64,000 nucleotides of DNA, taken from positions 124,001 through 188,000 of the forward strand of contig JAAXWG010000003.1 of NCBI GenBank assembly GCA_013350285.1. Reading direction: 5' to 3'. This document shows, one piece after another, positions 1-64,000 of the stretch. The notes beneath the pieces are model-generated. The model did not search any database. It saw only the letters and a list, made by a program, of their open reading frames with translations, and had not been told where the DNA came from. A program made the position numbers and the translations under genes. The DNA comes from Candidatus Altimarinota bacterium (lineage in GTDB: Bacteria > Patescibacteriota > Gracilibacteria > BD1-5 > UBA6164). The first letter of the stretch is position 1. The number at the start of each line of letters is the position of its first letter.

Positions 1-1
1 T

Positions 2-70
2 CAAAAAATTTGTTCAGAAATAGTTCAAGAAGGTAATGTGTTATATTTAATTAAAGCCATATTTTTTTAA
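2..70 (+). CDS. Possible C-terminal tail of an upstream gene (partial)
   Basis: The frame starting at base 2 is open for 22 codons and ends at TAA (68-70); it would encode a tail finishing VLYLIKAIFF. It could be the end of a gene that begins before the window. It is too short to assign a family, and an AT-rich stretch of this length can be open by chance. The following 150 bases hold no gene. Confidence 0.3.
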   Translation, partial: QKICSEIVQEGNVLYLIKAIFF

Positions 71-164
71 ATTAATGATAAAGTAAAAATATTTTAAGAT
101 ATTAAATTTATTTGTCAAACCTTTTTGAAAAAAATATTCAAATATATTTTCTATATATAAATAT

Positions 165-190
165 TTTACATTTTAATTTTTTTGTATAAT
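165..190 (+). promoter_or_regulatory. Candidate promoter of the helicase-nuclease gene
   Basis: A perfect -10 hexamer TATAAT lies at 185-190, 30 bases before the ATG at 221. The best upstream match to a -35 is TTTACA at 165-170, but the 14-base spacing is shorter than the ideal 17. In DNA this AT-rich such matches are common, so this is a weak call supported mainly by position. Confidence 0.3.
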
Positions 191-220
191 ATGCTTGTAA
201 TATAATTTTTTTAAAAATAT

Positions 221-3200
221 ATGCAACAAAAAGAAATTTTTATAAATGAATATAATAGGCTCAATGAAAAGCAAAAAGAGGCAGTAGAGACTCTTGATGG
301 AGCTGTGATGGTTGTCGCTTGACCATGAACTGGAAAAACTCAAATTATAGGGATGAGGACAGCAAATATTATTCTCAAGGCTTGAGTCAATCCAGAAAAT
401 ATTCTTATTACGACTTTTACCGATGCTTGAGTGATTGCTATCAAAGAAAGGCTTGTAAAATTTATAGGTACTGAAGCTTATAAGGTCAATGTTTCTACTA
501 TTCATTCTTTTTCAGATGATGTTATCAAGACTTTTCCAGAAAAATTTGCTTATGAAAAGACAGAAAAAGCAATAGATGAAATAGACCAGCTTGAAATCAT
601 AAAAAATATATTGAAAATAATGATAGATGATGGAGAAATAGAAGAGCTTAGAGCCGTGGGAGATGATTATTTTTATCTTTTTGATATCAAATCAAGTATT
701 TCTCAATTGAAACAAGAATGAATACATATTTCAAAATTTGAGCTTCTTATAGATGAAGAAGAAAAAATACTTTTTGGACAGCTTGAAGAACTTCGTCTCA
801 ATAAAAGAATACGAGACCTTGAAAAAAGAATGGAAAAAGATAAAAAAGAATATGAAAAAAGAATAAAAAAATTGAGAGAACTTGCTTTACTATTTAAAAA
901 ATACAATGAGTATTTGAGAAATAAAGGCTTGTATGATTTTAATGATATGATAAATTTTGTGCTTGATAAGTTTAAGGAAGATGAGGATTTGAGATATTAT
1001 TATGCAGAAAAATTTCAATATATTATGTTGGATGAATATCAAGATACAAATAATGCTCAAAATGAAATCATTGCTCTTATTCTTCGCCCAGATGATTCTC
1101 CAGATTTTAAAAATCCAAATATTATGGTTGTTGGTGATGATGATCAGTCTATTTATCGTTTTCAATGAGCAAATATAGAAAATATGCTTGATTTTACTTA
1201 TCATTACAAAGAAGCAAAAATCATCGTCTTAGAAAATAATTATCGCTCTCATCAGTATATTTTGGATACGGCAAGTGAGCTTATAAAAAATAATAATGAA
1301 AGACTTATCAATAAAATAAATGCTTTAGAAAAAAAACTTATTGCCAAATCAAGCTTTGAAGATCCAGAAAGTCCAAAATTTTATAGTGCTTACAATGAAA
1401 TAGATGAGCAAAATTATGTATGTGAAAATATAAAAAATCTTCTCTCAAAAGGAATCAAAATAAATGAAATAGCTCTTATTGTGAGGCAAAATAAAGAAGT
1501 AGAAGTGTGGAGTGAATTTCTCAAATCGCAAGGAATAGAAGTAGAATCAAAACAAAAAACAAATATTTTAAATTCTGATATTATTCATCTTGCTCTTGAT
1601 TATCTTCTTTTGATAGCAAATCCCTATGCCGATGATAGAAAATTTATAGATTTACTTCTTTCTTCTTTTATTGATATTGAAAATATTGATGTGATAACTC
1701 TTACAAGATACTTAAATACCAAAAACTATGTGAGAAAAGATAAAATTGCTCTCTTTGATATCATAAAAAATGAATCACTTCTTCAAGAAATAGAATTAGG
1801 ATCAAGAGAAAAAATAAGAGTTTTTAATCAAAAACTCCTTGAATTTAAGTCATATTTATCACAAAAAACATTTATTGCATTTTTTGAATATTTTTTACAA
1901 GAATCTCAATTACTTGATTATCTTGATATGTATGGAACTTTTAATGATTTACAAGATGTTTTTACACTTTTTAATAAAATAAAAGATTTTTCAGCAAGTA
2001 ATCCATATCTTTCTTTGGAAACTTTTCTTCACAAGATGGATTTATACAAAACTTATAGATTTCCAATCTTGAGAGAAAATCTAAAAACTTCTCGTAGTTG
2101 AGTGCAAATTTTGACAGCTCATAGCTCAAAATGACTTGAATATGAAGCGGTTTTTATTCCATGACTTGTTTCTTGAAACTGGGATAATAAAAAGGCAATC
2201 ACAAAAATAAAACTTCCTTCTTGAATTGTTTGAGAAGGTTTACAAGAAGAAAAAGAAGAAAAGGATGAAAAAAGTAGGGAAGAAGAAAGAAGACTTTTTT
2301 TTGTAGCTTTGACAAGAGCAAAATCATATCTTTATTTTTCTGCTCCAAAAATCATAGGAAACAAAGCAAGACAAAGATCACTTTTTGTAGAAGAAATAAA
2401 AGAATATATTTCTGAAGAGCAGCAAAGAGAAGTGAGTGAAGAAACAATGAAAGAAGTCGTAAAAAATATTTTTTCTTGACCAAGACTTCATACTTTTAGT
2501 AAGCCAGAAATAGACTATATAGAAGAATTTTTGAAAAGCTACAAACTTTCGCCATCAGAACTTAATGTATTTTTGACAGATCCAAAAACTTTTCTTCATA
2601 ATATGGTATTCAAATATCCTTTTGCTCCCACAGAAGCAACAATATTTTGAAGTATTTATCATAGAGTACTTGAGCTTTTTTATGGAAAATATATTGAAAA
2701 ATGAAAATGGGAGGAAAAATCTTATCTTACCTCTACTTTTTCTCTCCTTTTAAAAAGGGAAATTTTGACTCCTGTAGAATTTGAAAGACTTGAAAAAAAA
2801 GGTCTTGAATGACTTTCAAATTATTATGAGACCTATAAAAATAATTTTTGAATTCCGCTTCAGCTTGAGTACAACTTCAAGCAAAGAAATATATTTTTTG
2901 GAGATATTCCACTGACTGGAAAAATAGATAAGATTGTGAAATTGAGTGATTTTGAACCAATTTTTTGACAAAAAGCTTCAATTTGTGTTGTGGATTATAA
3001 AACTGGAAGCATAAAATCCCTTGGGCAAATAAAGGGAACAGATAGGTATGGAAATAAAAAAGAAGAACCACAAGAATGACAATATTTTCGCCAACTTCTT
3101 TTTTACAAGCTTTTATGTGAGCTTGATACTTCTTTCAATGCTCATTATGAAGTTTCTGATTTGATGATTGATTTTGTTGAATGAAGAAATGGAGAATACA

Positions 3201-3319
3201 AGCAACTCCTTGTGCCTTTTGAGCCACAAGAATTTGAAGATTTCAAAATTCTTCTTGCTGATTCTCGGGAAAAAATAAAAAACATAGAATTTTGGAAAGA
3301 AATTTTAGAAGGGAAATAA
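221..3319 (+). CDS. UvrD/RecB-type helicase with C-terminal PD-(D/E)XK nuclease domain
   Basis: A 1032-residue superfamily 1A DNA helicase fused to a RecB-like nuclease, expected to unwind and trim DNA ends in recombinational repair. The Walker A motif GPGTGKT is at residues 34-40; both outer glycines there are TGA codons. Motif II (LDEYQDTN) and motif III (VVGDDDQSIYRFQG) follow, then a UvrD-type C domain ending in VALTRAKSYLYFSA. From about residue 780 the chain changes to a PDDEXK_1-type region with GSIYHRVLE and the metal-site motif VVDYKTGS near residue 923. This architecture resembles AddA/AddB-like enzymes, but no partner subunit is adjacent. The start is the first ATG of the open frame. 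A second UvrD/PcrA helicase lies at 13474-15669. Confidence 0.9.
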
Positions 3320-3346
3320 ATTTTAATTTAAAAATATTAAATTTTT

Positions 3347-4018
3347 ATGATAAAAAAAGTTAATAATAAAAAAAATTTTTTTGAAAATAATGCTTGATTA
3401 TGGTGATTTGTTTGAATTTTAGTTGCGGTTATTTTATCTTTAGCATGATGGTTATTTTTTACAGATAGTAAAAAAGGAAAAATAGATAAATTATATCCTA
3501 ATATTATTTTCGATTATGAAGGAGTTTCTAAAGAGAAAATGAAGGAAGATTTTTGAACTCCATTTAGTGAATATGAGGAAGAAGATGAGGATAATAAATT
3601 AATAAAAAAATATTATTATAATCTATCAAATTGAAGTATTTTATTTGATTCAATTTGATGAATTAGTAGGATTGATTTAAATAATTATAAAACAAATATA
3701 TATATTCCAACTTTTTATAAAAGGTGAGAATATTATAAAGATATAATACTTTGAAAATCAACATTTAAAGATTTATGCGAAAATTATGAAATCGACAAAA
3801 TTGAGTCTAGTCGGTGAAGTCTAGATTCTGCAAAGTTTACAGAGGTAGAATATTATTCTTGAAATTTTTGACAATATAGAACTTTTAAATTTTGAACATA
3901 TAATACTAATTGAATGGATTGAATAATCTTAAATAAAGAAAATAGCACTATAAATGAAAGAAAAAAAAGATGTGAAATTTTTTATGACTATAAAATAGAT
4001 TATATTGAAATATATTAA
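3347..4018 (+). CDS. Hypothetical single-pass membrane protein
   Basis: A 223-residue protein that I do not recognise. It has a short charged N-terminus, one hydrophobic segment at about residues 18-40 (several of whose glycines are TGA), then a hydrophilic domain rich in Asn, Tyr, Asp and Lys. The N-terminal Lys residues suggest an in-out topology with the domain outside the membrane. A stretch around residues 105-130 (NLSNGSILFDSIGGISRI) resembles a beta-rich extracellular fold, but no family can be named. It follows the helicase by 27 bases and may share its transcript. Confidence 0.65.
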
Positions 4019-4186
4019 AACTTTAATCTTTAACTTTGAAAATTATAAATCCTTTAAGCACAGATACAAGAATGCTATATCAAGAGGGAAAAACTATACT
4101 TTGTCTTTAAAAAAACTTGATTAACTTATTTTTTATTATATAGTATATAAATATTTTTATCCCTAATTCTAAAAATAATTTTTATT

Positions 4187-5164
4187 ATGCTTAAGGTACA
4201 AGAGAATATTTGAACAAAATTAGGTTATAAGACATGACATGAAGTCTATGAAAAAGATTGAATTATTAATCTTGAAAAAAGTATATTAGATTTGCAAGAA
4301 AGTCTTTGTAATAGAGATGAGAAAAAATATAAAAATTTTTTAAAGTCTTTGGAAATGACGGGAATCATACTAAGACTTATGAAAGTTCCAAATTATAAAA
4401 AGAGATTAGAATTATTAAGATATAGTTATTATACTTTAAGATTACTCGATGATATTGGTGATTGAGATACTTCAGAAAATTTTTCTCCAGAAGAAAGAAT
4501 GGAGATATTTAATTGAGAGAAATGAATTTGATTATTTGATTTACTAAAAGAAAAAGTATTAAAAATAGCAGTTGAATTAGGAGAATCTGAGGGGGTAGAA
4601 AAACATATGAATGAAATAATACTAAGTATAAAATTTGATGTAGAAAGAATTATAGATCCCAATAAAAAAAGAACTGAAACTGAACTCAAAGATAATTTTT
4701 ATACGATGGATACAGAATGAACTGCTAATTTGATGGCAATCGTTTCTTGAGTAAACCATCAAAAATTACCAGAAGGAATAGGTTTTTTATCAGAAGCAAC
4801 AAGAATTAGTTATAATATAAGAGATTTACAAGAGGATTTGAAAAACTTTCTTATTAATATTTCAATAGAAGATTTGAAAAAATATAGTATAAGTGATGAT
4901 GATTTAGAAAAAGCAAAAAGTTGAAATTTTAGCGAAGGAATAAAAGAGTGGATAAAGTCTGAAATAAAAAAAATGATTAATCTTTTAAATGAATATAATG
5001 AAAATTTTTCTTTTATCAATCTTATCAAAGATAGAGGACTAAAATTATCATACAATACTGGATATTTTAGAAGAGTTTTTAATAATATGATAATACGATA
5101 TGTCGTATCTCAGACCTACAAAATACCAATAAAAAAAGTAATATCAAATAATAAAGATTTATAA
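4187..5164 (+). CDS. Squalene/phytoene synthase family protein
   Basis: A 325-residue protein with the landmarks of head-to-head trans-isoprenyl diphosphate synthases. The first Asp-rich motif is in LRLLDDIGDGDTSENFSPEE (about residues 84-103), matching the family pattern R-x2-DDI-x-DG. A YTMDTEGTANLMAIVSG segment corresponds to the Y-x3-T-x-G-x-M helix. The second Asp motif is ISYNIRDLQEDLKN, matching QxxNIxRDxxED, and is followed by a SIEDLKKYSISDDDL segment like the family LPxExLxxxGxxxxDL. Such enzymes condense two prenyl diphosphates (FPP to squalene or dehydrosqualene, GGPP to phytoene). No other isoprenoid gene is in the window, so substrate and product are unknown. A degenerate or non-catalytic homologue cannot be excluded. 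Confidence 0.7.
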
Positions 5165-5298
5165 AAGTAGTCTATTTAGATTATATAAGGAAGAATATTT
5201 TTATAATTCTATAAATCAATAATAAAATAGATACTAAGATTATTCTCTTAATCGTCTATTGATGTAAATTAGTGAAACATTAAACTTGATATTAAAAT

Positions 5299-6321
5299 TT
5301 ATATCCCTACCACTTCTCAAATATTTACTATTTTTAACTCAAGATTTTCTGGAACTTCAAAAGAGAGAAGTTTTTCCATCGGTTCATTGATTGGTTCTGC
5401 TGATATGTCATATGTTCCATAATGCATAGGAATAAACATTTTTGCATTGAGATCACTTGCTGCTTTTAAGGCTTCATTTGGACAGGTATGAGGTGAGTTT
5501 GAAAGAATAGAATTATAAGCCCCTATTCCTATCATAGCAATATCTATTTCTCCAAAAAGTTCAGAAATTTCTTTGAAATGTTTTCCATATCATGAGTCTC
5601 ATGCAAAATATATTTTTTTCTCATCGAGTTCAAATAAAAATGATCCCCAAAGTCTTTTTGCTGTATCTTTGAATCCTCTTCTTCCCCGATGATGTGCTGG
5701 AAGAAAATTTATCTTTAGTTTTTCATTTATTTCAATTTTTTGGTACCAACCAAGAGAAGTAATATATTCTTTTTTTGTAATACTTTCAAGGAGAATTTCA
5801 TTTTTTAATCCTGTGATAAATTTACAATCAGGATTATTTTTTATTATTTTTTTGAGAGTTTTTTTATCAAGATGATCTCTATGATCATGAGAAATAAGCA
5901 CATAATCAATATTTTTTATTTCATTTACATCTATAGGAAATCAAGCTTTTCTTTTTATTATCCCAGAAATGTCAAAATATACGGGATCTATAAGTATTTT
6001 GATTCCATCAAGATTGAGAAAAAAAGAGGCATGTCAAAACCATATAATTGTATTTTTTTCATCAAATATATTTGCTTTTATATGCTGTACTTTGAGTGAA
6101 TAATGTTTTGTAAGTTTTCTTGTTTTTCCTCTATGATGAGTTTTTTTTATTATTGTTGCAATATTTTGAGTTTTTGTTTTAAACTCAGTATCAAGATTTA
6201 CAAATTTTCCATTTTTCATTATTGGATTTCCTCTCCAAAGAGGTTTTATAATAGGATGTTCAGGATGAGACTCGTATGCGGACATATTTTTTTTGTAATA
6301 AGTTTTTATTTTGAAGAACAC
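5299..6321 (-). CDS. Metallo-beta-lactamase-fold hydrolase, NAPE-PLD/UlaG-like
   Basis: A 340-residue metal-dependent hydrolase. The zinc-binding signature SHDHRDHLD places His145, His147, Asp149 and His150 as ligands. Further likely ligands are His210 or His211 in PAHHRGRRG, Asp242 in GDSGYG and His300 in IPMHYGTYD. The PAHH-x-RG and MHYGT patterns, and the N-terminal region before the first strand, resemble N-acyl-phosphatidylethanolamine phospholipase D enzymes (COG2220) more than lactonases. Family members cleave phospholipids or phosphate esters; the substrate here is not known. The start is the first ATG; an in-frame ATG 12 codons later is an alternative. It lies downstream of folA on the same strand with a 60-base gap. 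Confidence 0.85.
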
Positions 6322-6381
6322 ATTTTAATAAAAAAAACTGAAAATTCAATTTATTTATACAATTAAGAATTTTTAAAAATT

Positions 6382-6930
6382 TTATTTTGTTAGGAAACTT
6401 TTTTCTCTTGTCTTATTATACACTTCAAATTGAAAAGAAATATTATTTTCTTCATTTGGTCAGACGATACTTGAAAGCTCATAATTATTAGGAATTCAAA
6501 TAAAAAAAGTATCACAAGAAAAATCTCACATTATTCTTGTTTGGTATATCATATCAGCAATTCATTTATTTATGGCTTCATTGTATATTTGAGCTCCTCA
6601 AATAATAAAAATATTTTCTATATTTTCATCATCTTTTAGAGATTTTATAGCTTCTTCTAAAGAAAAAAAATGTAGAGCTCATGCAGATGTAAATTCATTT
6701 CTTGAGAGGACAATATTTTTTCTTCAAGGAAGTGGGCGAAATTTTTCTGGGATACTTTCCCAAGTTTTTCTTCCCATTATGAGGGCATTTATTTTATCTT
6801 TTTGAAGAGTTGTTGTTGTTACTTCTCTAAAATAAATCATATCACTTTTGAGTTTCCAAGGAAGATTTCCTTGGATTCCTATACCATTTTCTTTATCTAC
6901 CGCCAAAATAATTATAATACTTTTTTCCAT
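6382..6930 (-). CDS. folA: Dihydrofolate reductase
   Basis: Reduces dihydrofolate to tetrahydrofolate with NADPH, regenerating the cofactor oxidised by thymidylate synthase. The 182-residue length is normal. Visible family motifs are [18 protein letters not shown] (substrate site and Met20-type loop), the acidic residue in [18 protein letters not shown] (NADPH site), GRKNIVLSR and [16 protein letters not shown] at 6930 is preferred over an in-frame TTG four codons upstream, which would almost touch the thyA stop. It starts 15 bases after thyA ends, so the two are almost certainly one transcript. Confidence 0.95.
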
Positions 6931-6945
6931 ATATTTTTTCAAATA

Positions 6946-7875
<930 letters not shown>

Positions 7876-7882
7876 AATTTTC

Positions 7883-8632
7883 TTAGTTAAAATAATATTT
7901 TAGATTTATAAGAGGAATTTTTATTTCTTTGTAGTGATATTTATAAGTATCATATTTGTAAATAGGATAAAAAATAATGAGCATATCCTTTTCAAAACAA
8001 AAATTTTTTAAATCTTCACTATTTTTTCAAGTTTCAATAGAATTTATATATTCTTGGTCAATTTTATTTTTTAATTTTTCTTTTACAAGAAAATTTATTT
8101 TTTTTATTGCTTCTTCTTTTTCTTTAAACAAATCTTCAATTTTTATAATATTTCATTTATTTATATCATATACAAAAGTTTTATAATATTTTTTGATTTC
8201 TCTTTTGAGGCTTGTATCATAGATATCATAGGCTATGCTTATGACATTTTTTTCTTTTGTTTCATATTCTTTAAATTCTATCAAAAGTAATTGTCTTTTT
8301 TTGATATTATTTACACTTTTTTTAAATTTTTTTGATATTTCAAGAACATCATTACTGAGTAAGCTATCTAATTTTTTTATTCCATATTGAGGATAAGCGA
8401 TTTGTATATCATAATTTTCTCAGTTTTCTTTTATATATTTTTTTTCCTTTCTATCTATTTTATCTATAAAAATTTTATTTGAGCAAATTTTTTTCTCTTT
8501 TTCCCATTCTCTTCATTGATTTTTGCATTGTATTTCAGCAAGACTTACATAATGAGGATTATTTATAAATATAATCCATACTCCTCATAAAGAGATTAAA
8601 ATTCAGAGAATAAGGGGGATTATTTTTTTCAT
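7883..8632 (-). CDS. Membrane-anchored DUF3298-like protein
   Basis: A 249-residue protein with one N-terminal hydrophobic segment (about residues 5-25) and a polar domain outside the membrane. The order YPQYG, YDTSLKREIKKYYKTFVYDI, IKIEDLFKE and finally a DMLIIFYPIYKYDTYKYHY stretch before a terminal IPLINL strand fits the DUF4163/DUF3298 (RsiV-like) architecture. In that family the C-terminal region can bind a ligand such as lysozyme. Whether that applies here is not visible. It ends 7 bases before thyA, so it is the first gene of a DUF3298-thyA-folA run, although no functional link is obvious. Confidence 0.6.
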
Positions 8633-8695
8633 AATAATTTTTAAACCACTATTTTCTAAAAAGTATATGATTTTTTAAAATATAGCAATGAGAAA

Positions 8696-8733
8696 AAAAT
8701 AAAAAATACCTCTTTTTTAAAAAGAGGTATTTA
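8696..8733 (-). terminator. Rho-independent terminator of ppk2
   Basis: The hairpin AATACCTCTTTTT / AAAAAGAGGTATT at about 8705-8731 has a nearly perfect stem. On the minus strand it is followed by a T-rich run (8696-8706 read in reverse). It lies 16 bases after the ppk2 stop and ahead of the next minus-strand gene, separating the two transcripts. Confidence 0.8.
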
Positions 8734-8746
8734 AGGAATTATTACA

Positions 8747-9910
8747 TTATTCAAACAAATCTTTGTCTGTATTTATTTCTTCAGCTAATTTTTTTATTTT
8801 CTGAGAACCATCTAGTACTATTTTTGTATCAATTTCTAATTTTTTTCCCTTTATTTTTCCTGGGTAATCAAATTGATTGAGAAGATATTTCATAGCATTA
8901 ATTCTTGATTTCTTTTTATCATCACTATTAATTATAGTCCAAGGAGCATAATCTGTATGAGTATTTGTAAAATTGTGATATTCTGCTATAGTATATCTAT
9001 CCCATAATTTTTGAGAAAGTTGATCCACAGGAGAAAGTTTATATTGTTTTAGTGGATTTCTCTGTCTTTCATCAAATCTTTTTGCTTGCTCATCTTTTGA
9101 TACAGAAAAATAAAATTTTATAATTTTTACCCCTGATCTTATAAGCATTTTTTCAAATTTTGGCACATCATCCAAAAATTGTTCATAATCTTTTTTCTTT
9201 ACAAATCCCATTACTGGTTCTACTCATGCTCTATTATACCAACTTCTATCAAAAAATACCATTTCTCCTCAATGAGGAAGATGAGAAATATATCTTTGAA
9301 AATACCATTGAGTTTTTTCTAAATCAGTAGGTTTTTCCAAAGCTACAACTCTTGCACCTCTTGGATTAAGATATTCATTAAATCTTTTTATATTTCCTCA
9401 TTTTCCTGCTGCATCTCTTCCTTCAAATATGATAAGAAGTTTTTGACCACTTTCTTTAATATATTTTTGAAGTTTTACAAGTTCAAGTTGGAGTTCAATA
9501 ATTTCTTTTTCATAATCTACCTCATCTTTTTTTATACATACAGGGACATATTTATTTCTTTTTTCTTCAGGTATTTTTTCACAAACTTGGTATCTTTTTT
9601 CTATTTTTTTTACGACATCTATTGGTTTAATTTCTTTTTCTGCTGTTTCTTTTTCTGAATCAATAAATTCATCAATACTATCTATAATATTTTCTATTCC
9701 TTTGAGTCATTTTTTTGTCTTCTTATCTACTTTATTTATTTGCTCTTTTAGTAAATGTGAAAGCCTATTTCTTAATACTTTTAGGTTATCTATATCCTTT
9801 TCTTCTTTTAATTGTTTAAAGAGTTCTTTTACATTTTCTTTGAATTTTCATAAAGTTTTAGCATTTAATTTAATGATATCATTAAATATTTCATAAAAAA
9901 TAGATGGCAT
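8747..9910 (-). CDS. ppk2: Polyphosphate kinase 2 family protein
   Basis: A 387-residue PPK2, which moves phosphate between polyphosphate and nucleotides. The core begins around residue 155. Walker A is in [17 protein letters not shown] (about 162-178), followed by [32 protein letters not shown], the hallmark [17 protein letters not shown], the lid segment [19 protein letters not shown], and [20 protein letters not shown]. The first 150 residues form a charged helical extension not found in single-domain short PPK2s. It could not be matched to a second PPK2 core. In CPR cells PPK2 may serve mainly to regenerate NTPs, but direction cannot be read from sequence. It is the only gene of its transcript, with its own terminator. 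Confidence 0.92.
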
Positions 9911-9977
9911 TTGTTTTTGTTTTAATATGTAATATATAAGTATTGTAGAATATATTTATTTTTCTGTCAAATTTTTG

Positions 9978-10003
9978 ATATACTTTTTTATAAAAAAGTA
10001 TAT
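9978..10003. repeat. Inverted repeat in the ppk2-dapF divergent intergenic region
   Basis: The sequence ATATACTTTTTT / AAAAAAGTATAT with a two-base loop is a perfect AT-only hairpin. It sits between two divergent genes (ppk2 on minus, dapF on plus) in a 258-base gap that otherwise holds no gene. It could be a terminator-like structure, a protein site or composition noise. The rest of the gap is AT-rich with several TATAAT-like words and nothing else recognisable. Confidence 0.5.
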
Positions 10004-10168
10004 TTTGAAAGATAGCTAGTTTAAAACTAAATATAATATATTGACTTATTTTTAAATATAATTGTATTTTATTTTAATAAATAAAAATTTTTTAATAAAT
10101 TTGATAAAAAAAAATATTGGATTATATATTATGGTATATTTTATTTTTTATTTATTTAAAAATTTTTT

Positions 10169-11020
10169 ATGAAAAAGCTTCCTTTTGTAAAAATGCATGG
10201 AACGGGAAATGATTTTATCGTACTATATGAAAAAGATATTGAAGAATTAGAGGTAAATTTGAGCGAAGCCTTTATTCAAAAAATGTGTAATAGAAATTTT
10301 TGAATAGGCTCTGATGGACTTCTTGTTGTAGCAGAATCAAAAAAAGCAGATTTTCGTTATGATATGTATAATCCTGATTGAAGTAGAGCAGAAATGTGTG
10401 GAAATGGTATACGATGCTATATGAAATATCTTCTTGAAAATAAATTAACAGAAAAAAAACAAATAGATGTAGAAACTCTTGCTTGAATTTTACAAGTAGC
10501 TTTTGAAGATAATCTTTTTACAGTAAATATGTGAGCTCCATGAAAAATAAAAGATATTGCCTTTAAGAATAAAAAACTTTGAGATAGATTTTTTTTGAAA
10601 TCAGAAGGGAGAGATTTTCTTTTTACTCCTGTGAGTATGTGAAATCCTCATGCGGTTATTTTTTTACAAAATGAATCACTTGATAAATTTAATGTAGAAA
10701 AATATGGGATGCCTATAGAGAGAAATATAGATATTTTTCCACAAAGAACAAATGTAGAATTTGTAGATGTAATTTCATCAAAAGAAATAAGTATGAGAGT
10801 GTGGGAAAGAGGGGCTTGAGAAACACTTTCTTGTGGTACTTGAGCTTGTGCATCGGTTGTTGCTTGAATCCTTGCTTGATTTTTAGACAAAGATGAATTT
10901 GTAAAAGTAAATATTAGAGGAGGTACTCTCTATGTAAAATGGAGTGGTGATGAAAAAGATACAGTTATTATGCAATGAGCAGCTGAAATAACATTTGAAT
11001 GATTTTATTATGTGAGATAA
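10169..11020 (+). CDS. dapF: Diaminopimelate epimerase
   Basis: Interconverts LL- and meso-diaminopimelate for peptidoglycan and lysine. The 283-residue protein has the start KMHGTGNDF, substrate-binding GSDG, and the two catalytic cysteines: Cys77 in EMCGNGIRC and Cys222 in SCGTGACAS. In the second motif the glycine before Ala is a TGA codon. VWERGAGETLSCG is the expected context. It ends 26 bases before lysA, the next pathway enzyme, so the two form a dapF-lysA operon. No upstream DAP genes are in the window. Confidence 0.96.
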
Positions 11021-11046
11021 TTTTATTATTATTTAATTTTTTATTT

Positions 11047-12303
11047 ATGACTTATTCTCTCAACTTTTTAACAAAAGAACAAGTTGCCTATATTGCAGAA
11101 AATTACAAAACACCTATTTATGTCTACAGTGAAAAAAAACTAAAAGAAGCAGTTATGGCTTTTGATACTTTTCCTTCAGCTTTTTGACATACAACAAGAT
11201 ATGCTATGAAAGCAAATAGTAACTTAAATATCTTAACTTATTTTAGAAAAAATGGATTTAAAATAGATGCAAGCTCAGAATATGAAGTAAAAAGAGCAAT
11301 TGCATCAGGATTTGAAGGAAAAGATATTTCTCTTTCTGGTCAAGAGCTCAGTGAAGATTTTGAATGAATTTTGGATACTTGAGTATTTTTTGTTGCTACA
11401 AGTTTATTACAGCTTGAAACTTTTTGAAAGAAAAGACCATGAGGAATACTCGGAGTAAGAATAAATCCTTGAGTTTGAAAAACTTATTTTGCAAAGGTAT
11501 TGACTTGATGATTGACATCAAGTTTTGGTATTTGGTATGAATATATTCCTCAAATTCAAGAAATTGCAAAAAAATATGATTTAAAAATTACAAAAATTCA
11601 TTTGCATATTGGTTCTGAAAACACACCAGAATCATGGGTAAATACAGCAAATATTGGACTTGATTTTATAAAAGAATTCAAAGATGCTACAATTCTTGAT
11701 ATGGGAGGAGGTATGAAAAAAGCAATTATGCCATACGAAAAATCAGCTGATTTACAGGCTATTGGAGAAGCAGTAAAGGAAAAATTTATAAAGTTTTATG
11801 AAGAAACAGGGAGAAAAATACATCTTGAGCTTGAGCCTTGAAAATATGCAGTTATTTGTGCAGGAAGTTTTATTGCAAAAGTAAATGATATTGTGGATAC
11901 AGGAAAAGATGGTTATACTTTTGTAAGAACCAATACAGGGATGACGGATATGCCAAGGGTTACAATGTATTGAATTCAACAACAAATTATAGCACCACTT
12001 GTACAAGAACAAGAAGAAAAAGATTATGTAGTTGTAGGGCATTGTTGTGAAAGTGGTGATATTCTCACTTCAAAACTGTATGATCAAGAAATAGTAGAGC
12101 CTATGAAGCTTCCAAAACTTTCTCTTTGAGATATACTTGTATTTGAGTGCACTTGAGCTTATAATAGCTCTATGAGTATGAAAAATTATAATTCTTTTCC
12201 AGAAAGTGCAGAGCTTCTCATAAAAGAAAATGAAGAAATTGTAGAAATAAGAAAAAAAGAAGAATTACAAGAGATTTGGAGAAATGAGAAAGTAGTGTTA
12301 TAA
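11047..12303 (+). CDS. lysA: Diaminopimelate decarboxylase
   Basis: PLP-dependent decarboxylation of meso-DAP to lysine. The 418-residue protein is a fold-type III enzyme. The PLP lysine is Lys55 in RYAMKANSN; HLHIGSEN, the glycine-rich phosphate loop LDMGGGMKKA, ELEPGKYAV and the C-terminal-domain Cys-Glu motif HCCESGDIL follow in order. The CESGD motif favours DAP decarboxylase over ornithine or arginine decarboxylases. Several glycines are TGA, which is why the frame looks broken under the standard code. It follows dapF and ends in a strong terminator. Confidence 0.94.
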
Positions 12304-12313
12304 AAATATAAAA

Positions 12314-12345
12314 AAATAAGACTCAAATTGAGTCTTATTTTTTTA
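12314..12345. terminator. Bidirectional terminator between lysA and the repeat protein
   Basis: AATAAGACTCAA / TTGAGTCTTATT forms a near-perfect stem with a 1-3 base loop. A T-run follows on the plus strand and an A-run precedes it, so it can terminate lysA from the left and the convergent minus-strand gene from the right. The stop codon of the minus-strand gene (12343-12345) lies within the T-run. Confidence 0.85.
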
Positions 12346-13317
12346 TTCTACAGGAATACAAGCAAAATTTGCGGGAGTATAATTATAAACTCTTGGTTCA
12401 GGTCTAAAAGAAGTGAGAATACCATTGTAAGAATAGCTAGAACCAGAATAAGAAGAACTTCTTTCACTTGGAGTATAATTATAAACTCTCGGATCGGGTC
12501 TAAAAGAAGTGAGAATACCATTGTAAGAATAGCTAGAACCAGAATAAGAAGAACTTCTTTCACTTGGAGTGTAATTAAATACTCTTGGTTCAGGTCTAAA
12601 AGAAGTGAGAATACCATTGTAAGAATAGCTAGAACCAGAATAAGAAGAACTTCTTTCACTTGGAGTATAATTATAAACTCTCGGATCGGGTCTAAAAGAA
12701 GTAGTTATATTGTATGCAAGATTTTGTATAGTTGCTCAGCTTCATGATACTCATTTTTCTACTACATATTTAAATATTCTTGGTTCAGGTCTAAAAGAAG
12801 TAAGAACACCATTGTAAGAATAAGAAGAACCAGAATAAGAAGAACTTCTTTCACTTGGAGTATAATTAAATACTCTTGGTTCAGGTCTAAAAGAAGTGAG
12901 AATATTTGAAAGATTGATACTTGATCAAGTAGAACAATATACTCTTTCAGTTCCACTAAGACTTATTCTTTCTTGAAGAAAAAGAGTTTGATCAAGTTTT
13001 TTTATAGAATAATAATTTTCTCTTATTATAAAATTTTCTTGTATCCATCATTTTTTTTCATCATCATAAACTATCTTTATCCAGTTAAATCCTTGATTTT
13101 TTATAGGTTTTCCTACTATTTCACCTCTTTCTCATACTTTTATTGTGGCAATTTCAGTTGAGTGATTTGAAGGAGTTTTTTTAAGAGATATTTCAAAAGA
13201 ATTATAAGCAATGGATTTTTTTTCATATTCTATAAGACTATTTTCTTTTGCCAAAGCAAAACTAAAAGAAAAAAGGCTAAGAGAAATAATAAAAATAAGA
13301 ATTTTTTTTCAAAACAT
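12343..13317 (-). CDS. Secreted SH3-like protein with 32-residue tandem repeats
   Basis: A 324-residue protein. Residues 1-22 are a signal peptide (KK then a hydrophobic core ending FALA). Residues about 50-95 look like a bacterial SH3 domain, with IKVGERGEIVGKPIKNQGFN followed by WIKIVYDDEKKWIQE. The C-terminal two-thirds is made of repeats of about 32 residues: FRPEPRVFNYTPSERSSSYS then GSSYSYNGILTS. Six FRP(E/D)PR motifs are present. One unit is interrupted by a segment (about VEKGVSGSGATIQNLAYNIT) that breaks the register by one codon. The repeats are rich in Ser, Tyr and Arg, unlike the Lys/Ile/Asn-rich proteins around it. It could be a surface or wall-binding protein; the function is unknown. 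Confidence 0.8.
12385..12915 (-). repeat. Tandem 96-bp coding repeats
   Basis: The word GGTCTAAAAGAAGT recurs at 12401, 12497, 12593, 12689, 12788 and 12884. The first four are spaced exactly 96 bases, then 99, then 96. Units are nearly identical at DNA level and alternate between two versions of the FRPxPR codons (TTGGTTCAGG versus CTCGGATCGGG), suggesting recent expansion by unequal recombination or slippage, possibly of a two-unit block. Confidence 0.9.
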
Positions 13318-13391
13318 ATATTTTCAAATTAATTGTAATACTTGTATATACTACAATATATTTTTTATTGAGTCAAATTTTTGAATGTTGT

Positions 13392-13412
13392 AAATTTTAT
13401 TTTATAAAATTT
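13392..13412. repeat. Inverted repeat upstream of pcrA
   Basis: AAATTTTAT and ATAAAATTT flank a three-base loop, 60 bases before the pcrA start and between divergent genes. It is a perfect hairpin made only of A and T, so chance is a real possibility. The rest of the 156-base gap shows nothing else. Confidence 0.35.
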
Positions 13413-13473
13413 GTGTAAAAAATATTTTTTATTACTCTTATGAAAATTATTTTAATACATAAAAAAAGTAGTG

Positions 13474-15669
13474 ATGAATTTAAATGAAAGACAACAAGAA
13501 GCAGTGAAGTGTATTGAATGACCTTTACTGATTATTGCCTGAGCAGGAAGCGGAAAGACGGCGACTTTGACAGCAAGAGTAGAAAATATGATAAAAAATC
13601 ATGGGATTTCTCCTCAAAATATCTTATGTGTAACCTTTACCAATAAGGCTGCTCGTGAGATGAAAGAAAGAATAGCAAAAAATCTATGAATAGATAGTAC
13701 TCAGATAAGAAGTTTTAAAGATTATAGACTTCCATTTATGGGAACATTTCATAGTTTTTGAGTTTCAGTTCTCAAAGAATATATAGAAATACTTGATTAT
13801 AAAAAAGATTTTATCATTTATGATACTGCTGATAGTGTTTCTCTTATAAAACAAATACTCAGAGAAATGAAATTTGAAGAAAAAGAATTTCCTCCAAGAA
13901 AAATTCAAACTTATATATCTACTGCAAAAAATAGTCTTTTAACTCCAAGTCAATATGAGCAATATGTGGATTCAAGTTTCAAAGAAGTTGTGAGAGATGT
14001 TTATCATAAATATCAAAAAAAACTTCAAGAAAATAATGCTCTTGATTTTGATGATATCTTGATAAAAACTCACAATATTTTGCAAAAACCTGAAATACTT
14101 GCGACTTATCAAGAAAGATATACATATATTATGGTAGATGAATATCAAGATACAAACATTACTCAGTATGAAATCATAAAAATGCTTGCAAGTAAGTATA
14201 GAAATTTAGCAGTAGTATGAGATGATTGGCAATCAATTTATAGCTGGAGGTGAGCAGATATGAGAAACATTTTGAATTTTAAAAAAGATTATCCTGAAGC
14301 TCTTGTAATCAAACTTGAACAAAATTATCGTTCTACCAAGCATATCATCAATGCAGCAAATGAAGTGATAAAAAATAATAAAAATGCTCTTTCTAAGACT
14401 CTTTGGACAGAGAATTGTGAGGGAGAATGTATTACTCTTATAGAAGCTCCAGATGATAGAAATGAAGCCAAAAAAATTGCAGAAATTATCGTAGAGCAGG
14501 GAAGACCATATAGTAAAAATCTTGTACTTTATCGTACAAATGGACAATCAAGACAAATAGAAGAATATTTGATAGGAGCTTGAATTCCTTATAAAGTAGT
14601 TGGCGGACTCAAATTTTATGATCGTATGGAGATAAAAGATTTACTTGCTTATTTAAAAATTCTCTATAATTCTCAAGATAGTATCAGTATGAAAAGAATT
14701 ATCAATGTGCCAGTAAGAAAAATAGGAGCAAGAAGTTTGGAGGTTCTTGATGAATATAAAAATAATTATGATTTAAGTTATTTACAAATTCTTGAAAATA
14801 TAGAAGATGTAGAAGATTTAAAATGAGCAGCAAAAATAAGCCTTGCAAATTTTTATACACTTTATAGAGAATTGAGAAAAAAACTTAATTCATTGCCATC
14901 ACTGAGAGAATTTGCTGAATATATGATACAAAAAATTTGATACAAAGATTATTTAAAATGAGAATATAGCGAAGCTGAGTATGATGCAAAAATAGAAAAT
15001 ATTGATGAACTTATTAATGTGCTAAGTGCATACGAGTGAATAGAGACAATTCCTGCTCTAGGGCAATTTATTGATGAAGTTTCTCTTCTCACTGATATGG
15101 ACCAACTGAGTGAAGAAAATGATTTTGTTACTTTGATGACAATTCATACTTCAAAATGACTTGAAAGAGAAAATGTATTTATTGCAGGAGTAGAAGATGG
15201 AATACTTCCTCACATAAGAACCATAGGGAATCAAGAAGAACTAGAAGAAGAAAGAAGATTGATGTATGTAGCGATGACAAGAGCAAAAGAAAAGCTTTAT
15301 ATTTCCAGAGCAAAAGAAAGGTTTCAATTTGGAGAATATATGAGAAATCCAAAATCAAGATTTATAGATGAAATACCACTTGTACATACACAAGAAATAT
15401 GATTTACAAGTGAAGTGAGTTTTTTTTGAGATTTAAATTTTTGATGAAATCTTTCTTCTTCTCCTTCTTCAGAAACTTTTCAAAAAGTTATAAAAACTCC
15501 AAAAATAGACAATGATATTGCCAGTTTTTCTATCTGAGATAGGCTCAGTCATCCAAAATTTTGAATTTGAATTATTACAGACCTCAATGGAGAATTAGCA
15601 GAAATAGCTTTTAATAATTGAGGATTAAAAAAGATGAATATTCGTATTGCTCCAGTGAAGAAGGTATAA
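13474..15669 (+). CDS. pcrA: ATP-dependent DNA helicase UvrD/PcrA
   Basis: A 731-residue superfamily 1A 3'-5' helicase for nucleotide excision repair, mismatch repair and replication restart. Walker A AGAGSGKT is at residues 22-29 with the first glycine encoded by TGA. Motif Ia [10 protein letters not shown], motif Ic MGTFHSF, motif [10 protein letters not shown], motif [19 protein letters not shown], motif IV EQNYRST, motif V TIHTSKGLE and motif [14 protein letters not shown] are all present. The C-terminus is a PcrA-type Tudor-like domain: [17 protein letters not shown] to the end, as used for RNA polymerase contact in other species. Length and order are normal. Confidence 0.95.
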
Positions 15670-15737
15670 AAAACTTCCTCTTGCTTTTTTCTCTATAAAT
15701 AATACAATTTTTGGGATTTATTTTATAAAAATTTTCT

Positions 15738-16148
15738 ATGATAGATTTTTCTTGAGCATTTATTGCAACAATTGCTAGTTTTTTGTTTTCATTTTTTTAT
15801 TATTCTCCTTTTCTTGCAGGTATAGAATGGATGAAAGCAGTAGGAATGGATGATCCACTCAGTCAAAAAATTCAAAATTCTAGAAAGTGAAAACTTAAAG
15901 TACTTTTTATTAATTTTTTTGTAAATTTCATAAGCTTTGTTGGTTTGTCTTATATTTTTTCTCTTGTTCCAAATTTTGATTGGGAAAAACTGGTTTTATT
16001 ATCTGTGATTTTGTGGTTTATGGTTTCAGGAGTTGATTTTATTCAAGCTATGTTTCAACAAAAAAATGTATTTAGTCATTTTCTTGCAACAATAGATGAT
16101 TTGGTAAGAATTTTTCTTTGAGGGATAATATTATTTTTGATGATGTAA
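15738..16148 (+). CDS. DUF1761-like small membrane protein
   Basis: A 136-residue protein with four predicted membrane helices. The N-terminal part, FYYSPFLAGIEWMKAVGM, matches the DUF1761 pattern of a helix ending in WYSP-x-L-F-G-x-x-WMK. No enzymatic motif is visible and the family function is unknown. It ends one base before rimO, so the two are cotranscribed. Confidence 0.7.
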
Positions 16149-16149
16149 A

Positions 16150-17526
16150 ATGAGTTTTTATTTTAGTGCTATCAATCTCGGGTGCAACAAAAATCTTGTA
16201 GATTTAGAATGTGTCATAGGAAAAATCTTATCTCTTGGAGCTTCCTATGATGTGCAGTTTTTTGAAGATCCAGATGCTTGAGATGTAGAATATCTTATTA
16301 TCAATACTTGCTGATTTCTCTCAAGTTCAAGAGAAGAGTCAGAAGAATTTATACAATATTATGATTCTTTATGAAAAAAACTTATTCTTATGGGTTGTTA
16401 TCTCCCTGTAAAAAATGATTCATTTCTCAATTCTCTTCAGAATCTTTATGCGGTTGTTCCTTTTCATAATTATGTATTTATAGAAGAGCTTATTACTTGA
16501 AAAAAAAGTAAAAGTATAAATTTTTTAGAACTTACAAAAATTCAAAATGTATTGAAAGAAGCAAAATGACAAAAAAATCTAGAAAACTATTTACAAAATC
16601 TCTCAAAAAAAGAAGCTTTTGTATGGAAATGAGATGAAGTAAGGGCTTATTTTAATGCTCCTTATTCGTATGAATATTTAAAAATTTCTGAATGATGTGA
16701 TAATACTTGTACTTTTTGTATTATTCCAAAGATTAGAGGAATGCAAAAATCAAGAAAAAAAGAAGATATAGTTACTGAAGTAAAGCTTATGGTGCAAAAT
16801 GGAATAAAAGAAATATGTATCATTAGTCAAAATACACCAATGTATGGAAGCGATATTTATGGAGAGCCAATACTTTTTGATTTACTTGATGAAATTGATA
16901 CGATTTCTTGAGATTTTGAGATACGACTTTTCTATATGTATCCCGATATACTTGATGAAAAAAGTATCAAAAGACTAAAAAAACTTAAAAAATTTATTCC
17001 GTATTTTGATATACCATTTCAGCATATTTCTCCAAAAATATTAAAAAAAATGGGAAGATTTTATGATGAAAATCATATAGTAAATCTTATTGAATCTATA
17101 AGAAAAAACTTTAATAAAAGCTTTATTCATACAAATTTTATTGTTTGATTTCCTTGAGAAGAAGATGAAGATTTTGAAAAACTCATTTGTTTTGTCAAAA
17201 AATATGCTTTTGAAAGTATGAGTGTTTTTGAATATCATGATGAACCACTTTCTGCAAGTTTTCATCTTGATAAAAAAGTTCCTTACAAGATTGCAGGGCA
17301 AAGACTCAAGCAATTAAAAAAAGTTATAAATGAAGTCTATACAAATAATTTTGAAGCAAGAAAATGAAAAATATTTACAGGGTATATTATGGGATTTGAT
17401 GAAGATAATATACTCATAAGAGAGAGATTTCAAGCTCCAGAAATAGATGAGTATGATAGAGTAAAAGAACAAAATATTATTTCTTGAAAGAGAGAAATAG
17501 GGGAAAGAGTAGAGTATAAGTTATAG
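16150..17526 (+). CDS. rimO: Ribosomal protein uS12 methylthiotransferase RimO
   Basis: A radical-SAM methylthiotransferase that modifies an aspartate of ribosomal protein S12. The 458-residue protein has the N-terminal UPF0004 cluster cysteines in NLGCNKNLVD, INTCGFL and MGCYLP. The radical-SAM cluster is SEGCDNTCTFCIIPKIRG with Cys183, Cys187 and Cys190; this CIIP-x-IRG form is typical of RimO rather than MiaB. A TRAM-like C-terminal region follows (EARKGKIFTGYIMGFDEDN). Many glycines, including the one in SEGCD, are TGA. The stop is TAG. It is preceded by the DUF1761-like gene at one base and followed by an orphan at 5 bases. Confidence 0.93.
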
Positions 17527-17531
17527 AAAAT

Positions 17532-18632
17532 ATGGATTTTGAAGAAATATTAAAAAAAGGAGAAGAAATGTGATTTATAAAAAATATCAAAAGAAAAATG
17601 AGTTATTCTTTTAAATTTAATAATAGTCAATTTTATATATGATTAAATAAAGATAAAAAAGGATTAAAAGATTTAATAAAAGCTGAAAAACTTGTAGAAA
17701 AATCTTCAAAATATTATTTATGAAAAAAAATTTGAAAGCCTCTTTGAGAATATTCTATTACTAGTTATTTTGTCAATTTTCAATATTTTGTAGAGTTATT
17801 AAATCTTCATGGGATAAAGATGTGACTTACAAAAAAAATACTTATTCATAATAATAATTGATGGGAAGATTTATATATTTCTCTTAGATTATCTCTTATG
17901 TGACACTATAAGTCATCATTTTTCCATTTAAGATCCTTTATGGAAAATTATTTTCAGATGGTTTGGGAATATTCAATAAAAGTTTGAAAAGTAGATACAG
18001 AAACAAAAGAATTTAAGTGAATAAACAATACCGTTAAAAATAAATTTAGATATTTAACTTCTTCGGAAAAAAATAAAAAACTTACTGAAAATAATATAAA
18101 TCTTGATTATCTATTTAATTGAGAAGTTTATGTTAAAATTTATAATTATTTATCAGAGTATGCTCATAATAAAAAACAAATTAAAAATAATTATTCTGAT
18201 ACTATCATGTTTAATGAAGAAATTTTCGATAAATATATGAGACTTTCTTGATTGGTTATGTTATTAACAATAAGATTAGTTTATTGATTTATGAAAAAAG
18301 AAATGGAAAAACAATGGATAAAAGTAATACAAAATCCAATTCCATACGAAAGAAACTATTATAGATATATTATCTGAGAAATGGTATATTGAGATATGTT
18401 TTATCTTTTATATGAAGACAAAATTAGTAGAGATTTTTTTAAAAAAGAAGTTAAAATTGATGTTGAGAAATTATATCCTAAACTAAAAGAAAGTATTAAA
18501 GAGATGAAAATGTTTGATAAACTTAATAAAAAAGCTGGATGAAACCATGATAAATTTTTAGATTTATTTTGGGAAAGAATAGATAAGAAAAATAAGAAAA
18601 ATTTAACTAAAAATACAAAAGAAACTACATAA
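17532..18632 (+). CDS. Hypothetical protein
   Basis: A 366-residue soluble, Lys/Asn/Tyr-rich protein that I do not recognise. It looks largely helical. Segments such as FFHLRSFMENYFQMVWEYS and YNYLSEYAHNKKQIKNNY have the spacing of helical, HEPN-like proteins, but no R-x4-6-H catalytic motif is convincing. It starts 5 bases after rimO, in the same transcript, and its last 8 bases overlap the end of the convergent ccdA-type gene. Confidence 0.7.
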
Positions 18633-19728
18633 AAAATGCTTCATAAAGGAGATAGATTCACAGAAGAAGCATCATAATTCATACAATGAGGTGAATATTT
18701 TCTTTATGAGTTTCCTTAAGTTCTTTGAGTTCTGAAATATCTTTTATTCCAAGTCCTATAATAAAAGTAATAATAATCATAGGAAGGACAAAAATAATAT
18801 TGTAAATAAAAAGATATATATAGCCAAGCATATTTATAGAACTACTTTCTGAAGCGAGGTATCATAGCACAGTAAAGTATGGTCAAGAAGTGCAAGGAAG
18901 AAGAAAAAGACTTATAAAAAATCAGGCAAAAAATCATCCAATAGGTGAAGTAATAGAAGACATAAATTTTTTCATTGTCGGTCTCCAAGAAAAAGGAACT
19001 TCCATCACAAAGCCTTTTCCATACCAAAAATAATCTTTTATGTTCGCAAGTCCTACAAGAATTCCTAAGATTCAAACTCAAAGTTTTATATAAAATATTT
19101 GATTTGAAAATGAAAATACTTTGTAAATTCAAACTCCCATAAGAAAATAACTGATAAATACAGCAAAAGAAAAAAGAAGTCATGAAACTATGGTTTTTTG
19201 AAAAGAATTTGTTTTTGAAAGTATACTAGAAAGGAGGAGAAATAATACAGCAAAAGCACAAGGATTTATACTATCGGAAAATGCAGCAGGAAGAAGAATA
19301 AGGAGAAATTTCCAAAAAGAATTTGTTTGCACTTTTTCATTTTTTACTTCTATTTCTCATTTATTTATTTGATTTTCTTGTTTATTTTCTTCAAGAGAAA
19401 TAAAATAATTCTTTATATTTTCAGTTCATTTGAGATACTTACTATCATTATCATAGACAAGAAAAGGAATTCCTATTTCCCCAAGAGGAATTCCAAAGTT
19501 TTCTCATTGAGTCAAAAGTTCTTTGTTGTTTTCTATATTATGATAAACTTCTTTTTTTTCTATATCATATTTTTTATAGAAATCATTTTTTTTCAAGAAT
19601 TTATCAAGCTCATAACAATGAGAACAACTATCTCAATAATAGTAAATATAATTATTTGCAAAAGCACTTTTTCCAATAAAAAAAGAAAGAAAAAAAATTA
19701 AAAGAGTGATTATTTTTTTGTTTTTCAT
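18625..19728 (-). CDS. Thioredoxin-fold domain fused to CcdA/DsbD membrane domain
   Basis: A 367-residue protein moving reducing equivalents across the membrane. Residues 1-24 are a signal peptide. A thioredoxin-like domain follows with the redox motif YGDSCSHCYEL (CxxC, about residues 33-36) and the cis-Pro region EIGIPFLVYD. From about residue 140 there are six or more membrane helices with the two conserved CcdA motifs, SDSINPCAFAVLFLLL and FLLPCTSGPYFTVLGYLA, each holding a membrane-embedded cysteine. DsbD has the domains in a different order (Trx last). No cytochrome c gene is nearby, so a role in disulfide isomerisation or protection of surface proteins is more likely. The TAG stop lies inside the 3' end of the convergent gene. 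Confidence 0.88.
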
Positions 19729-19846
19729 AATTTTTATATAAATATTTAATATTTTCCTGATTATATAGAAAAAAATAAAAAAATTAAATTTTATTTTTTA
19801 AAATATTTTATTAGTATAAAAAGGTTAGAAACTGACAAATATACTT

Positions 19847-21586
19847 ATGAATTGAAAAGAAAAATTTAAAAAATACTTTGAGCCTTTTTTTATAATACCA
19901 AGTGGATATATTGAAACAAGTATTTCAGCTTTTTTAAAGGCTTTTTATTATATATTTACTCTAGAAATAGTAAGAAGGATTTTTAAATTTCTTGAAAATT
20001 GAGATAAAGAAAGTTTTTATCATATTCTTCCGTGGTATATATATGGAAGTATTTTTTATCTTATTATGATATTTGCTATTTATAAGTTATGATGGAGAAA
20101 TGTTATATTTTGATGATCACCAAAACTTTATGAAAAATATCTAAAAAACTATATTCAGGCAGATGGAAATATAGTAGAAAAAATAGGAACAGGGAGATTT
20201 ATTAATGCTCTTGATAAATGAGTTCATAGCTGGCTTGATACACTTTTTCTTCTTGTAGATAAATTTATTTATACTTTTATTGTATTTATTTATACTTTTT
20301 TCTTTATAGCAAATATTAGTATTTGAGGAGCTTGGGCAACAGTTTTGTGTCTTATTATCGCCTCTTTTATAGCAACAAAAGCAAATATTTGGATGGCAGA
20401 AAAAAGAATGCTGAGAAGAAAAGAACAAAAAGAAGCAATTCATCAAGCAACGATTGCTCTTATGTCCAAAAATGAACTTCTCCAGAGTGGCGGAGAAAAA
20501 GATATTATCAAAAAAATCTATACTCATTTTAACAAGGCAAAAATATATCATGATCCAGTAGCTCTTGGATTTCTTATGATAAATGAATTTCCAACATTTC
20601 TTTTTCTACTTGTTCGTATAGGACTGTATTTGTATATAGGAAACTTGATTTTTGCTTGAAATGGAACTTGGAGTGATTTTAGTATGTTTGTAGTCATTAT
20701 TAGTCTTATGGAAAGAAATATAGTTTCTTTTCTTGATTTGATGAGGGATATATTAAGGGACTTTTCTTCTGTTGAGTTACTTTGGGAAACTTTTGAAAAT
20801 CTTCCTCCCATCAAATGATATGATGTATGATATACATTTAAGCCTTCAAAAGATGATATACGAATAAAAAATATAAGCTATGCTTATAATAAAACAAATA
20901 TTTTTGAAGATTTTTCACTTCGCATAGAGTTTTGAAAAAAGACAGCCTTTGTATGAGCAAGTGGTGGAGGAAAAACAACACTTTTAAAACTTATAGCAGG
21001 ATATATTTATCCTCAAAATTGAGAAATAGAAGTTTTATGAAATAATTTAGAAGAGACCGCTCTCAAAAGTTATTATGAACATATTTGATATTTGACACAA
21101 GAGCCATGAGTTTTTGATGCTACAATACGAGAAAATCTTGAAAGTGTAATGAAAGACAAAGAAGATGAAATAGAAAAAGAAAAACAAATTTTGGAAGCTC
21201 TCAGACTTGCAAAATGTGATTTTGTTTTTGAGTTAGAAAAATGAATAGAAACAGAAATAGGAGAAAGAGGAATTAGGCTAAGCTGATGACAAAAGCAAAG
21301 ACTTGCTATTGCAAAGATATTTTTGAAAAATCCGAGTATTATTCTTCTTGATGAGCCAACATCTGCTCTTGATAGTTTTTCAGAAGAATCTATTACTGAG
21401 GCACTAGAAGAGCTTTTTAAAGGAAGGACTGTTATTATCGTGGCTCATAGATTACAGACCGTGAAAAAAGCTGATGATATTATCGTATTTGAGGGATGAA
21501 AAGTGATAGAGCGAGGAAAACACAAAGAACTTGTACAAAAAAAATGAGTGTATGCAAGAATGCTTGAACTTCAAAGTGGATTTTAG
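19847..21586 (+). CDS. ABC transporter half-transporter (exporter type), first of pair
   Basis: A 579-residue fused membrane/ATPase half-transporter. The N-terminal ~320 residues contain six membrane helices of an exporter fold. The nucleotide-binding domain has Walker [10 protein letters not shown] from residue 370 (first glycine TGA), Q-loop YLTQEPGVFD, signature LSGGQKQR near 478, Walker [13 protein letters not shown], and the H-loop in [11 protein letters not shown]. It is followed 22 bases later by a second half-transporter of the same size, so the two probably form a heterodimer. The shared terminal MLELQSGF shows they are paralogues. The substrate cannot be inferred. Confidence 0.92.
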
Positions 21587-21608
21587 ATTTTTTTAAAAAA
21601 GAAATAAT

Positions 21609-23345
21609 ATGCTAAAAAAATATGCAAAATTTATTGATTTACTCAAATTATCAATAAGTTTTTCCAAGAAAAAATTTTATACTTTTGCTTTTTTTGAGTC
21701 ATTTTATACATTACAAAGTGTATTTTTAGTTTCTATTGTTTCTCTTATTATCTCATATATTTCTACTTGAAATATTGAAAAAATATATTTTTGGGCTTTT
21801 GTTTTTTTAGCCATTAGTTTGTTAAACCTCATTTTTTCTTTATTTAAAGATTCTTTGGATGCAAGTCTGTATACAGAAATAGAAAATGGATTGAATAGTA
21901 AATATTTGCAAGAATATATCCATCTTGATAATACAAAGGTAGAAGAATATGGGACAGGGAAAATGAATAATATTATTTTTACTTGAATACAAGCAATAGT
22001 AAGTTCATATTTATTAGTTATAGATATATTTGCAGAAAGTATAAGTATACTTTTTATGTTTATTTTAATACTTTCAAATTCTCCCAATATATATTATTTT
22101 TGATTATCATTTTTTTTATTTTTCATTATTTTATTTTTTTATAGAAAATGAATTTTGCAACTTTTTAAAATAAGAAAAAAAGTAAAAAATTTAAGAGTAA
22201 TAAGTGATGGGAAAAAAGTAAAAATACTTATGTCAAAATTTGAAATACTCCAAAATCAAAAAATTAATCATGAAATAGAAGAATTATCAAATATATATAG
22301 AGAAATAACAAAATTGTGGTGGTATTGAAATTTTAAAAAGAGATTGTGGGAAACAGGAAGTGATATCACTATATTAGGATTTTATATGATATTATTCTTA
22401 ATTATTTGAGTTTGAATAGTTAAGTGAAATTATACTCTTGCTACTTTTACACTTTTTGTTTGGATTGTACAAATTCTATCAAAATCAGCTCGGAAAGTGA
22501 GAATGCATTTCAAAGAATTTTTTAAATTTTATATAGATATAGAAAAACTGATAGAAGTTTTTGAAACTATTCCAAAATATGAAGAAAATCCAGAATCACC
22601 AAATTTTGAGTTTAAAAATGGAAATATAGAATTTAAAAATCTTAATTTTTGATACAATGAAAAATCAAGTGTTTTCAAAAATTTTAATATACTTTTGGAA
22701 TGATGAAAAAAGTATGCTTTTGTCTGACCAAGTGGCGGAGGAAAAAGTACTCTTGTAAAACTTCTTGCTTGATATATTGCTCCCAAAAGTTGAAATGTTA
22801 TTATTGACTGACAAAAATTATCTTCACTCAAACTTTCTACTTATTATAAAAATATTTGATATCTAAGCCAAGAACCATCTGTATTTGATGGAAGTATAAA
22901 GGAAAATTTACTCTATGCTTTGGATTATGAACCAACAAAAGAGAAAATAGATAAGGTAATACAACTTGCTCAGTGTGAATTTATAAATAATTTAGCTCAT
23001 AAGTTAGAAACTCAAATAGGAGAAAAATGAGTAAAGCTTTCAGGATGACAAAAACAAAGACTTGCAATAGCAAAAATAATGCTTAAAAATCCGCATATAA
23101 TCATACTTGATGAGCCAACATCAGCACTTGATAGTTTCAATGAAGAAGAAGTAAGCAAGGCTCTCAAAAATTTATTTAAAAATAAAACTATCGTCGTTGT
23201 CGCTCATAGATTACAAACCGTAAAAAGCTCAGATATGATTTTTTATATAGAAAATGGAAAAATCATAGAACAAGGAAATCATAAGGAATTATTGAAGATG
23301 AAGTGAAAATATTACAATATGCTTGAGCTTCAAAGTGGATTTTAG
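21609..23345 (+). CDS. ABC transporter half-transporter (exporter type), second of pair
   Basis: A 578-residue partner of the preceding gene. Six N-terminal helices, then an ATPase domain with Walker A GPSGGGKST from residue 373, YLSQEPSVFDGSIKENL, signature LSGGQKQR, Walker [13 protein letters not shown] and [10 protein letters not shown]. Both ATPase sites look catalytically complete, unlike heterodimers with one degenerate site. Its transmembrane half differs more from the first protein than the ATPase half does. The TAG stop is only one base from the end of the convergent murF. Confidence 0.92.
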
Positions 23346-23346
23346 A

Positions 23347-24753
23347 TTACAAATAATTATCCGGTAAATCATTTTGAAAAATAATCAAATCTCAAAATTG
23401 TAAAATATTTCAAAGGTCATTATGAATATCAAGACTATGAGAATAGATCTTGATATTTTTTTCATCAAATCATTTTTCTTTGAGTCAGCGATAAATTGCT
23501 TCTCAAATTTTTCATTTTGAGAGGAGTATCATATCAGCACAATTTGCAAGATCTTTTCATAATTGTTCATTTACTTCTTTTGATTTTTCTCCTAGTTCTA
23601 CAATTCATCATACAATTATTATTTTTCTCCCATTTATTTTTATATTTTTGAGAAGATCAATGATAGATTTCACTCATTCTATATTGCCATTATAACTATC
23701 ATCAATGATATTTACTCCTGTTTTTATATTTCTGATAAGCTCCATTCTATGTTTTGTATAGGGAAGATTTTTTATTAACTCTTCTATTATTTCATCATTT
23801 ATAGAAAAGTATTTTGCAAGTTTATAAGCAATTTGAATAGTTTGGAGAGAATGTTTTGCTATAAGTTTTGTTTGATAAGATTTTCCTTCTATTTCAAAAT
23901 TTATTCACTCAAGATTATCACAATAATGAAAAGGAATTGTATCTGAAATAGTAATGATATTTTTTATTGCAAAAAAATCTTTGTATTTTTCTAATCAAGT
24001 CTTTACTCATTGACTTGAGGTATCTATGAGAGCAAATCAGTCTATTGGGAGGCTTTCTATAAGCTCAAATTTTGTTTTTATTATATTTTCAAGACTTTTA
24101 AATCTTTCTAAATGTTGAAGAGTAATTCCTGTAAGTATCCCTATTTTTGGTTTTACAATATCACAAAGGGTTTTTATATCTCAAGGAATATAAGCTCACA
24201 TTTCTACAATAAATATTTCTATATCTTCATTAAGTTTTTCAAGTATTATTTCACTGACTCATAAGGGGGTATTTTTGTTTCCTTCTGTCGTAAGGACTTT
24301 GAATTTTTCTTTGAGAAGAGTATATACCATATCTTTTGTAGAAGTTTTTCCATAACTTCCTGTAATTCCTATAACAATAAGGTTTTTAAAATTTGATATT
24401 TTTTTTGTTGCTTGTTGAATAATTTTATTTTTTAGATAGCTATCAAGTGGATAAGAAATAATATTTGCTATGACAAAATAAAGAGGGAGAAGAAATATTT
24501 CTAAGAGAATAAAAGGAATAATAAGTATTTTTTGAGCTCAGAAACTCAGTATCACAAATATTCCACTCATACAATCTCCAAGAAAAAGAAAAAGAGTGAG
24601 AACTAAAATAAACAAAGCTTTTTTTGTCCAGACAAGATTTTGTCTTTCTGATCAGTAAAACCAAAAAGGGAAGTGAGTATAGATAAATTTGAGAAAACGA
24701 GCATTTTTATAATTTTCTAGTTGAAAAGCAAGCAGTATATTTTTTATAAGCAT
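23347..24753 (-). CDS. murF: UDP-MurNAc-tripeptide--D-Ala-D-Ala ligase (MurF-type) with membrane N-terminus
   Basis: A 468-residue Mur ligase adding D-Ala-D-Ala in peptidoglycan precursor synthesis. The ATP loop GITGSYGKTSTKD is at about residues 131-143. EGNKNTPLGVSEIIL, the carbamylated-lysine region, and IDDSYNGN in the C-terminal domain follow, as in MurF. Instead of the usual N-terminal UDP-substrate domain, residues about 40-105 hold two to three hydrophobic segments (FILVLTLFLFLGDCM; ILIIPFILLEIFLLPLYFVI), so the enzyme appears membrane-anchored. Context supports MurF: ddl and an alpha/beta hydrolase lie immediately upstream, with a one-base gap to the latter. Confidence 0.85.
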
Positions 24754-24754
24754 A

Positions 24755-25507
24755 TTATTGTATAAAATTTAGGATATATTTTGCTACTTCTTCGGGAAAT
24801 TCTTCATAGACAAAATGAGTTCAGAGGGGAATAATTTTAAGAGAAGAGTTTTTTATTTTTTCATTTATAATTTTTGCTTCATTTATAGGAGTTTCAGTAT
24901 CTTTTTCTCACCAAATGAGAAGAGCAGGAATTTTTATTTGGAGCATATATTTTTGTAAATCATTTCCGATAGCATTGAGAAAAATTTGTTTCATAACTCA
25001 CGAATTTTTATAATCTCTAGTTCTCAGTTTATTTTTTACTTTTTCTCAAATTTTTGTTATAAGAGGAATATTAAAAATATATTTTGCTATTTTTAAAGTA
25101 AAAAAATAAAAAGGATTATATTTTTTCTTTATTCCAGCAGAACCAATAAGAATTATTTTTTCAATATTTTCGTAAAAACTCGCTATAAAAATACTTATTC
25201 TTCATCAAAAAGAATGCCCAACAAGAATAGGCTTTTTGATTTCTAATTTTTGTATTATTTTTATAACAAATCTTCCATAATCTTCTATATGCCAGTTTTT
25301 ATTTACAAGTGGAGTTCCTCAAAATCAAGGAAGATCAAGAGAAAGAAAAGAAATATTTTTTTCTTCTAAAATTTGAAATATTTTTTCAAAACATAATGCA
25401 TTTTGTTGCCATCAATGAAGAAAAATAAGAGTTTTTTTTGGGTCAAAATTGCTTGACTCTACAATACTGACAACACTATTTTCTACAATTATTTTTTTCT
25501 GTTTCAT
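24755..25507 (-). CDS. Alpha/beta hydrolase
   Basis: A 250-residue alpha/beta-hydrolase-fold enzyme. The oxyanion motif LHGWQQN, the strand LDLPGFGGT, and the nucleophile elbow VGHSFGG with Ser99 are clear. The acid is probably the Asp in WGEKDTETP and the catalytic His that in GTHFVYEEFP. Substrate specificity is not predictable (esterase, lipase, thioesterase or peptidase). It sits between ddl (3-base gap) and murF (1-base gap), so it is translated with two peptidoglycan enzymes, which raises the possibility of a cell-wall or precursor-related substrate. Confidence 0.9.
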
Positions 25508-25510
25508 TTC

Positions 25511-26650
<1,140 letters not shown>

Positions 26651-26717
26651 AAACAATTATTTAAAAAATATTTTGATAAGTATATCAAAATAAAGAATTT
26701 GTTCAATTTTTTTTGTG

Positions 26718-26750
26718 ATAAAAAAATCCTTTTCAAAAAAGGATTTTTTA
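26718..26750 (-). terminator. Terminator of the coiled-coil protein gene
   Basis: AAAAAATCCTTTT / AAAAGGATTTTTT forms a strong hairpin. The minus-strand gene's TAA (26748-26750) lies at its foot, and the T-run needed on that strand is present. It separates this gene from ddl. Confidence 0.8.
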
Positions 26751-27530
26751 CAATGATTTTATTACTTCTTTAAGCCTTTTTTCTACTATCTCATATACTT
26801 CTATTTTTTTTTGAACAATACTTGTTTTATTTTCTATCTTTTCTAGAATTTCTTTTTTTGCTACAATTCTTTTTAAAGTACTTTCAAAAATACTTCTTTT
26901 AGATTCTTCTGAGAGTTTTTTAAATTTTTCATTTTCTCGTATTATTTTTATTTTTTCTTCTAGTTTTTGTTTTACAGCTTCTTCTATTTTTGCTTCCAAA
27001 ACTTTTTTATTTTCTTCTATTTTTTCTTTTATTTCACTTATTCTTTTATTGATAATTTCTTGATTTTTAATAATTTCTTCTTTTATATTTTTATCTGTTA
27101 TTTCTGTTTCTATATTTCATTTTATATAACTGAGATATTCTTGAAGTTGATCTTTTTTAATGTAGGGAACAAATTTTTTATAGAGATCTAATTTTATCTT
27201 AAGTATTTCCTCTTTTAATTCTTTTATATCTTCTGATTGTTTTGCTTTTTCTTCTATTTTTTTTTCTAGTTCATCTTTTTTTGAATAGTAACTATTAACA
27301 AACTCTTCTATTTTTAGAAGAGAATCATTATCAAGATTTACTTCTATAAAATTATTTATTTTTCCGTTTTCTTGTCTGAAACTTTCCCATTTACTTTTCT
27401 TTTCTTCTGTGAGGGTTTGTATATTTTTTTGAAGTTCTTTTATTGTTATGGTATTATCTGCTTGTGTAGAAAAAATACCTATAAATAGGGAAAATATTAT
27501 AAATACAGATTTTAGTAAAACATTTTTCAT
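26748..27530 (-). CDS. Secreted coiled-coil protein
   Basis: A 260-residue protein with a signal peptide (about residues 1-24, ending FSTQA) and an otherwise highly charged Glu/Lys/Ile sequence with strong heptad periodicity over almost its whole length, such as SEDIKELKEEILKIKLDLYK and ENKTSIVQKKIEVYEIVEKR. A single in-frame TGA (in YIKGNIETE) joins the two halves. ATG at 27530 gives a normal signal peptide; an in-frame GTG three codons upstream is an alternative. It may be a periplasmic or surface structural protein. It lies downstream of the histidine kinase on the same strand after a 132-base gap that contains a small palindrome AATAAGCTTATT (27591-27602). Confidence 0.75.
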
Positions 27531-27662
27531 TTTTTTCACTTTGTAAAAAAATACTTTTTTAAAGAAATAACCCCCTATAATTTCTTATTTAATAAGCTTA
27601 TTGTAATAAAAAAAATAATTTTTTCAATTGTTTTTAAATAAGCTCTCATAACAAGAAAAAAA

Positions 27663-28964
27663 TTATAAAATAATTTTAAAACTAAATCCTTTTTTTTCAT
27701 CACTTTTTATTTGGTATTTCCAATTATGGACATCAAGAATTTTTCAAACGATACTTAAACCAATACCAATTCCTCTTTCTTCTATATTTCCAGTTTTTTC
27801 TATATTTCATTGATAAAATTTTTCCATCAAGTAAGGAATTTCACTTTGTTTTACTCCAGCACCATTATCAGAAAAGTCTATATATTTTTTTGTAATATTT
27901 ATTGTGAGAAGACTTTCTTTTCAAGCATATTTCAAAAAGTTTCCTATCAAATTATGAGCTAGTTGTTTAAAAAGATCTTTATCTATAGGAATAATAATAT
28001 TTTCTCCTGTAATTTTTATTCTTTGATGATTTTCTTTAAGTCTTTTTTTGTGAGTTTCTACTATAAGTTTTAATATATCACTTACATTTTCTTCTTGTAG
28101 ATTTACCTCAAGTTTTTTATTATCAAATTTTTCATAATCCATAATTTTATTTACAAGATTTATAAGTCTTTTCATTTCTTCAGTGAGAGAAGGAAGAGTT
28201 TTTCCGTCAAGTTTTATAACTCCATCAGAGATTCATTCAAGATAACATTGAATAGAAGTAATAGGAGTTTTTAATTCATGACTTATATCTGCAAGAAGTC
28301 TTGTTCTTATGTTTTCTTGTACGGAAAGTCTTTTATTGAGACCATTAATAGCATTTATCAAAAGTCCTATTTCATCTTTTTTATTGTAGGATATTTCTTG
28401 ATTTGCTTTTCAAAAATTGAGATTTTTTATTTGGTTTGTCACTTCTTTTATTGGAAGTATAGTTTTTTTTGTAAATAAAAATATAATAATAATTATCCAT
28501 ACAATACTTAGTATGTTGATTATAACAATAGACCAAGTAAGTTTTGTAAGAAAATTATATTCAGGAGAATTTTTATTTTTGAGTGAATCAAGAACTTTTT
28601 GAAAATTATTTGTTGGGAGGATTTCTTCTATATATTTTGGTGTAACTCAGCTTTTTATAAGATAATTAATAATAACATCTCTATTTTCTTCTTTATTAAG
28701 AGGAATTTTCCCTTCATTGTTCCCAAGAAGTTCAAAAAATTCTATTTCTACATCAGAAAAAATATTATCTATATCATCTATTGTTTGTTTTTCTATAATA
28801 TCATTTATATAATCTATAGATATTTCATCTCTATATTTTATTTTTTCAGCAAGATATATTTTTATATAAGAATTATAAAAAAAATAAAATGCTCCTACAT
28901 TTACAATAGCTATAAATAGAATACTTGAAACAATAATAATAATAAATTTTCTTGAAAGATTCAT
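27663..28964 (-). CDS. Sensor histidine kinase
   Basis: A 433-residue membrane-bound kinase. The first membrane helix is at residues 8-30, then an extracytoplasmic sensor region of about 110 residues, a second helix (SIVIINILSIVWIIIIIFLF), a HAMP linker, and the dimerisation domain with phospho-acceptor His229 in LADISHELKTPITSI. The ATPase domain has the N box HNLIGNFLKYA, G1 DNGAGV, F box FYQG and G2 GIGIGLSIV. The N box has Phe-Leu where the usual Asn-Ala-x-x-Tyr is found, but the key Asn is present. The gene follows its response regulator by 15 bases. Confidence 0.92.
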
Positions 28965-28979
28965 ATTTTTTTAAAATTG

Positions 28980-29642
28980 TTATTTATTGAGTCTATATCA
29001 TTCTCATCTTATCGTGACAATCATATCTTTATCTTCTATTTTTCTTCTTATATTTTTTATATGAGTATCAATCGTTCTATCAAAAAGATAATCACTATAT
29101 CCAATTATGTCTTTCATAAGAGTTTGTCTTGATACGATTTGTCCATCTTCTTCTATTATTTTTTTGAGTATATCAAATTCATTTTTTGTCATAACAACTT
29201 CATGTCCATTTACTTTTACCGTCATTCTTGATGTATCTATTTCTATATTTTTAAACTTCAAAATATTTTCTCTCTTTTCTTTATGACTTCTTCTTAATAC
29301 TGATTGAATTCTTACGAGGAGTTCTCTTGGAGAAAAGGGCTTTCCTATATAATCATCAGCCCCTGTTTCAAATCATTTTATTTTATCAATTTCAGAATTT
29401 CTTGCTGTAAGCATAATAATAGGAATTTCATATTCTGCTCGTATTTCTTTACATACTTCTATTCCATCTTTTTCAGGAAGATTTATATCAAGAATAACAA
29501 GATCAGGAAGTATTTTTTGAAAAAATTCTTTTGCTCATCATCATGTTTCATAAAGAAAGACTTCATAGGAAGAGTTTTCAAGATAAAGTTTTAGAGATTG
29601 AGATATTCAAAAATCATCTTCTATAATGAGTATTTTATGCAT
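28980..29642 (-). CDS. OmpR-family response regulator
   Basis: A 220-residue transcription factor. The receiver domain has the acidic pair in IIEDD, phospho-acceptor Asp52 in [13 protein letters not shown], Thr79 in MLTARNSE and Lys101 in [12 protein letters not shown]. The C-terminal winged helix (from about residue 127) has [20 protein letters not shown] and [16 protein letters not shown], a standard DNA-recognition helix. Residues 34-36 are three consecutive glycines, all TGA (29535-29543), which would be a triple stop under the standard code. It precedes the histidine kinase and follows a lipoprotein gene by 13 bases. Confidence 0.95.
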
Positions 29643-29655
29643 AGAATAAAAAGAA

Positions 29656-30330
29656 TTAATTGATTAGTTTTATATTTTTTTCATCAAAAAGCTGTTTGTC
29701 TTTTGTTTGATTTATGAAAATTGGTTTTGTTATCCTCTTTAAAAATATTTTAAAATATTTTTTATTTCCATTTTCAATATATTCATAATCTCAACAAGTT
29801 GTTCAAGTTTGGCTCATTCATGTTCAAGTTTTTATCAGAGTATAAGCTTCGCTTTCTTTATCTGAAAGATTTATATCTTTTTTGAATTTACAATTATTTT
29901 TATTGATAGTATTTTGAGTGTTTATTTTTTCCCATATTTTTTGAAGACTATCTTCTATAGTTTTTGCTTCAGGATTTTTAAAAACTTGTATTGCAAGTTT
30001 TTGTGATATAAATCAGCTTCAAGAATCAACTTCGTAAAAATATCAAGGAAGAGTTTCATTAGCATTTATTGTAAGATTTTTTCATTTTATTCTACAATTT
30101 TGCACCCATAATTCTAATCAAGCTCAAGTCTTTTTCTCCCAATTACATCAAATATATGGAGTTTTTCTTTCTCAAGATGTTTTCCTTTCTTCCTTTTTTG
30201 GAATATCTTTTTTTATTTCTTTTTGGTCTGAGAGTTTTGTATGAATTTGTTTTTCTTCACCAAGTTTTCAGCAAGAAGAAGAAAAAAGTAAAGTAAAAAT
30301 ACTCACAAAAAATAATATAATTCTCACCAT
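29656..30330 (-). CDS. Lipoprotein
   Basis: A 224-residue putative lipoprotein. The N-terminus is a type II signal peptide: a hydrophobic stretch ending in LLFSSSC, where the Cys (about residue 20) would be lipid-modified and the next residue is a TGA-encoded glycine. The mature part is hydrophilic and has several cysteines (CNWEKK, VQNCRIK, NNCKFKK, TTCGDYE) that could form disulfides. No family is recognised. Its stop is 13 bases before the response regulator, so it may be a surface sensor or target of that system. Confidence 0.75.
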
Positions 30331-30393
30331 ATATCATCACAATTTAAAAAATATTAGTGATAGAATTATATTATTCTTGTTATTTTATGCAAT

Positions 30394-31824
30394 TTAATTT
30401 TCTATTTTTTCATCCAAAAGCATTGTTTCCATTCTTTGTACTATAAGAGGATCTTTTATTGTTTGACTATCATCCTCTTTCTCCTTCTTATTAATTTTAG
30501 TTTTTATTTTTCACTTTTTTATAGTTTCATTTTCTTTATCAAAAATGTTATTTTTTATATAGTTGATTATTTCTTGTTCTATTTTTCTATTTATTTCATC
30601 AGTCGCTATCCAATAAAAATTTACTCTTATGTTTTCTGAATCTATTTGTTCATACTTGCTTTTAAACATATCTTCATCATTTTTATTTACACTTTTTGGT
30701 CTTTCTGTAAGGTACTTTAAAATTATATTTTTTCTTATATCTGTAAGCATATCAAATATATTTTTTACATTTCTAAGAGAAAGTATAATATAAAAGATAT
30801 GGTCTTTTTCTTTTATATCTTTTACGACAGTTACTTTATCTTTTATAAGATTTATATTTGGAATACTTATTTCATTTTTTTCTATCATTCCGTGTTCATT
30901 AATTTTTTTGATTATTGTATGAATAGGAGTTATTCTTACTATTTTTCCAAGTTCATCATTTATTTTTATTATATCTCCAATACTAAATTTTCTAAATATA
31001 ATTATACTACTTACAAAAGAGGAAATAAGAGTTACATTTGCTATTATAATTGATCAAGAAACAAAAACAAAAAGTATATAAAGTTGAGGAAATATAAAGA
31101 AAAGGTAAATAATAACAAAAAGAGTAAGACTTATCCCATAGATAAGGTCATAGTAAGCAAAGAAATTTTCACTAAAATATCTAGAAATTTTTTCATGATT
31201 TTGTAAGCTTAGTTTAAGTATATAAGCAATAAGAAAAAAGATAAATCCGGCATAAAATATTTTTAGTTTTGTATTTATATCAGCAAGTTTTTGGTTATCG
31301 GCAGTTTTTTTAACACTTACATAACTTTCAAGAAGGTTATTATATTTTGCTTCTAATATTTTATAACTATCTATGGTATCTTTTAGGTCATTGATAAGAG
31401 ATTCTTTAAAATAAGCTTCTTTTTTTAATTTTTGATTTTCTGTTTTTAAAGTTACGACTTCTGTATTTATTTCTTGATTTTTTCAATCAAGTTCTTCATA
31501 AAGTTTTAACTTTATATCATTTGCACTTATTCTTTTTTGTATACTGTAAAGTTCTTCTTTTATATCACCAAGGAGAATATTATCAACTTCTTTTTTTATT
31601 TCTACTTCATGGAGAAGTCATTGAACATATTCAAGATCTTTTTCTTCTTGGCTTTTTTCAAGAACTTTATTGAGTTCTTCTTTTCTTGTATCCATTGCTT
31701 CTTGTACTATATTGTTTGTTTTTTCTTCTTTTTGTTCTTCATTATTTGTTGTATTTGCATAAACCATATTGATAAAAAGCATAAATATGGAAAATCCTAA
31801 AAATAATTTTTTACTTAATTTCAT
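30394..31824 (-). CDS. MscS-family mechanosensitive channel with coiled-coil N-terminus
   Basis: A 476-residue protein. A signal peptide (1-23) is followed by a ~150-residue charged coiled-coil region, then about four hydrophobic helices and the MscS core: SSFVSSIIIFRKFSIGDIIK and the beta-domain INDELGKIVRITPIHTII. The pore helix is less Gly/Ala-rich than in classical MscS, so the assignment is at family level. The extracytoplasmic coiled coil is an unusual accessory. It is upstream of the lipoprotein and two-component genes on the same strand (63-base gap), suggesting an envelope-stress cluster. Confidence 0.75.
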
Positions 31825-31935
31825 TCGTTTTTTATTATATTTATATATTATTCTTGTTTATTTTACCGTATTTTTTACTTTTTCGCAAAAAATAGAAACT
31901 TTTATTTGCTTTTTTATTTAATTTTTATAAAATTC

Positions 31936-31966
31936 TTGCTGTTAAAAACAGATATTATTATATAAT
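31936..31966 (+). promoter_or_regulatory. Candidate promoter of rpmF-nusB
   Basis: TATAAT at 31961-31966 lies 9 bases before the rpmF ATG, and TTGCTG at 31936-31941 is a possible -35 with 19-base spacing. The position would give a nearly leaderless transcript, consistent with the lack of a Shine-Dalgarno sequence. Moderate to weak evidence. Confidence 0.35.
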
Positions 31967-31975
31967 TTGTAATTT

Positions 31976-32188
31976 ATGACTTTTAGTCCGGATAAAAAGA
32001 CATCTAAATCAAGAAGTGGAAGAAGAACAAAAAACTGGATAAATCTTTCTGCAAAGAAACTAGAAAACAGAGTTGTTCTCAATAAAGAAGAAAATGGTCT
32101 TGCTCATTTTGTAAATGAAGATGGTATGTATAAATGAAAACTTGTTATTTCTAAAAAAGTGAAAGGGAAAAAAATCACGAGAATTTAG
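31976..32188 (+). CDS. rpmF: Ribosomal protein bL32
   Basis: A 70-residue basic protein. DKKTSKSRSGRRTKNW is the typical N-terminus of bL32 and GLAHFVNEDGMYKGKLVI its C-terminal half. There is no cysteine, so this is a zinc-free form. The glycine in YKGK is a TGA. It precedes nusB by 84 bases, both being ribosome-synthesis functions. Confidence 0.85.
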
Positions 32189-32272
32189 TTGTTTTTTAAA
32201 TCTTCAATTCCAATATTGGAGATTTTTTTGTTCTTTAAAATCCTAATTTATTTTCTTAGTGAATTTATAAGC

Positions 32273-32746
32273 ATGAGCCAGATATCAAGAAAATTATCGA
32301 GAAAAATACTATTTCAGAGATTATATGCAGATTGTTTTTATAAAAATTCGGATACTCTTTTTTTGCAATCCTTTTTTGAGGGGAAATTTAATAATGAAAT
32401 TGATGAAGCATATATTTCAGAAATGCATTCTATTATTTTAGCAAAAGAATCAGAATTTTTGTATATCATAAAGAAATTTGCTCCAAAATTTAATATTACG
32501 AGTATGCATCTTATTTATATATTACCTATTTTTATAGGGATGGCAGAAATGATTTATCTCAAAGAAGAAATACCAGTAAAGGTCTCTCTTAATGAGGGGA
32601 TAGAATTAGCAAAAATATATGCTGATGAATCAGGAAAAAGGATAGTAAATGGAATTTTAAATAAAATTTTTGAAAATTATGAAAATATAAAAAATGATAC
32701 GGAAAAAGAGGCTTATAATAAGGAGTTTTCATTTTTTATACGATAA
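32273..32746 (+). CDS. nusB: Transcription antitermination factor NusB
   Basis: A 157-residue all-helical RNA-binding protein acting in rRNA antitermination. SRKLSRKILFQRLYADCF at the start and VSLNEGIELAKIYADES with GKRIVNGILNKIFEN at the end are the diagnostic family segments. No in-frame TGA occurs, so this is one of the few genes here readable with the standard code. ATG at 32273 gives the expected N-terminus; the open frame extends further upstream but without family similarity. A strong terminator follows. Confidence 0.88.
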   Translation: MSQISRKLSRKILFQRLYADCFYKNSDTLFLQSFFEGKFNNEIDEAYISEMHSIILAKESEFLYIIKKFAPKFNITSMHLIYILPIFIGMAEMIYLKEEIPVKVSLNEGIELAKIYADESGKRIVNGILNKIFENYENIKNDTEKEAYNKEFSFFIR

Positions 32747-32780
32747 AACCACAAATCTCAATTTTGTGGTTTTTTTTCTT
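32744..32780 (+). terminator. Rho-independent terminator after nusB
   Basis: AAACCACAAA / TTTTGTGGTTT hairpin directly overlapping the nusB stop region, followed by TTTTTTTTC on the plus strand. Confidence 0.88.
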
Positions 32781-32843
32781 TACATTTTCTTCTATTTTTA
32801 TAAACTAAGGCTTATAAATATTCTTATTTTTTAGTAAAGTTTG

Positions 32844-33587
32844 ATGGTTATTTTAAAAAAAGCAGTAGAAAATGAAGATTGTAAAAATAAAATAGAGCTT
32901 CTTCTTTTTTCTCTAGGAATTGATTTCCTTGATATTTCTCTTTATATACTTGCATTTATTCATAGATCTATTGTAAATGAAAGACCAGATTTTACTCCAG
33001 AACATAATGAAAGACTTGAGTTTTTATGAGATGCTGTTTTGGAACTTATAGTTACGGACAATTTATTTAAAGATTTTCCAGAAAAAAATGAATGAGAACT
33101 TACTGATATAAGAAGTGCTCTTGTGAGAGGGAAAAATCTTGCAAAAGTCTCAAAAGATCTTCATTTTGATGAATATTTATTCTTATGAAAATGAGAAGAG
33201 CTTGGTGGATGAAGAAATAATGAATATTTGCTTGCAAATTGTCTTGAGGCTTTTTTGGGAGCTTTATATTTAGATTTATGATTAGTATGAGCAAGTCAAT
33301 TTGTTAATCAGTATGTATATCCAACTCTTAAATATATTATTGAAAATAATTTATTTAAAGATTTTAAATCTCTTATACAAGAATATTCTCAAGCAAAATA
33401 TGATATTACTCCTACTTATGAAGTTCTTAATTCAGATTGACCAGATCATAATAAAACTTTTGAAGTATGAGTTTTTATAGGAAAAAATTGTGTTTGAGTT
33501 GGTGTTTGAAGTAGTAAAAAAAAGGCTCAAGAAATAGCAGCTCTTAATGCTTATGAAAAAAAGGAAGGATGGAAAATAGTTTTTTAA
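32844..33587 (+). CDS. rnc: Ribonuclease III
   Basis: A 247-residue double-strand-specific endoribonuclease for rRNA and mRNA processing. The catalytic signature is HNERLEFLGDAVLELIV (Glu and Asp for metal binding; its glycine is TGA); a second catalytic Glu is in NCLEAFLGALYLD. The C-terminal double-stranded-RNA-binding domain spans about residue 170 to the end, with LIQEYSQAKYDITPTYEVL and SSKKKAQEIAALNAYE. Start ATG at 32844. It begins a plus-strand run continuing through yggT and ftsW. Confidence 0.95.
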
Positions 33588-33597
33588 AATAAAAGAT

Positions 33598-33858
33598 ATG
33601 TATCGTATAATATATTGATTAATTATATTTTTTGAAATTATAGAATATATCATCATAGTTGATGTTATTTTATCATGGTTATTATTGTTCTGAATACGAT
33701 TTAGACCAAAAATACTCGCTGATCTTATAGATCCTTTTTATAATTTTATACGAAAAAATCTTCCATCAAGTTTTTGACCTTTTGATTTTACTCCTATTAT
33801 TCTTATTCTTGTTTTAACTTTTATACGAGGACTGATAATTACTTTTTTCTTAAAATAA
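33598..33858 (+). CDS. YggT-family membrane protein
   Basis: An 86-residue protein with two membrane helices. LADLIDPFYNFIRKNLP and FGPFDFTPIILILVLTFIR match the YggT repeat, where the FD-x-TP motif is characteristic. YggT proteins are linked to cell division, osmotic tolerance or photosystem assembly in other bacteria; the role is not settled. It lies 10 bases after rnc and 21 bases before ftsW, in keeping with a division-related cluster. Confidence 0.85.
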
Positions 33859-33879
33859 TTCTTAAAAATTTTCTTAAAT

Positions 33880-35127
33880 ATGTCAAAACAAATAGGATGA
33901 GTAGATTATAAATTATTTTTTGCCATATTTTTTCTTGTGGTTTTTTGAATGATTATGATAAGCTCAGTTTCTGTTTATCCTTCTTTTAGAGTTACAAATG
34001 CTATGGTAAAGGCTTGACTTATAGAATCTTCTTATAATTATTTTTATGTTATTCGTAATATTTTTCATGTTGTTTTATCTATGGTAGTACTTGGTTTTGT
34101 TGTGAAAATACCTTATACTTTTTTTGAAAAATATTCAAGACAATTTCTTCTTTTTTCTATTGTACTTTTGATAGTGGTGCTTATTATATGACCAAGTTGG
34201 AATGGAGCAAGAGGATGGATAAATCTCCCATTTCTTCCTTTTGCAATACAACCAACAGAATTTTTAAAAATATCTCTTATTACTTATTTTGCTTATTTTT
34301 TTAAAAGATATAAATGAGTTCTTCATACTTTTTCAGATGGATTTATTCCCTTTAGTGTTATATTATTTCTTTTAGTATTTTTGATAGGATTACAACCAGA
34401 TTTTTGAACAATACTTTTGATTGTTCCTCTTTCTATGATTATGTTTTTTAGTGCTGGAGCAAATGTAAAATATCTTTTTATTCTCGTTGTTTCAGGTATG
34501 CTTTTTGCAGGACTTATTTATAGTCTTTGAAAATATGACAAATCTTTTCCAGAATCAAGAAATAAGCTTTCTTATATCACAGATAGAATTGATAATTTTC
34601 TTTCAAATAGTGAAGAATCTATAAAAAATAAAACAATCAATTATCAAACAGAACAGGCTCTTATTGCTATAGGAAGTGGATGATTTTGATGATTATGATT
34701 TTGAAAATCAATACAGAAGTTTTGATATCTTCCAGAAGTCCAAGGAGATTTTATTTTTTCTGTTATTGTAGAAGAACTTTGATTTATATGAGCTTTTACT
34801 CTTATTTTACTTTATCTTTATATTGCTTATAGAGGTTTTATGATAGCAAGTCATGTAGATGATTTGTTTGCAAAATATGTTGCAACTTGAATTACGACTT
34901 GGATTTTATTACAATCTTTTATCAATATAGGAATTAATCTAAATATCATTCCACTTACTTGAATCACACTTCCTTTTGTAAGTTATTGAGGATCAAGCCT
35001 TCTTTCATTAAGTGTAGGACTTGCTATACTTCTCAATATTTCAAGATATGCTGATTTTACAAAAAAGAAACTGAGAGGAGGAAAATCTCTAAAGATTATA
35101 TCTTTGTTTTCTAAAAATTTATTTTAA
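33880..35127 (+). CDS. ftsW: SEDS-family glycosyltransferase FtsW/RodA
   Basis: A 415-residue protein with about ten membrane helices that polymerises lipid II into glycan chains. Family motifs are [11 protein letters not shown] near residue 105, [22 protein letters not shown] with the catalytic Asp, and [19 protein letters not shown] near the C-terminus. The loop GSGGFGGLGFGKSIQKFGYL contains several TGA glycines. FtsW is preferred over RodA because of the division-type neighbour yggT, but the two are hard to separate by eye. The mutS fragment starts 5 bases later. Confidence 0.9.
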
Positions 35128-35132
35128 AAAGT

Positions 35133-36338
35133 ATGAATGAAGAACTTATTAGTACTCCTGCAATGAAGCAGTATTATGAGATAAAAAATGAATATAAGGA
35201 TTGTATTTTATTTTTTCGTATGGGGGATTTTTATGAAATGTTTGATGATGATGCTCATATTGCTCATAATGTCTTGGGAATAGCTATTACGACAAGAAAT
35301 AAAAATGCTTCTTCACCAACTCCACTTGCATGAATTCCTTATCATGCAAAAGAAAAATATCTTCCTCTTCTTATAGGAGCTTGATATAAGGTAGCTATTG
35401 CAGAACAAGTCTCTGATCCAAAACTTAAATGAATTGTAAAAAGAGAAGTTGTGAGAGTTATTACTCCTGCAACACTTCATTTGGAATGAGAAGAATATGA
35501 AAATAATATGTCAACAAGCTTTAGTGTCGCTATTGTTGAAGAAAATTGAAAATATGGAGTAAGTTTTCTTGATTTGACAAATAATTATTGGTTTTGTAGT
35601 GAATTTACAAATTTTGATACAATGTCTTCAGAAATATATAAAATATCTCCTAAAGAAGTAATTTTAGAAAAAAATCTCTTTGAGGATACAAATGTGAGAA
35701 ATCTTTTTGTAAAAAAATTTAATCTCAATATTTATTATTTTGAATCAACAAAAGAAGCAAAGCAAAAGCTTTGCTCTCATTTTTGAGTAAAAAATCTAGA
35801 ATGATTTTGAATAGAACAAAAATTTATTGCTCAAAAGGCATCAAGTCTTCTTTTGGAATATTTGGAATGAAATCAAAAATCAAGTATTGATTTTCTTGAT
35901 AAAATTCATTTTGAAAGTTTTTCTCATTTTTTAGAAATGGATGAATCAACTCTTAAAAATCTTGATATAATTTATAATTTTTCTACAAAATCAAAAACAC
36001 TTGGAACTCTTTTTTGAATCATAAATGAAACAAAAACTTCAGCTTGATCAAGATTTTTGCATCATAGTCTTGTTAAACCACTTAAAAATAAAAAAGAAAT
36101 AGAAAAAAGACAAATTTTTATAGAAGAATTTTTGAAAAATAAGATTTTGTTACAACAGGTACAAGAGCGATTAAAATATATTTCTGATATTGATTCTATT
36201 ATGACAAGACTTGCTCTTTGAAGAAGTAATTGTCGTGATTTACTTCATCTCAAAAAATCACTTCAAATGATAAATGAAATATTTGAGCTTGTAGAAAAAT
36301 CGTGAACTGAAACACTCAAAGAAATATTACTAAAATAA
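35133..36338 (+). CDS. mutS: DNA mismatch repair protein MutS, N-terminal half only
   Basis: A 401-residue protein; complete MutS is about 850. Domain I is intact, including the mismatch-reading Phe33-x-Glu35 in [11 protein letters not shown] and the [26 protein letters not shown] block. The connector domain and the start of the core domain ([40 protein letters not shown]) follow. The frame then meets a real TAA at 36336-36338 just after KEILLK. The rest of the lever, the clamp and the whole ATPase/dimerisation domain are absent, and holA starts 4 bases later. No ATPase half is found in any frame nearby. The product could bind DNA but could not signal. Loss by deletion, a gene split elsewhere, or an assembly join are all possible. 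Confidence 0.85.
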
Positions 36339-36342
36339 TACT

Positions 36343-37290
36343 ATGATATATTTATTTACAGGAAATAATAGCTTTGCTTTGACAGAAGAAATAAAAAAAT
36401 GGAAAAAAGTATTTTTGGAAAAATATGGAGATTTTAATTTAGTTCATATAAAAGATATATTGCTTTTTGATACTCATTTCTTGGTAGAAAATATTGTATG
36501 AAGTAGTCTTTTTTGATGAAAAAAACTTATTATTATAGAAGATTATCCTTTTTCTCCTGAAGTTAAAGAAGATAATTCAGAAAAAGAGATTTTTTTTCTT
36601 GATATTCTTGATAAAATTCCAGAAGAAAATATAGTTGTTTTTGCTGTTGCTAATCCTGATAAAAGGACAAAAATATATAAAAAAATACAAGAACTTGCTC
36701 AAGTAAAAGATTTTTCTTTTGATGATGAAAATGATTTAAAAAAATTTATATTAAAAAGATATGAATGAAAAATAGGGAACTTTGAACTTGATGTACTTAT
36801 ACGATATAAGTCAGCAAATATACAAAAAATTATTGCTGATATAGAAAAACTTCTTCTTACAAAAGAAAAAATAACAAAAGATGATATAGAAAAAAACATT
36901 GTTCCAGAAATAGAAGAAAATATTTTTATGATTGTTGATAATCTTCTCAATAAAAGAAAAGATATTGTCCTAAAAGAAATAAAAAATACTCTCAATTTTA
37001 TAAGTATTTATGCTCTTTATAATTCTCTTTTGGGAAATATACGAAATAGGCTTTATATAGATATGTTTAAATCACTTCATTTTTCTCCTTCGGAAATAAA
37101 AGACTATCTAGGACTTTGAAACAAAGCTTTTCTCATAGGAAAAGTATATCAAATACAATTTGATGAGCTTAAAAAATTGTATCTTGATATGATAGAACTT
37201 GATAAAAAGATGAAATTTTGAAAAATGATAGGAAGTGAAGAGGTAGATTTCTTATATGAAATAGAAAAAATTATTATTAAAGATTTATAG
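36343..37290 (+). CDS. holA: DNA polymerase III delta subunit
   Basis: A 315-residue clamp-loader subunit. It opens with IYLFTGNNSFALTEEIKKWK, a typical HolA start, and has FGGKKLIIIEDYPF, NIVVFAVANPDKRTKIYKK, then a helical region with the SLLGNIRNRLYIDMFKSL segment and a collar domain that ends FLYEIEKIIIKDL. HolA proteins diverge strongly, so the call rests on domain order and length. It begins 4 bases after the truncated mutS and is followed 3 bases later by rlmE. Confidence 0.8.
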
Positions 37291-37293
37291 ATT

Positions 37294-37929
37294 ATGATTC
37301 TCCAACAAAAAAGAAGAAAAAGACCACAACCATTTATTATCAAAGATAAGTATTTTCATAAAGCAAAAAAAGAAGGATTTCGTGCAAGAAGTGTCTTTAA
37401 GCTTGAAGAAATACAAAAAACATTTGAGCTTATACATCCACAGATGAAAGTTTGTGATATAGGAGCAGCTCCTTGAAGTTTTATGCAATTTATAAAAAGA
37501 ATCATAAAAGAATGAGGACTACTTATAGGAATAGATATAAAAAAAATTGATATTATTTGATGAAAAAATATTTATACTTTGGTTCACAATATTTTTGAGT
37601 ATGATACACTCAAACCAAAAATTAGAGAAATACTTTGAAGTGAAGAAAAATTTGATGTGATTACTTCTGATATTGCTCCTAATACGACAGGAAGAAAGGA
37701 TATTGATCAGTATGCAAGTGTAGAACTGAATATAGAAATTTTGAAATTTGGAGATGAATTTTTAAAAAAATGATGAAATCTTTTATTAAAAGTTTTTAAA
37801 TGAGAAGATTTCTCTGATTTAACAAAAGAAATAAAAAAAAGATTTGAAAGATTTATAGAATATAAACCTCTTGCTTGTAGGGATAGAAGTTTTGAGGAGT
37901 ATGTTATTTGTATTAATAAAAAAGATTAA
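37294..37929 (+). CDS. rlmE: 23S rRNA (uridine-2'-O)-methyltransferase RlmE
   Basis: A 211-residue FtsJ-family enzyme that methylates the ribose of a uridine in the 23S A-loop. The catalytic K-D-K-E set is visible: Lys in KAKKEGFRARSVFKLEEI, Asp in TSDIAPN, Lys in LLKVFKGEDF and Glu in RSFEEYVICI. The SAM loop is CDIGAAPGSFMQ, with the second glycine TGA. Length and order match the family. Confidence 0.93.
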
Positions 37930-37931
37930 AT

Positions 37932-38618
37932 ATGGGAATAGGGGAGTTTATTTTTTCTCTTAATGAGTTAGATTATGTTTTTTTTATTGTTGCTTTTATT
38001 TCTGCTTGAAGCTTTGCAATAATAAGTAATGATAAAATTTATAAAATATATTTTTGAATTATTATTGGTTTTCTTCTTTTTCAAATATCAAATCTTGAAA
38101 TAAAAAATCTTCTTCTTATTCCAAAATGAGAAAGTTTGGATACTTATGAAAATTTTTTAATAGAAAATAAAGATTTTGTGCTTTCTTTTTTTACTTGTAT
38201 GATTCCATTTTTTTGACTTTCTTTTAGTCTCAGTAATTCTTTTTCAGTAAAAATAAAATCAAATCTTGCAGAAAATCTTATTTTTTGATTTATTTTTCCT
38301 TTTTTCTTTTTTTGAATTTTTATATTTATTTTACAAAAATCTGCAGTAGAACTTGTTTTTCTCAAAGATATTCTTTGATTTTTTTCTTCTTCATATACTT
38401 ATAAGCTTCTTTCAAAAAATATTCATTTTATTAGTATTTTTCTTCTTTTCTTTTTATTTTATAGATTGATTATTACCTTTTTACTTGCTTTTTTTTGATT
38501 TATTATCCATTCATTTTGAGTCAAGGTTTTGGAAAAATTTTGAGGAAAATGAGCTCATGAAGAAAAAGAAGATGAAGAAGATAATCATCATCATGATGAA
38601 GAAAAACATCATCATTAA
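37932..38618 (+). CDS. Hypothetical membrane protein with His-rich tail
   Basis: A 228-residue protein with about five to six membrane helices and a short cytosolic or external tail ending EEDNHHHDEEKHHH, which holds six histidines and several acids. Such tails bind Zn, Ni or Co in transporters and chaperones, but the membrane part does not match a metal transporter that I recognise. It starts 2 bases after rlmE and ends in a strong terminator. Confidence 0.7.
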
Positions 38619-38635
38619 TAAAAAATTTTTTCATC

Positions 38636-38678
38636 TTTTAAATCCGAACTTCAAAATAAAAAGTTCGGATTTTTATTG
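38636..38678. terminator. Terminator between the His-tailed protein and the second MscS gene
   Basis: AAATCCGAACTT / AAGTTCGGATTT hairpin with a loop of about 8 bases and a T-run after it on the plus strand. It can also serve the convergent minus-strand gene that ends at 38704. Confidence 0.88.
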
Positions 38679-38703
38679 TTATTGTTTGTAATGATAAGAA
38701 AAA

Positions 38704-39891
38704 TTATTTTTTTGCTTTAGGAAAACTTCCATTTTTAACAATGAGTTCTTGAGTTGGAAAAGCCATATCAAGTCCTGCTTTTTCAAAAGATTCTTTTATT
38801 TCAAGATTAATTATTTCTTTTTGTTTAAGATGTTCTACTAAATCATCTATAAGAGAAAAATAAGTTACCATAATATTGAGGGAAAAGTTTCAAAACATAT
38901 CAAAATTTACTCGTATATCATCTGATATAATTCCAAGTTTTTGTTTTTCTTTTAAAATATTTTCTATAATATGTATCCCTTCTTTTACTTTTTCAAGAGT
39001 TGTTGAATAGACAAGTCCAATAGAAAACTCTACTCTTCTATTTTCTCTGACAGAAAAATTTTCAACATTAGAAGTAATAATTGTCTCATTTGGTATCATA
39101 ACTCTATGTCAAAGTCTATCAATGATAGTAAGATATGATAAGCCAATATCTTTTACTACTCCTTCTTTTCCGTTTATATTGATATAATCACCAATATAAA
39201 AAGGTTTATTGAGAATAATTGTTATAGCTCAAAATATATTTGTAAGGCTTTTTTGAGCAGCAAGAGCAAGAGCAAGTCATCAAATTCATGCTCAAGCAAG
39301 AACGGCACTTACATTGTATCCAAATGAAGAAATAACATACATTATACCACTTATCCAAACGACAACGACAAGAACTTGAGTAATAAATTTTATAACAGAA
39401 GAGCTTGGAGATCTAAGCTTGTTTGAAACTTTAAATTGTTTTTCAAGTACGAGTCTGATAAATCAAGCAAGAAAATAACAAATAACAACAATAAGAAGAA
39501 TAAGTAATATTTTATTTGTTATAGGAGTGATAAATTTATCTTTTTTGATAAAAAATATAAAAGCATATATTCCGGTACATATTTTTACGAGATTTGTAAA
39601 TTTTATAATAAATCTTCCAAGAGATGACTCTAGTTTTTTTGTATTAAAAAAATAAAGTATTTTCTTTCCTATTTTTTGAATAATTTTTTGTCATATTTCA
39701 AAAAGAGAAATTACAAGAAAAAAAGCAACAAGGGCATTAAAATAAGAGTAAGCAAGAGTAAAATCATAAAAAGTATAATTTGTAATAAAAGCATCTATCG
39801 AGGATCTTTTAATATAGTAAAATACAAAATAAGTAATTTCAAAAATAAGGAAAAGGAAGTTTTTTATCATAGTGAGCATTTTTTCTTTCAT
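38704..39891 (-). CDS. MscS-family mechanosensitive channel
   Basis: A 395-residue channel. About five membrane helices precede the pore helix GYNVSAVLAGAGIGGLALAL, whose Gly/Ala pattern is classic MscS; the continuing AAQKSLTNIFGAITIILNKP and the beta domain FYIGDYINVNGKEGVVKDIG with MIPNETIITSNVENFS complete the core. It should gate turgor-driven efflux on hypo-osmotic shock. It is monocistronic and more conventional than the channel at 30394. Confidence 0.93.
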
Positions 39892-40066
39892 AATTTATAA
39901 ATAATTAATTGCTATTATACAAAAAATAAAAGAAAGTCTAAGAATAAGTTTTTAAATGAGCTTGAAAATTCCTATTTATTATTTTCTAATAAAAAATATT
40001 GACAAATAAATATTTCAATTATAATAAAATTTACTTTTTAAAAAATTAATATTTAATTAATAAAAT

Positions 40067-41245
40067 ATGGGTGAGAAATTAAAACAATCTTGATCGTTTT
40101 ATCAAGAAGAAGATACAGTTAAAGGAATTTATATAAATGTTTTTTTTCATGAAGATCATCAAAAATATGAAATTGAATTGAGTAGAAAAAATTGAGAAGA
40201 ATGAGAACAACCATTACCTATAATTATTAGTAATGATTATGAAGAATGAAAAAATATAGAACTTGCTCAAAAATTTTTTAAAGAAGCTGTAAAATTAGCT
40301 CAAGAATGAAGATCTCTCCAAGAAATTTTTGAAGTACTTGAAAAAAAGAGAGATACTAATGAAGAAGTTAATACAGTCGTTGATGATTGAAAAAAAGAAA
40401 TTGAAAAAGTTGTTTATTGAGAAAAAGAAAAAAAGTCACATTGGTTAGAAACTAAATTTTTATGAGAAAATCCATCAGATGAGGATATATTAAACTATTT
40501 ATATAAATTAATTTATTGAGTAGAAACAGATAAAAGAATTAAAAATTTTATTATAAGTTTTGCAAGAAGATATCCTCAAGCTAATTGAGAAATATTAAGA
40601 TTGGTATATGATATTTGAAGAAAATGAGAGATAACATCTATTGGATTGTCAGATTATTTAGGAAGAAAAAAAGCTAGTTTTTTCCTTTTTATGCTTCATT
40701 TCACAGACTTAGCAGCAAGTATTATAGATGATATAGATGAGGATTCAAATTTAGAAACCTTTTTACAAGGGTATTTTAAAAATAATACATTATTGAGTGA
40801 TGATGAACAAGCTGGAAATTTGTCAAGTTATCAGTGGAAACTTCCTACTTTAAGATATTATGGTATTTGAGATAAAAATGTTACAACAATAGGAATTTTT
40901 AATAAAATAATAAAAGAGAAATATGATGAATTTATCAAAAAAGTTTTAATTCTCAATGAACCAAAAGAAAAATTAGCAAAACTTATATTACAAAAATTTT
41001 GAAACCAAGATATACCAGAACATAGTCCAATTTTTTGAGCAATAGTTCAGTTATTACAATGAAAGAAATTTGAAAATATTTCAATGTGATGATTTGAGGA
41101 ACTTGAAAATGGAGTTTTAGAAAATAGTATGAAAAATTATTGAATTCCAATAACAATAGAAGGATTAGAAAAGTTTTTAATAAATGAAGATAAACATGAA
41201 AAAGAAGAAGAAGATAAATCAATTTCTTTTTATTCAATACCATAA
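40067..41245 (+). CDS. Hypothetical protein
   Basis: A 392-residue soluble protein that I do not recognise. It is acidic at the N-terminus (residues 1-30), has a helical middle (ELAQKFFKEAVKLAQEGRSL), and a segment RKKASFFLFMLHFTDLAASI followed by IDDIDEDS. The acidic IDDIDED word is too short to assign an isoprenoid-synthase fold. The C-terminus is charged (EDKHEKEEEDKS). It stands alone between two minus-strand genes, with a 175-base AT-rich leader that shows nothing further. Confidence 0.65.
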
Positions 41246-41301
41246 TCAGCAGAAGCAAGGAATTTTGCGGATAATTTAGATAAAAGAACTCAATATCTTC
41301 T

Positions 41302-41613
41302 CTAGAATTTCCCATTCCTCTCTCTCACCCACGATAAAAAATCATCATCAGGAGCAAGCTTGTTGATGATTTTTTTTCAGCATTTTTTACAAGTATGTTC
41401 TATCATATAGCCTTTGTTTTTTTTGTAATCAATTCAAGAGGGAAGCATAATTCATTTACAAAGTGAAGCTCTATCTCAAGGAAAAGAGTCATCAAGATGT
41501 TTTGAAAAAAGACAAAAAGGACAATGATTTCTTGCACTTCATAGTGGATGTTTATTTACTTTTTTTCCACAATTTTCACAAATAAATTCCTCATTTCTCA
41601 TTATAAAAGCCAT
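41302..41613 (-). CDS. RNHCP domain zinc-ribbon protein
   Basis: A 103-residue protein. The pattern FICENCGKKVN, then SARNHCPFCLFSKHLDD, GDRASLCKGIMLPSG and a second CKKCGKK matches the RNHCP family, named for its core motif. Seven cysteines suggest two zinc sites. The function of the family is unknown. Under the standard code the gene is invisible because at least four glycines are TGA. It lies downstream of mraY's 3' end on the same strand. Confidence 0.9.
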
Positions 41614-41660
41614 AAAAAAATTAGTAGTAATTAATTTTTAAAAAAAGAAAAATTTTACTA

Positions 41661-42722
41661 TTATTGAAGTTTATAAAAAATCATACCAACAATGGCAAGA
41701 ATAACTCCAATAAGCCAAAGACGAAAAACTACTGTTTCTTCACTCCAGCCAATTGCTTCAAGATGATGATGAAAAGGAGCAATACGAAAAACTTTTTTTC
41801 CTTTTCTGAGTTTTTTACTTGTGAGCTGAATAATAACTGAAAGTGTTTCAAAAATGAATAAAGCACCAATAATAATAAGAACAAAAAGAGTATTTGTAAT
41901 CATTGCCATGATCCCGAGATTTGCACCAAGTGCGAGACTTCCTATATCTCCCATATAAAATTGAGCTGGTTTTACATTGAACCACAAAAAAGCAATGAGC
42001 ATTCCTATGATAGTCAAACAAAGAGCAGAAAGAAGAAAAAGTCATTGATCATAACTAATATAAGCATAAACAGAATAAGAAAAAAGTAAAAGTCATCCAC
42101 TGAGTCCATCAAGCCCATCAGTAATATTGACACTATTTGCTGTTGCAAGAATAATAAAAATAAAAAGAGGGATAAAATATATACCAAGTTCTATACTTTG
42201 TTCAAAAGGAATTTTCAAGGTTCTTACATAATTTCAAGCTCCATCCATTACATTCCAACCAAGCTTATAATAAAACCACAAAGCTCAAAGAGTAGCAAAA
42301 ATAAAAAGTCCTATCAGTTTTACTTTTACACTCATTCCTTTTGCTCATCCTACATTTTTTATATTCATATAATCATCTATTCCTCCGAGAAGTCCTATAC
42401 TTGTAAGGGTAAAAAGGGAAAGATAGGTTTCTTTTTGATTTAAAAGAGAATTATTTATAAGTCCTAATTTTTGAAATATAACACTCATCAAGACCATAAA
42501 AAATACTACAACAAGTATTATACCTCCTCACATTGTTGGAGTTCAAGTTTTTTTTTCATGAAGTTTCATAAATTCAAGAGCTTTTCCTATGGTAGCATTT
42601 TCTCGTATTTGTTTTCCGATTTTAAGTTTTTTAAGAAGCTCTATATAGTAAGGAATAATAAAAATTCCTATTGTTGTCGTTGCGAGTCAAAAGGAAAATA
42701 TCAAAATTAAATTTGCATTCAT
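41661..42722 (-). CDS. mraY: Phospho-MurNAc-pentapeptide translocase MraY
   Basis: A 353-residue membrane enzyme that makes lipid I from UDP-MurNAc-pentapeptide and undecaprenyl phosphate. Motifs: KKTGTPTMWGGIILV, LGGIDDYMNIKN (with the catalytic Asp pair), NSVNITDGLDGLSGG, FYMGDIGSLALGANLG, and RIAPFHHHLEAIGW with the HHH lid. About ten membrane helices. It is separated from murF and ddl here, so the peptidoglycan genes are scattered. Confidence 0.96.
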
Positions 42723-42865
42723 GAAATTAAAAAATAGTAATTAATGTTTCTTCAGTTTATAGACTTCTTTAAGTTTGTAAAGATTTTTTTCATAAGAGAA
42801 AAGTTTGCTTTTTTAAAAAATTCAATAGTCTTTCTTAGAAAAATTATCTTTTTAGTAAAAAATTT

Positions 42866-43543
42866 ATGGAACTCATAAAGGCTATATTTACTGCTATGAA
42901 AGAAGAAGCAGATATTATAATAAAAAAATATGATTTAAAAGAAGTGAAAAAACTTTCAAATATTATTATTTATGAAGGATATAGGGAAGAAGATGAAAAA
43001 ATTGTGCTTGTTGTTTCTGGTATAGGAAAAGTACAAATGGCAATAGGAGTATCATATATATTTGAAAATTATGATGTTTTTAAAGTTATAAATATTGGAA
43101 TAGCTGGAAATATTGGGTGGGATGATTTGAAAGTAGGAGATGTGGTTTTGCCAAATACTTTTATTCAGCATGATGCTTATCTTCCTTCAAAATCAGAAGA
43201 ATTTGATTATCTCAAAGCTCCTATTTTTCTTGATTATGCTATTTGAGAAAATCTTGATTTGAAAAAATTTTGACTTATTATGAATGGGATTTGTATTACT
43301 GGAGATCAATTTATAGATGATGAAGAAAAAATGAGGACTCTCAAAGAAAATTTTTGAGAATGTATTGTTGATATGGAAGCTTTTTCTCTTTTGTCTGTTG
43401 CGAGAGAGTTTGATGCTCTTGAAAAATGTGTAGTTATAAAATGAATTAGTGATGGAGCAGATGCAGATGCAAAAGATGCTCATATGAATAATCTTGAATT
43501 TGCTATGAATAATAGCATTATTATACTTGATTCTATTTTGTAG
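42866..43543 (+). CDS. mtnN: 5'-methylthioadenosine/S-adenosylhomocysteine nucleosidase family protein
   Basis: A 225-residue nucleoside phosphorylase/nucleosidase fold enzyme. IFTAMKEEADIIIKKY matches the N-terminal Glu of MTAN (AMxxEa), VVSGIGKVQMAIG the phosphate/nucleophile loop, CIVDMEAFSLLSVARE the ribose-binding Met-Glu, and IKGISDGADA the catalytic-Asp region. This would cleave adenine from methylthioadenosine and S-adenosylhomocysteine made by SAM enzymes such as RimO and RlmE. Purine phosphorylase activity is an alternative. The stop is TAG. Confidence 0.85.
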
Positions 43544-43554
43544 AGTTAGGAAGT

Positions 43555-43914
43555 TTATTTTTTAACTCATAAAAATCATTCAAAATGAATTTGGGGATTA
43601 TTTATATCATATATATCTAAAACTTTATACTTTCCTCTTGTCCATATTTCTCAATTGATATTAAAATGAGTTGCTTCTAAAATTCTTATAGAGGCATAAG
43701 GTCTACTTAAATTTGAATTTCCTTTTGTTTTTATAAGAGGAATTGCTTCATCTTCTAAAAGGTAATAATTTCTTTGTCACTTTTTTAAAAAATCGTATAT
43801 TTTTCAACTTTCTAATTTTTCAGGAAAGCACTCTTCCTTTTTTCTTTCTCAATTTTTAAAATATGATATATCTCTTAAAGCTAAATCAGGATTAAATTCT
43901 ACAAGTATTCACAT
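43555..43914 (-). CDS. Hypothetical protein
   Basis: A 119-residue protein of unknown function, readable only with TGA as glycine (six or more positions). It is compact and mixed in composition, with ECFPEKLESGKIYDFLKKG and RPYASIRILEATHFNING, and has no signal or membrane segment. It starts 19 bases after the reductase gene on the same strand and is probably cotranscribed with it. Confidence 0.6.
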
Positions 43915-43933
43915 AAATAACTATTAAAAAATA

Positions 43934-44608
43934 TTAAAACTTTTCCGTAAATAATTGTTCTTGTTTTATTCCAAGTTCTAAAAGTTTTTCTTCTACACTT
44001 TCTATCATATCATGATTTCAACAGATATAAAATTCTTCAAAATTTGCTATATTTTCTTTTGTAAGAAAATTTGTAATTCTTCATGATTCATAATTTTCTT
44101 TTTCTTCACGAGAGAGATAGATTTTGTAATCAAAATTATTATTTTCCTTTTTTAATATATTTAATCTATCTTCCAAAAAGATATCTTTTTCTTCTCTGAC
44201 TCAAAAAATAAGCTTTAATTCACAAGAAAGCTTCTCTTTCAAACTTCAAAGTATTTGAAAATAAAGAGGAACAAAACCAGTTCCTGTACATAAAAAAAGT
44301 TTATTTTTTTCAGTTTTATGAAGTATAAAATGTCAAGCTGGACCTACTGCTTTATATGTTGTTCCGATTTTTGTATCACATATTTCTTTACTTCCACCTC
44401 TTCATTCTTCTAATCTCTTTATTATAAAAAAATAATTTTCCCCGTCAGAATCAAGTATAGAATAAGCTCTTCCTCAACTTTTTGGAAGTAAAAAAGTCAT
44501 AAATTGACCACAAAGAGGAATTTTTTTATTATTTTCTCTTTTAAAATTAAGAAGAAATATATCTTCTGTAAGTTTTTCTTTTTGTATAAGAATAAAATTT
44601 TCAAGCAT
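43934..44608 (-). CDS. FAD/NAD(P)-binding ferredoxin reductase-like oxidoreductase
   Basis: A 224-residue FNR-fold protein. The FAD motif is GGRAYSILDSDGENYFFIIK (RxYS form), the NAD(P)-binding loop LCTGTGFVPLYFQIL, and the C-terminal YICGNHDMIESVEEKLLELG matches the nicotinamide-side motif CG-x-x-x-M. There is no iron-sulfur domain, so it is a stand-alone reductase that would pass electrons between NAD(P)H and a flavodoxin, ferredoxin or other acceptor. No acceptor gene is adjacent. Confidence 0.88.
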
Positions 44609-44743
44609 CAAAAAAATTTCAAAAATTATTTTTTTTGATTATATAAAGTATAGAAATAATTGCAAAGATTTTCAAAAAAAGATAAATTTTACATTCATTT
44701 TTATTTTATTATTATCTTTTAAAATTTAATAAAACAAAATACT

Positions 44744-46033
44744 ATGAAAAAAATATATCTTATTGATGGAAATTCTTTTATTTATCGTATGTTTTTTGCT
44801 CTCCCAGAGTTTAGTACTTCTGCTTGAAAGATAGTAAATGCTACTTATTGAATAGCAAAATTTTTTGTAGGTCAGCTTATAAAAGAAAATCCTGATTATC
44901 TTATTTTTATACGAGATGCAAAAGGTAAAAATTTTCGTCATGACTTATTTGCTGATTATAAAGCAACAAGAGATAGAATGCCTGATAATTTGAGAGAACA
45001 ATTACAAGATATAAATACTCTTGTAGAAACTATGGGCTTAAAAGTAATAGAAGAACCTTGATATGAGGCCGATGATATTATTGGAAGTATGGCAAAAAAA
45101 TATAGTGATGATTATGAAATTTATATTTTGACAGGAGATAAAGATCTCTATGCATTGGTAAATGAAAAAGTAAAAATTTATGATACTCTTAAAAAAAAGA
45201 TTTTTTGACTCAAAGAAACAAAAGAAAAATTTGAAATAGAGGCTTGTTTTGTAAGTGATTATCTCGCAATAGTTTGAGATAGTTCTGATAATATTCCTTG
45301 AATTTCTTGAATTTGACCAAAAAAAGCAGTTGTGCTTATCAATGATTTTTGAAATCTTGAAAATATATATGAAGTAATAAAAAAATTAGAATCTTGAGAA
45401 ACAATAGAAATGAGTGATGAGGCAAAAAAAGTTTTGTCTGGAAAAACTCTTGAAAAAATAAAAGAGGGAAGAGAAGTAGCTTTTTTATCAAAAAAACTTG
45501 CAACTCTTGATACAGATGTAAATATGTCTCATTTTCATCTTGATGATTTTATTTTTCATAAAGATAAAATTCTTTCTTCTGAAGTAAAAAAACTTTTTAA
45601 AGAGTTTGAATTTTATAGTCTTATAGAATGAGAAAAAAATGAAGATGAAAAAAAATGGGAAGATATGAATCTTAAAGTACAAATAATTGCGGATAATGAA
45701 TGACTTGAAGAACTTGAAAAAATAATCAAAAATTACAAAGAAATAGTACTTGATACGGAGACAACAAGTCTCAACACCATGGAGGCAGAGCTTGTATGAG
45801 TTTCTATTTTTTTAGATGAGAGTCACATATATTATATAAATTTTCTTCATTCTGGACCTTCTATTTCTCGTGAAAAATGAAAACAATTTTTAAGAAATAT
45901 TTTGGAAAGTGATACAATAATTATCGGACATAATTTGAAATATGATTTAGAAATTATAGAAAATTTTTTAGATACTGATAAAAATATAAATAAAGAAGAA
46001 AAAAATTATAAGAAACAAGCAAGTTTGTTTTAA
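44744..46033 (+). CDS. polA: DNA polymerase I, 5' nuclease and partial 3'-5' exonuclease only
   Basis: A 429-residue protein; complete Pol I is roughly 850-930. The 5'-nuclease domain (1 to about 300) is intact: LIDGNSFIYRMFFALPEF, YKATRDRMPDNLREQ, YEADDIIGSMAKKYS, LTGDKDLYALV and the helix-hairpin-helix GDSSDNIPGISGIGPKKAV. A 3'-5' exonuclease-like domain begins with Exo I Asp337-Thr-Glu339 (VLDTETTSLN) and Exo II GHNLKYDLEII. It ends at KKQASLF and TAA before Exo III and the whole polymerase domain. The stop codon lies inside the left arm of an inverted-repeat element (46028-46147). The next gene is htpX. The 5' nuclease could still work; polymerase activity could not. Confidence 0.88.
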
Positions 46034-46147
46034 GGAAGGTTTGAAAAACTAAAATCCTTCATTTTTTAAAAATGAATTTCTCTATTTTAATAGATTCCTG
46101 CCTTCGCAGAAATGACAAAAAGTTAGTTTTTTAGAGTTTCCTTAAAT
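46028..46147. mobile_element. MITE-like inverted-repeat element at the broken end of polA
   Basis: The left arm TTTAAGGAAGGTTTGAAAAA (46028-46047, continuing CTAA) and the right arm read in reverse, TTTAAGGAAACTCTAAAAAA (46147 downward, continuing CTAA), agree at 18 of 24 positions, with nine identical bases at each end of the arm. Between them is a locally GC-rich palindrome, TTCCTGCCTTCGCAGAAA (46094-46111). There is no coding capacity. Size, terminal inverted repeats and the lack of a gene fit a miniature element. No clear target-site duplication is seen. Confidence 0.6.
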
Positions 46148-46227
46148 AAAATATTATTTTTTTGTAAATGCTAAAAGCTTTGACAATAGAAAAATAAAAA
46201 TACAATATATCTTAAATTATATTTTAA

Positions 46228-47145
46228 ATGTCTTTAAGTATGAGTTTTTTAAGAAGAGTATTTTTCTTCCTCCTTACAAATCTTGCGGTTATCCTTCTTA
46301 TAAATATTGTTTTTGCTTTATTACAAGCATTTTTTGGTATAAATATTTCTGCTTATGGGTATGATTATCTAAGTATTTTTATTTTTGCTTGAATTGTTTG
46401 ATCTTTATGAGCTTTTGTAAGTCTTTTTCTCTCAAAATGGAGTGCAAAAAGAATCTATAATATAGAGCTTTTAACAAAACAAAATTATTCATCTTTTTCT
46501 CCTAAAGAAGTTTTGTTTTATAATACTGTTTTGGAAATAAGTGAAAAAAATCATATAAAAATGCCTGAGTTATGAGTATATATTTCTCCTGATCCAAATG
46601 CTTTTGCAACTGGTGCTACAAAAAATTCAAGCCTTGTTGCCGTTTCTTCTTGACTCTTAGATAGTATGGAAAAGAATGAAATAGAAGCAGTTGTTGCTCA
46701 TGAAATGGCTCATATATTGAATGGAGATATGGTAACGATGACACTTTTGCAATGAATTTTAAACACTTTTGTAATATTTATTTCAAGAGTAATTGCAAAC
46801 ATTGCAGATGCTTATTTTTGAAAAGAAGAGAAATGACCAAGTTTTATTTATTATATTGTTTCTTTTGTTTTAGAATTATTTCTTTGAATTCTTGCTTCTT
46901 TTGTAGTAATGTGGTTTAGTAGAAAAAGAGAATTTCGTGCAGATGAATGAAGTGCAAAGTTTGTAGGAAAAGAAAAAATGATACAAGCATTAGAAGCTTT
47001 AAAAAGAGTTTCTTCTGTGCAAATTGACACTGAAACGAAATTTGCAAGTTTTAAAATAAATGCTAAGAAAAAATGATGAATAAAATCTCTTCTTGCATCT
47101 CATCCTTCCTTGGAAAAAAGGATAGAAAACCTAAAAAATCTTTAA
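46228..47145 (+). CDS. htpX: HtpX-like membrane zinc metalloprotease
   Basis: A 305-residue M48-family protease of membrane quality control. Two N-terminal membrane helices, then the zinc motif HEMAH at residues 158-162, a second membrane pair, and the third zinc ligand in [28 protein letters not shown] is the conserved segment before the active site. The C-terminal [13 protein letters not shown] is typical. It is the first of two HtpX paralogues in 3.4 kb. Confidence 0.92.
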
Positions 47146-47162
47146 TTTTTAATTTTTATTTT

Positions 47163-47738
47163 ATGAAAAAAATATTTGTATTTTTCTTTATTTTAACTTT
47201 TTGATTATTTTCTACTTCTTATGCTGAGGAAAATAATGAAATAGTCTCAGCAAATTTTCTTGCATCAAAAGGATTTATAAGTGATAATTCTAATAATCCT
47301 ACAAATTATAGACTGAATGAAACTATAACAAGAAAAGAAATGATAAAAATTGTAGTAAAAGTTGCTTGACTTGAAGTAGAGGAAAAATGTGAAAAAAAAT
47401 TCAGTGATGTTAGTGAAGATTGGGGATGTAAATATATAGAATCAGCTTTAAAAGCTTGATTTATTTCTTTTAATAACTGAGTTTTTAGACCAGATGAAAA
47501 TATTACAAAAACAGAATCTTTGAAACTTGTTTTTAAAGCAAGAGGAATACAAAAACTTTATAATACTTCTCATTGGCAAGAAGATTATATGAAAACCGCT
47601 TTTGATTTAGGATTAATTACAGCACAATATAGTGATTATAATACAAATGCTTTCAGAGGATGGATTTTTATAGTTATTGCAAAAACTTATGAAGACATAA
47701 AAAATACTATTTATAGTGATGAAGCAAATATACAATAA
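47163..47738 (+). CDS. Secreted S-layer-homology-like protein
   Basis: A 191-residue protein with a signal peptide (1-21, ending STSYA) and two tandem SLH-like modules. FSDVSEDWGCKYIESALKAG, FISFNNGVFRPDENITKTES and the preceding YRLNETITRKEMIKIVVKVA are characteristic. SLH modules usually bind pyruvylated wall polysaccharide. Only the modules are present, without a large passenger domain. Cys residues in VEEKCEKKFSD and WGCKY may form a disulfide. Confidence 0.82.
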
Positions 47739-47750
47739 TTTGAAACTATA

Positions 47751-48026
47751 ATGGACTATCAAACAGTACTGAAAATTTTTAGAGACCAAATAGAAGAAAT
47801 AGATATAGAAATTCTTAATTTATTTGCAAAAAGATTTGAGATTTCTCTCTCTATAGGGAATTTAAAAAAAGAAAATAATCTTCCAATTTTGGATATAGAT
47901 AGATTTAATACTCTTCTTGAAAAGTTAAAACAAGAGGGAAAAAGAAATAATCTTGATGAAGATTTTGTGGAGGATATTTGGAATAGAGTCCATAGAGAAT
48001 CTATTTCAAGACAATGAGAAATTTAA
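47751..48026 (+). CDS. Chorismate mutase, AroQ class
   Basis: A 91-residue all-helical protein. FRDQIEEIDIEILNLFAKRF, EISLSIGNLKKENNLPILDI and DRFNTLLEKLKQEG match the AroQ pattern with the active-site Arg (helix 1), Lys (KKENN) and Asp-x-x-Arg (DIDRF). It would convert chorismate to prephenate. The natural stop is TAA at 48024-48026, three codons past an in-frame TGA. No other shikimate gene is here, so its substrate supply is unknown. It follows the SLH gene by 12 bases. Confidence 0.85.
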
Positions 48027-48043
48027 TCTATTAAAAATTTATT

Positions 48044-48115
48044 ATGGTTTTGGGAATTATTGTTGGGATTATAATTATTGTTGTCGTTTTAATTATCTTT
48101 TTTGTGCAAAGTTAA
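48044..48115 (+). CDS. Possible 23-residue membrane peptide
   Basis: ATG at 48044 opens a short frame encoding MVLGIIVGIIIIVVVLIIFF plus VQS and a TAA. It is almost purely one transmembrane helix. It lies between the chorismate mutase and lemA in a gene-dense stretch, so it may be a real small membrane protein, but an AT-rich intergenic region can give such a frame by chance. Confidence 0.3.
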   Translation: MVLGIIVGIIIIVVVLIIFFVQS

Positions 48116-48147
48116 AATATAATTTATTTTTTTAATATTTTTTATAT

Positions 48148-48705
48148 ATGGATGCTTTTATATTTATAATTGTTGTTATTGTTATAATTTGAGTTGTATT
48201 TGTTTCAAAATACAATGGTATGATAAAAATGAGAAATGTGAGAGAACAATCATTTGCTGATATTGATGTTCAACTCAAACAAAGATTTGATCTTATTCCA
48301 AATCTTGTAAATACAGTAAAGTGATATGCAGAACATGAATCTGGAACCTTGGAAAAAATTACTGAAGCGAGAACTTCTTTTATGAATGCTTGAGATAATG
48401 TAGATAAAAAAATAGAAGCAGATAATATGCTTGCTTGAGCATTGAAATCACTTTTTGCGGTTTCTGAAAATTATCCAGACTTAAAAGCAAATACTAATTT
48501 CTTGGAGTTACAAAGAGAACTTTCTGATATAGAAAATAAAATTGCTGCAACAAGAAGGTTTTTCAACAATGCTACACAAGAATATAACTCATATATTGAG
48601 GTATTTCCAAATAATATTGTTGCTAATATGTTTGCTTTTAAAAAAGAAATGATGTACGAAATAACAAATGAAGAAGAAAAACAAAATATAAAAGTAGAAT
48701 TTTAA
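48148..48705 (+). CDS. lemA: LemA family protein
   Basis: A 185-residue protein with one N-terminal membrane helix (1-20) and a coiled, helical domain. YNGMIKMRNVREQSFADIDV, QLKQRFDLIPNLVNTVKGYA and FFNNATQEYNSYIEVFPNNI are diagnostic of LemA. LemA is often coupled to HtpX; here htpX starts 19 bases later. The function is uncertain, probably envelope maintenance. Confidence 0.92.
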
Positions 48706-48724
48706 AAAATAAAAAATAATATTT

Positions 48725-49651
48725 ATGCAAGTTTATTGACTTCAAAGCTCAATTTGGAAAAATAGATTGAGACTTGTTTATCTTATGTCACTTATTCCTT
48801 TATTTGTTCTTATAGTGATAGCCTTGTATTCATTTTTTCTTAATGAAGATTTTTGACAAGGATTTATTGATACTTTTGCTCAAACTTCTTTTTATCTACT
48901 TCCAGTTGTTTTTCTTTGGACAATAATAGGAGTTTTTCTTGAAAAAAATATCATTTTTTCTTTTACATGAGCCAAAGAAATAACAAGAATGGAAAAACCA
49001 GAAATTTACAATATTGTAGAAAATCTTTGTATCAGCAGATGACTTCCTATTCCTAAAATAGCAATTATAGATGATTCAAGTATGAATGCTTTTGCAACAG
49101 GATGGAGCCCAAAAAAATCTTGGGTAGTTTTTTCTCAAGGACTTATTGATAAATTGAATAAAGAAGAAATAGAAGCGGTTTCTGGACATGAACTTACTCA
49201 TATTATTAATGGAGATGTCAAAAATATGGTAATTATTAATGTATTTATAGGAGCCATAGGAACAATTTGATATCACTTGATGAAAATGAGTTCTTGATCT
49301 TCATCGTCTTCAAAAAAAGGATGAAATCCTCTCGTTTTTTTATGACTTCTTCTTTATGTATTATCTATTATTATTCTTCCACTTATTAATCTTGCAATAT
49401 CAAGAAAAAAGGAACTTCTTGCTGATGCTGGAAGTGTAGAGATTACAAAAAATTCTCTTGCTATGATAAGTGCATTAGAAAAAATATCACAAGATTCAGT
49501 TATAGAAAAAATAACAAAGCAATCAAGTAATATAGCTTCTATGTTTATTTCTAATCCTAAAGAAAAACCAAGATATTTTGCTTCTATTCGTGGTCTTTTT
49601 AGTACTCATCCTCCTATAGAAGAAAGAATAGAATTACTTAAAAAATATTAA
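48725..49651 (+). CDS. htpX: HtpX-like membrane zinc metalloprotease, second copy
   Basis: A 308-residue M48 protease. Zinc motif HELTH at residues 155-159, third ligand region KKELLADAGSVEITKN, and SMNAFATGWSPKKSWVVFSQ before the active site. The C-terminal FSTHPPIEERIELLKKY matches HtpX. It differs substantially from the first copy, so this is not a recent duplication. It pairs with the adjacent lemA and is followed by a terminator. Confidence 0.92.
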
Positions 49652-49665
49652 GACTTAATAAATAA

Positions 49666-49700
49666 AAGAAAGCAATATGTAAAATATTGCTTTCTTTTTC
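49666..49700 (+). terminator. Rho-independent terminator after the lemA-htpX pair
   Basis: GAAAGCAATAT / ATATTGCTTTC perfect 11-base stem with a short loop, then TTTTTC, 16 bases after the htpX stop. Confidence 0.9.
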
Positions 49701-49743
49701 ATACTACTATAATGTGAAATATTATTTTTTAATATAAAAAACT

Positions 49744-50364
49744 ATGTTTTTCCCAAAAAATTATAATTTTGGTCAAATGTTCCAAGAAATGAGTGGAAGT
49801 ATTTTAGAAATATCAGAACTCTTTGGAAATCTTGCAAAAGAATTTAAAGATATTGAATGATATTCAAAAAAAGCAGAAATAATTGAAAAACAAGTTGATA
49901 GTGTCGTTCATAATATAGTAAATCAATTAAATACGGCTTTTATTACTCCTTTTGATAGGGAAGACCTTCATAAACTTGTAGTGGATGTTGATAGTATAGT
50001 AGATGAAATAGAAAATGTTATACATATGTTGAAATTATACAATATATCAAATAAACCAAGTTTTATTGATAGATTTTCTATTATTTTTATTGATTTAAGT
50101 AAAAGTTTACAAAGTCTTATGATTGAAACATTTAAAAATAAAAGAGATATGAATCTGATTGATAAAAATGTAGTAGCTATAAAGATGCTTGAGAGACAAG
50201 CTGATGAAGTTTATCTTGAATCTATTAGTAAAATATTTTCTGAAGAAAAAGATCCAATAGAGCTTATAAAATGGAAAGATATAATCCAACAATTAGAAGA
50301 TATTGCTGATTTATATAAAACTGTTTCAAATACTGTTGTAAATATGCTTATAAAAATGTGATAA
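49744..50364 (+). CDS. DUF47/PhoU-like phosphate transport regulator
   Basis: A 206-residue helical protein. FFPKNYNFGQMFQEMSGSIL at the start, FITPFDREDLHKLVVDVDSI with VDEIENVIHML, and KWKDIIQQLEDIADLYKTVS match the DUF47 (YkaA/PhoU-like) family, which partners PiT permeases. The DR-E-D and E-x-x-AD motifs are metal-binding positions in relatives. The gene ends with TGA-TAA, the TGA giving a terminal glycine. The PiT gene starts 31 bases later. Confidence 0.88.
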
Positions 50365-50395
50365 TTATTATTACTTCTTTTCTTAAATTATAAAT

Positions 50396-51427
50396 ATGAT
50401 TGATATATTTCATAATGTAATTAACTTTGTTGTTAATTATCCTTTTGTTCTTATTGTAATATTGGTTGCTCTCATTTTTGATTTTACAAATGGAATGCAT
50501 GATAGTGCAAACTCTATTGCAACAATTGTTTCTACTCGTGTTTTGACTCCAAAACTTGCCGTTTTATGGGCTGCTTTTTTCAATTTTGTAGCTCTTTTTG
50601 TCATAGGAACAGAAGTTGCAAAAACTATTTGAAAAGGAATGATTGATATAAATATTGTAAGTCCAACTGTGATATTTTGTGCTCTTTTGTGAGCAATAGG
50701 TTGGAATATATTGACTTGGTATTTTTGACTTCCTACAAGTTCTTCTCATGCACTTTTATGAGGATATCTTGGAAGTGCTGTAGCAAAATGATGATTTTCT
50801 GTTGTTATTCTTTCAGGTTGGACAAAGACAATTATTTTTATATTCCTCGCTCCAATGATAGGAATGTTTTTATGATTTTGTTTAATTATTATCTCTACTT
50901 GGTTACTAAAAAATGTAAGGTTAGGAATAGTGAATAAAATATCTTATTTTCTTCAATTGTTTTCTTCAGCTTTGTATTCTCTCTGACATGGAGCAAATGA
51001 TGCTCAAAAAACTATGGGTATTATAGTAAGTTTGTTGCTTTCTGTAAATTTGGTACAGAGTGCAGAACCTCCTTTGTGGGTAATTATAAGTGCTCATACT
51101 GCAATTGCTCTTGGGACGATAACATGAGGATGGAGAATAGTAAAAACAATGGGAAGTAAAATTATTAGACTCAGACCTATTGATTGATTTAGTGCAGAAA
51201 CATCAAGTGCAATAAGTTTATTTATTGCTTCTCATCTTTGAGTGCCTATAAGTACAACTCATGCAATTACCTGATCTATTTCTTGAGTAGGTATAGCAAA
51301 AAACATAAAGGCTATCAGATGGAATGTTGCTTCTAATATAGTTATTGCTTGGATTTTTACTATTCCTTGATCTTGTCTCGTTGCTTACATTCTCTATACT
51401 ATTTTAAGTAATTTTATAGGAAAATAA
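50396..51427 (+). CDS. pit: PiT-family inorganic phosphate transporter
   Basis: A 343-residue permease with about ten membrane helices. The two inverted PiT signatures are present: FDFTNGMHDSANSIATIVST in the N-half and LGHGANDAQKTMGIIVSLLL in the C-half, along with GLPTSSSHALLGG and LGVPISTTHAITGSISGVG. It imports metal-phosphate with H+ or Na+. The pairing with the DUF47 gene upstream is the standard arrangement. Confidence 0.94.
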
Positions 51428-51443
51428 AATTAAAAAAATATAA

Positions 51444-51488
51444 ATTGACTTTTATTAAAAGATGTTATAATAAATTTATTATAACATC
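51444..51488 (+). promoter_or_regulatory. Promoter with overlapping perfect 28-bp palindrome
   Basis: ATTGAC/TTGACT at 51444-51450 and TATAAT at 51466-51471 give a -35/-10 pair with 15-16 base spacing. The -10 lies inside the perfect palindrome GATGTTATAATAAA/TTTATTATAACATC (51461-51488). This could be an operator controlling the TAM41-like gene that starts at 51498. Because a T-rich stretch follows, the same palindrome might instead act as the terminator of pit. Confidence 0.5.
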
Positions 51489-51497
51489 TTTATTTTT

Positions 51498-52442
51498 ATG
51501 GTAAATATAAGTTCTCAAGTTGAAAAAAATAATGAAATTTTTAGTAGATTTCCACAAGATTCGTGTCCCATTATAATAGGCTATTGATCATGATTTAAGT
51601 ATCAAAAATGATATTGAGAAGGAGATAGACCACAAAAAGATTTCTTAATATGAGTGAAAAACACTTGGCTTTTTCATGCAAAAAATTTAAATCTTAATCC
51701 TTTAGATTATTCATCTTTAATAAAGTTATTCTGAACAGATTTTGCTGAATATATTCAGAATATTTCTCCTTATATATATTATAATCCTTATGTTAAAGTT
51801 TGAGATGATACTATTAAGTATGGTATTATTTCTACTGAAAAAATGATTTCTGATTTACTCAATTGGGAGACACTGTATATAGCAGGAAGATTACATAAAC
51901 CAGTAGAAGTATTCAGAACTACTGATAAATTTAATGAAGCTTTTGAAATAAACCTTTCTTATGCATTAAAAGTAGCACTTATATTACTTGGAGAAAATTT
52001 TACTGAACAAGAGTTGTATGAAACTATTACTTGAATTTCATATATGTGAGATTCAAGAAAATGATATTTTGAAAATCCTCAAAAAGTACAAAATATAGTT
52101 AAATGAAATTTTAAAGAATTTCAAGAACTTTATAAAAATACAATTCAAAAAAATACTGAAATAGAAAAAAAATGAAGTAATACAGATAACTTTAACCAAG
52201 ATAAAAATCCAATTAAAATAGAACAAATTCATCAAAAATGATATTTACCAGATAATTTATTGAAATGAATTCCTGATTGGGTTACTGATTTTGATATTTT
52301 AGAAAAATTCATTATAAGTAGAATAAATGATATAGTAAAGTCATCAAGCTTTGAGCAAACTATAAAATGATTTATAACAGCATGATTTTCAAAATCTTTG
52401 CATTATATATTTGAAAAAAATAAAAAATCTAGAAAGAGGTAA
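51498..52442 (+). CDS. TAM41/Mmp37-family CDP-diacylglycerol synthase
   Basis: A 314-residue protein matching the TAM41 family, which makes CDP-diacylglycerol from phosphatidic acid and CTP on the matrix side of mitochondrial inner membranes. Shared blocks in order are the nucleotidyltransferase loop IIIGYGSGFKYQKG (both Gly-Ser glycines TGA), DFLIGVKNTWLFHAKNLNLN, YSSLIKLFG, IYYNPYVKV, IKYGIISTEKMISDLLNWET and LYIAGRLHKPVEVF. The last two are very close to the eukaryotic consensus. It has no membrane helices, unlike CdsA, as expected for a peripheral TAM41. Length is slightly short of the usual 320-450. It shares a transcript with the next gene. Confidence 0.88.
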
Positions 52443-52467
52443 TTTTATATGTAACATCTTTATTTTT

Positions 52468-53028
52468 ATGTTTGAATTAGATTTGTATGAGGTAGAACTT
52501 TCTGAAGTAAGAGACAAGATAAATGAAATTGATGCTGTTATTATCAAATTTATCGTTGCAATTTCTAAAAAAATTCAGTATAGACTTGAGGATAATACTT
52601 TTATTTTTTTAGTCGGTGAAAACAACGGAAGAACATTGTATGACTATGAAAAATTATCACAAAATAAGGATTATGAAAGTTTTGAAATTATTATTTTTAA
52701 TAAAATATTAGAAATAGTAGGAGAAAATAAAATAGATGATTCTTTAGAAAAATGATTAAGAAGTGCTCTATCAAAAAGATTAAAAATATCTCGTGAAGTT
52801 GCTGAAATAAAAATGAAATATAAAAAAGAAATTCTTGATATTGAAAGAAGAGATGCCATGATAAAAAACAGATGAGAACAATGAGAACAATATTCTTTAC
52901 AAGAAAAACTTGCTAAAATATTTAGATATATTCATGATAAATCTTGTGAATTACAAGGAATATGTTTTTGGTTGAAAGATCATAGTTATGATATTAATAA
53001 ACTTCGTGAAAAACTTAAAGAAAATTAA
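52468..53028 (+). CDS. Chorismate-mutase-like protein with an internal insertion
   Basis: A 186-residue helical protein. LSEVRDKINEIDAVIIKFIV resembles helix 1 of AroQ chorismate mutase and SKRLKISREVAEIKMKYKKE followed by ILDIERRDAMIKNRGEQGEQ and a closing FRYIHDKSCELQ resembles helices 1b-3. Between them is an insertion of about 65 residues (LEDNTFIFLVGENNGRTLYD onward) with no match. Active-site Arg and Lys equivalents appear present. It may be a real mutase, a decayed one, or a helical protein with a different job. Its start lies in a 19-base leader identical to that of the TAM41-like gene. Confidence 0.55.
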
Positions 53029-53031
53029 AAC

Positions 53032-53934
53032 TTACTTTTCAAAAATAAAACTCAAAATAATTATTCAAATAATACTTATTATCAATCAAAATATTTGATG
53101 AGTTTTTAATTTTTCTTTGTTAAAAATGATACCAAGTAAACTTGCAAATGCTATATAACTAGCACTTATACTTGTGGCAATTGATATTGGTATATATGTT
53201 GTGCTGATTGAAAATGCAATCCAAGCAATATTGGTAAAAAAACTCATTCAAAAAATAAGCCTTGGCTCTTCTTTGAGAGCTTTTTTTATTTTCGATAATT
53301 TCCCATTATATAGAAAATATGAAAGAGAAATAATCATCATTAAGAAATTAGTAAACCAATTAATCATAAATGGATCTATTTCACGAGAACTGAGTCAAAA
53401 TAAAAAACTAGAAATTCACATAAATATTGTTGCAAAGATAGCAAGAATGACACCTTTTTCAATTTTAATTTTACTGAAATCAGAAAAAGATTTTATAGAA
53501 ATAAAAGATAGTCCACATATAATAAATGTTATTAAAATCATTTCTATAAAATTGAGATATTCTTTTAAGAAAATGGCTGAAAGGAGGGAAGCAATAAATA
53601 TCTCAAAAACATAGATAGGTTCGACTATAGATAATTTTCCTTTTTTTAAGGCTTTAAAATCAATCAATACACCAAGAAAATAAATTATACTTGTAAAAAG
53701 AAGGAGGAAAAAATCCCATTTATTTGAAAAAATATTAAAAATATCCTTGTAAACAAATGGAAAAAAGCATATTGAAGCAAAACTACTAATAAAAAATATA
53801 CCAAGCCACTTTCCTACAACACGAGCAACTTTTTGAACTAAAAAATCTCCAATTCCCCAGAAAAATAAAGCTGAAAGTGCAAATAAAATCCCCATATTTT
53901 CAGATATATAACTAAATTGAGAAAATACTACCAT
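53032..53934 (-). CDS. EamA-family (DMT superfamily) transporter
   Basis: A 300-residue protein with ten predicted membrane helices in two EamA repeats. SALFFWGIGDFLVQKVARVV opens repeat 1 and KGVILAIFATIFMGISSFLV opens repeat 2; VEPIYVFEIFIASLLSAIFL and YIPISIATSISASYIAFASL with LGIIFNKEKLKTHQIFG are the repeat ends. Substrates of this superfamily are varied (amino acids, nucleotides, lipid carriers). Start ATG at 53934; MGILFAL 14 codons later is an alternative. It converges on the previous gene with a 3-base gap. Confidence 0.85.
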
Positions 53935-54018
53935 AATTGGTAAATTTTTACAAATTTGAAATACAAAAGAATTAAACTTGATTTTTTAGAAAAAAGTTTA
54001 AAATTACTTTTATATAAA

Positions 54019-54178
54019 CCATTTTTCTAGCAAAGAACTCGGGTTGGAATCCAAGTTAAGAAAATAGTGTTTAGAAAGTGTTGAAGTAAATATTTACTTC
54101 AAAACTTGGGTGGAACCGTCCTAAAAACCAATAAGGACCCCAAGACTTATTTTTATAAGTTTTTGAGGGTCTTTTTTA
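54019..54178 (+). promoter_or_regulatory. T-box riboswitch upstream of ridA-glyS
   Basis: The antiterminator is canonical: CTTGGG (54105-54110), the 7-base bulge TGGAACC (54111-54117), GTCCT (54118-54122), a loop, then AGGAC (54134-54138) and CCCAAG (54139-54144), an 11-bp stem with perfect complement. The competing terminator GACCC...ATAAG to GAGGGTC (54136-54171) plus TTTTTT uses the same bases. A stem GAAGTAAAT/ATTTACTTC (54083-54100) precedes it. The bulge TGGA would pair with a tRNA ending UCCA, i.e. discriminator U73, as in bacterial tRNA-Gly. The specifier arm is short: AACT-GG/CC-AGTT around a loop GTTGGAAT, in which GGA (54046-54048) is a possible Gly specifier. The specifier is not settled. 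Confidence 0.88.
54136..54178 (+). terminator. Rho-independent terminator of the T-box leader
   Basis: GACCCCAAGACTTAT pairs with ATAAGTTTTTGAGGGTC, followed by six T residues. It is the OFF structure of the leader and overlaps the 3' strand of the antiterminator (54134-54144). Confidence 0.88.
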
Positions 54179-54196
54179 AATTTTAATCTCTTCTTT

Positions 54197-54592
54197 ATGA
54201 AAAAACAACTTCATCCGAAAAATGCAGCTCAAAAAATGGCTTCATATTCTCCTTGAATTGAAATAGATCTTACAAAGGCAAAGAAAATGATTTTTGTGAC
54301 AGGACAAATAGCTCAGGATAATGAAGGAAAACCAATTGCTCCCGATGATATAGAAAAACAAACAGAGTGTGTTTTTGAATATATTTCAGCAATTCTCAAA
54401 GAATGAGATATGACTCTTGATGATGTCGTAAAAGCGGTTATTTATATAAAAAATATGAAAGATTTTGCAAAAATTTCTCCAATAAGAAATAAATACTTTG
54501 CAAATTCTAAGCCAGTTTCTACACTTATTGAGATTTCAAATACAGTAAAACAAGGCTGTGATATAGAAATAGATGTAATTGCTATGAAATAA
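54197..54592 (+). CDS. ridA: RidA-family enamine/imine deaminase
   Basis: A 131-residue YjgF/YER057c/UK114 protein. SYSPGIEIDLTKAKKMIFVT then GQIAQDNEGKP, CVFEYISAILKEGDMTLDDV and ISPIRNKYFANSKPVSTLIE fit the family, but the usual catalytic Arg-rich PARxxxxV motif is here PVSTLIEI, with Ser in place of Arg. The deaminase activity on 2-aminoacrylate is therefore uncertain. It is the first gene after the T-box, with glyS 97 bases downstream. Confidence 0.8.
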
Positions 54593-54606
54593 TGGTAGAT
54601 TATTTT

Positions 54607-54634
54607 TAATGATTCTGAAACGAGTTCAGAATGA
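54607..54634. repeat. Palindromic intergenic repeat between ridA and glyS
   Basis: ATTCTGAA-ACGAG-TTCAGAAT is a perfect 8-bp stem with a five-base loop, in the ridA-glyS gap. No T-run follows, so it is not a good terminator. Its flanks (GATTCTG ... CAGAATGATA) resemble those of the palindrome in the polA element (GATTCCTG ... CAGAAATGACA), suggesting two members of one repeat type. Confidence 0.6.
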
Positions 54635-54689
54635 TAATAGGAAGGAATAAAAAAACTCTTAAACTTTTTAATTTTTTAACTTTAAATTT

Positions 54690-56273
54690 ATGGAAAAAGT
54701 AGAAATGAATGATATAGTAAATCTCGCTAAAAATAGGGGTTTTGTCTATGCTGGAAGTGAGATTTATGGGGGACTTGCAAATGCTTGGGATTATGGACCA
54801 TACGGAGCGATGATGAAAGAAAATATCAAAAATCTCTGGATAAAAGAATTTGTACAGAAAAAAGATGATATGGTGCTTCTTGATAGTGCGATTTTGATGA
54901 ATCCACAAATTTGGGTTGCAAGCGGACATGTTGGTGGTTTTAGTGATCCATTGATAGATGATAAAAATACAAAAGAAAGATTTAGAGCGGATAAACTTCT
55001 TGAAATTTTGATAGATGAAAAATTCCAGCATCATTATAATATTATTAAAAATTGAGCAAATCTTGAAATTGAAAATTTTCCAGATCTTGAGGAAAACATT
55101 TGGAATAAATTAACCCATATTAGTCCAAATATAAAATCTTATAATAAATGAAGTATTCCTTCAAATAATATTATTGGTGTTGTAATGGATTTTGTTTTAC
55201 TTGAAATATATAATAAATATTGAATTGAAAATTTAATTCCTGAGTCTTGGCCTTTAGAACTACAATCTAAGGTTATGATTTGAGAAAAAGTAAAAAATCC
55301 AAATACTTGAAATCCTTGAGATTGGACTGAAGCAAAAAAATTTAATCTTATGTTTAGAACTTCTCAAGGTGTCACAGAAGATAGCTCTGCAACTATTTAT
55401 CTTCGTCCTGAAACGGCTCAGGGAATATTTGTAAACTTTGCAAATATTGCGAGAACAAGCAGAAAAAAAATTCCTTTTGGTGTGGCTCAGGTTGGAAAAG
55501 CTTTTAGAAATGAAATTACTCCAGGAAATTTTATCTTCCGTACGAGAGAATTTGAACAGATGGAAATAGAATATTTTTGTGAACCGTGAAAAGATTTGGA
55601 AGAACATGCAAAATGGAAGCAAGATTGTATGAATTTTTTGACTCAAAAAATCGGTTTAAAAGAAGATTCTCTCAAGTTTAGAGATCACGATAAAGATGAA
55701 CTTTCTCATTATAGCAATGCAACGACTGATATAGAATTCAAATTTCCTTTTGGTTGGGGAGAACTTTGGGGAATTGCCGACAGAACTGATTTTGACCTAA
55801 AAGCTCATATGAGAGAAAGTAAACAAGATATGAGTTATTTTGATTCAGTAAACAATAAAAAATATATTCCTTATGTGATAGAGCCATCAGTTTGATTAAC
55901 AAGACTTTTCTTGACAACGATGATTGATGCATATACAACAGACGGAGAAGGAGAAGAAGCAAGAACTTATCTCAAACTTGATCCAAAAATCGCTCCAGTA
56001 AAAGTATGAGTTTTACCGGTGGTGAAAAAAATATCAGATATTGCAAAACCTATTTTTCAACAACTCAGTGAAGATTTTGTCTGTGAATATGATGATGTTG
56101 GAAGTATAGGGAAGAGATATGCAAGATTTGATGAGATTGGAACTCCTTTTTGTGTGACAATAGATAGTGAAAATTATGATAATGGAAAAGTAACTATAAG
56201 ATATAGGGATAGTATGAAGCAAGAACTTGTAGAAATCAGTAAACTCAATGAATTTATCAGAAAATTTTTGTAG
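54690..56273 (+). CDS. glyS: Glycyl-tRNA synthetase (single-chain, class II)
   Basis: A 527-residue enzyme that charges tRNA-Gly, including, in this genetic code, the suppressor-like tRNA-Gly that reads UGA. It is the eukaryote/archaea-like alpha2 form, not the bacterial alpha-beta. [20 protein letters not shown] and [14 protein letters not shown] open the catalytic domain; [34 protein letters not shown] (motif 2 region), [15 protein letters not shown] and VIEPSVGLTRLFL (motif 3) follow. The C-terminal anticodon-binding domain starts near residue 430. The zinc-binding Cys region of some relatives is absent. At least 12 glycines are TGA, so the synthetase depends on its own product. Confidence 0.95.
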
Positions 56274-56301
56274 AAGAAATTAGCCATTAAATAGTATAGT
56301 T

Positions 56302-57075
56302 ATGATAATACAATTTATATGATGTGGAAATATGGGGGAAATAATTTTAAACAAAGTTATTTCTCAGGGAATGAGTGTTAAAAATATTTATGTAAAGACA
56401 AAAACTCAAGAAAGTGAGGAAAAGATAACTCATACTTATTGAGTAAATATTTGATTAAATAGTGATGCAGATATAGTTTTTTTGGCGATAAAACCACAAC
56501 AATTTTTAGAAATGAATGATTTTATTTTTCCTAAAAACTCTTTAATAATTTCTATAATGGCTTGAGTTACGATAGATAATATAAATAAAAAATGGAGTAA
56601 TAAAAATATTATCAGATGTATGCCAAATACAGCTATTTCAAATTGAAATTGAGTTGTGTGATATTTTTTTAGCAGTAATATTGAAGAAAAAAAAATGAAG
56701 TTTTTCATAAATATTTTTTCAAAATTTTGATATATTTTAAAATTAGATAATGAGGATAAAATTAATAAAATTACAGCTTTGTCTTGATCAGGACCTGCTT
56801 ATTTTTATTTTTTAACCCAATTATTAAAACAAAAAGCTTTGAAATTTTGATTTAGTGAAATAGAAGCAGTTTCTATCGCAAATAACACATTTATATGATC
56901 TGCAAAATTATTAGAAAATAGTTCTTTATCTGTGGAAGATTTGAGAAAACAAATTACTTCAAAATGATGAACAACACAAAAAGCTATAGAAAGCTTTGAA
57001 AATAATTGATTTATTGATAATTTTTTTGATTGAATAGAAAAGGCTTATGATAGAGCCAAAGATTTAAATTGATAA
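56302..57075 (+). CDS. proC: Pyrroline-5-carboxylate reductase
   Basis: Last step of proline synthesis, reducing pyrroline-5-carboxylate with NAD(P)H. The 257-residue protein has the Rossmann loop FIGCGNMGEIIL, ADIVFLAIKPQQF, MPNTAIS, and the signature segment ALSGSGPAYFYFLTQLL; LRKQITSKGGTTQKAIESFE is the conserved C-terminal block (normally TSPGGTT, here TSKGGTT). It ends AAT-TGA-TAA, giving a terminal glycine. It starts 28 bases after glyS and is followed by proA. Confidence 0.93.
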
Positions 57076-57086
57076 TTTTTGAAAAT

Positions 57087-58349
57087 ATGGAAAATATATT
57101 ACAGGATTTACAAAAGACAAAAATCTCATCAGAAAAATTTAAAAATACTAGTTTTGAAATGAGAAATAAATTGATAAAGGAAATATGAGATAATATAAAG
57201 AAAAATAAAGATTTAATAATCGCGGAAAATAAAAAGGATTTAAAAAAAATGACTGAAGATAATCCTATGAGAGATAGACTCTTACTTGATGAAAAAAGAA
57301 TAAATTCTATGTCGGAAGCTTGTTATGATTTAGTAGATATAGAAGATCCATTATTGAAATACAAAGATGAAAAAATTATAGAAACAAAAGATGGTTTAAA
57401 GATAAAAAAAATAGGAGTTCCTATTTGAGTTGTTGCTTGTATTTATGAAGCAAGGCCAAATGTTACTATTGATATAGTAATTATGGCAATAAAGTCTTGA
57501 AATTGAACCGTTTTAAGATGAGGAAATCAAGCTCTATTTTCCAATAAGATTTTGGTAAAAATAATAGACGATGTCTTAGAAAAAAATAATTTTGATAAAA
57601 GTCTTATTTATAATTTCCCATTAGAAAGAGAAAAATTAAATATTTTATACACATCTGTATGATTGGTAGATGTTATAATTCCGAGATGATGAAAAGATTT
57701 AATTGATAGTGTGAGAAAAAAATCATTGATTCCAGTAATTGAAACTTGAGCTTGAGTGGTCCATCTTTATCTCGATCAATATATTGAAAATACTATTGAT
57801 AAGGCGATACCGCTTATCATAAATGCAAAAGTTTCTCGTCCTTCTGTTTGTAATTCACTTGATACTCTTTTAATAAATGAAAATATAAAACAAGAATATT
57901 TAGAAAAATTATTTTATGAATTTAAAAAAAATAATGTTCATATTTTGGCAATAGAAAAAGATATTTGTATTTTATCAAAATATTTTGAAGAGGATAATTT
58001 GCATAAAATAAAAGAAGTTGAATTTTTTACCGAACAATTATCATTAAAACTCAACATAAAATTTGTAGAATCTATTGAAGAAGGTATAAAACACATACAA
58101 AAATATTCTTCAAAGCATTCTGATTGAATACTCAGTGAAAATAAAGAGAACATAGATATATTTCAAAAAAATATTGACTCTTCTGTTATTCATATAAATA
58201 CTTCTCCTAGATTTTCTGATTGATCTTGTTTCTGATTCTGATGAGAGATAGGAATTTCAACTCAAAAGTTGCATGCTCGATGACCTATGTGAGCAGAAAG
58301 TTTGGTTACTTATAAATATATTGTTTGTTCTGATTGGAAAATGAGATAA
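57087..58349 (+). CDS. proA: Gamma-glutamyl phosphate reductase
   Basis: Reduces gamma-glutamyl phosphate to glutamate semialdehyde with NADPH. The 420-residue aldehyde-dehydrogenase-fold enzyme has GVPIGVVACIYEARPNVTID, AIKSGNGTVLRGGNQA, VIIPRGGKDLIDSVRK, VIETGAGVVHLYLDQY and the catalytic Cys in AKVSRPSVCNSLDTLL. The C-terminal [20 protein letters not shown] is the family signature. Eleven bases separate it from proC. Confidence 0.95.
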
Positions 58350-58379
58350 TTTTTATCTTCTTAAACTATAGAAAAACTT

Positions 58380-59474
58380 ATGAAAAAAGAAATATATGTT
58401 CTAAAATTATGATCAAATATTCTTTTGGGTGGATGAGGAATAGACCAAGAAGTATTGCACCATATTTCAAACACCATCTTTAATTTAAAGAAGAAGGGGA
58501 TTGATACAGTAGTTATAAGTTCTTGAGCTGTTGCTTTGGGAAGAAATTATTTTTGAACAGATTTTATAAGTTGACTTACGGAAACAGAAACTTTACAGGT
58601 TTTTGCAAGTGTATGACAACCACTTTTAATGGAGGAATATAAAAAATATCTTTCGGAATATAATATAAAAATTTCCCAATTACTTCTGACAAGACGAGAT
58701 TTTTCAATCATGGAAAATTATAATTCTATAAAAAAAGTAATTTTTGGTTTATTGGCCTTAGGTATTATTCCTATAATAAATGAAAATGATGTTATTACAC
58801 CAGAAGAGCTTGATTTTTCTGACAATGATCAGTTAGCGGTTTTGGTTTCTTGAATGCTTTGAGCAAATAAAATGATTGTTCTTTCAAATGTTCATTGATT
58901 GTATAATAAACACCCAGATGATTGATGAGTTTTGCTAAAATATGTCAATACAATAAATGAAAATATTATGAGCATGGTAAGTAATAAACAATCAACTTAT
59001 TGAAAATGAGGGATGTTGAGTAAGGTAAAAACAGCAAAAATAGCTATGGATTTATGAATTGATATGTATATAGTAAATTGAAAACTTCCATGATTAGTAG
59101 AAAAAATAGTTCTTTGAAAAAATCCTTGAACAATTTTTAAAGCAAAACTAAAACCAAAAATAGATTCTATTAGAAAATGGTTAAAAGCTTGAGCTGTTCC
59201 TGTTTGAAAGATTCAAGTTTCAACTATTATTTGAGATTTATTAAAAGATAAAAAAAGAATATCAATATTATCTATATGAATTGTAAAGATTATAAATAAT
59301 TTCTCAGAAAAGGATGTGATTGAAGTAATAAATGAAAAATGAGAATGTTTGTGACTTGGTATAGCTAAAATAAACTCGTCAGAATTTTCTGAAGCAAAAG
59401 ATAGTTTAGAAAGTAAGATAGTAATCCATACCGATTATTTTATATATTTAAGTGATTTTGATAAAAGCTTTTAA
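58380..59474 (+). CDS. proB: Glutamate 5-kinase
   Basis: Phosphorylates glutamate to start proline synthesis. The 364-residue amino-acid-kinase-fold protein has VLKLGSNILLGGGGID, VVISSGAVALGRN, SVGQPLLMEEYKKYL, QLLLTRRDF, PIINENDVITPEELDFSDND and the C-terminal PUA-like domain (about residues 285-364). Proline feedback inhibition acts on this enzyme in relatives. With proC and proA it completes the route from glutamate; the gene order is proC-proA-proB. Confidence 0.94.
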
Positions 59475-59486
59475 TTTAGAAAATTT

Positions 59487-60383
59487 TTACTTTTTTCTTG
59501 AAATCAAAACAGCCATAGAAAATACGAGAAATATTCAAATAAGATTGAAAAATAAGAGTTTTTCATTTGCAAAAATATAAGCTGTTATCATTTGCATAAT
59601 TGGTTCAAGAAGCATAATTACGAGAACAATAGAAGCAGAAACATAATTTGTCCCAAGTTCTTTGAGTCATCTTCCAAGAACTCAAGCAGTAAGTGCGAGT
59701 ATGAAAATAGGAAAAAGAAAATCAATCGTGAAAAATTTGTAAAAATATTCTATTCAATTTTGAAAAAGTAGAAAAGAAAGTACAAGAATTCCTGCAAAAG
59801 AAAAAGTTATAAAAGTCCTTAAAAATGCATTTAAATGCGGAAGAGACTTACTTATCATGACAGCAATTCCCATGACAAAACTTATACAAAGTGCCAATAT
59901 TTCACCTTTTCAAAATTGAAATGACAAACTATGAAAATCTTTCATCAAAGCAAGAGAAATTCCTAAAAATGCAAAAAATATATACATCAATTTTTTCGTA
60001 CTAAATTTTTCTTTGAAAAATAGAACTCCCAATAAAAATCACCAAAATACTCATAAATAGATAAGAATTAATACATTGGCGACATTTGTATATAAAATAG
60101 CAGTATTAAAGGCCCAATTACCAAAAATTGCTAATATTGAAAGGAGAAAAAGAAGAAAAAAATTTCATTTTTTTATGTGATTAATTCTAAAGAAATTCCT
60201 ATCAAAAATAAGAAAAAATATTCCTAGAATGATGCTAGAAAAAAATAATCTTCATCCAGCTATTTCTATTGGAGAAAAATTTTTTTAAGATATTTTTCTC
60301 ACAAAATACCACTCAAAAGAATAAGAGAGGGAGGCAAGTACAAGCATTAATTCTCAGAAATATTTTTTGTAGAGTTTTTTCAT
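59487..60383 (-). pseudogene. EamA-family transporter gene interrupted by TAA
   Basis: One continuous frame of 298 codons encodes a DMT-type transporter with two EamA repeats, but TAA occurs at codon 33 (60285-60287), right after the first membrane helix (ELMLVLASLSYSFEWYFVRK). Downstream the frame is intact to its TAA: SPIEIAGGRLFFSSIILGIF, LILIYLGVFWGFLLGVLFFK, SIVLVIMLLEPIMQMITAYI. No ATG lies at the right place for a shorter start. The stop sits in an AT-rich run, and a single A-to-T change (TAA to TTA) would restore Leu. UGA reassignment does not rescue TAA. A sequencing error is the main alternative. Confidence 0.8.
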
Positions 60384-60400
60384 TTAATCTAATTTTTTTA

Positions 60401-61144
60401 TTACTTTACTATTCTCCCTCCATCAACAATAAGAGTTTGTCCATTAACAAAATCAGAATCACTACTTGCAAAAAAGAGAGCAACTTTTGCTATATCATTT
60501 GCTTCAGCAATTCTTCCAAGAGGAGTTTCTTGCTCAAGTTTTTTTAATATTTCATCTGAATAATCTTTTAAGAAATCTGTTTTTACAGGTCATGGAGCAA
60601 TAGAATTTGTCGTAATATTGTATTTTGCCAATTCTTTTGCAAGATTTTTTGTCATTGCATCAATTCAAGCTTTTGAAACAGCATAAGGAAGACTTATAAT
60701 ACTTCAAACAATTCCTCAAATAGAAGAAATATTTATAATTTTTCCATATTTTTGGGTTATCATAAAAGGAGTAATAGCTTTTGTGCAGTTGTAAACTCAA
60801 GTGAGATTTACTTGCAAGGTTTTTTCCCAGATATCTTGATTTAATTCTTCAAATTTTTTTGGTATAATTATTCAAGCATTATTTACCAATATATCTACTT
60901 TTTGAAATTTTTTCTTTATCTCTCATACTCAATCTTCAAAATTATCTTTTGTAGCATCATAGAAAATAGCAAGATATTTTCTCCCAAGATTTTTTATTTC
61001 TTTTTCCAAATTTTCAGCTTCTTCCTTATGATGATTATAAGTGATAATAATGTCAGCTCATTCAGAAGCAAATAAAAGAGCAATGGATTTTCCTATACCA
61101 CTTGCTCATCAAGTAATACAAGCAACTTTGTTTTGAAGTCTCAT
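60401..61144 (-). CDS. Short-chain dehydrogenase/reductase (FabG-like)
   Basis: A 247-residue classical SDR. Cofactor motif TGGASGIGKSIA (both glycines after Thr are TGA), NNAG in VDILVNNAGIIIP, catalytic Ser in INISSIGGIVGS, Tyr-x3-Lys in PYAVSKAG, and the C-terminal NGQTLIVDGGRIVK. It resembles 3-oxoacyl-ACP reductases (FabG), but no other fatty acid synthesis gene is present, so a different oxidoreductase role is equally likely. It lies in a minus-strand series without a clear operon partner. Confidence 0.9.
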
Positions 61145-61204
61145 AAATTTTATATAATTAAAATAAGATTATAAAAGAATTATAGAGTTTAATAAAAAAA
61201 GGCA

Positions 61205-61240
61205 AAAAAAAGAGAGAAAAAATTTTTTCTCTCTCTTTAA
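61205..61240 (-). terminator. Terminator after the cNMP-binding protein gene
   Basis: AGAGAGAAAAAA / TTTTTTCTCTCT is a perfect 12-bp palindrome overlapping the stop codon region of the minus-strand gene, with a T-rich run downstream on that strand. Confidence 0.8.
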
Positions 61241-62088
61241 ATACTTTCTTTTAAATAGAGCTTATTTTTTTCTTCTTCAAGCAATTTTCTTTGTCTCAAA
61301 AGTCCTGTAATTCTGTTTGATACTCACATAATCATTTTATATTCATCATAACTAAAATCATAGAGATTATTTCAAAATACAAGATAACCAAGTTCTGTAT
61401 TTCAAAGAAAAAGCTTTGTAATAATATTGAACTTAGAAGCATAAATTTTATTTCTTCTGAGATCCTGATATGTGAAGCTTGTTCCTATATCAATTGCTAT
61501 ATCTTTGAGTTTTCCTTTAAATCTTGTATCATATTTGAGAACAAGCATATTTTTTACAAATTCATTATTTTCAAGATAAATAATATAACTACATCAAATA
61601 ACACTTTTTATTTTATCTATAAGAAGGAATATATTTTTTAAGTCTATTTTTTCTATTTGATTTATATATTTATCTATTTCATAATTTGCAGTTAATTCTT
61701 TATTAGCAGAGAGAATTCTTTTGTTACTTATATCAATAATTTCTTTTAACAGTAAAAATCATTCCTTAGGTTCCTCTTGTATAAATTTTTCTAAACCTTC
61801 TTTTGCATTTATACTAAGTAAACTTGTTTTTTCAAGTGCAATAACTCTTACTTCTTTTACATCATCTCCATTTATTGCTCATTCCCCAAAGAAATTTCCT
61901 CTTTTGAGACTTGCAAGCTGTCTTGTTTCTTGTTTTTGTATAGTTGTATACTTTTCAACTGATACTTTTCAAGCAAGTATTACATAGATATTATTATCTC
62001 TTGTTCATTCATCAAAAAGAATTTCTCATTCTTCAAGAAAATTTTTTTTGAAATTTTTATTTTTTTCAAGATATTCTATATTTAACAT
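61237..62088 (-). CDS. Cyclic nucleotide-binding domain protein
   Basis: A 283-residue protein. The N-terminal ~125 residues are a cNMP-binding beta barrel: FLEEGEILFDEGTRDNNIYV, ILAGKVSVEKY, and the phosphate cassette region SLKRGNFFGEGAINGDDVKE, with the Arg usually in this cassette less clear. A C-terminal domain of about 150 residues (IDLKNIFLLIDKIKSVIGCS, ELGYLVFGNNLYDFSYDEYK) looks like a GAF-type sensor rather than a Crp-type DNA-binding helix. It is probably a regulator of another protein. It lies 20 bases after pilT, so it may be part of a pilus regulatory unit. Confidence 0.8.
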
Positions 62089-62108
62089 AAAATGAAAATT
62101 AAAAATTA

Positions 62109-63206
62109 TTATACACTCATTTCTAAAATCTCTTTATCTCTTGCAAAACTAAGAAGAGTATCTTTTGAGATAATATTTTTTTTATAAAGAGCAAGGAGAT
62201 ATTTATCCATTAATATCATTCCTTCTTTTTGTCCTACTTCCAATACTGAATAAAGTTGGTGAGTTTTTCCTGTAATAATCAAATTTCTTATAGCATCATT
62301 TGCAATAAGTATTTCTCTTGCTGCAATTCTTCCTTCTTTATCTTCTCTTGGAACAAGTCTTTGACTAATTATTCATATAAGACTCATTGCAAGTTGCATT
62401 CTGATTTGTTCTTGTTGTGTTCATGGAAAAATATCTACGATTCTATCTACTGTTTGTACTGTATCATTTGTATGAAGTGTAGAAAGTACAAGATGTCCTG
62501 TTTCAGCAAGAGTAAGGGCAGTTCTAATAGTTTCTGGATCTCTCATTTCTCCAAGCATTATAATATTTGGATCTTCTCTCAATATTGATTTCATAGCATT
62601 TTCAAAACTTTTTGTATTATTTCCTAATTCTCTTTGGTTTATAAGTGATTTTTTTGATTCAAAAGAAAACTCTACAGGATCTTCTATTGTAATAATATGT
62701 TTTTTGAAATTTGTATTTATAAAATCAATCATTCCTGCAAGATTTGTTGATTTACCGCTTCCTGTTGGTCCTGTCATAAGTATAAGTCCTTTTGATTTAG
62801 AACACATAGTTTTTATTACATCTCCAAGACCAAGTTGCTCAAGAGTTGGTATTTCTCTTGGTATAATTCTCATAGCTATAGAATAACCATTTGTATCCAT
62901 ATAGCAATTTACTCTATATCTTTCTATATCTTTGAAGGCATAAGAAGTATCAAGCTCAAAATTTTCTATAAATTTCATTGCTCCATCATCTCAAGCAAGG
63001 ATTTTTATAATTTCAAAAACATCATTTTTTGAAAAAGCTTCAATTTGTTCTTTTACTCCATTTTCATTTTCAATTTCATTTACATCAATAAGTTCTCAAG
63101 AAGAATTTCTGATATAGGGTCTTTTTCCACTTACGATATGTATATCTGGGTATTTATTTTTATAAGTAAACTCAAGAAGTGAGAAAAAAATTTGTGCTAT
63201 ATCCAT
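62109..63206 (-). CDS. pilT: Type IV pilus retraction ATPase PilT
   Basis: A 365-residue hexameric ATPase that depolymerises type IV pili. Walker A GPTGSGKST at residues 146-154, Asp box ITIEDPVEF, Walker B IIMLGEMRDPETIRTALTLA, His box GHLVLSTLHTNDT, and the PilT C-terminal region IGIISQRLVPREDKEGRIAA. The typical AIRNLI motif (here NDAIRNLIITGK) supports PilT rather than PilB. In Absconditabacteria and Gracilibacteria pili are linked to host attachment. It is followed by the cNMP-binding gene. Confidence 0.95.
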
Positions 63207-63272
63207 AAAAAATAGTGTTATACTTTTAGAGTCTCTTTCAGTATAACATATATTATTTATAATTGCGAATTT

Positions 63273-64000
63273 TTACACCTGCAAAAGACTCACGATGGTT
63301 TCTATATGATGAGTATGAGGAAACATATCAACGGCTTGGATTTTTTCTATTTTATAAGATGAATTTTTGAGAATATATTCTAAATCCCTGACGAGAGTGG
63401 CAGGATTACAGCTAACATAAAGTATTTGTTTTGTGTTAAAAGTGAGGAGGTGGGGAAGAGTAGATGGATGCATTCCTGCTCTTGGTGGATCAATGATAAG
63501 AATATCTGCCTTTTTTCAATCATTTATATAAGCATCTAAAAAATCTTCTACTTTTTTATTTATAAATATCATATTTTGTATTTCATTCTTTTTTGCATTT
63601 TCTTCACCATTTTTACTTGCTTCTTCTACCATTTCTACACTGTATACTTCTTTTGATATATCTGCAAATATCATTCCTATAGTTCAAGTTCCAGCATAAA
63701 GATCAAGAGTTATTCCATTTTGATACAATTCTTTTTTTGCAAAATCTCTAACAAGAGAATACAGTTTTTCGGCTCAAAGAGAATTTGTTTGAAAAAAACT
63801 TTTTGGTCCTATATCAAATTCAAGATTAAGAAGCTTTTCTGTAATCACTTCTTTTCCATTTATGAGCTCAAGTCTATCTATTGCTATGTCGGCTTTATTA
63901 TTATTATAACTCAGATAAATAGAAGATATATGAAGATATTTCTTTTGAAGCTCAGCAAAAAAATTTTTAATTTTTTGTATAATGTCTTCTCTTTCTTTTT
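63273..64000 (-). CDS. TrmA/RlmCD-family RNA (uracil-5)-methyltransferase, partial
   Basis: The 3' part (242 codons) of a gene whose start lies beyond the window. It is the catalytic domain of a SAM-dependent m5U RNA methyltransferase: LEFDIGPKSFFQTNSLGAEK, the SAM loop LDLYAGTGTIGM, ILIIDPPRAGMHPSTL, and the catalytic Cys in LYVSCNPATLVRDL; the C-terminal DMFPHTHHIETIVSLL has the general-base Glu. An N-terminal TRAM domain and a Cys4 cluster would be expected in the missing part. The 23S versus tRNA target cannot be decided. Confidence 0.92.

What the first reader, a model, noticed from the sequence alone, without database searches (positions are those of the whole stretch)
44744..46147. PolA fragment whose stop codon is supplied by an inverted-repeat element
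The polA frame stops at TAA (46031-46033) inside the TTTAAGGAA arm of a 120-bp element, before the polymerase domain. No polymerase fragment follows the element, so a simple insertion is not enough; an exchange between two copies of the element could have separated the halves. Two replication/repair genes truncated in one window (with mutS) is unlikely to be coincidence.
Basis: partly seen in the sequence, partly recalled or inferred. Interest (0 to 1): 0.7.

Follow-up and report, generated by a model that had tools for sequence, protein, structure and literature searches.

The report
Conserved two-gene DNA polymerase I
In this bacterial lineage the repair enzyme DNA polymerase I is made from two separate genes, cut through the middle of its proofreading domain, and the front half ends in a tag that looks made to hold on to the replication clamp; it is most likely a working split enzyme, not a broken gene.

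Summary
In detail: under code 25 (TGA=Gly) the polA frame 44744-46033 (429 aa) ends in TAA inside a repeat element, before the polymerase domain. The missing half is on another contig (486 aa), complementary to within about 8 residues. The element did not cause this: of 60 genomes searched (own and 59 relatives) 52 carry both halves, none carries them joined, and the element is absent at this point in relatives. In six genomes the halves share a contig, 21-124 kb apart, which excludes misassembly. The cut lies between Exo II and Exo III of the 3'-5' exonuclease; in the window's family all six catalytic residues, four on one protein and two on the other, are kept in every complete sequence (32/32 per side). 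Sister families have lost them on both halves. N halves end in a sliding-clamp-type peptide (53 of 56; own QASLF), against 10 of 520 background frames. I read it as a functional two-subunit DNA polymerase I: N half clamp-tethered, halves meeting to rebuild the proofreading domain. Association and clamp binding are inferred, not measured. mutS in this window is split likewise. The literature searches named below found no report of a split polA in these bacteria.

The parts
44744..46033 (+). polA N half (429 aa, code 25): 5' nuclease plus first half of the 3'-5' exonuclease domain
44750..45556 (+). 5'-3' exonuclease/flap nuclease domain (residues 3-271); the nine carboxylate positions checked (positions recalled) are kept in f1, 33/33
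45680..45964 (+). first half of the 3'-5' exonuclease domain (residues 313-407; PF01612 positions 2-93/173)
45752..45760 (+). Exo I D337-T-E339 (E. coli D355/E357)
45932..45946 (+). Exo II N397-xxx-D401 (E. coli N420/D424)
45974..46030 (+). C-terminal tail, residues 411-429 (pLDDT under 50 from 414)
46016..46030 (+). QASLF, sliding-clamp-binding-type C-terminal peptide
   Evidence: consensus QL(S/D)LF or QLxLF from PMC9690074 and PMC4549789
46029..46147 (.). 119-bp inverted-repeat element (TTTAAGGAA...TTCCTTAAA) that overlaps the last Phe codon and the stop; a bystander
35133..36338 (+). mutS N half (401 aa), the second split repair gene; its partner is G000:C2:74010-75395

Best explanation
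This is the N-terminal subunit of a conserved two-gene DNA polymerase I. Gene A (window 44744-46033) makes the 5' flap nuclease plus the first half of the 3'-5' exonuclease domain (Exo I, Exo II) and a flexible tail ending in a sliding-clamp-binding-type peptide. Gene B (G000:C1:34687-36147) makes the second half of that domain (Exo III) plus the polymerase. SHOWN: complementary halves in unlinked genes across the order; conservation of the catalytic residues on both halves in the window's family; the conserved tail. INFERRED: the two proteins associate through the divided exonuclease domain and rebuild a proofreading site from residues of both; the N half is held at nicks and Okazaki junctions by the clamp, which brings flap removal and gap filling together without a covalent link. 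In the sister families f2/f3 the exonuclease has lost its catalytic residues, and only docking, with clamp tethering in f2, would remain.
For: No full-length polA: PF00476 has one match in the genome, in a 486-aa frame. The N half aligns to Klenow chain positions 23-108 and the C half to 117-604, so about 8 residues separate them. Of 60 genomes (own plus 59 relatives) 55 have the N half, 55 the C half, 52 both; no C-half locus showed N-half similarity in its frame or flanks. Same contig in six genomes, 21-124 kb apart. f1: D355/E357/N420/D424 32/32 in N halves, Y497/D501 32/32 in C halves; in f2/f3/f5 mostly lost on both sides; polymerase residues kept wherever sequence is present, one X aside. 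dN of the exonuclease half over its own neighbour domain: C side median 0.85 in f1 against 2.23 in f2; N side 1.71 against 3.23. Tail motif: pentapeptide or hexapeptide form in f1 29/32, f2 20/21, f5 1/1, plus 3 looser in f1; f3 0/2; background frames 2/520 (loose 8/520); C halves 0/55. Many intact PolAs carry QxxLF in the linker instead (56 of 97 proteins; reversed-sequence control 0), and no split N half has it in the linker. C halves of the order form one clade (SH-aLRT 100). A DnaN clamp gene is present.
Against: No association, clamp binding or activity was measured, and the tools gave no two-chain model. The exonuclease half on the N side evolves under looser constraint than the 5' nuclease even in f1. 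The f1/f2 contrast in catalytic residues is one or two evolutionary events, not many independent ones. In f2/f3 the exonuclease remnant persists without its catalytic residues, so the split gene can persist without a working exonuclease. f3 and G043 lack the tail motif. Six genomes show only one half, at 80-90% stated completeness.
Confidence: 0.78

Rival explanations
1. Two independent enzymes: a clamp-bound flap nuclease and a Klenow-like polymerase that no longer work as one; the exonuclease halves are leftovers of fission.
For: In f2/f3/f5 the catalytic residues are mostly lost on both halves; elsewhere in the class the 5' nuclease stands alone, about 310 aa, with a clamp-type tail and no family-A polymerase.
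Against: In f1 six catalytic residues divided over two genes are unchanged in every complete sequence, and the C-side exonuclease half evolves no faster than the polymerase domain (median ratio 0.85). Neither side can be an exonuclease without the other.
Confidence: 0.17
2. Recent breakage by exchange between two copies of the inverted-repeat element.
For: Element copies lie beside both halves in this genome; the stop codon is in the element.
Against: The same split throughout the order; element absent there in relatives; the copy beside the C half is partial and only 83% identical; the tail before the stop is the conserved clamp-type motif, so the reading frame ends where it does in relatives.
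Confidence: 0.02
3. Assembly artefact at the repeat.
For: Draft genome in 8 contigs; the element is repeated.
Against: The split recurs in dozens of assemblies, with both halves on one contig in six, among them a single-contig 1,343,103-bp genome (G017).
Confidence: 0.01
4. Halves are joined after translation (split intein) or at the RNA level.
For: Precedent in other split polymerases (recalled, no call).
Against: No intein hit in the Pfam scan of either half; only about 20-30 residues follow the Exo II helix and the C half begins 2-5 residues before the conserved YDT, so there is no room for intein halves. RNA joining was not tested.
Confidence: 0.02

Closest known systems
Bacterial DNA polymerase I (PolA; E. 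coli, Taq, Bacillus stearothermophilus)
   Same: Same three domains, same catalytic residues in f1; best fold matches of the C half are Bst Pol I, with Klenow close behind (TM by query 0.92 and 0.90-0.91)
   Different: Two unlinked genes with the cut inside the 3'-5' exonuclease domain; clamp-type peptide at the C-terminus of the nuclease half rather than in the linker
Split DNA polymerase of Nanoarchaeum equitans (NEQ068/NEQ528)
   Same: A DNA polymerase encoded by two separate genes in a tiny symbiont (passages of PMC3655853, which names it DNA polymerase I)
   Different: That paper lists it as not split in the related Nst1; by recall it is a family-B enzyme, unrelated to PolA. Here the split spans an order
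FEN1 with a C-terminal PCNA-interacting peptide
   Same: A 5' flap nuclease that works with a sliding clamp (FEN1 listed as PCNA partner in PMC9690074; C-terminal position of its peptide recalled)
   Different: Bacterial clamp motif QxxLF or QxxLxL rather than the PIP box; here the nuclease also carries half an exonuclease domain
Stand-alone 5' nucleases of other families of the same class (L208-L227)
   Same: Same nuclease domain and clamp-type tail (18 of 20)
   Different: No exonuclease half, and nearly always no family-A polymerase in the genome
Split mutS of the same family (window 35133-36338 and G000:C2)
   Same: Complementary halves, unlinked; short N part conserved through f1
   Different: Seen only in f1; no match in f2/f3 (0 of 24)

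Membership tests
DNA polymerase I (family A) | Family-A polymerase domain with its catalytic residues | tested here: met
   PF00476 479 bits in the C half; R668/D705/R754/K758/Y766/D882/E883 kept wherever sequence is present, one X aside
DNA polymerase I (family A) | N-terminal 5' nuclease domain | tested here: met
   PF02739 and PF01367 in the N half
DNA polymerase I (family A) | 3'-5' exonuclease catalytic residues (a feature of proofreading PolAs) | tested here: met
   In f1 all six, shared between the two genes; mostly lost in f2/f3/f5
DNA polymerase I (family A) | One polypeptide | tested here: not met
Beta-clamp client proteins | QLxLF-type peptide, usually C-terminal | tested here: met
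   consensus
Beta-clamp client proteins | Binds DnaN | not testable with these tools
   DnaN gene is present
Split-intein trans-splicing proteins | Intein halves at the break | tested here: not met
   No intein hit, no room
Pseudogene or gene fragment | Relaxed selection and decay of active sites | tested here: not met
   Open frames, conserved catalytic residues in f1, dN/dS under 1 in every unsaturated comparison
Insertion or recombination product of the element | Element at the break, intact gene in relatives that lack it | tested here: not met
   Relatives lack the element at the break yet are split

The most novel reading that the evidence does not exclude
A heterodimeric DNA polymerase I whose proofreading active site is assembled from residues of two separately encoded proteins, with the nuclease subunit recruited by the sliding clamp as FEN1 is by PCNA. 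Assembly would then be reversible, so that proofreading and the coupling of flap removal to gap filling could be switched by subunit exchange on the clamp. The wider class would show the next step: the polymerase subunit lost and the clamp-tailed flap nuclease kept alone.
Probability: 0.55. Interest if true: 0.82.

Novelty: new variant of a known kind. Interest (0 to 1): 0.67.

Why it matters
DNA polymerase I is a textbook single-chain enzyme. A lineage-wide natural split through its proofreading domain, with the catalytic residues kept on both pieces, is a natural experiment in how an enzyme tolerates division. It also bears on a question that a 2024 review leaves open (PMC11253446, passages read): whether Pol I uses the sliding clamp during Okazaki fragment maturation. 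When the nuclease is freed from the polymerase it carries a clamp-type tail, and intact PolAs often carry such a motif in the linker, which suggests that the clamp link matters. With mutS split in the same family, gene fission in the repair machinery of reduced bacteria becomes testable.

Tried and rejected
Rejected: element-caused breakage, misassembly, pseudogene, intein (see rivals). G058's 878-aa frame looked like an intact polA, but its first 410 residues hit no family above its cut-off and the C half can start at an internal Met. That the lineage is Gracilibacteria (BD1-5) is inferred from code 25 and from G017 having the length (1,343,103 bp) of the 1.343-Mb closed genome in PMC6851277 (passages read; the word polymerase does not occur in its main text). 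Looking for more genomes like G061 gave none (40 genomes searched; besides G061 only three f1 genomes matched). The deep part of the N tree was inconclusive: the halves of the order cluster, G061 is unplaced. The tree holding all C halves with G061 as one clade was not rejected (p-AU 0.807), which does not prove one origin. Start codons of halves were chosen nearest to the window's own start, which favours agreement; independently, by my count from the frames, 26 of 32 f1 C frames have a stop within about 10 codons upstream. Literature: searches listed nothing on a split polA here; papers were read only in the passages named, and subscription papers are not held. One search's hits were mostly physics papers, so it is a weak search.

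Rows dropped: G020 (N half) and G003 (C half) are cut by contig ends and left out of residue counts; trees use every third f1 and every second f2 sequence; A1 holds 35 of 57 N halves and A2 31 of 57 C halves; the motif control on C halves used 55; one search used the 97 proteins that had both anchors, out of 79 GTDB loci, 19 Patescibacteria and E. coli.

Full report
What is there. Read with code 25 (TGA=Gly), window 44744-46033 is an open frame of 429 aa. It holds the 5' nuclease of DNA polymerase I and positions 2-93 of 173 of the 3'-5' exonuclease profile, and no polymerase domain. Its TAA (46031-46033) lies in the arm of a 119-bp inverted-repeat element.

The other half. The genome has one family-A polymerase domain, on contig C1, in a 486-aa frame at C1:34687-36147 that begins MAKFYDTLLGEYI and covers positions 102-167 of the same exonuclease profile plus the whole polymerase. 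Against the Klenow sequence the N half aligns to chain positions 23-108 and the C half to 117-604: about eight residues apart, between Exo II and Exo III. There is no intact copy.

It is a lineage trait. Searches covered the same 60 genomes: the window's own, 35 of its family (f1) and 24 of its order (f2, f3). The N half matched in 55 and the C half in 55: 52 have both, three N only (G024, G028, G032), three C only (G002, G022, G033), two neither (G006, G048). No C-half locus, flanks included, showed N-half similarity, and the one long frame that suggested fusion (G058) is a C half with an open upstream frame. In six genomes both halves are on one contig, 21 to 124 kb apart: G005, G008, G017, G027, G034, G054; G017 is a single contig of 1.34 Mb. 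This removes misassembly as the cause. The complete N halves end soon after the Exo II region. In f1 the C halves can start 2-5 residues before the conserved YDT, and in 26 of 32 an in-frame stop lies within about 10 codons upstream (counted).

The element is a bystander. A search with it found one hit among 55 N-half loci of relatives, inside the gene of G023, not at its end. In this genome the element ends (TTAAGGAA...TTCCTTAA) supply stop codons to other genes too: on one side at L003, on both at L005. The copy near the C half is partial and 83% identical.

The exonuclease residues. In E. coli numbering (catalytic roles recalled), D355, E357, N420 and D424 lie on the N half and Y497 and D501 on the C half. 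In f1 all six are present in 32 of 32 complete sequences on each side. In f2 (21 sequences per side) D355 is kept in 2 and D501 in none; f3 (2) and G061 (1) have likewise lost most on both sides, while polymerase residues are kept wherever sequence is present, one X aside. Amino-acid change in the C-side exonuclease half relative to the polymerase domain has a median ratio of 0.85 over 22 f1 pairs and 2.23 over 17 f2 pairs; the N side, relative to the 5' nuclease, 1.71 over 19 and 3.23 over 17 (pairs are not independent). Since neither protein alone can be a 3'-5' exonuclease, constraint on both in f1 is best explained by assembly of the two. This is inference: it was not measured, and the f1/f2 contrast rests on few evolutionary events.

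The tail. Nearly every N half ends in a peptide of the bacterial sliding-clamp type: pentapeptide or hexapeptide form in f1 29 of 32, f2 20 of 21, f5 1 of 1, f3 0 of 2, with three looser f1 cases; background 2 of 520 frames (8 more loose), C halves 0 of 55, intact PolAs 0 of 20 at their C-termini. The published consensus is QL(S/D)LF or QLxLF, usually at the C-terminus (passages of PMC9690074 and PMC4549789); the hexapeptide form QLxLxL is recalled. The AlphaFold model of the N half is confident (mean pLDDT 90.5) except residues 414-429, the tail. The C half model (89.7) matches Bst Pol I, TM 0.92, and Klenow; the N half matches flap nucleases, and Klenow 1kfd over 102 columns at rmsd 1.5.

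History. In the rest of the class a family-A polymerase is rare: 158 of 192 sampled genomes have no match, and nearly all that match are of the window's order; a stand-alone 5' nuclease frame of about 300-340 aa is usual, and 18 of 20 examined end in the clamp-type motif, one more loosely. G061, of another family, has the two halves side by side in one reading frame, separated by a single TAA, the N half ending QLSLFS: it looks like fission in place, though it is one genome. In the wider phylum most matched polA frames are 700-1000 aa long, and 19 of 20 fetched have both parts in one frame. The C halves of the order form a clade with support 100, and grouping G061 with them is not rejected. 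In intact PolAs a QxxLF motif often sits in the linker between the nuclease and Klenow parts: 56 of 97 proteins, reversed-sequence control 0; no split N half has it there. So a clamp-type motif seems to sit in the linker when the enzyme is whole and at the tail when the nuclease is set free.

mutS. The N part matches in 31 of 35 f1 relatives, with frames near 400 aa (in G011 two pieces), and in none of 24 f2/f3 genomes. The C part was looked for only in the own genome. The two short genes are indeed no coincidence, but the cause is gene fission in the family, not rearrangement in this genome.

Verdict. A real and conserved two-gene DNA polymerase I; the broken-gene and element-exchange readings are not supported. 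A split polymerase is known from Nanoarchaeum (PMC3655853, passages read), so I call it a new variant of a known kind.

Noticed in passing
window 35133-36338; G000:C2:74010-75395 (L329:862-2247): mutS is split into unlinked complementary halves; the N part is about 400 aa in f1 relatives and unmatched in f2/f3.
   Followed up: partly
L248-L327, L228-L246: Intact PolAs of many bacteria carry a QxxLF motif in the linker between the 5' nuclease and Klenow parts (56 of 97), a candidate clamp site.
   Followed up: partly
L208-L227: Stand-alone 5' nucleases in the rest of the class, which mostly lacks family-A polymerase, end in clamp-type tails (18 of 20).
   Followed up: partly
L173:2603-5344: G061 has both polA halves in one frame separated by one TAA; the N half ends QLSLFS.
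   Followed up: yes
window 46029-46147; L003, L005: Palindromic element with TTAAGGAA/TTCCTTAA ends that supplies stop codons to flanking genes at several copies; 48 matches in the genome.
   Followed up: partly
L137:1916-1951: The core of the repeat lies inside the polA N-half frame of G023.
   Followed up: no
L001:1125-1180: A strong hairpin followed by eight T directly precedes the start codon of the C half (z -5.5), terminator-like for the gene upstream.
   Followed up: no
window 12374-12904: Tandem array, period 96, 5.5 copies.
   Followed up: no
G011:C4:50416-51746: The mutS N part appears as two frames in G011.
   Followed up: no

Follow-up and report, generated by a model that had tools for sequence, protein, structure and literature searches.

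The T-boxes closest to the leader described here belong to two described types. Class I T-boxes of the glyQS type, known from Bacillus subtilis and represented by RF00230, have a long stem I that carries the specifier in an internal loop and contacts the tRNA elbow through an interdigitated double T-loop. Their further parts are a stem III purine motif, an antiterminator with the bulge UGGNACC between the helices A1 and A2, a G-U pair at the base of A2 and a terminator; a glycine specifier and a synthetase gene downstream belong to the type as well. The B. subtilis glyQS T-box also does without stem II. In the ultrashort-stem-I ileS T-boxes of Actinobacteria (class II) stem I ends above the specifier, which is placed in the apical loop, and the elbow module is missing (PMC10651847, PMC7583486). 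These T-boxes are translational, act on ribosome binding and depend on stem II, including its S-turn, and on the IIA/B pseudoknot (PMC10651847). For known T-boxes it has been stated that stem I is obligate, that transcriptional T-boxes require a long stem I, that stem II is essential where stem I is short and that the amino acid, as the 3'-aminoacyl group, is sensed chiefly by the G-U pair at the foot of A2 (PMC7583486).

In the window, by which we mean the whole analysed stretch of 64,000 nucleotides from a genome of 1.28 Mb, ridA and glyS are preceded by a leader that we read as a strongly reduced T-box with its specifier in a terminal loop. It is predicted to attenuate transcription, to sense uncharged tRNA-Gly-UCC and to control ridA-glyS, and we put the probability of this reading at roughly 0.87. 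Its elements and the downstream genes are collected in Table 1.

Table 1. Elements of the predicted glyS leader and genes following it (positions in the window)
Feature	Position	Strand	Basis or remark
Predicted T-box leader, transcriptional	54021-54177	+	ahead of ridA-glyS
Stem I lower helix UUUUCU/AGAAAA	54023-54028 with 54059-54064	+	sequence, fold (weak alone), promoters of relatives
Specifier helix AACUCGG/CCAAGUU	54036-54042 with 54051-54057	+	covariation, 69 leaders
Terminal loop GUUGGAAU, 8 nt	54043-54050	+	caps specifier helix
Specifier GGA	54046-54048	+	predicted to pair with anticodon UCC of tRNA-Gly; loop flanks, tRNA repertoire
RRRxG-stem III-AA motif (AAGUG, stem III, AA)	54076-54104	+	fold, covariation of stem III
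Antiterminator (A1, bulge, A2)	54105-54144	+	Rfam alignment, fold, covariation
Helix A1 CUUGGG/CCCAAG	54105-54110 with 54139-54144	+	6 bp
Bulge UGGAACC	54111-54117	+	exact T-box bulge, between A1 and A2
Helix A2 GUCCU/AGGAC	54118-54122 with 54134-54138	+	5 bp
Intrinsic terminator, competing	54135-54177	+	fold; position kept in relatives
ridA, Rid family enamine/imine deaminase	54197-54592	+	NCBIfam TIGR00004
glyS, glycine--tRNA ligase	54690-56273	+	NCBIfam NF003211
proC, proA, proB	56302-59474	+	NCBIfam matches over cut-off; closely spaced after glyS

With the glyQS type the leader shares the bulge, helices A1 and A2, the purine motif of stem III, the terminator, the glycine specifier, the synthetase gene downstream and the lack of stem II. 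It differs in that the long stem I and the double T-loop are missing, the specifier sits in a terminal instead of an internal loop, the base of A2 is G-C (G54118-C54138) and not G-U, and the match to RF00230 (53990-54145; E 0.0014 when the window is searched with all Rfam families, 6.7e-6 for the genome) reaches 33.0 bits, short of the gathering score of 93 bits. The sequence-only reading had proposed a T-box with an 11-bp antiterminator stem, an exact TGGAACC bulge and a competing terminator. Its identification is borne out by the RF00230 match, the exact elements and covariation, and the stem is indeed built from the 6 and 5 bp of A1 and A2. The terminator takes up the 3' strands of both helices and is thus exclusive of the antiterminator. 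Its hairpin (54135-54172, followed by a U run) folds with -17 kcal/mol and z -4.3, none of 200 shuffles being as good, and the element ends about 20 nt upstream of ridA. Sequestration of the ribosome binding site was not found in the window leader; hairpin and U run form an intrinsic terminator instead.

Stem I (54023-54064) has a purine-rich internal loop above its lower helix, and the latter adjoins the RNA start as judged from promoters of relatives. Folding of the window sequence alone gives no support for the specifier hairpin (z -0.1), in which there is one C-A mismatch; the hairpin is backed by covariation, since all 7 pairs show changes on both sides among 69 leaders. The region of the RRRxG-stem III-AA motif, which is as described in PMC7583486, folds with z -5.5 (strands of stem III: 54081-54089 and 54094-54102). 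At the base of A2 the 69 leaders have G-C in 55 and G-U in 14 cases. We treat G-C as variation and see in it no ground for exclusion from the T-boxes because it concerns one residue of an otherwise complete discriminator.

Stem I had been called unusually short, and this is correct: no structure is found beyond the specifier loop, so that a module for binding the tRNA elbow is lacking. Stem III follows stem I in the window after no more than about 10-15 nt, which is too little room for stem II or IIA/B. The kink-turn motif (UGAUGA...GGAG) is absent from the window leader and recognisable in only about five leaders of the order. In the end of stem I above the specifier, the apical-loop specifier and the lack of an elbow module the leader resembles the ultrashort ileS T-boxes of class II. 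Unlike these it has neither stem II with an S-turn nor the IIA/B pseudoknot, and it ends in an intrinsic terminator whereas they act on the ribosome. New about this T-box is its architecture: it is transcriptional and lacks the elbow module, stem II and IIA/B.

The long-stem-I thrS T-boxes of the same bacterial class (family f34 and others) share with the window leader the discriminator with UGGAACC for a U73 tRNA but have a predicted long stem I with distal loop, ACC in an internal loop and a -10 box or RNA start at a distance of about 150 nt upstream of the bulge. No convincing promoter of the window leader was found within the window. Where a promoter could be recognised in relatives, the distance from the end of the -10 box to the bulge is mostly about 82-110 nt, and the RNA start of most of these leaders is therefore too near to the bulge for a long stem I. 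As predicted from promoter consensus, stem I is apparently absent in two genera (G015 and G029). The glyS leader of G029 (L108) has the promoter TTGACA-17-TATACT with the end of the -10 box 38 nt before the bulge, and that of G015 (L095), with the bulge UGGGACC, has TTGACT-16-TATACT ending 45 nt before it; terminator and antiterminator are retained in both.

RF00230 matched 12 of 77 genomes of the order, and the score of 93 bits was reached in none of the 77. A covariance model built from these twelve leaders (R1) matched 68 of the 77 genomes, covering all 34 genera; the 12 founder genomes match by construction, which does not apply to the other 56. This comparison of leaders in related genomes, suggested by the sequence-only reading, places the leader nearly always upstream of glyS, in some genomes with at least one gene in between (ridA here and also in G033 and G032). 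Second R1 matches in five genomes (G045, G021, G061, G063, G042) are weak and look like chance, and they were rejected. All helices covary across the alignment of 69 leaders: both partners have changed in 21 of 23 pairs, paired cells amount to 91.5% compared with 66% in shuffles and at most 56% when slid, and none of 500 shuffles scored as high, with the absolute values biased upwards by an alignment fitted to R1. Of 72 leaders 67 have a terminator where it is expected, versus 3 of 210 control positions, and the RRRxG-stem III-AA motif was recovered by a rough scan in 39 of 71.

GGA at 54046-54048 had been named as one candidate specifier. Its place in an 8-nt hairpin loop, its flanks of U and purine and a third base that tracks the tRNA-Gly repertoire of the genomes speak for it. 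The base before the specifier is U in all 64 parsed leaders of the order and the base after it A in 62 and G in 2, as would be expected for pairs with A37 and U33 of the tRNA. Every one of the 70 genomes read has CUUCCAA as the anticodon loop of tRNA-Gly-UCC, and 69 of them have U73 in this tRNA, the remaining gene being cut at a contig end. The loop is invariant, so position 38 offers no variation to compare with the leader base; where tRNA-Gly-GCC was read, its position 38 fits the base before the loop U in a single genome but fails to do so in two, and pairing at position 38 is not claimed. Specifier registers UUG, UGG and GAA were rejected since the matching tRNAs of the genome carry A73 or G73, unfit for the bulge base A.

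The third specifier base is mostly A. GGC occurs in 9 of 10 genomes with tRNA-Gly-GCC versus 1 of 55 without it (Fisher 3e-9; the specifiers of G024 and G018 were read by eye). Because kinship inflates this value, independent pairs on the glyS tree were used: among six pairs the specifier changed in the same direction in 4 to 6 and in the opposite direction in none (median p 0.031, quick tree). One genome (G004) has tRNA-Gly-GCC, yet its specifier was read as GGA. Six GGU, four GGG and one GGC leaders mismatch at the third base with the sole GGN-reading tRNA-Gly found, and these minority leaders need wobble or superwobble pairing. In the window's genome tRNA-Gly-GCC was searched for and not found, and GGC is nearly absent among the glycine codons of the window's 48 large ORFs (12 codons).

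The prediction that a U73 tRNA is sensed is supported, the bulge A fitting U73 of tRNA-Gly. In the window's genome U73 is carried by tRNA-Gly-UCC, tRNA-Gly-UCA, two tRNA-Thr and tRNA-Cys, therefore the bulge alone is no proof of glycine, and it is the specifier that supplies it: among the tRNAs found in the genome only tRNA-Gly-UCC satisfies GGA and U73 together. That the leader senses tRNA-Thr or tRNA-Cys and stands before glyS by accident could draw on their U73 and on thrS T-boxes with identical bulge in class and phylum. The glyS leaders of the order, however, have GGN in the loop with conserved flanks where thrS leaders have ACC, and their third base tracks tRNA-Gly-GCC, so this explanation can hardly be right. 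It is improbable as well, if less so, that the leader is derived from a T-box but has become independent of tRNA identity and charging, with the discriminator kept and the short hairpin only delaying the polymerase or setting basal termination. Such a state would agree with the lack of elbow module, stem II and IIA/B, with the apparent lack of any stem I in two genera and with G-C replacing G-U in A2, but not with a loop sequence and specifier that are conserved while the stems change, nor with a third specifier base that follows the tRNA set.

The remaining alternative concerns the genetic code, as UGA is a glycine codon in this organism. glyS alone has 9 in-frame UGA, and UGA outnumbers every other glycine codon in the window's 48 large ORFs (537 of 1061, 51%). 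The sequence-only reading had suggested that the leader may integrate the charging states of both kinds of tRNA-Gly, tRNA-Gly-UCA among them, and would in this way be adapted to the changed code. Glycyl-tRNA synthetase charges both tRNA-Gly-UCC and tRNA-Gly-UCA, and in the window's genome both end with U73CCA. The integration of both classes is contradicted at the specifier: GGA fits tRNA-Gly-UCC but mismatches anticodon UCA (A36 of the tRNA against G), and the anticodon loop CUUCAAC of tRNA-Gly-UCA would require a UGA specifier, which occurs neither in the specifier loop of the window leader nor among the homologous leaders. By pattern, which could miss divergent versions elsewhere, tRNA-Gly-UCA was detected in 61 genomes, all of this order. 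The same type of leader precedes glyS in three further members of the class (G136, G143, G145) that have no in-frame UGA in glyS and in which a UGA-reading tRNA was not found by pattern; the T-box is therefore no product of the code change. A link with recoding is thus very improbable, and a weak contact of tRNA-Gly-UCA with the bulge alone is conceivable. The T-box is not tied to recoding and is predicted to read the GGN-reading tRNA-Gly.

For a leader that senses tRNA-Gly-UCC the following course may be proposed. During its transcription the hairpin loop GUUGGAAU would capture tRNA-Gly-UCC by five to six contiguous pairs of UUGGAA with UUCCAA of the anticodon loop (tRNA positions 33-38). If the tRNA is uncharged, its U73-C-C-A would pair with UGGA of the bulge and hold the antiterminator, and RNA polymerase would read into ridA-glyS and probably also into proC-proA-proB; with charged tRNA-Gly-UCC the terminator would form. 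The longer loop-loop pairing presumably stands in for the missing elbow contact and stem II. In this scheme the elements of the leader, their conservation and covariation, the terminator, the downstream genes and the fit to the tRNA repertoire are shown, whereas binding of the tRNA, response to its charging and the part played by the pairs flanking the specifier are inferred.

That ridA-glyS lie downstream, as read earlier from the letters, was confirmed by NCBIfam for both genes. RidA gave E 1e-24 and 87 bits to TIGR00004, below the curated cut-off of 106 bits, and GlyS (527 aa, 9 in-frame UGA) 634 bits to NF003211 with a cut-off of 312. Most relatives have a GlyS of about 470 aa, and the extra residues of the window protein are found around positions 115-205. 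The genes proC, proA and proB are lined up behind glyS, the spacing being about 30 nt where there is no overlap; they are probably co-transcribed with glyS, and proline synthesis may in this way sit under a glycine T-box. Elsewhere in the window (2252-2349 and 15221-15315) there are sub-threshold Rfam matches to n00280, an sRNA from within a C. difficile helicase gene; they probably reflect protein-coding similarity of helicase genes.

In a sample of the phylum R1 matched 62 of 380 genomes. Among the loci read (L319-L347) the gene downstream is in most cases glyS or thrS, and the specifier is often placed in a terminal loop, e.g. UACCA for Thr. One locus stands before ileS; its loop CUAUCAA and its bulge UGGUACC fit Ile and A73. 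Specifier and bulge thus shift with the gene, from ACC in thrS leaders to AUC with UGGUACC for A73 in the ileS leader. In other families of the class (L120-L123, L125-L128, L130-L134) thrS T-boxes have a predicted long stem I and, in those folded, the specifier ACC. Among Firmicutes glyS relatives, considered as a source, RF00230 matched 1 of 17 loci examined, and there with a long stem I. The window's genome has a second T-box outside the window (G000:C4:45839-45935, minus strand; L118, L348), which RF00230 missed. It shows the hairpin GUCUG[CUAUCAA]CAGAC (AUC), the bulge UGGUACC for A73 and a strong terminator; its first gene encodes a CAP-domain secreted protein, with ileS about 5.4 kb downstream in the same-strand gene run. 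We read it as a putative Ile T-box heading a run that includes ileS.

A wider generalisation is tentative, with chances slightly below even: Patescibacteria would possess a distinct miniature class of transcriptional T-boxes in which the tRNA is chosen by a loop-loop contact of 5-6 bp (the codon and its A37/U33 neighbours) together with N73-CCA, while stem II and any contact with the elbow are missing. Two genera at least (G015 and G029) would have lost stem I altogether, leaving on glyS a discriminator-only leader with specificity left to the bulge and the tRNA pool. A literature search that covered few of the subscription journals gave no paper on T-boxes in Gracilibacteria, Patescibacteria or the Candidate Phyla Radiation, and we do not claim priority for T-boxes in Patescibacteria.

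The findings extend T-boxes to Patescibacteria. The glyS leader family appears to break two rules at once, namely that of the long stem I in transcriptional T-boxes and that of stem II where stem I is short, and G015 and G029 appear to break also the rule of an obligate stem I. With such leaders nature supplies small constructs on which the minimal requirements of a T-box can be studied. Since the third base follows loss or retention of tRNA-Gly-GCC, they represent also a natural experiment on specifier evolution. Concerning recoding the answer is negative but informative: about half of the glycine codons are UGA, and the synthetase is predicted to be under the other tRNA-Gly. For the organism this means that the switch most likely turns on the enzyme that loads glycine onto tRNA when the ordinary glycine tRNA accumulates uncharged.
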